Assembly: GCA_030668045.1 (NCBI GenBank)
Contig: DAOUUR010000032.1
Span: 1-11,557 of the forward strand
Direction: 5' to 3'
Source of the DNA: a bacterium
GTDB taxonomy: Bacteria; Zixibacteria; MSB-5A5; GN15; FEB-12
Length of the DNA: 11,557 nt
The first letter of the stretch is position 1. Every line of letters starts with the position of its first letter. Of the stretch, positions 1 through 11,557 are shown piece after piece. Made by a program: the position numbers and the translations under genes. The notes under the pieces are model-generated. The model was not told where the DNA came from, made no database searches, and saw only the letters and a list, made by a program, of their open reading frames with translations.

Positions 1-636
1 CGCGTCGGCGCCAAACCCGCGAAACATCCGGTACTCGGCCGCGGTTTCCAGGCACGGACCGGTCAGGCCAACATAGACACCTTCCTGCAGCCTGAGGTTC
101 TGCTTAATCGCGACCTCTTTAGCCAGCTTGATGTAGCCGCAATTGTAAACTTCGTACATGTCGGGGAAACGGTCGCCCCAGTTGTCGTCGTTGGGGCCGA
201 TCAACGGATTACCGGGAAAGAAATTGATATGGTCTTTGATCAGCATAATATCACCGGCGATAAAATTCGGATTCATGCCACCGGCGGCGTTGGAGACAAT
301 CAATGTTTCCACGCCGAGCGCTTTGAGCACGCGTACCGGAAAAGCGATCTGTTTGAACGAGTAACCTTCGTAGAAATGAAACCGTCCCTGCATGCAGACG
401 ACCGGTTTGCCACGAAGGTTACCAAAGAGCAAACGTCCTGCGTGCGACTCGACGGTTGAGACCGGGAAATTGGGAATTTTGTCATAGTCAACCGTACCGA
501 CCATCTCGATACCATCGACCAACGACCCGAGACCGGTGCCAAGAATGATACCGATTTGCGGCTCCATCGCTATTTGTTTTTTAACGTACGATACAGCTTC
601 GTTGAGCATACGGTTGAAATCGTCGAGCTTTTCCAT
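1..636 (-). CDS. punA: Purine nucleoside phosphorylase, trimeric (PNP) type, C-terminus outside the window
   Basis: The product should catalyse phosphorolysis of purine nucleosides (inosine/guanosine type) to free base and ribose-1-phosphate in cytoplasmic purine salvage. The frame is open for 212 codons from ATG at 636 to the left edge, against about 270 for the family. Seen: the phosphate-site loop GTGLGS (residues 33-38), ESHAGRL (63-69), GRFHFYEGY (84-92; the Arg and His match the human PNP phosphate-site residues), SNAAGGMNP (115-123) and GPCLETAAEYR (193-203), whose Glu normally contacts the purine. The base-contacting Asn of the family lies beyond the edge. The start is supported by AAAGGAGA seven bases upstream of the ATG. 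The gene follows divIVA on the same strand, but a terminator and its own promoter separate them. The family is clear; exact substrate preference (punA-like or deoD-like naming) is not. Confidence 0.93.
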   Translation of the reverse strand, partial: MEKLDDFNRMLNEAVSYVKKQIAMEPQIGIILGTGLGSLVDGIEMVGTVDYDKIPNFPVSTVESHAGRLLFGNLRGKPVVCMQGRFHFYEGYSFKQIAFPVRVLKALGVETLIVSNAAGGMNPNFIAGDIMLIKDHINFFPGNPLIGPNDDNWGDRFPDMYEVYNCGYIKLAKEVAIKQNLRLQEGVYVGLTGPCLETAAEYRMFRGFGADA

Positions 637-678
637 CTATTTCTCCTTTGTCAAATCAATAACTGTGCAATGTTAGAT

Positions 679-706
679 AATATAGGTATCAGTAGCTCAA
701 TGTCAG
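679..706 (-). promoter_or_regulatory. Putative sigma-70-type promoter of the purine nucleoside phosphorylase gene
   Basis: On the minus strand CTGACA (701-706) and TATATT (679-684) are separated by 16 bases, each one mismatch from consensus. The predicted transcription start is near 672, giving a leader of about 36 bases that contains the AAAGGAGA ribosome site. A terminator lies immediately upstream, so the gene needs its own promoter. Found by eye only. Confidence 0.5.
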
Positions 707-734
707 CGGAAATTTTTGGCGTTGTTACTGATAC
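686..734. repeat. Perfect 9-bp inverted repeat framing the phosphorylase promoter
   Basis: GTATCAGTA (686-694) and TACTGATAC (726-734) are exact reverse complements separated by 31 bases. One arm falls in the promoter spacer next to the -10 hexamer, and the other lies about 20 bases upstream of the -35. This suits two operator half-sites or a long hairpin in read-through RNA. No known regulator motif is recognised. Confidence 0.45.
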
Positions 735-735
735 G

Positions 736-772
736 AAAAAGGCCGACCCGAGAAGGATTCAGGTCGGCCTTT
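736..772 (-). terminator. Intrinsic terminator of the divIVA gene
   Basis: On the minus strand GGCCGACC (762-769) pairs with GGTCGGCC (741-748), extended by three A-T pairs (770-772 with 738-740) to 11 bp around a 13-base loop. It runs into TTTTT (736-740) and begins 19 bases past the divIVA stop codon. The opposite strand has only TTTATT, so the minus-strand orientation is favoured. Confidence 0.88.
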
Positions 773-790
773 ATTCTGATGGTAGGAATC

Positions 791-1819
791 TTACCGGTTA
801 TGCTCAGCCTTGTCCAGTTCCTGGGCGAACTTATCGGCGATGTTGTCCAGTTCGTCGGCGAGATCTTCCGGCTTGAACTCACCGCTCGGTTGACCGGAGT
901 CAGGCAGCGGCGGATGCTCACTCGTCCCCGGGGGGCCAGCGACGAATCCTTTGGGAATATCCTCCGCACTGGCCGTTGTCTCGACAAACCTATCGTGTGG
1001 CGGTGAGGGCGACGGCATCGGAGGTTCTTCGGTCGGCTCAGATGGCGGCGCTTCCGGGATCGATGTTGATTCGGTCGGGCTGTTGTAACGCTCAAGAGCC
1101 GCGGCAAGCTCCGGATCAACCGGCGCTTCTTCTTCCGGCTCTTCGGCAGCCTCGGTTTCGGGCGGAGGAGCGTCGGTGGGGATTTTGTCGGTATCTGATG
1201 TCGGGGATGCCGGGTGGCCTTCCTCGGTGACAGCAACTTCTTCAGCTGCATCGACAGGCGTTTCCGATGGCTGAGTTGCGATTGACTCAAAGTTGTCACG
1301 CTCGACCTCGGAAGAATTGGTCACTCTGATTGATTCTTCTTTCGGCTTGGTTGACAGCTCCCTCTTGATTTCAGCAGTAGCGATATCGTCAATCATATCG
1401 AGGTGCGAGTTAATCATAGCGCGAACCTTTCCAAGATACGATTTCTTGGAGAGGTCCAGCTTGGCGATCTGATCTTCGAGGTCAGCAATCTGCTGCGACC
1501 GTACGTGGACTATCTGGTCAGCATCGGCCTGAGCTTTGGAGAGAATAAGCTCGGCTTCTTTTCTTGCGTTTGCGACGGTCATGTCGGCGTTGCGGCGGGC
1601 ATCAATAGCCGCACCCTTGATCGTCTCTTCAAACTCACGGAGACCAGAGAGCTGAGTTCTGACCGAGTCGAGCTCCATCGACACCTTCATGTTCTCCTGC
1701 TTCATCGCTTCAAGGACGGAGGCAATCTGGTTGAGAAGGGAATCGACCTCTTCTTTGTCGTAACCACGCATCTGACTGGGAAACTCGTAATTCCTGATAT
1801 CATTGGGCGACAGATCCAT
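791..1819 (-). CDS. divIVA: DivIVA-domain polar/septal scaffold protein with a long acidic tail
   Basis: DivIVA proteins bind curved membrane at poles and division sites through a short N-terminal domain and oligomerise by coiled coils. The product has 342 residues. LSPNDIRNYEF followed by RGYDKEEVD (residues 3-26) is the DivIVA signature and aligns without gaps to the start of Bacillus subtilis DivIVA. The pair Met17-Arg18 sits where B. subtilis has membrane-binding Phe17-Arg18. Residues about 27-150 look like an Ala/Glu/Lys-rich coiled coil. About 155-310 are Pro/Glu/Ser/Thr-rich and probably disordered, and 318-342 can form a terminal acidic helix. A GTG three codons upstream is also open, but AGGTGA overlaps that GTG and is spaced five bases from ATG at 1819, and the family alignment also begins there. 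The tail makes it about twice the B. subtilis length (164 residues). Its role (division, polarity or wall synthesis) is not shown by sequence. Confidence 0.87.
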   Translation of the reverse strand: MDLSPNDIRNYEFPSQMRGYDKEEVDSLLNQIASVLEAMKQENMKVSMELDSVRTQLSGLREFEETIKGAAIDARRNADMTVANARKEAELILSKAQADADQIVHVRSQQIADLEDQIAKLDLSKKSYLGKVRAMINSHLDMIDDIATAEIKRELSTKPKEESIRVTNSSEVERDNFESIATQPSETPVDAAEEVAVTEEGHPASPTSDTDKIPTDAPPPETEAAEEPEEEAPVDPELAAALERYNSPTESTSIPEAPPSEPTEEPPMPSPSPPHDRFVETTASAEDIPKGFVAGPPGTSEHPPLPDSGQPSGEFKPEDLADELDNIADKFAQELDKAEHNR

Positions 1820-2125
1820 AACATTCACCTATCAAAAAGGTTCATCTACTGCTTTGCTATGCGGACTCTCAGATGTGCAAGTTTTGAACACTGCATACCG
1901 CGAACCCGGCTCTTCTCTATTAATATCGAACCGTAGCCGCCCAAAATTAACGTCGAAGATCGTTTTTTTTAGTGTTATCGGTGGCGGGAGAAAACAGAAC
2001 GGGCAAGCATGTGTGCCGTCAGGTGGGGCCAGGTGATCGACTCTGAAAATCGCTTATACATATTATTCCCCTCTTTCTTGCATTTCAATCAGAACGTTCC
2101 AGAAGATACTAAAGGCGACTGGTCG
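1820..2125. other. Intergenic stretch between yggS and divIVA
   Basis: These 306 bases hold one good promoter candidate for divIVA (separate entry) and a T8 run at 1963-1970 without a convincing stem. No gene is supported. In Gram-positive ylm clusters genes such as sepF, ylmG and ylmH occupy this place; I see no recognisable remnant of them in either strand. Confidence 0.5.
2060..2088 (-). promoter_or_regulatory. Putative promoter for divIVA
   Basis: On the minus strand TTGAAA (2083-2088) and TAATAT (2060-2065) are separated by exactly 17 bases, each one or two mismatches from the sigma-70 consensus. The start would be near 2053, giving a long leader of about 235 bases before the divIVA ATG at 1819. 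It lies just downstream of the yggS stop, so divIVA could be transcribed independently of yggS. Confidence 0.42.
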
Positions 2126-2815
2126 CTACACGGGACGTGGACCAAAAATCATCGTCCCCACCCGTATCATCGTTGAGCCTTCGGCAATCGCCGGCTCAAA
2201 ATCGCCCGACATGCCCATCGAGAGAGTATCAAACTGAGGACCAGCCGTTTCGCGCCCCCGTTGGAACAGGTCATGGCAATGTCTGTAGGCAGACCTGATT
2301 TTCTCTTCGTCGTCAACATGGGGACCAACCGCCATCAAACCGGCCAGAACGATATTCGGAAGGTCGCCAATCTGACCGATCAGGTCGGCGCAGAGATCGG
2401 GAGCGATGCCATATTTCTGTTCTTCGCCGGAGCAGTTGACCTCGATCAGACATTCGATTTTGCGATCAATCAAACCGGCCTGCCGATCAATCTCGATAGC
2501 TAGCTTCAACGAATCGACCGACTGGATAACATCGAACAGACGAACCGCCTTGCCGGCTTTGTTACTCTGAAGATGCCCGACCATGTGAAACCGCGCGATC
2601 GGACCGGCCTCGGCTATCTTCGGCTCAGCTTCCTGTATCCGGCTTTCACCAACATTGTGGATACCGACCGCCACAGCTGTCCTGATAGCGGCGGCGCCGA
2701 ATCTCTTGGTAACGGCCACGACCGTGATATCATCGGCGTCACGGTCATATCGCTGGCAGGCATCGGCAATACGGCCATGAAGTTCCATGATATTCTTGGA
2801 AACGATATCTTTCAT
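2126..2815 (-). CDS. yggS: YggS/PLPBP-family pyridoxal phosphate homeostasis protein
   Basis: This family binds pyridoxal 5'-phosphate on a TIM-barrel fold like the alanine racemase N-terminal domain. It has no known catalytic activity and buffers PLP and amino-acid/keto-acid pools in the cytoplasm. The 229-residue length is normal. Seen: VVAVTKRFG with the PLP lysine at residue 37, NVGESRIQEA (54-63), HMVGHLQSNK (77-86), NCSGEEQKYG (127-136), LSMGMSGDFEPAI (198-210, phosphate-binding region) and the terminal IRVGTMIFGPR (217-227). The start at 2815 has only a weak GGGG upstream; Met10 is a possible internal start but would lose the usual N-terminal helix. The gene diverges from alanine racemase, another fold-type III PLP protein, and precedes divIVA, as ylmE does in Gram-positive bacteria. 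No convincing terminator follows. Confidence 0.94.
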   Translation of the reverse strand: MKDIVSKNIMELHGRIADACQRYDRDADDITVVAVTKRFGAAAIRTAVAVGIHNVGESRIQEAEPKIAEAGPIARFHMVGHLQSNKAGKAVRLFDVIQSVDSLKLAIEIDRQAGLIDRKIECLIEVNCSGEEQKYGIAPDLCADLIGQIGDLPNIVLAGLMAVGPHVDDEEKIRSAYRHCHDLFQRGRETAGPQFDTLSMGMSGDFEPAIAEGSTMIRVGTMIFGPRPV

Positions 2816-2844
2816 TACCCCGGCAATATAAGGGAATAACGGCG

Positions 2845-2958
2845 ATGATGGGCAAGGAAAAAGAAGCGACTTATCGCCGGCTGGCGGGAGGCAAGCGTTT
2901 ATCGATCTGTGTTGTCGATCCCGGTTTTTGTTGTCTCCGGCGGCTCGGTGGAGTATAA
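2845..2958 (+). CDS. Possible 37-residue leader ORF upstream of alanine racemase
   Basis: ATG at 2845 (with a second ATG at 2848) is preceded by AGGGA nine bases upstream. It opens a 37-codon frame rich in Arg, Lys and Cys that stops at 2956-2958, eight bases before the alanine racemase ATG, so its end overlaps the racemase ribosome site GGTGGAG (2947-2953). That layout would allow translational coupling. The peptide resembles nothing I recognise, and a frame this short can occur by chance. If the racemase promoter proposed at 2931-2959 is used, this ORF would not be on that transcript. Confidence 0.18.
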   Translation: MMGKEKEATYRRLAGGKRLSICVVDPGFCCLRRLGGV

Positions 2959-2959
2959 G
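2931..2959 (+). promoter_or_regulatory. Possible promoter of alanine racemase, implying a near-leaderless mRNA
   Basis: TTGTCT (2931-2936) and TATAAG (2954-2959) are separated by 17 bases. The predicted start at about 2966 would leave virtually no leader before the ATG at 2967. The GGTGGAG at 2947-2953 then falls inside the spacer. Either the promoter or that ribosome site is real, but probably not both on one transcript. Confidence 0.28.
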
Positions 2960-2966
2960 TTAGATT

Positions 2967-4118
2967 ATGAAGAAACCACGTCTGCTCAACTGGATAGAAT
3001 TGTCCGAGGCTGCTTTTCGCAGGAATGTTGCTTCGCTTGTAAAGATCGCGGGGGGGCGCGAGGTAGCGGTTTCGGTCAAGGCCAACGCCTATGGACATGG
3101 ACTTGCCGAGACTGTCACGATGCTCAGCAAATGTGACGGTGTCGGCTACATCACGTTGCATACCGTCGAGGAGGCCGCGATAGCTCGGCAGGCCGGGTGG
3201 AACCGCAAGATCATGCTTCTTGGTCCCGCTTCGCTTTACGACATGGAACCGATTGTTGAGCTCGACATTGAGCCGGTAATATTTGAACGCCGACAACTGG
3301 AAAAACTGGGTCGCCTCTCTCGGCAACGGAAGAGACGCATCTTCACCCACCTGAAACTTGAGACTGGAACCAATCGTCAGGGAATTACCGAAAAAGAGCT
3401 GCCCGCCTTTGCCGACATCTACCACAAGTACGAATTTCTCAAATGCCCATTGGGAGCAAGCACGCACTTTGCCAACATTGAAGACACCACCAGCCACGAA
3501 TACGCACAATATCAGCTGGACAATTTCAATCGCATGGTAAAGACAATGCGTCGCCTCAAGATCGGCCCGAAAATCCGCCACACCGCCAGCTCGGCGGCGC
3601 TGATACTATTTGAGAAGACTCGTTTTGAGTTGGTGAGACCTGGTATCTCAGCGTACGGCTACTGGTCATCAAAGGAAACGTATCTCTCCTATCTCCAGAG
3701 TGGTGGCCATAACAATTTGTTTGAACCGGTGTTGCGGTGGAAGGCCCGCGTCAGCCAGACAAAGCAGTTAGCCGCTGACTCATTTGTCGGCTATGGCTGC
3801 ACTTACCGAACAACTTCCCCGGCTCGACTGGTAGCCATTCCGATCGGTTACTGCGATGGTTATGACCGTCGGTTGTCCAATCACGCCTATGTACTGATCA
3901 AAGGTCGTCGCGCACCGATCAGGGGACGGGTGTGTATGAATATCGTCATGGCCGATGTGACCGATATCAAGTCGGTGCGGTTGGATCAGGAAGTGACTAT
4001 AATTGGCGCCGATGGTTCCGAGACGATTACCGCCAATGATGTGGCAAACTGGGCCGGGACGATCAATTACGAAATCCTGTCCAGAATTTCTTCAGCCATT
4101 CGGCGAACCATAGTTTAG
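2967..4118 (+). CDS. alr: Alanine racemase
   Basis: It converts L-alanine to D-alanine for peptidoglycan precursors, using PLP, as a cytoplasmic homodimer. The 383 residues match the family. The N-terminal PLP barrel has the signature SVKANAYGHG with Lys38 as Schiff-base lysine. LETGTNRQGI (131-140) stands for the usual TGMxRxGF segment and keeps the Arg. STHFAN (165-170), HTASSAA (205-211) and VRPGISAYG (223-231) follow. The C-terminal domain has VGYGCTYR with Tyr276, which aligns with catalytic Tyr265 of the Geobacillus enzyme, then PIGYCDGYDRRLSN (292-305), GRVCMN (320-325) and NYEILSRISSAIRR (367-380). Asn325 replaces the Asp usual after Cys-Met. The ATG lies 13 bases after GGTGGAG, somewhat long. 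The next gene is rex, with its own promoter. All essential residues are present. Confidence 0.96.
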   Translation: MKKPRLLNWIELSEAAFRRNVASLVKIAGGREVAVSVKANAYGHGLAETVTMLSKCDGVGYITLHTVEEAAIARQAGWNRKIMLLGPASLYDMEPIVELDIEPVIFERRQLEKLGRLSRQRKRRIFTHLKLETGTNRQGITEKELPAFADIYHKYEFLKCPLGASTHFANIEDTTSHEYAQYQLDNFNRMVKTMRRLKIGPKIRHTASSAALILFEKTRFELVRPGISAYGYWSSKETYLSYLQSGGHNNLFEPVLRWKARVSQTKQLAADSFVGYGCTYRTTSPARLVAIPIGYCDGYDRRLSNHAYVLIKGRRAPIRGRVCMNIVMADVTDIKSVRLDQEVTIIGADGSETITANDVANWAGTINYEILSRISSAIRRTIV

Positions 4119-4221
4119 TTGAAAAAAGCCACCCGCCCTCTAACCTGTTGCTGTGATGCAGGTTCCGGGCCCTCGACGATAGGCGACTTGGTTGGTCTTG
4201 AAAACAAAGGTGGATTTCCCC

Positions 4222-4249
4222 TTGACACATCACTTTTTCGGCTTATTTT
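4222..4249 (+). promoter_or_regulatory. Promoter of rex
   Basis: A perfect -35 TTGACA (4222-4227) and a -10 TATTTT (4244-4249) are separated by 16 bases, with a predicted start at about 4255-4257. That start lies inside the Rex operator that follows immediately, and about 58 bases upstream of the rex ATG. Confidence 0.68.
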
Positions 4250-4250
4250 C

Positions 4251-4268
4251 TTGTGAAGCATTTCACAT
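4251..4268. promoter_or_regulatory. Rex operator (ROP) over the rex transcription start
   Basis: TTGTGAAGCATTTCACAT is a near-palindrome with arms TGTGAA (4252-4257) and TTCACA (4262-4267). It differs at three positions from the 18-bp ROP consensus TTGTGAAATATTTCACAA known for Rex proteins. It abuts the -10 hexamer and covers the predicted start, which suits repression by blocking RNA polymerase. With rex as the next gene, negative autoregulation is the natural inference. Confidence 0.85.
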
Positions 4269-4313
4269 ATTTGAAAATCGACCTAGTTGACGCTTGAGTG
4301 TAAGGGAGTTGTG

Positions 4314-4979
4314 ATGGCCAGTGATTCACTGCCGGAGAAAAAACGTATTTCGGAATCGACGATTCATCGTCTGTCCCTGTACTACCGGGCTCTTACTGTC
4401 TTAGAGAAAGAAGGTTTCGAAACAGTTTCTTCCAAAGGGCTGGCCAAGCGCGAAAAACTGACTCCGGCGCAAGTTCGCAAAGACCTTTCGTTCTTTGGTT
4501 CCTTTGGCACTCGGGGCCTCGGGTATCCGGTGGTCGAATTGCGAGACAAGATTTCCCAGATTCTGGGTATCGATAGATCATGGCGGGTAGCATTGGTCGG
4601 GATTGGAAATATCGGCTCGGCGCTGGTGTCATACAAAGAATTCCAAAAGCAGGGTTTTCAGATCGTAAAGCTATTTGATAACGATCAGCGCAAGATCGGA
4701 TCAAACCACAAAGGTATTGTAGTTTCGGACATAAAAAACCTTGCCAACGAACTTGAGCCGGACAATATAGAGATGGTTGTACTTGCTGTACCGGCAACCG
4801 TAGCGCAGTACATTGTCGACGATATTGTCAAAGCCGGTATCAAGGCGATCCTGAATTTTGCACCGGTTAACTTAAAAGTGCCCGACGACGTCTTTTTGAG
4901 AAACGAAAACATGTCAATGGAGTTGGAATATCTCTCGTTTGCGCTGGTAAATGATCACATCCCCAAACGAGTCAGATAG
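4314..4979 (+). CDS. rex: Redox-sensing transcriptional repressor Rex
   Basis: Rex is a dimeric repressor that binds DNA when NAD+ is high and lets go when NADH accumulates, so it typically controls fermentation and respiration genes. The 221 residues are normal for the family. The N-terminal winged helix (about 12-85) contains the Rex recognition region QVRKDLSFFGSFGTRGLGY (53-71). The Rossmann domain begins with VALVGIGNIGSAL (92-104; GxGxxG dinucleotide loop) and LFDND (120-124), whose acidic residue normally contacts the NAD(H) ribose. The C-terminal helix (about 200-217) swaps between subunits in known structures. A TTG start nine codons upstream is open, but AAGGGAG at 4302-4308 sits five bases before ATG 4314. 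The promoter and operator upstream indicate autoregulation; an intrinsic terminator follows. Other regulon members are not in this window. Confidence 0.96.
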   Translation: MASDSLPEKKRISESTIHRLSLYYRALTVLEKEGFETVSSKGLAKREKLTPAQVRKDLSFFGSFGTRGLGYPVVELRDKISQILGIDRSWRVALVGIGNIGSALVSYKEFQKQGFQIVKLFDNDQRKIGSNHKGIVVSDIKNLANELEPDNIEMVVLAVPATVAQYIVDDIVKAGIKAILNFAPVNLKVPDDVFLRNENMSMELEYLSFALVNDHIPKRVR

Positions 4980-5038
4980 AAAAACCTTCGGTCCAGGATG
5001 GACTGGGGGGATACCTCTTTTAAGTATCCTTCAATATG

Positions 5039-5072
5039 GGACGATTCGATGGATCGGGTCGTCCTTTTTTTT
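5039..5072 (+). terminator. Intrinsic terminator of rex
   Basis: GGACGATTCGAT (5039-5050) pairs with ATCGGGTCGTCC (5053-5064), including two G-U pairs; the innermost pairs must open for the loop. Eight Ts follow (5065-5072). A weaker hairpin just upstream (GGATAC 5009-5014 with GTATCC 5024-5029) is followed only by TTC. The stop codon of rex lies 59 bases before the main stem. Confidence 0.9.
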
Positions 5073-5136
5073 GGAACCGGCCCGCCCGCCTCGGCGCATC
5101 TTCGACCGCGGCGGGCTCACAATTGACTTTGCGGCG

Positions 5137-5142
5137 TATAAT
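5137..5142 (+). promoter_or_regulatory. Possible -10 element for the TPR protein gene
   Basis: A perfect TATAAT lies 18 bases before the ATG at 5161, downstream of the rex terminator. No good -35 stands at the right distance; TTGACT at 5124-5129 is only 7 bases upstream, which is too close. A GC-rich hairpin (GCCCGCC 5084-5090 with GGCGGGC 5110-5116) precedes it. The implied leader is only about 12 bases, consistent with the absence of a clear ribosome site. Confidence 0.3.
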
Positions 5143-5160
5143 AGGTATCATGGTTGTAAT

Positions 5161-6132
5161 ATGAAAAATCTTGTTTCTATCTTCATCGGAGCACTGGCGC
5201 TCCTATCTATCCTGTCCGGCTCCGCTCTTGCAGCGGTCGATGCTGACTCTGTCAAGACGCTGGTTCGGGAAGCCGACATAGCCTCCGCCGGAGAGGAATA
5301 TCAGAGAGCGATCACGCTTTACCGTGAAGCCCTGACCCATGACACAAACAACTTCGCAGCGCTGGAAAGTCTCGGTTTTCTCTGCCAGGTTTCAGGTAAT
5401 CATCGCCAGGCAAAGGCGTATCTCCAGAAAGCATTCCAGATTGATTCGCTCAATGCAAACCTCAACAACAACCTGGGTGCAATCTTTGTCAATGAGAACA
5501 ATTCAGCTGAGGCGATCAGGTACTATGAGCGGGCGGTTGCTTTCGATTCGACCAACACCGTCTATCTCAATAACTTGGGGCAGGAGTATGCGAAAGTAGG
5601 ACAACTTGGTAAGGCGCTACCAGCTCTGTATAGGGCGGACAGCCTCCGTCCCGATCAGGATGAAACGCTGCTTTCAATTGGAAGCTGTTTTGCCGCCTCC
5701 AACAGTCTCGACAGCGCGGCTCACTACTTTCAGAAGAGTATTGATGCGGGCGGAAAAACTGCCCGGCTCCACTATCTAATGGGTAGCGTTCTGGCCCGTA
5801 TGGGCAGAAATGAAGCGGCGGAGAAACATCTGGACCACGCCATTAAGATTGAGCCGGGTCACATGCAGGCCACCCAGACACTGGGACTGCTCTGCCTCCA
5901 GACAAAACAACCGGCTCGGGCGGAAGAACTCTTTGGCAAGCTGGCCAACGACTATCCCGATTTTCACCAAGCCAAAGTCGGACTCGGAATGGCTCACGCC
6001 CTGCAGGGACATAAAGCCGCCGCCGACAGTGTCCTTGAGGTTCTCTTCGGCATCGACTCAAGCTATGCTTTCCAGATGCTCAATATCATCCGCCAAGAAG
6101 CGGAAAAAGAAGCGGCCAGTCGAAAAAAATAG
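5161..6132 (+). CDS. Exported protein made of eight contiguous TPR units
   Basis: The 323-residue product has a signal peptide (Lys2, hydrophobic 4-19, likely cleavage after Ala24 in SALA-AV). From residue 31 to 302 the chain divides without gaps into eight 34-residue tetratricopeptide units, with typical Gly/Ala at position 8 and Ala at 20 (for example units starting at 65, 99, 133, 201). A short charged tail (EAEKEAASRKK) follows. TPR solenoids are protein-docking scaffolds, here in the periplasm or at the inner face of the outer membrane. No catalytic domain is present. The frame is open upstream to 4951, but that extension crosses the end of rex and its terminator, and only ATG 5161 gives a signal peptide. 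The partner is unknown; the neighbouring exported proteins are candidates by position only. Unit registers are by eye. Confidence 0.85.
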   Translation: MKNLVSIFIGALALLSILSGSALAAVDADSVKTLVREADIASAGEEYQRAITLYREALTHDTNNFAALESLGFLCQVSGNHRQAKAYLQKAFQIDSLNANLNNNLGAIFVNENNSAEAIRYYERAVAFDSTNTVYLNNLGQEYAKVGQLGKALPALYRADSLRPDQDETLLSIGSCFAASNSLDSAAHYFQKSIDAGGKTARLHYLMGSVLARMGRNEAAEKHLDHAIKIEPGHMQATQTLGLLCLQTKQPARAEELFGKLANDYPDFHQAKVGLGMAHALQGHKAAADSVLEVLFGIDSSYAFQMLNIIRQEAEKEAASRKK

Positions 6133-6337
6133 CTCTCTTTATTTCAATCGGATTCACTATAAATTTCCAAGCCTTCATCTTTGTGGGGGAACTATCCCAT
6201 ATTTCGATTGCTGAGCTAACTTCAACCAAGCCGGTTTTGCCCTGAAAACAGCACTGATAAAGGGAGAACTTTTTCCGGCACGTTCTTTGTTGCTGTTTCA
6301 ATTAGTGAACCTTGAAGAACTGAAAGGAGCATAGCCG

Positions 6338-6883
6338 ATGAAAAAGGTACTGCTGATAATTGTAGTTGGGGCATTTGCTGCAAGTACTGCCTTGGCCGGG
6401 CCGACTCTTCACGAGAAAACTTATGATCGGACCGAGATCAAGAAGGACAAGAAGGAGATCAACCAGACCAGGGCTACTTACGATCTTCTGTCGCATACTG
6501 TTGATCTATGGCACGATGCCAACCTCAAGGGGATCGGGGCAAGAATCGCAAAATATGACAAAGAGATCGTTGATATCGCCGACAATGACATCCGAACATC
6601 GGAGGCTCACCTGGCGCAATATCGAAGCGAAGTCGGTCGCTCTAAAGCTGAGGCCAACCAGCCCCATGTCGCGCGTATCGCCAAAGCTGATGACCGTTGG
6701 GACCTTAAGCAGGTGCGCACGATGACCCAGATCAAGCGGCGGTTGATCGATTCGTATGACAAGTCAGATCAGTTCTCAAATAAGTATCGTCTCATTAATG
6801 ACTACCTAGCCGTCCTCAAACGCGAGTTGAAATCCCATCAGGTGGAACTCGCCGACGATGTGCGGGAATTGCGAGAACATTAG
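6338..6883 (+). CDS. Small exported charged helical protein of unknown function
   Basis: I do not recognise a family. The 181 residues start with a clear signal peptide (KK, hydrophobic 4-16, cleavage after Ala20 in TALA-GP). The mature part is very rich in Lys, Arg, Asp and Glu, with no Cys and almost no Pro or Gly, and looks entirely helical. Segments near 30-45, 65-100 and 125-175 could form coiled coils. It could be a periplasmic spacer, chaperone or stress protein, but nothing proves a function. The start is well supported by AAGGAG (6324-6329) eight bases before the ATG. It stands 205 bases after the TPR gene, with no clear terminator or strong promoter seen between them, and is followed by a strong terminator. 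Confidence 0.85.
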   Translation: MKKVLLIIVVGAFAASTALAGPTLHEKTYDRTEIKKDKKEINQTRATYDLLSHTVDLWHDANLKGIGARIAKYDKEIVDIADNDIRTSEAHLAQYRSEVGRSKAEANQPHVARIAKADDRWDLKQVRTMTQIKRRLIDSYDKSDQFSNKYRLINDYLAVLKRELKSHQVELADDVRELREH

Positions 6884-6935
6884 CAAAGCGTGTATCTGCG
6901 GGTTGATTATTTTCTTGCGTGGCTCCTTTCGAGAC

Positions 6936-6967
6936 AACGTCGCCGCTTCGAAGCGGCGGCGTTTTTT
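6936..6967 (+). terminator. Strong intrinsic terminator after the helical protein gene
   Basis: CGTCGCCGCTTC (6938-6949) pairs with GAAGCGGCGGCG (6950-6961) with one T-G pair; the core GCCGCTTCGAAGCGGC is a perfect palindrome. TTTTTT (6962-6967) follows, and AA at 6936-6937 can pair with the first Ts. It begins about 50 bases after the stop codon at 6883. Confidence 0.93.
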
Positions 6968-7035
6968 GTTGCCCGATCCGGCCTTTCTCCTCATCCTTAG
7001 TGCCAGAAATACGGAATCATAAAGTTACTCGACTT

Positions 7036-8055
7036 ATGAAGAGAAAATTCGGACTGTGCCTGGCAACTATCGTTCTTGCCCTGGCGGTCTCTGCCGCCGG
7101 AGAGGGTGTGGGTACGCACGGCTTTCTCTATCTTGAATCAGGTAAAGAAACCGCCGATTTTGTAATCGACGGCAACATCAACCGGATATACCAGACGCCT
7201 TGCCTGTGTACACTATTGGTGGGGCAACACACTGTCAGGATATATAAGATGCACCGAGGGACGATTATTGACACCGTCACTATTCTTCCCGATGAAGTCC
7301 TGCGGAAAGTGGTCAACCTAATCGATGCTGATCCGCCGCGACCGGCCGGAGTGGAGGAACTTGAGTTCAAGCCGCGCTACGGTCAACTGACCATCCTGAC
7401 TGATCCCCCCGATGCGCTGGTATTCCTCGATGGTATCCGGATGCATCGCCGCACCCCGGTAACTCTGGAAAAGGTGGAAACAGGCCAACGGGCGGTGCGA
7501 GTTGCGGCCCGAAGCTTCACCTGGGAAGATACCGTCCTGATCCTCGTTGATTCGACCAAAGTCCTCAACCTAACATATGGTGACATCTCCGAGACCGATC
7601 TTGCCGAGCGTCGCGCCACTAAGGTTTCTATCCGGACAACGATTGAACTGCCCGGTTGTCAGTATCGACGTGACAACAACTCCGATGACAGGAACAACAA
7701 TGTCATGATCAGGGGGATTGATCCGTTTATCGATATTCTGTCGACCGACACTTCAATCCACCTGTCGCATCATCAACTGGCCAATTTCGAAGTTATCCGC
7801 GACGCTTCCGGTCAGGTTGTCACCAAGGAAATGCCCGATACATCAATCGTTGTCACTCTGGAGCAGTATGTTGACTCAATGGTCGTTTTCGATTTGAGCC
7901 TTTTCCCTAATCCTCTTCGCGGATTCACCAACCGCAACAATATCGATGGAACGACCCGACAGTATCAAGTACCGGCCAATCTTAACCGTGGCGAGCCGGT
8001 CGTAGTGCTGCTGAGAATCGATGCGACCGGAGAAGTTACTTTTCGCTACTACTAA
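7036..8055 (+). CDS. Exported PEGA-domain protein
   Basis: The 339-residue product has a signal peptide (KRK, hydrophobic 6-19, cleavage near Ala20-Ala21). Residues about 115-181 form a PEGA-type beta domain: YGQLTILTDPPDALVFLDG, then TPVTLEKVETGQRAVRV, the usual pattern of a strand, a PP turn, a V-x-hydrophobic-DG strand, a TP motif and G-x-x-x-V-x-V. Residues about 27-95 look like a second, diverged copy. The remaining 195-339 resemble no family I know: a polar Asn/Asp/Arg stretch at 211-226, then beta-rich sequence ending in FRYY. PEGA domains are common in surface and periplasmic proteins of FCB bacteria and are thought to mediate binding. The frame is open upstream to 6919, but that would run through the terminator, and only ATG 7036 gives a signal peptide. 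No clear ribosome site precedes it. The next gene belongs to a separately regulated operon. Confidence 0.82.
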   Translation: MKRKFGLCLATIVLALAVSAAGEGVGTHGFLYLESGKETADFVIDGNINRIYQTPCLCTLLVGQHTVRIYKMHRGTIIDTVTILPDEVLRKVVNLIDADPPRPAGVEELEFKPRYGQLTILTDPPDALVFLDGIRMHRRTPVTLEKVETGQRAVRVAARSFTWEDTVLILVDSTKVLNLTYGDISETDLAERRATKVSIRTTIELPGCQYRRDNNSDDRNNNVMIRGIDPFIDILSTDTSIHLSHHQLANFEVIRDASGQVVTKEMPDTSIVVTLEQYVDSMVVFDLSLFPNPLRGFTNRNNIDGTTRQYQVPANLNRGEPVVVLLRIDATGEVTFRYY

Positions 8056-8062
8056 AAACTGC

Positions 8063-8092
8063 TTGCGGTCCTCCACGTTTCAACCGTATTTT
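8063..8092 (+). promoter_or_regulatory. Possible promoter of the riboswitch-controlled operon
   Basis: TTGCGG (8063-8068) and TATTTT (8087-8092) are separated by 18 bases. The predicted start near 8099 lies about 15 bases before the first aptamer stem, the expected place. The hexamers are only moderate matches. Confidence 0.35.
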
Positions 8093-8113
8093 CCCTAAGA
8101 GACAGATAGCAGT

Positions 8114-8193
8114 TCCGTTGGGGGTGGCGTACTTTGCCGCCTGAGATCATACCCCCCTACCTGATCCGGTTAATACCGGCGTAGGGAAACGGA
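8114..8193 (+). promoter_or_regulatory. TPP riboswitch (THI element)
   Basis: All core parts are visible. P1 is TCCGTT (8114-8119) with AACGGA (8188-8193). P2 is GGGGGT (8120-8125) with ACCCCC (8151-8156). P3 is GGCG (8126-8129) with CGCC (8138-8141), followed by the invariant CTGAGA (8141-8146) that binds the pyrimidine ring. P4 is CTAC (8157-8160) with GTAG (8181-8184), P5 is CCGG (8166-8169) with CCGG (8176-8179), and the conserved CTGAT, TAATACCGGCG and AGGGAA segments contact the diphosphate side. In known cases TPP binding lowers expression of thiamin synthesis or uptake genes. The start codon of the TonB receptor lies 96 bases further on. No stem followed by a T run is seen before it, so control of translation is more likely than termination. 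Confidence 0.96.
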
Positions 8194-8262
8194 GATTGCA
8201 GCCGGGTTACACCTGTTCTTTTTGGATGTATCCGACTCTATCAAAACGGAACCCTGTGAACT

Positions 8263-8299
8263 ATGAAACTGTAACGAGAGGTTACGGCCATGAAACTGT
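8263..8299 (+). repeat. Duplicated start-codon segment and ribosome-site hairpin
   Basis: ATGAAACTGT occurs at 8263-8272 and again at 8290-8299, 27 bases apart. The second copy is the real start of the receptor; the first reads Met-Lys-Leu-stop. Between them CTGTAAC (8269-8275) can pair with GTTACGG (8281-8287), leaving GAGAG of the ribosome site GAGAGG (8276-8281) in the loop. Confidence 0.6.
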
Positions 8300-10803
8300 T
8301 TGGTATTGCCCTAATCGTTGTGGCGTTCTGTGCGCTGTCGAGCCGGGCTACGTCGCTCGCGGGAAAAGTAGTCGATCGCAACAACGCACCGCTGGAGAGT
8401 GTTTCGATTGTAACTGATGTTCACGGAGTTGGAGCCCAGAGCGACAGCGTCGGCATTTTTCATCTTACTACGAATGAGCCGATAACGCGCGTGACTTTTT
8501 CATCGATCGGATACAGGGCCATCCAATATAAGGCAGACGAAGTTCCCGAAGTTGTCATGCTCGAACGATCGTATTTTCGCGGCACTGATATTGTCGTCCA
8601 CGCCAGTCGAGCAGAGAAAGGTCTGGCTTCAATCGCATTCGACGATCTTTCACGAGCCGAGATTGAACGCGACTACACGGTCGGTGAATTCCCACTACTT
8701 CTAAAGACAACTCCCAACGTTTTCACCTATGCCGAAGCCGGCTCTCCACTGGGTGCAACGTCGGTGAGGATTCGGGGCTTTGACGACCGCCGGGTGGTAA
8801 CCTATATCAATGGCGTGCCGCTGAACGATCCGGAAGACCAGAGCACGTACTTTGTTGATCTGCCCGACTTCGCTGCCAACATAGCCGATGTCCAGGTGCA
8901 GCGCGGCGTTGGTAATTCGTTGTACGGTGACGCATCGTTCGGCGGCACCGTCAATGTCATCACCAAAACACTTGACACCAAACGCAAAGCTGTTCTCACC
9001 GCCGGGTATGGCGGCTTTACGTCAGACGGTGATGTCGTCTCTGATGTCTATAAGCGAAGTTTCGAATTCGCATCGGGTCTTGTTGACGGACGCTGGGCCT
9101 TCGCCGGACGTTTTTCAAAACAGAAGAGTGCCGGATACCGACACAACAGTTGGTACGATGGCTGGGCGTACTACCTCTCGGCAACACGGCTCGACCCTCG
9201 CATGACAACCGAAATTCACCTCTATGGCGGACCGATAAGATACCATGCCGCCTGGTACGGAGCATCTCGAAGTGAAATTTCAAAGGATCGGCGAACCAAT
9301 GTCGGCATTCCCGGCTATGATGAACTGAATTACAAAAACGCCACAGACAACTTCAGCCAGCCGCACTACCAATTGCACCATACTTTCAGGATCAACGACA
9401 GAAGCACACTCTACAACACATTCTATTACATTCAAGGAACCGGCTACTATGAGCAGTTCCGTCCGTACAGCGACTATGTGGAATACAATATCGATCCGAT
9501 ACACACCGACGGTGCGAACAGTGGCGATGTTGTTCGTCAAAAATGGGTAGAGAAACGACAGTACGGATGGAACGCTCGAATCGACCACGACCACAAAAAA
9601 GGCACTCACACCCTGGGCGGCTCCCTCTACAATTTCCAGTCGCACCACTGGGGACAGGTGGTCTGGGCGCAGCATATCACCGGGGACCTCAATCCAAGGC
9701 ATCGTTACTACGAGTACCACGGCAAGAAATGGGTCGGCTCAATATATGCTCAGGAACGATATGAATTCACCGATAGGCTATCAACGCAGTTGACCGCCCA
9801 GTTGCGCTTCCAGCATTACTCGTTTGATCAGACGGTGCTGGGGGCATTTGTCGGTTACGATTACACCGTTGACTGGCTTTTCTTCTCGCCACGAATCGGT
9901 CTGCACTTTGCTGCCACCGAACGTCTTGGCATCTATGGAAATCTCTCGGTAGCTTCGCGTGTTCCGACCGACGATGCTATCTACAACGCCGATGACCCCG
10001 ATGCCCTCCCCGCTCTGGCCCGGACCGACTCAACCCTGATAGAGCCGGGACGATACGATTACACTTTCGGTGACCCGACCGTCAAGTCCGAACGTCTGTA
10101 CGATCTGGAGCTTGGCTGCCAGTACGATGCGCCCCGGATTGCTCTCTCGGCCAATCTTTTCTGGATGAAATTTAAGGATATGATCGTTGCCGAGGGAGGA
10201 GTCTCTGATGGAATTGAGAATACGCTCAACGTCAACGGCGCCGTACATGCCGGTGTTGAATTGGCCGCAACGTTCCGTCCCGTTGACGCCTTGACACTGG
10301 ATGCAAATATCGCTCTCAACCGAAATCGCATTACTGATTTTGTTCATGTCATCAGCTATGATTTCGATACAACCGGCGCGCCCTCCAGTGAAGAGGCGAC
10401 CAGTGTTGATCTCAGCGGCAAGACGGTCAGTCGCTTCCCGGTCTATCTCGGCAACTTGATGGCTGACTTCCAGAACGGTGCCGTGCGTCTCACCTGGCGG
10501 AGTCGGTTTATCGGTCGGCAATACGCTGACCTTCACAATATCGAAAGTGAATCGATTGACCCCGTTTCGGTTTCGTCGTTGTCGGCAGCGGTCACTATTA
10601 ATGCTCTGTCCTCTATAGGCCGACTGACTCTCTCGGCAACAGTTGATAACCTGTTTGACAGGAAATACGAATCAGCCGTCGCCTACGCCGAAAACTACGC
10701 CTACCGAAACGCCAACGAAAGCGCCGCAGTAGGGGCATGGTCAACTTATTTCGTTGCGCCAGAGCGTTCGTTCTTTATTCAAGCACAATTGGAGGCCTTC
10801 TAA
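8290..10803 (+). CDS. TonB-dependent outer-membrane receptor, predicted to take up thiamin or a thiamin-related compound
   Basis: The 837-residue protein should import a scarce ligand across the outer membrane using TonB-ExbBD energy. In order: a signal peptide (1 to about 22); a carboxypeptidase-regulatory-like beta domain (about 24-92; LAGKVVDRNNAPLESVSI, then SSIGYR), typical of FCB receptors; a TonB-box-like TDIVVHA (99-105); the plug (about 118-227), with SVRIRGFDDRRVVTYINGVPL (158-178) and QRGVGNSLYGDASFGGTVNVI (204-224); and a beta-barrel (about 230-837) rich in Tyr and Trp, ending in the C-terminal Phe usual for outer-membrane beta-barrels. ATG 8290 has GAGAGG eight bases upstream. 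The ligand is inferred from the TPP riboswitch directly upstream and the permease gene behind it; similar TPP-riboswitch-controlled receptors (called OMR1 or OMthi) are described in Bacteroidetes. Pyrimidine or thiazole precursors, or TPP itself, remain possible. Confidence 0.93.
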   Translation: MKLFGIALIVVAFCALSSRATSLAGKVVDRNNAPLESVSIVTDVHGVGAQSDSVGIFHLTTNEPITRVTFSSIGYRAIQYKADEVPEVVMLERSYFRGTDIVVHASRAEKGLASIAFDDLSRAEIERDYTVGEFPLLLKTTPNVFTYAEAGSPLGATSVRIRGFDDRRVVTYINGVPLNDPEDQSTYFVDLPDFAANIADVQVQRGVGNSLYGDASFGGTVNVITKTLDTKRKAVLTAGYGGFTSDGDVVSDVYKRSFEFASGLVDGRWAFAGRFSKQKSAGYRHNSWYDGWAYYLSATRLDPRMTTEIHLYGGPIRYHAAWYGASRSEISKDRRTNVGIPGYDELNYKNATDNFSQPHYQLHHTFRINDRSTLYNTFYYIQGTGYYEQFRPYSDYVEYNIDPIHTDGANSGDVVRQKWVEKRQYGWNARIDHDHKKGTHTLGGSLYNFQSHHWGQVVWAQHITGDLNPRHRYYEYHGKKWVGSIYAQERYEFTDRLSTQLTAQLRFQHYSFDQTVLGAFVGYDYTVDWLFFSPRIGLHFAATERLGIYGNLSVASRVPTDDAIYNADDPDALPALARTDSTLIEPGRYDYTFGDPTVKSERLYDLELGCQYDAPRIALSANLFWMKFKDMIVAEGGVSDGIENTLNVNGAVHAGVELAATFRPVDALTLDANIALNRNRITDFVHVISYDFDTTGAPSSEEATSVDLSGKTVSRFPVYLGNLMADFQNGAVRLTWRSRFIGRQYADLHNIESESIDPVSVSSLSAAVTINALSSIGRLTLSATVDNLFDRKYESAVAYAENYAYRNANESAAVGAWSTYFVAPERSFFIQAQLEAF

Positions 10804-10837
10804 CAGGCTACGCCTGCCTTAACTGCTACGCCTGTTA
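10801..10837. repeat. Intercistronic inverted and tandem repeat between receptor and permease
   Basis: TAACAGGC (10801-10808, including the receptor stop codon) is the exact reverse complement of GCCTGTTA (10830-10837). Inside, GCTACGCCTG occurs twice (10807-10816 and 10825-10834), 18 bases apart. CAGGC (10804-10808) can also pair with GCCTG (10812-10816). No proper T run follows, so it is not a convincing full terminator. A stability or partial read-through element is possible. Confidence 0.55.
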
Positions 10838-10854
10838 TACTTGCTTTGTCCACC

Positions 10855-11557
10855 ATGCCTGCTCTTGACTACGCCATAATCGTTCTGTATCTCGGTGGGC
10901 TACTCTATCTCGGACTCAGGTACCGTCTCAAGAAAGACAGCACTGCATCGGAGTTAATTGTTGGCGGACGCATGCTCACCCTTCCGGCATTTATCGCTTC
11001 GCTTGTCTCAACCTGGTACGGCGGTATCCTCGGTGTCGGCGAGTACAGCTACAGTTATGGTTTGTCCAACTGGCTTGTGTTTGGTCTGCCCTATTACCTG
11101 GCGGCGCTATTGTTCGCTCTGTTTCTGGCAAAGAAGGCTCGTCAGTCGGAAGTGTTGACTATCCCGGAACGGTTGACTCAAGCGTACGACAACAAGACCG
11201 GTCTGGCGGGAGCGGCGATCATATTCTTAATGACCGTCCCCGCCGCCTATGTCTTGATGCTTGGTGTCCTGTGTGAATTTCTATTCGGGTGGCCGCTCTG
11301 GGTCGGGACACTGGCCGGGACGCTTTTTTCGATTGTCTATGTTTTCCTCGGTGGGTTTCGGTCGGTGGTGCGAACCGATCTATTGCAATTCGCATTGATG
11401 TTTCTCGGCTTTGCTGTTTTGCTGATCTTTCTTGTGATCGATTATGGTGGTCTGCCTTTCCTGTTAGAGCGGGTCCCGGAGAACCACTTCACCTGGCACG
11501 GAGGAAAAACCGCGATCTATATCGGCGTGTGGTACTTCATTGCCCTGGCCACTCTTA
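10855..11557 (+). CDS. Sodium:solute symporter (SSS) family permease, C-terminus outside the window; possible thiamin transporter
   Basis: Only the first 234 residues are inside the window; the family usually has about 450-550. Membrane segments by eye lie near 4-22, 42-60, 73-92, 117-140, 144-165, 176-195 and 221-234. SSS hallmarks are SELIVGGRMLTLP (32-44), an STWYGGILGVGEYSYSYGL segment (52-70) in the place of the ion-binding first core helix, and GGFRSVVRTDLLQ (166-178), the family's GGxxAVxxTDxxQ motif. The ATG follows the receptor stop by 51 bases with no clear ribosome site, so translation may be coupled or inefficient. Co-transcription behind a TPP riboswitch makes thiamin or a precursor the probable substrate; predicted thiamin symporters of this superfamily (ThiV) are known from comparative genomics. 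Sequence alone does not show the substrate, since the family also carries sugars, amino acids, pantothenate and others. Confidence 0.88.
   Translation, partial: MPALDYAIIVLYLGGLLYLGLRYRLKKDSTASELIVGGRMLTLPAFIASLVSTWYGGILGVGEYSYSYGLSNWLVFGLPYYLAALLFALFLAKKARQSEVLTIPERLTQAYDNKTGLAGAAIIFLMTVPAAYVLMLGVLCEFLFGWPLWVGTLAGTLFSIVYVFLGGFRSVVRTDLLQFALMFLGFAVLLIFLVIDYGGLPFLLERVPENHFTWHGGKTAIYIGVWYFIALATL

Follow-up and report, generated by a model that had tools for sequence, protein, structure and literature searches.

Among the described systems closest to the locus analysed here, Cabys_3975-3977 of Caldithrix abyssi brings together a TPP riboswitch, a TonB receptor, a sodium-solute symporter and a thiamin pyrophosphokinase. 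The report on it proposes the locus for thiamin transport, describes thiamin synthesis in the host as incomplete and calls the receptor highly similar to BT2390 (PMC5317091). In Bacteroides thetaiotaomicron lacking the synthesis genes, loss of OMthi or pnuT raised the thiamin need about tenfold (PMC5613172). ThiV, an SSS protein of SAR11 with a TPP riboswitch upstream, is a proposed HMP transporter (PMC11452348).

The window, by which we mean the whole 11,557-nucleotide stretch of DNA analysed, had been predicted to carry a complete TPP aptamer directly before a TonB receptor, followed by an SSS permease on the same strand, and we recovered each of these elements (Table 1). The aptamer scored 69.6 bits in cmscan (gathering score 54.3; E 2.3e-12) and matched the RF00059 model over its full length (positions 1-105 of 105); the whole-genome covariance search returned this single match. 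The TonB barrel (PF00593, 3.4e-31) and Plug (PF07715, 7.2e-14) domains of the receptor are over cut-off, and its N-terminus gave a carboxypeptidase-regulatory-like match (3.5e-7) below the cut-off of that domain. The window's portion of the symporter matched PF00474 at 8.2e-16. The open reading frame tool had started this gene at TTG 10846; alignment identified an ATG common to the relatives, 51 bases past the receptor stop. The window is the entire contig C572, the end of which cuts the symporter, and the remainder (model positions 247-459) was identified at C166:1-639 of the same genome; the two contigs were left unjoined. Beyond the window, greA comes next after the symporter remainder on C166, and a greA-type gene was identified in 14 of 35 related loci.

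Table 1. Features of the riboswitch-receptor-symporter locus, in window coordinates.
Feature	Positions	Strand	Remark
TPP riboswitch aptamer (RF00059)	8110..8204	+	cmscan, the genome's only match
5' strand of aptamer helix P1 (8114-8119) and two flanking bases	8112..8119	+	
Leader element, candidate alternative partner of the P1 5' strand	8245..8252	+	putative alternative pairing
Putative ribosome-binding site of the receptor gene	8276..8281	+	fold predictions
TonB-dependent outer-membrane receptor, 837 aa, predicted thiamin receptor (OMR1/OMthi type)	8290..10803	+	
SSS-family sodium:solute symporter, N-terminal 234 residues	10855..11557	+	PF00474; rest on contig C166

This arrangement was compared across 61 genomes of one taxonomic order, comprising the window's genome (G000) and 60 relatives. 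Riboswitch matches were present in 55 of the 61, and in 29 of the 30 relatives' riboswitch loci that were fetched this receptor comes next; the thirtieth locus (L022) runs into the end of its contig. The symporter lies 2,440-3,058 bases downstream of the riboswitch in 45 of the 61 genomes. Ten other genomes bear the riboswitch; in seven of these the contig stops too soon, judging by its coordinates. The symporters of G014 and G018 were found on a separate contig, and no second riboswitch was matched in these two genomes. No symporter was seen behind the receptor in L037 and L047, and none over threshold was found in G051 (97% complete) or G057 (83%), both of which have the riboswitch. These comparisons confirm that the arrangement of riboswitch, receptor and symporter is real and beyond chance, and also that the link is not universal across the order.

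The association of riboswitch and receptor extends to several phyla, including Gemmatimonadota. An upstream TPP riboswitch was detected at 74 of 80 related receptor loci with a model that held rows from six of those 80 loci, and Rfam's own model at its cut-off recovered it at 10 of 11. Four of the six misses had full upstream sequence with no match, and the remaining two were loci without upstream sequence. The sole riboswitch-linked Bacteroidota receptor that was fetched (L082) forms a long branch in the tree. At the Gemmatimonadota receptor loci none of the ORFs gave an SSS match; clustering placed PnuC-like ORFs close to the receptor at 5 of these 40 loci, with one such ORF tested against Pfam. 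A plasmid search returned 132 records, all below 60% identity, with no thiamin label among the 25 matches listed.

The gene content of the order suggests what such an operon would be for. ThiC was not found in any of the 61 genomes, nor was ThiE (PF02581), PnuC/PnuT (PF04973) or ThiB over its cut-off; the same searches matched control genomes (11 of 14 for ThiE, 5 of 14 for PnuC/PnuT), and the single sub-cut-off ThiB match, in G028, reached 19.1 bits. Thiamin pyrophosphokinase was identified in 50 of the 61 genomes, again with matched controls. Eight kinase loci were examined, and in six of them the cluster also includes a family of which the single tested member is a transketolase, a TPP enzyme. 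The genomes of this order therefore have a use for salvaged thiamin, the lack of which would have counted against the original prediction, and no visible means of making it. The combination of these absences with the kinase makes intact thiamin the likely substrate. No paper on such a system in Zixibacteria or Zixiibacteriota was found by title or abstract start.

Judging from this sequence evidence, the locus is very probably an operon for the import of thiamin (vitamin B1) under feedback control, and the earlier reading of a two-membrane thiamin route is supported as a whole. The TonB-energised receptor would carry thiamin across the outer membrane and the SSS symporter would carry it, together with sodium, across the inner membrane. 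Thiamin pyrophosphokinase, encoded elsewhere, would convert it to TPP, which is expected to bind the riboswitch and turn the operon down.

The symporter itself was examined for signs of its substrate. It scores far below the cut-offs of the named subfamily models PanF and PutP, so the SSS family alone names no substrate. The model of a relative (L035) has a pLDDT of 91 and the SSS fold, with query-normalised TM-scores of up to 0.85 against solved SSS proteins. A Ser/Thr pair at positions 317-318, which we take to be Na2 site residues, is conserved in the relatives' rows (S317 in 22 and T/S318 in 22 of the 22 rows that reach these positions), the window's own contig ending before them. By sequence profile, its nearest solved relatives are choline transporters, which also give the best, though not the sole, structural match; SiaT scores at least as well as the other CHT1 entries. 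At the positions of the choline pocket the family conserves acidic and aromatic residues, which would accommodate a cation more readily than a diphosphate; of the CHT1 aromatic cage (W62, Y91, W141 and W254), only two of four residues have aligned counterparts. On a weak pairwise alignment (E 3.4e-5) with positions assigned by hand, SiaT position 78, a tyrosine in ThiV, aligns with F/L (20/3 of 23) and position 139, an aspartate in ThiV, with V/I (12/11 of 23); around position 254, a phenylalanine in ThiV, the alignment is too loose to assign a counterpart.

A more novel reading, to which we give less than even odds, is that the symporter founds its own thiamin-specific SSS branch, distinct from ThiV, with a choline-transporter-like pocket. 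Half a cation-pi cage (W54 and Y80) and a W375 lid would hold the quaternary thiazolium, a conserved E/D236 in place of CHT1 Trp254 would read the rest of thiamin, and the whole Zixiibacteriota order would depend on external vitamin B1 through this sole route. The score of SiaT, at least equal to those of the other CHT1 entries, slightly lowers the odds of this reading.

We also considered that the receptor takes up thiamin while the protein of the adjacent SSS gene transports something else, such as proline or pantothenate. The unlinked symporters of G014 and G018 and the failure of the PanF and PutP models to name a substrate fit this idea, yet the link is kept in 45 of the 61 genomes, and in seven of the ten others with the riboswitch the contig ends too early. 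Moreover, in L062, L063 and L065 (two Calditrichota and one unclassified) the thiamin pyrophosphokinase sits between receptor and symporter, and the alternative inner-membrane importers PnuC/PnuT and ThiB gave nothing over cut-off. We therefore regard an unrelated substrate as unlikely.

Direct import of thiamin phosphates (TMP or TPP) would explain why thiamin pyrophosphokinase was not found in the window's genome or in its two genus mates (three of three genomes). However, in G001 and G012 the contigs break off within or right at the gene that lies before the kinase in related genomes. The missing kinase is thus probably an assembly gap, and we rejected its loss as a sign of TPP uptake. The preceding gene was also not found in G000. 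ThiL was likewise set aside as a route: it gave matches in 60 of the 61 genomes, none above the cut-off of 184.15 bits. The best of these, just under the cut-off, were in G031 (162.8 bits) and G055 (157.4 bits) and may be real ThiL relatives; such matches speak in favour of phosphate import. Given the kinase in 50 of the 61 genomes and a pocket that would favour a cation over a diphosphate, we consider such import quite improbable.

Import of the precursor HMP, with thiamin completed in the cell, has the precedent of the proposed SSS transporter of SAR11 under its TPP riboswitch (PMC11452348) but is very unlikely here, because ThiE, needed to join HMP to thiazole, was found in none of the genomes, while the kinase acting on finished thiamin is widespread and lies inside three related operons, and the ThiV signature positions differ as far as the weak alignment places them. 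Of the thiamin or precursor route originally predicted, the thiamin part is thus supported and the HMP part disfavoured.

For the preferred reading, import of intact thiamin under feedback control, we analysed how the leader RNA might act. The P1 5' strand with its two flanking bases is the exact reverse complement of the element at 8245..8252, which could replace the aptamer's own 3' strand in this pairing; ACGGAA, within that element, occurs in 28 of the 54 different leaders of relatives. Most of the putative ribosome-binding site falls in the loop of a local hairpin predicted at 8271-8285; the ribosome-site hairpin of the relatives was not predicted in the window's own RNA. Of 25 parsed leaders, 23 have a hairpin over the ribosome-binding site when the folds are read by hand. 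A script counted 21, having picked a later GAGG in L008 and L045, where the folds place the hairpin at the real site. The two leaders outside the 23 are that of the window, where the hairpin is not formed, and the misparsed L011; L048, L060 and L044, which have the motif and gave no start codon, were left out of the 25. Both sides of the hairpin are nearly invariant across the aligned leaders, the window's row being shorter than full. These predicted folds suggest that control in leaders of this type is probably translational. In the window's leader, predicted openness of the ribosome-binding site was unchanged when P1 or the alternative helix was forced, and the fold of the whole leader is no more stable than those of shuffled sequences (z -1.09). 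No transcription terminator is proposed for this leader, in which a scan gave only a weak stem of 5 pairs (-3.1 kcal/mol). Thiamin had little effect on the OMthi and pnuT transcripts, which lie beside TPP riboswitches in B. thetaiotaomicron (PMC5613172); the off-switch may therefore act weakly or at the level of translation.

Two genes that are conserved through this order, which is represented here mostly by metagenome-assembled genomes, thereby gain a likely function. Members of the order are predicted to depend on their neighbours for vitamin B1, a prediction useful for cultivation. The results also turn a remark on the single genome of Caldithrix abyssi into a comparative case for an SSS symporter replacing PnuT as the inner-membrane partner of a thiamin receptor, with named symporter residues for testing.

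Of the known systems, CHT-type choline symporters (SLC5A7/CHT1) share their aromatic cage only in part, two of four residues, with the symporter described here, as far as the available descriptions extend (PMC11589582, PMC13220886). ThiV is likewise an SSS protein with a TPP riboswitch upstream; the accessible part of its source mentions no paired outer-membrane receptor, proposes HMP as substrate and gives Tyr78 and Asp139 (SiaT numbering), against Phe/Leu and Val/Ile here on the weak alignment (PMC11452348). OMthi (BT2390) and PnuT-Tnr3 of B. thetaiotaomicron likewise form a two-membrane route from a riboswitch-linked TonB receptor, an inner-membrane permease and a kinase. The permease there is PnuT, whereas PF04973 had no match in the 61 genomes studied here, and B. 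thetaiotaomicron also makes thiamin (PMC5613172). The original prediction was right that an SSS permease stands in the place of the Bacteroidetes PnuT; the pairing itself had already been described in Caldithrix abyssi. That locus shares with the window a riboswitch upstream of a TonB receptor and an SSS symporter; it holds the kinase, whereas here greA follows the symporter and the relatives' kinase is elsewhere (PMC5317091). The arrangement is a well-supported further example of the Caldithrix abyssi-type set, not a new kind of system.

The window accounts for the whole of one contig (C572) in the draft assembly of its genome (3.03 Mb, 622 contigs, completeness of 93.85%), and its closest named relatives are Candidatus Zixiibacteriota. 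The symporter gene is split over C572 and a second contig of this genome (C166), with approximately 12 model positions missing in between; its remainder starts at base 1 of C166 and is followed by greA. We also identified a 181-aa ORF at positions 6338-6883 that had no match in Pfam or NCBIfam. An ORF similar by eye occupies positions 9032-9598 of a relative's locus (L127), and the gene order is the same.

Features of the predicted thiamin import operon and its upstream neighbour
Feature	Position	Context
PEGA-domain gene	6919-8055	upstream of the riboswitch
TPP riboswitch aptamer	8110-8204	starts 54 bases past the stop of the PEGA-domain gene
TonB-dependent receptor	8290-10803	downstream of the riboswitch
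SSS symporter	10855 to contig end	after the receptor

The riboswitch was matched in 55 of 61 genomes, namely that of the window and 60 relatives from its genus, family and order; no match was obtained in G002, G023, G027, G044, G047 and G059. The receptor follows the riboswitch in 29 of the 30 fetched relatives' loci, and the riboswitch of locus L022 sits at a contig end. The symporter profile matched 56 of the 61 genomes at an E-value of 1e-40 or better (none in G002, G027, G051, G057 and G059), and comparison of the two match tables placed the symporter 2,440-3,058 bases downstream of the riboswitch, on the same strand, in 45 genomes. Judging by coordinates, the riboswitch contig stops inside the receptor or close to its end in G007, G022, G036, G049, G051, G054 and G060, the last of which has a sole symporter match of 144 bits, the level of more distant SSS proteins in other genomes. 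The symporter and receptor lie on separate contigs in G014 and G018, where other genes come after the receptor. Other ORFs also come after the 712-aa receptor ORF of G057, and no symporter in this genome exceeded the threshold. Genome G027 (91% complete, 1% contaminated) lacked matches to riboswitch, symporter and thiamin pyrophosphokinase, which reflects either an assembly effect or a family member without this route. Two riboswitch matches occur in tandem, 56-192 bases apart, in six of the seven genomes that represent one family (f2) in our set (G040, G043, G046, G049, G051 and G053); the receptor following such a pair was verified at two loci (L013 and L017). G015 also has two matches, but on different contigs.

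A covariance search of 80 receptor loci identified a TPP riboswitch upstream of the receptor and on its strand in 74, using a model built from 20 riboswitches, six of which were rows out of these same 80 loci. Two of the six misses begin inside the receptor gene (L051 and L056); the others are L070, L073, L101 and L108. Rfam's own model at its cut-off was positive for 10 of 11 submitted loci, the exception being L101. In this Niastella locus the receptor precedes PnuC and a NadR-like gene scoring below the NadR cut-offs, and clustering indicated the same pairing in L108, also from Niastella. These two loci likely represent a nicotinamide riboside system, and the wider receptor family therefore probably also serves this substrate. 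Among 35 loci with Zixiibacteriota- or Calditrichota-type receptors (L034-L068), a subset of the 80 best among 104 confirmed receptor loci, 29 contained the symporter. Four loci (L041, L048, L061 and L068) stop before the gene would be reached, and two (L037 and L047) have other ORFs. A Prevotellaceae locus (L082) combines riboswitch, receptor and a PF04973 permease, like the Bacteroides system.

A rapidly built tree included 49 receptors, 25 from our receptor alignment and 24 other hand-chosen sequences. In it, the window receptor is nested in a Zixiibacteriota group adjoined by Calditrichota, the whole having 99% SH-aLRT support, and Gemmatimonadota and Bacteroidota fall on the opposite side. 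The receptors of L048, labelled Calditrichaeota, and L049, labelled Ignavibacterium, appear Zixiibacteriota-like: the former has 57% identity to that of the window, and the latter is nested within the Zixiibacteriota group. These contigs may thus be mis-binned, or the genes may have been transferred.

In the established pathway, HMP and thiazole are unusable without ThiE, and thiamin is usable with thiamin pyrophosphokinase. Across the 61 genomes we obtained no match to ThiC (13 of 14 control genomes matched) or ThiE/TenI (11 of 14), and no ThiL match over the cut-off (9 of 14); sub-cut-off ThiL matches were present in 60 genomes, the best two scoring 162.8 and 157.4 bits against a cut-off of 184.15. 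The kinase was matched in 50 of the 61 genomes (6 of 14 controls over the cut-off), and an alignment-based search of the other 11 recovered a fragment in G028. The searches for inner-membrane importers covered PnuC/PnuT and ThiB; PnuC/PnuT gave no match, and ThiB none over its cut-off, in any of the 61 genomes (5 and 4 of 14 controls, respectively). In L062 and L063 (both Calditrichota) and in L065, all of which carry the riboswitch, the kinase gene lies between receptor and symporter, with TIGR01378 scores of 122.8, 131.8 and 90.6 bits, respectively (cut-off 76.4).

Neither profile nor alignment searches found the kinase in the three genomes of the window's genus (G000, G001 and G002). In eight kinase loci of relatives (L119 and L130-L136), one conserved gene family adjoins the kinase in seven, and a second occurs in six, its single tested member (L131) being a transketolase. 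The first of these neighbours runs into a contig end in G001 and G012, and because it is cut there, the kinase could sit just beyond. The window's own genome yielded neither the kinase nor this neighbour. The missing kinase in the genus is more simply explained by an assembly gap.

Of 54 different leaders, 28 carry the motif ACGGAA, in most cases 51-62 nt downstream of the aptamer; this motif can pair with the 5' strand of the aptamer helix P1. In 23 of the 25 leaders parsed, the same element is predicted to fold so that it covers the ribosome-binding site. In the proposed mechanism, P1 would form when TPP is bound, freeing the element and hiding the ribosome-binding site; when TPP is absent, the element would pair with the P1 5' strand. 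The window leader contains an 8-base complement, and folding did not predict the ribosome-site hairpin of its relatives in it. Six of 23 scanned leaders (L050, L053, L055, L062, L063 and L067) instead had strong hairpins resembling terminators, at -14.4 to -18.7 kcal/mol. The type of expression platform differs, terminator-like versus ribosome-site hairpin, among groups with a common aptamer and genes.

According to a 2017 report, Caldithrix abyssi carries the same gene set and the same riboswitch, assigned there to thiamin (PMC5317091). Because this set was described earlier, the window operon is of an already known kind. Our analysis adds that the set is conserved throughout a bacterial order whose 61 analysed genomes consistently lack PnuT as well as a route for making thiamin. 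It also connects the operon with receptors of Gemmatimonadota and offers a testable model in which the symporter pocket would keep half of a CHT1-like cation-pi cage.
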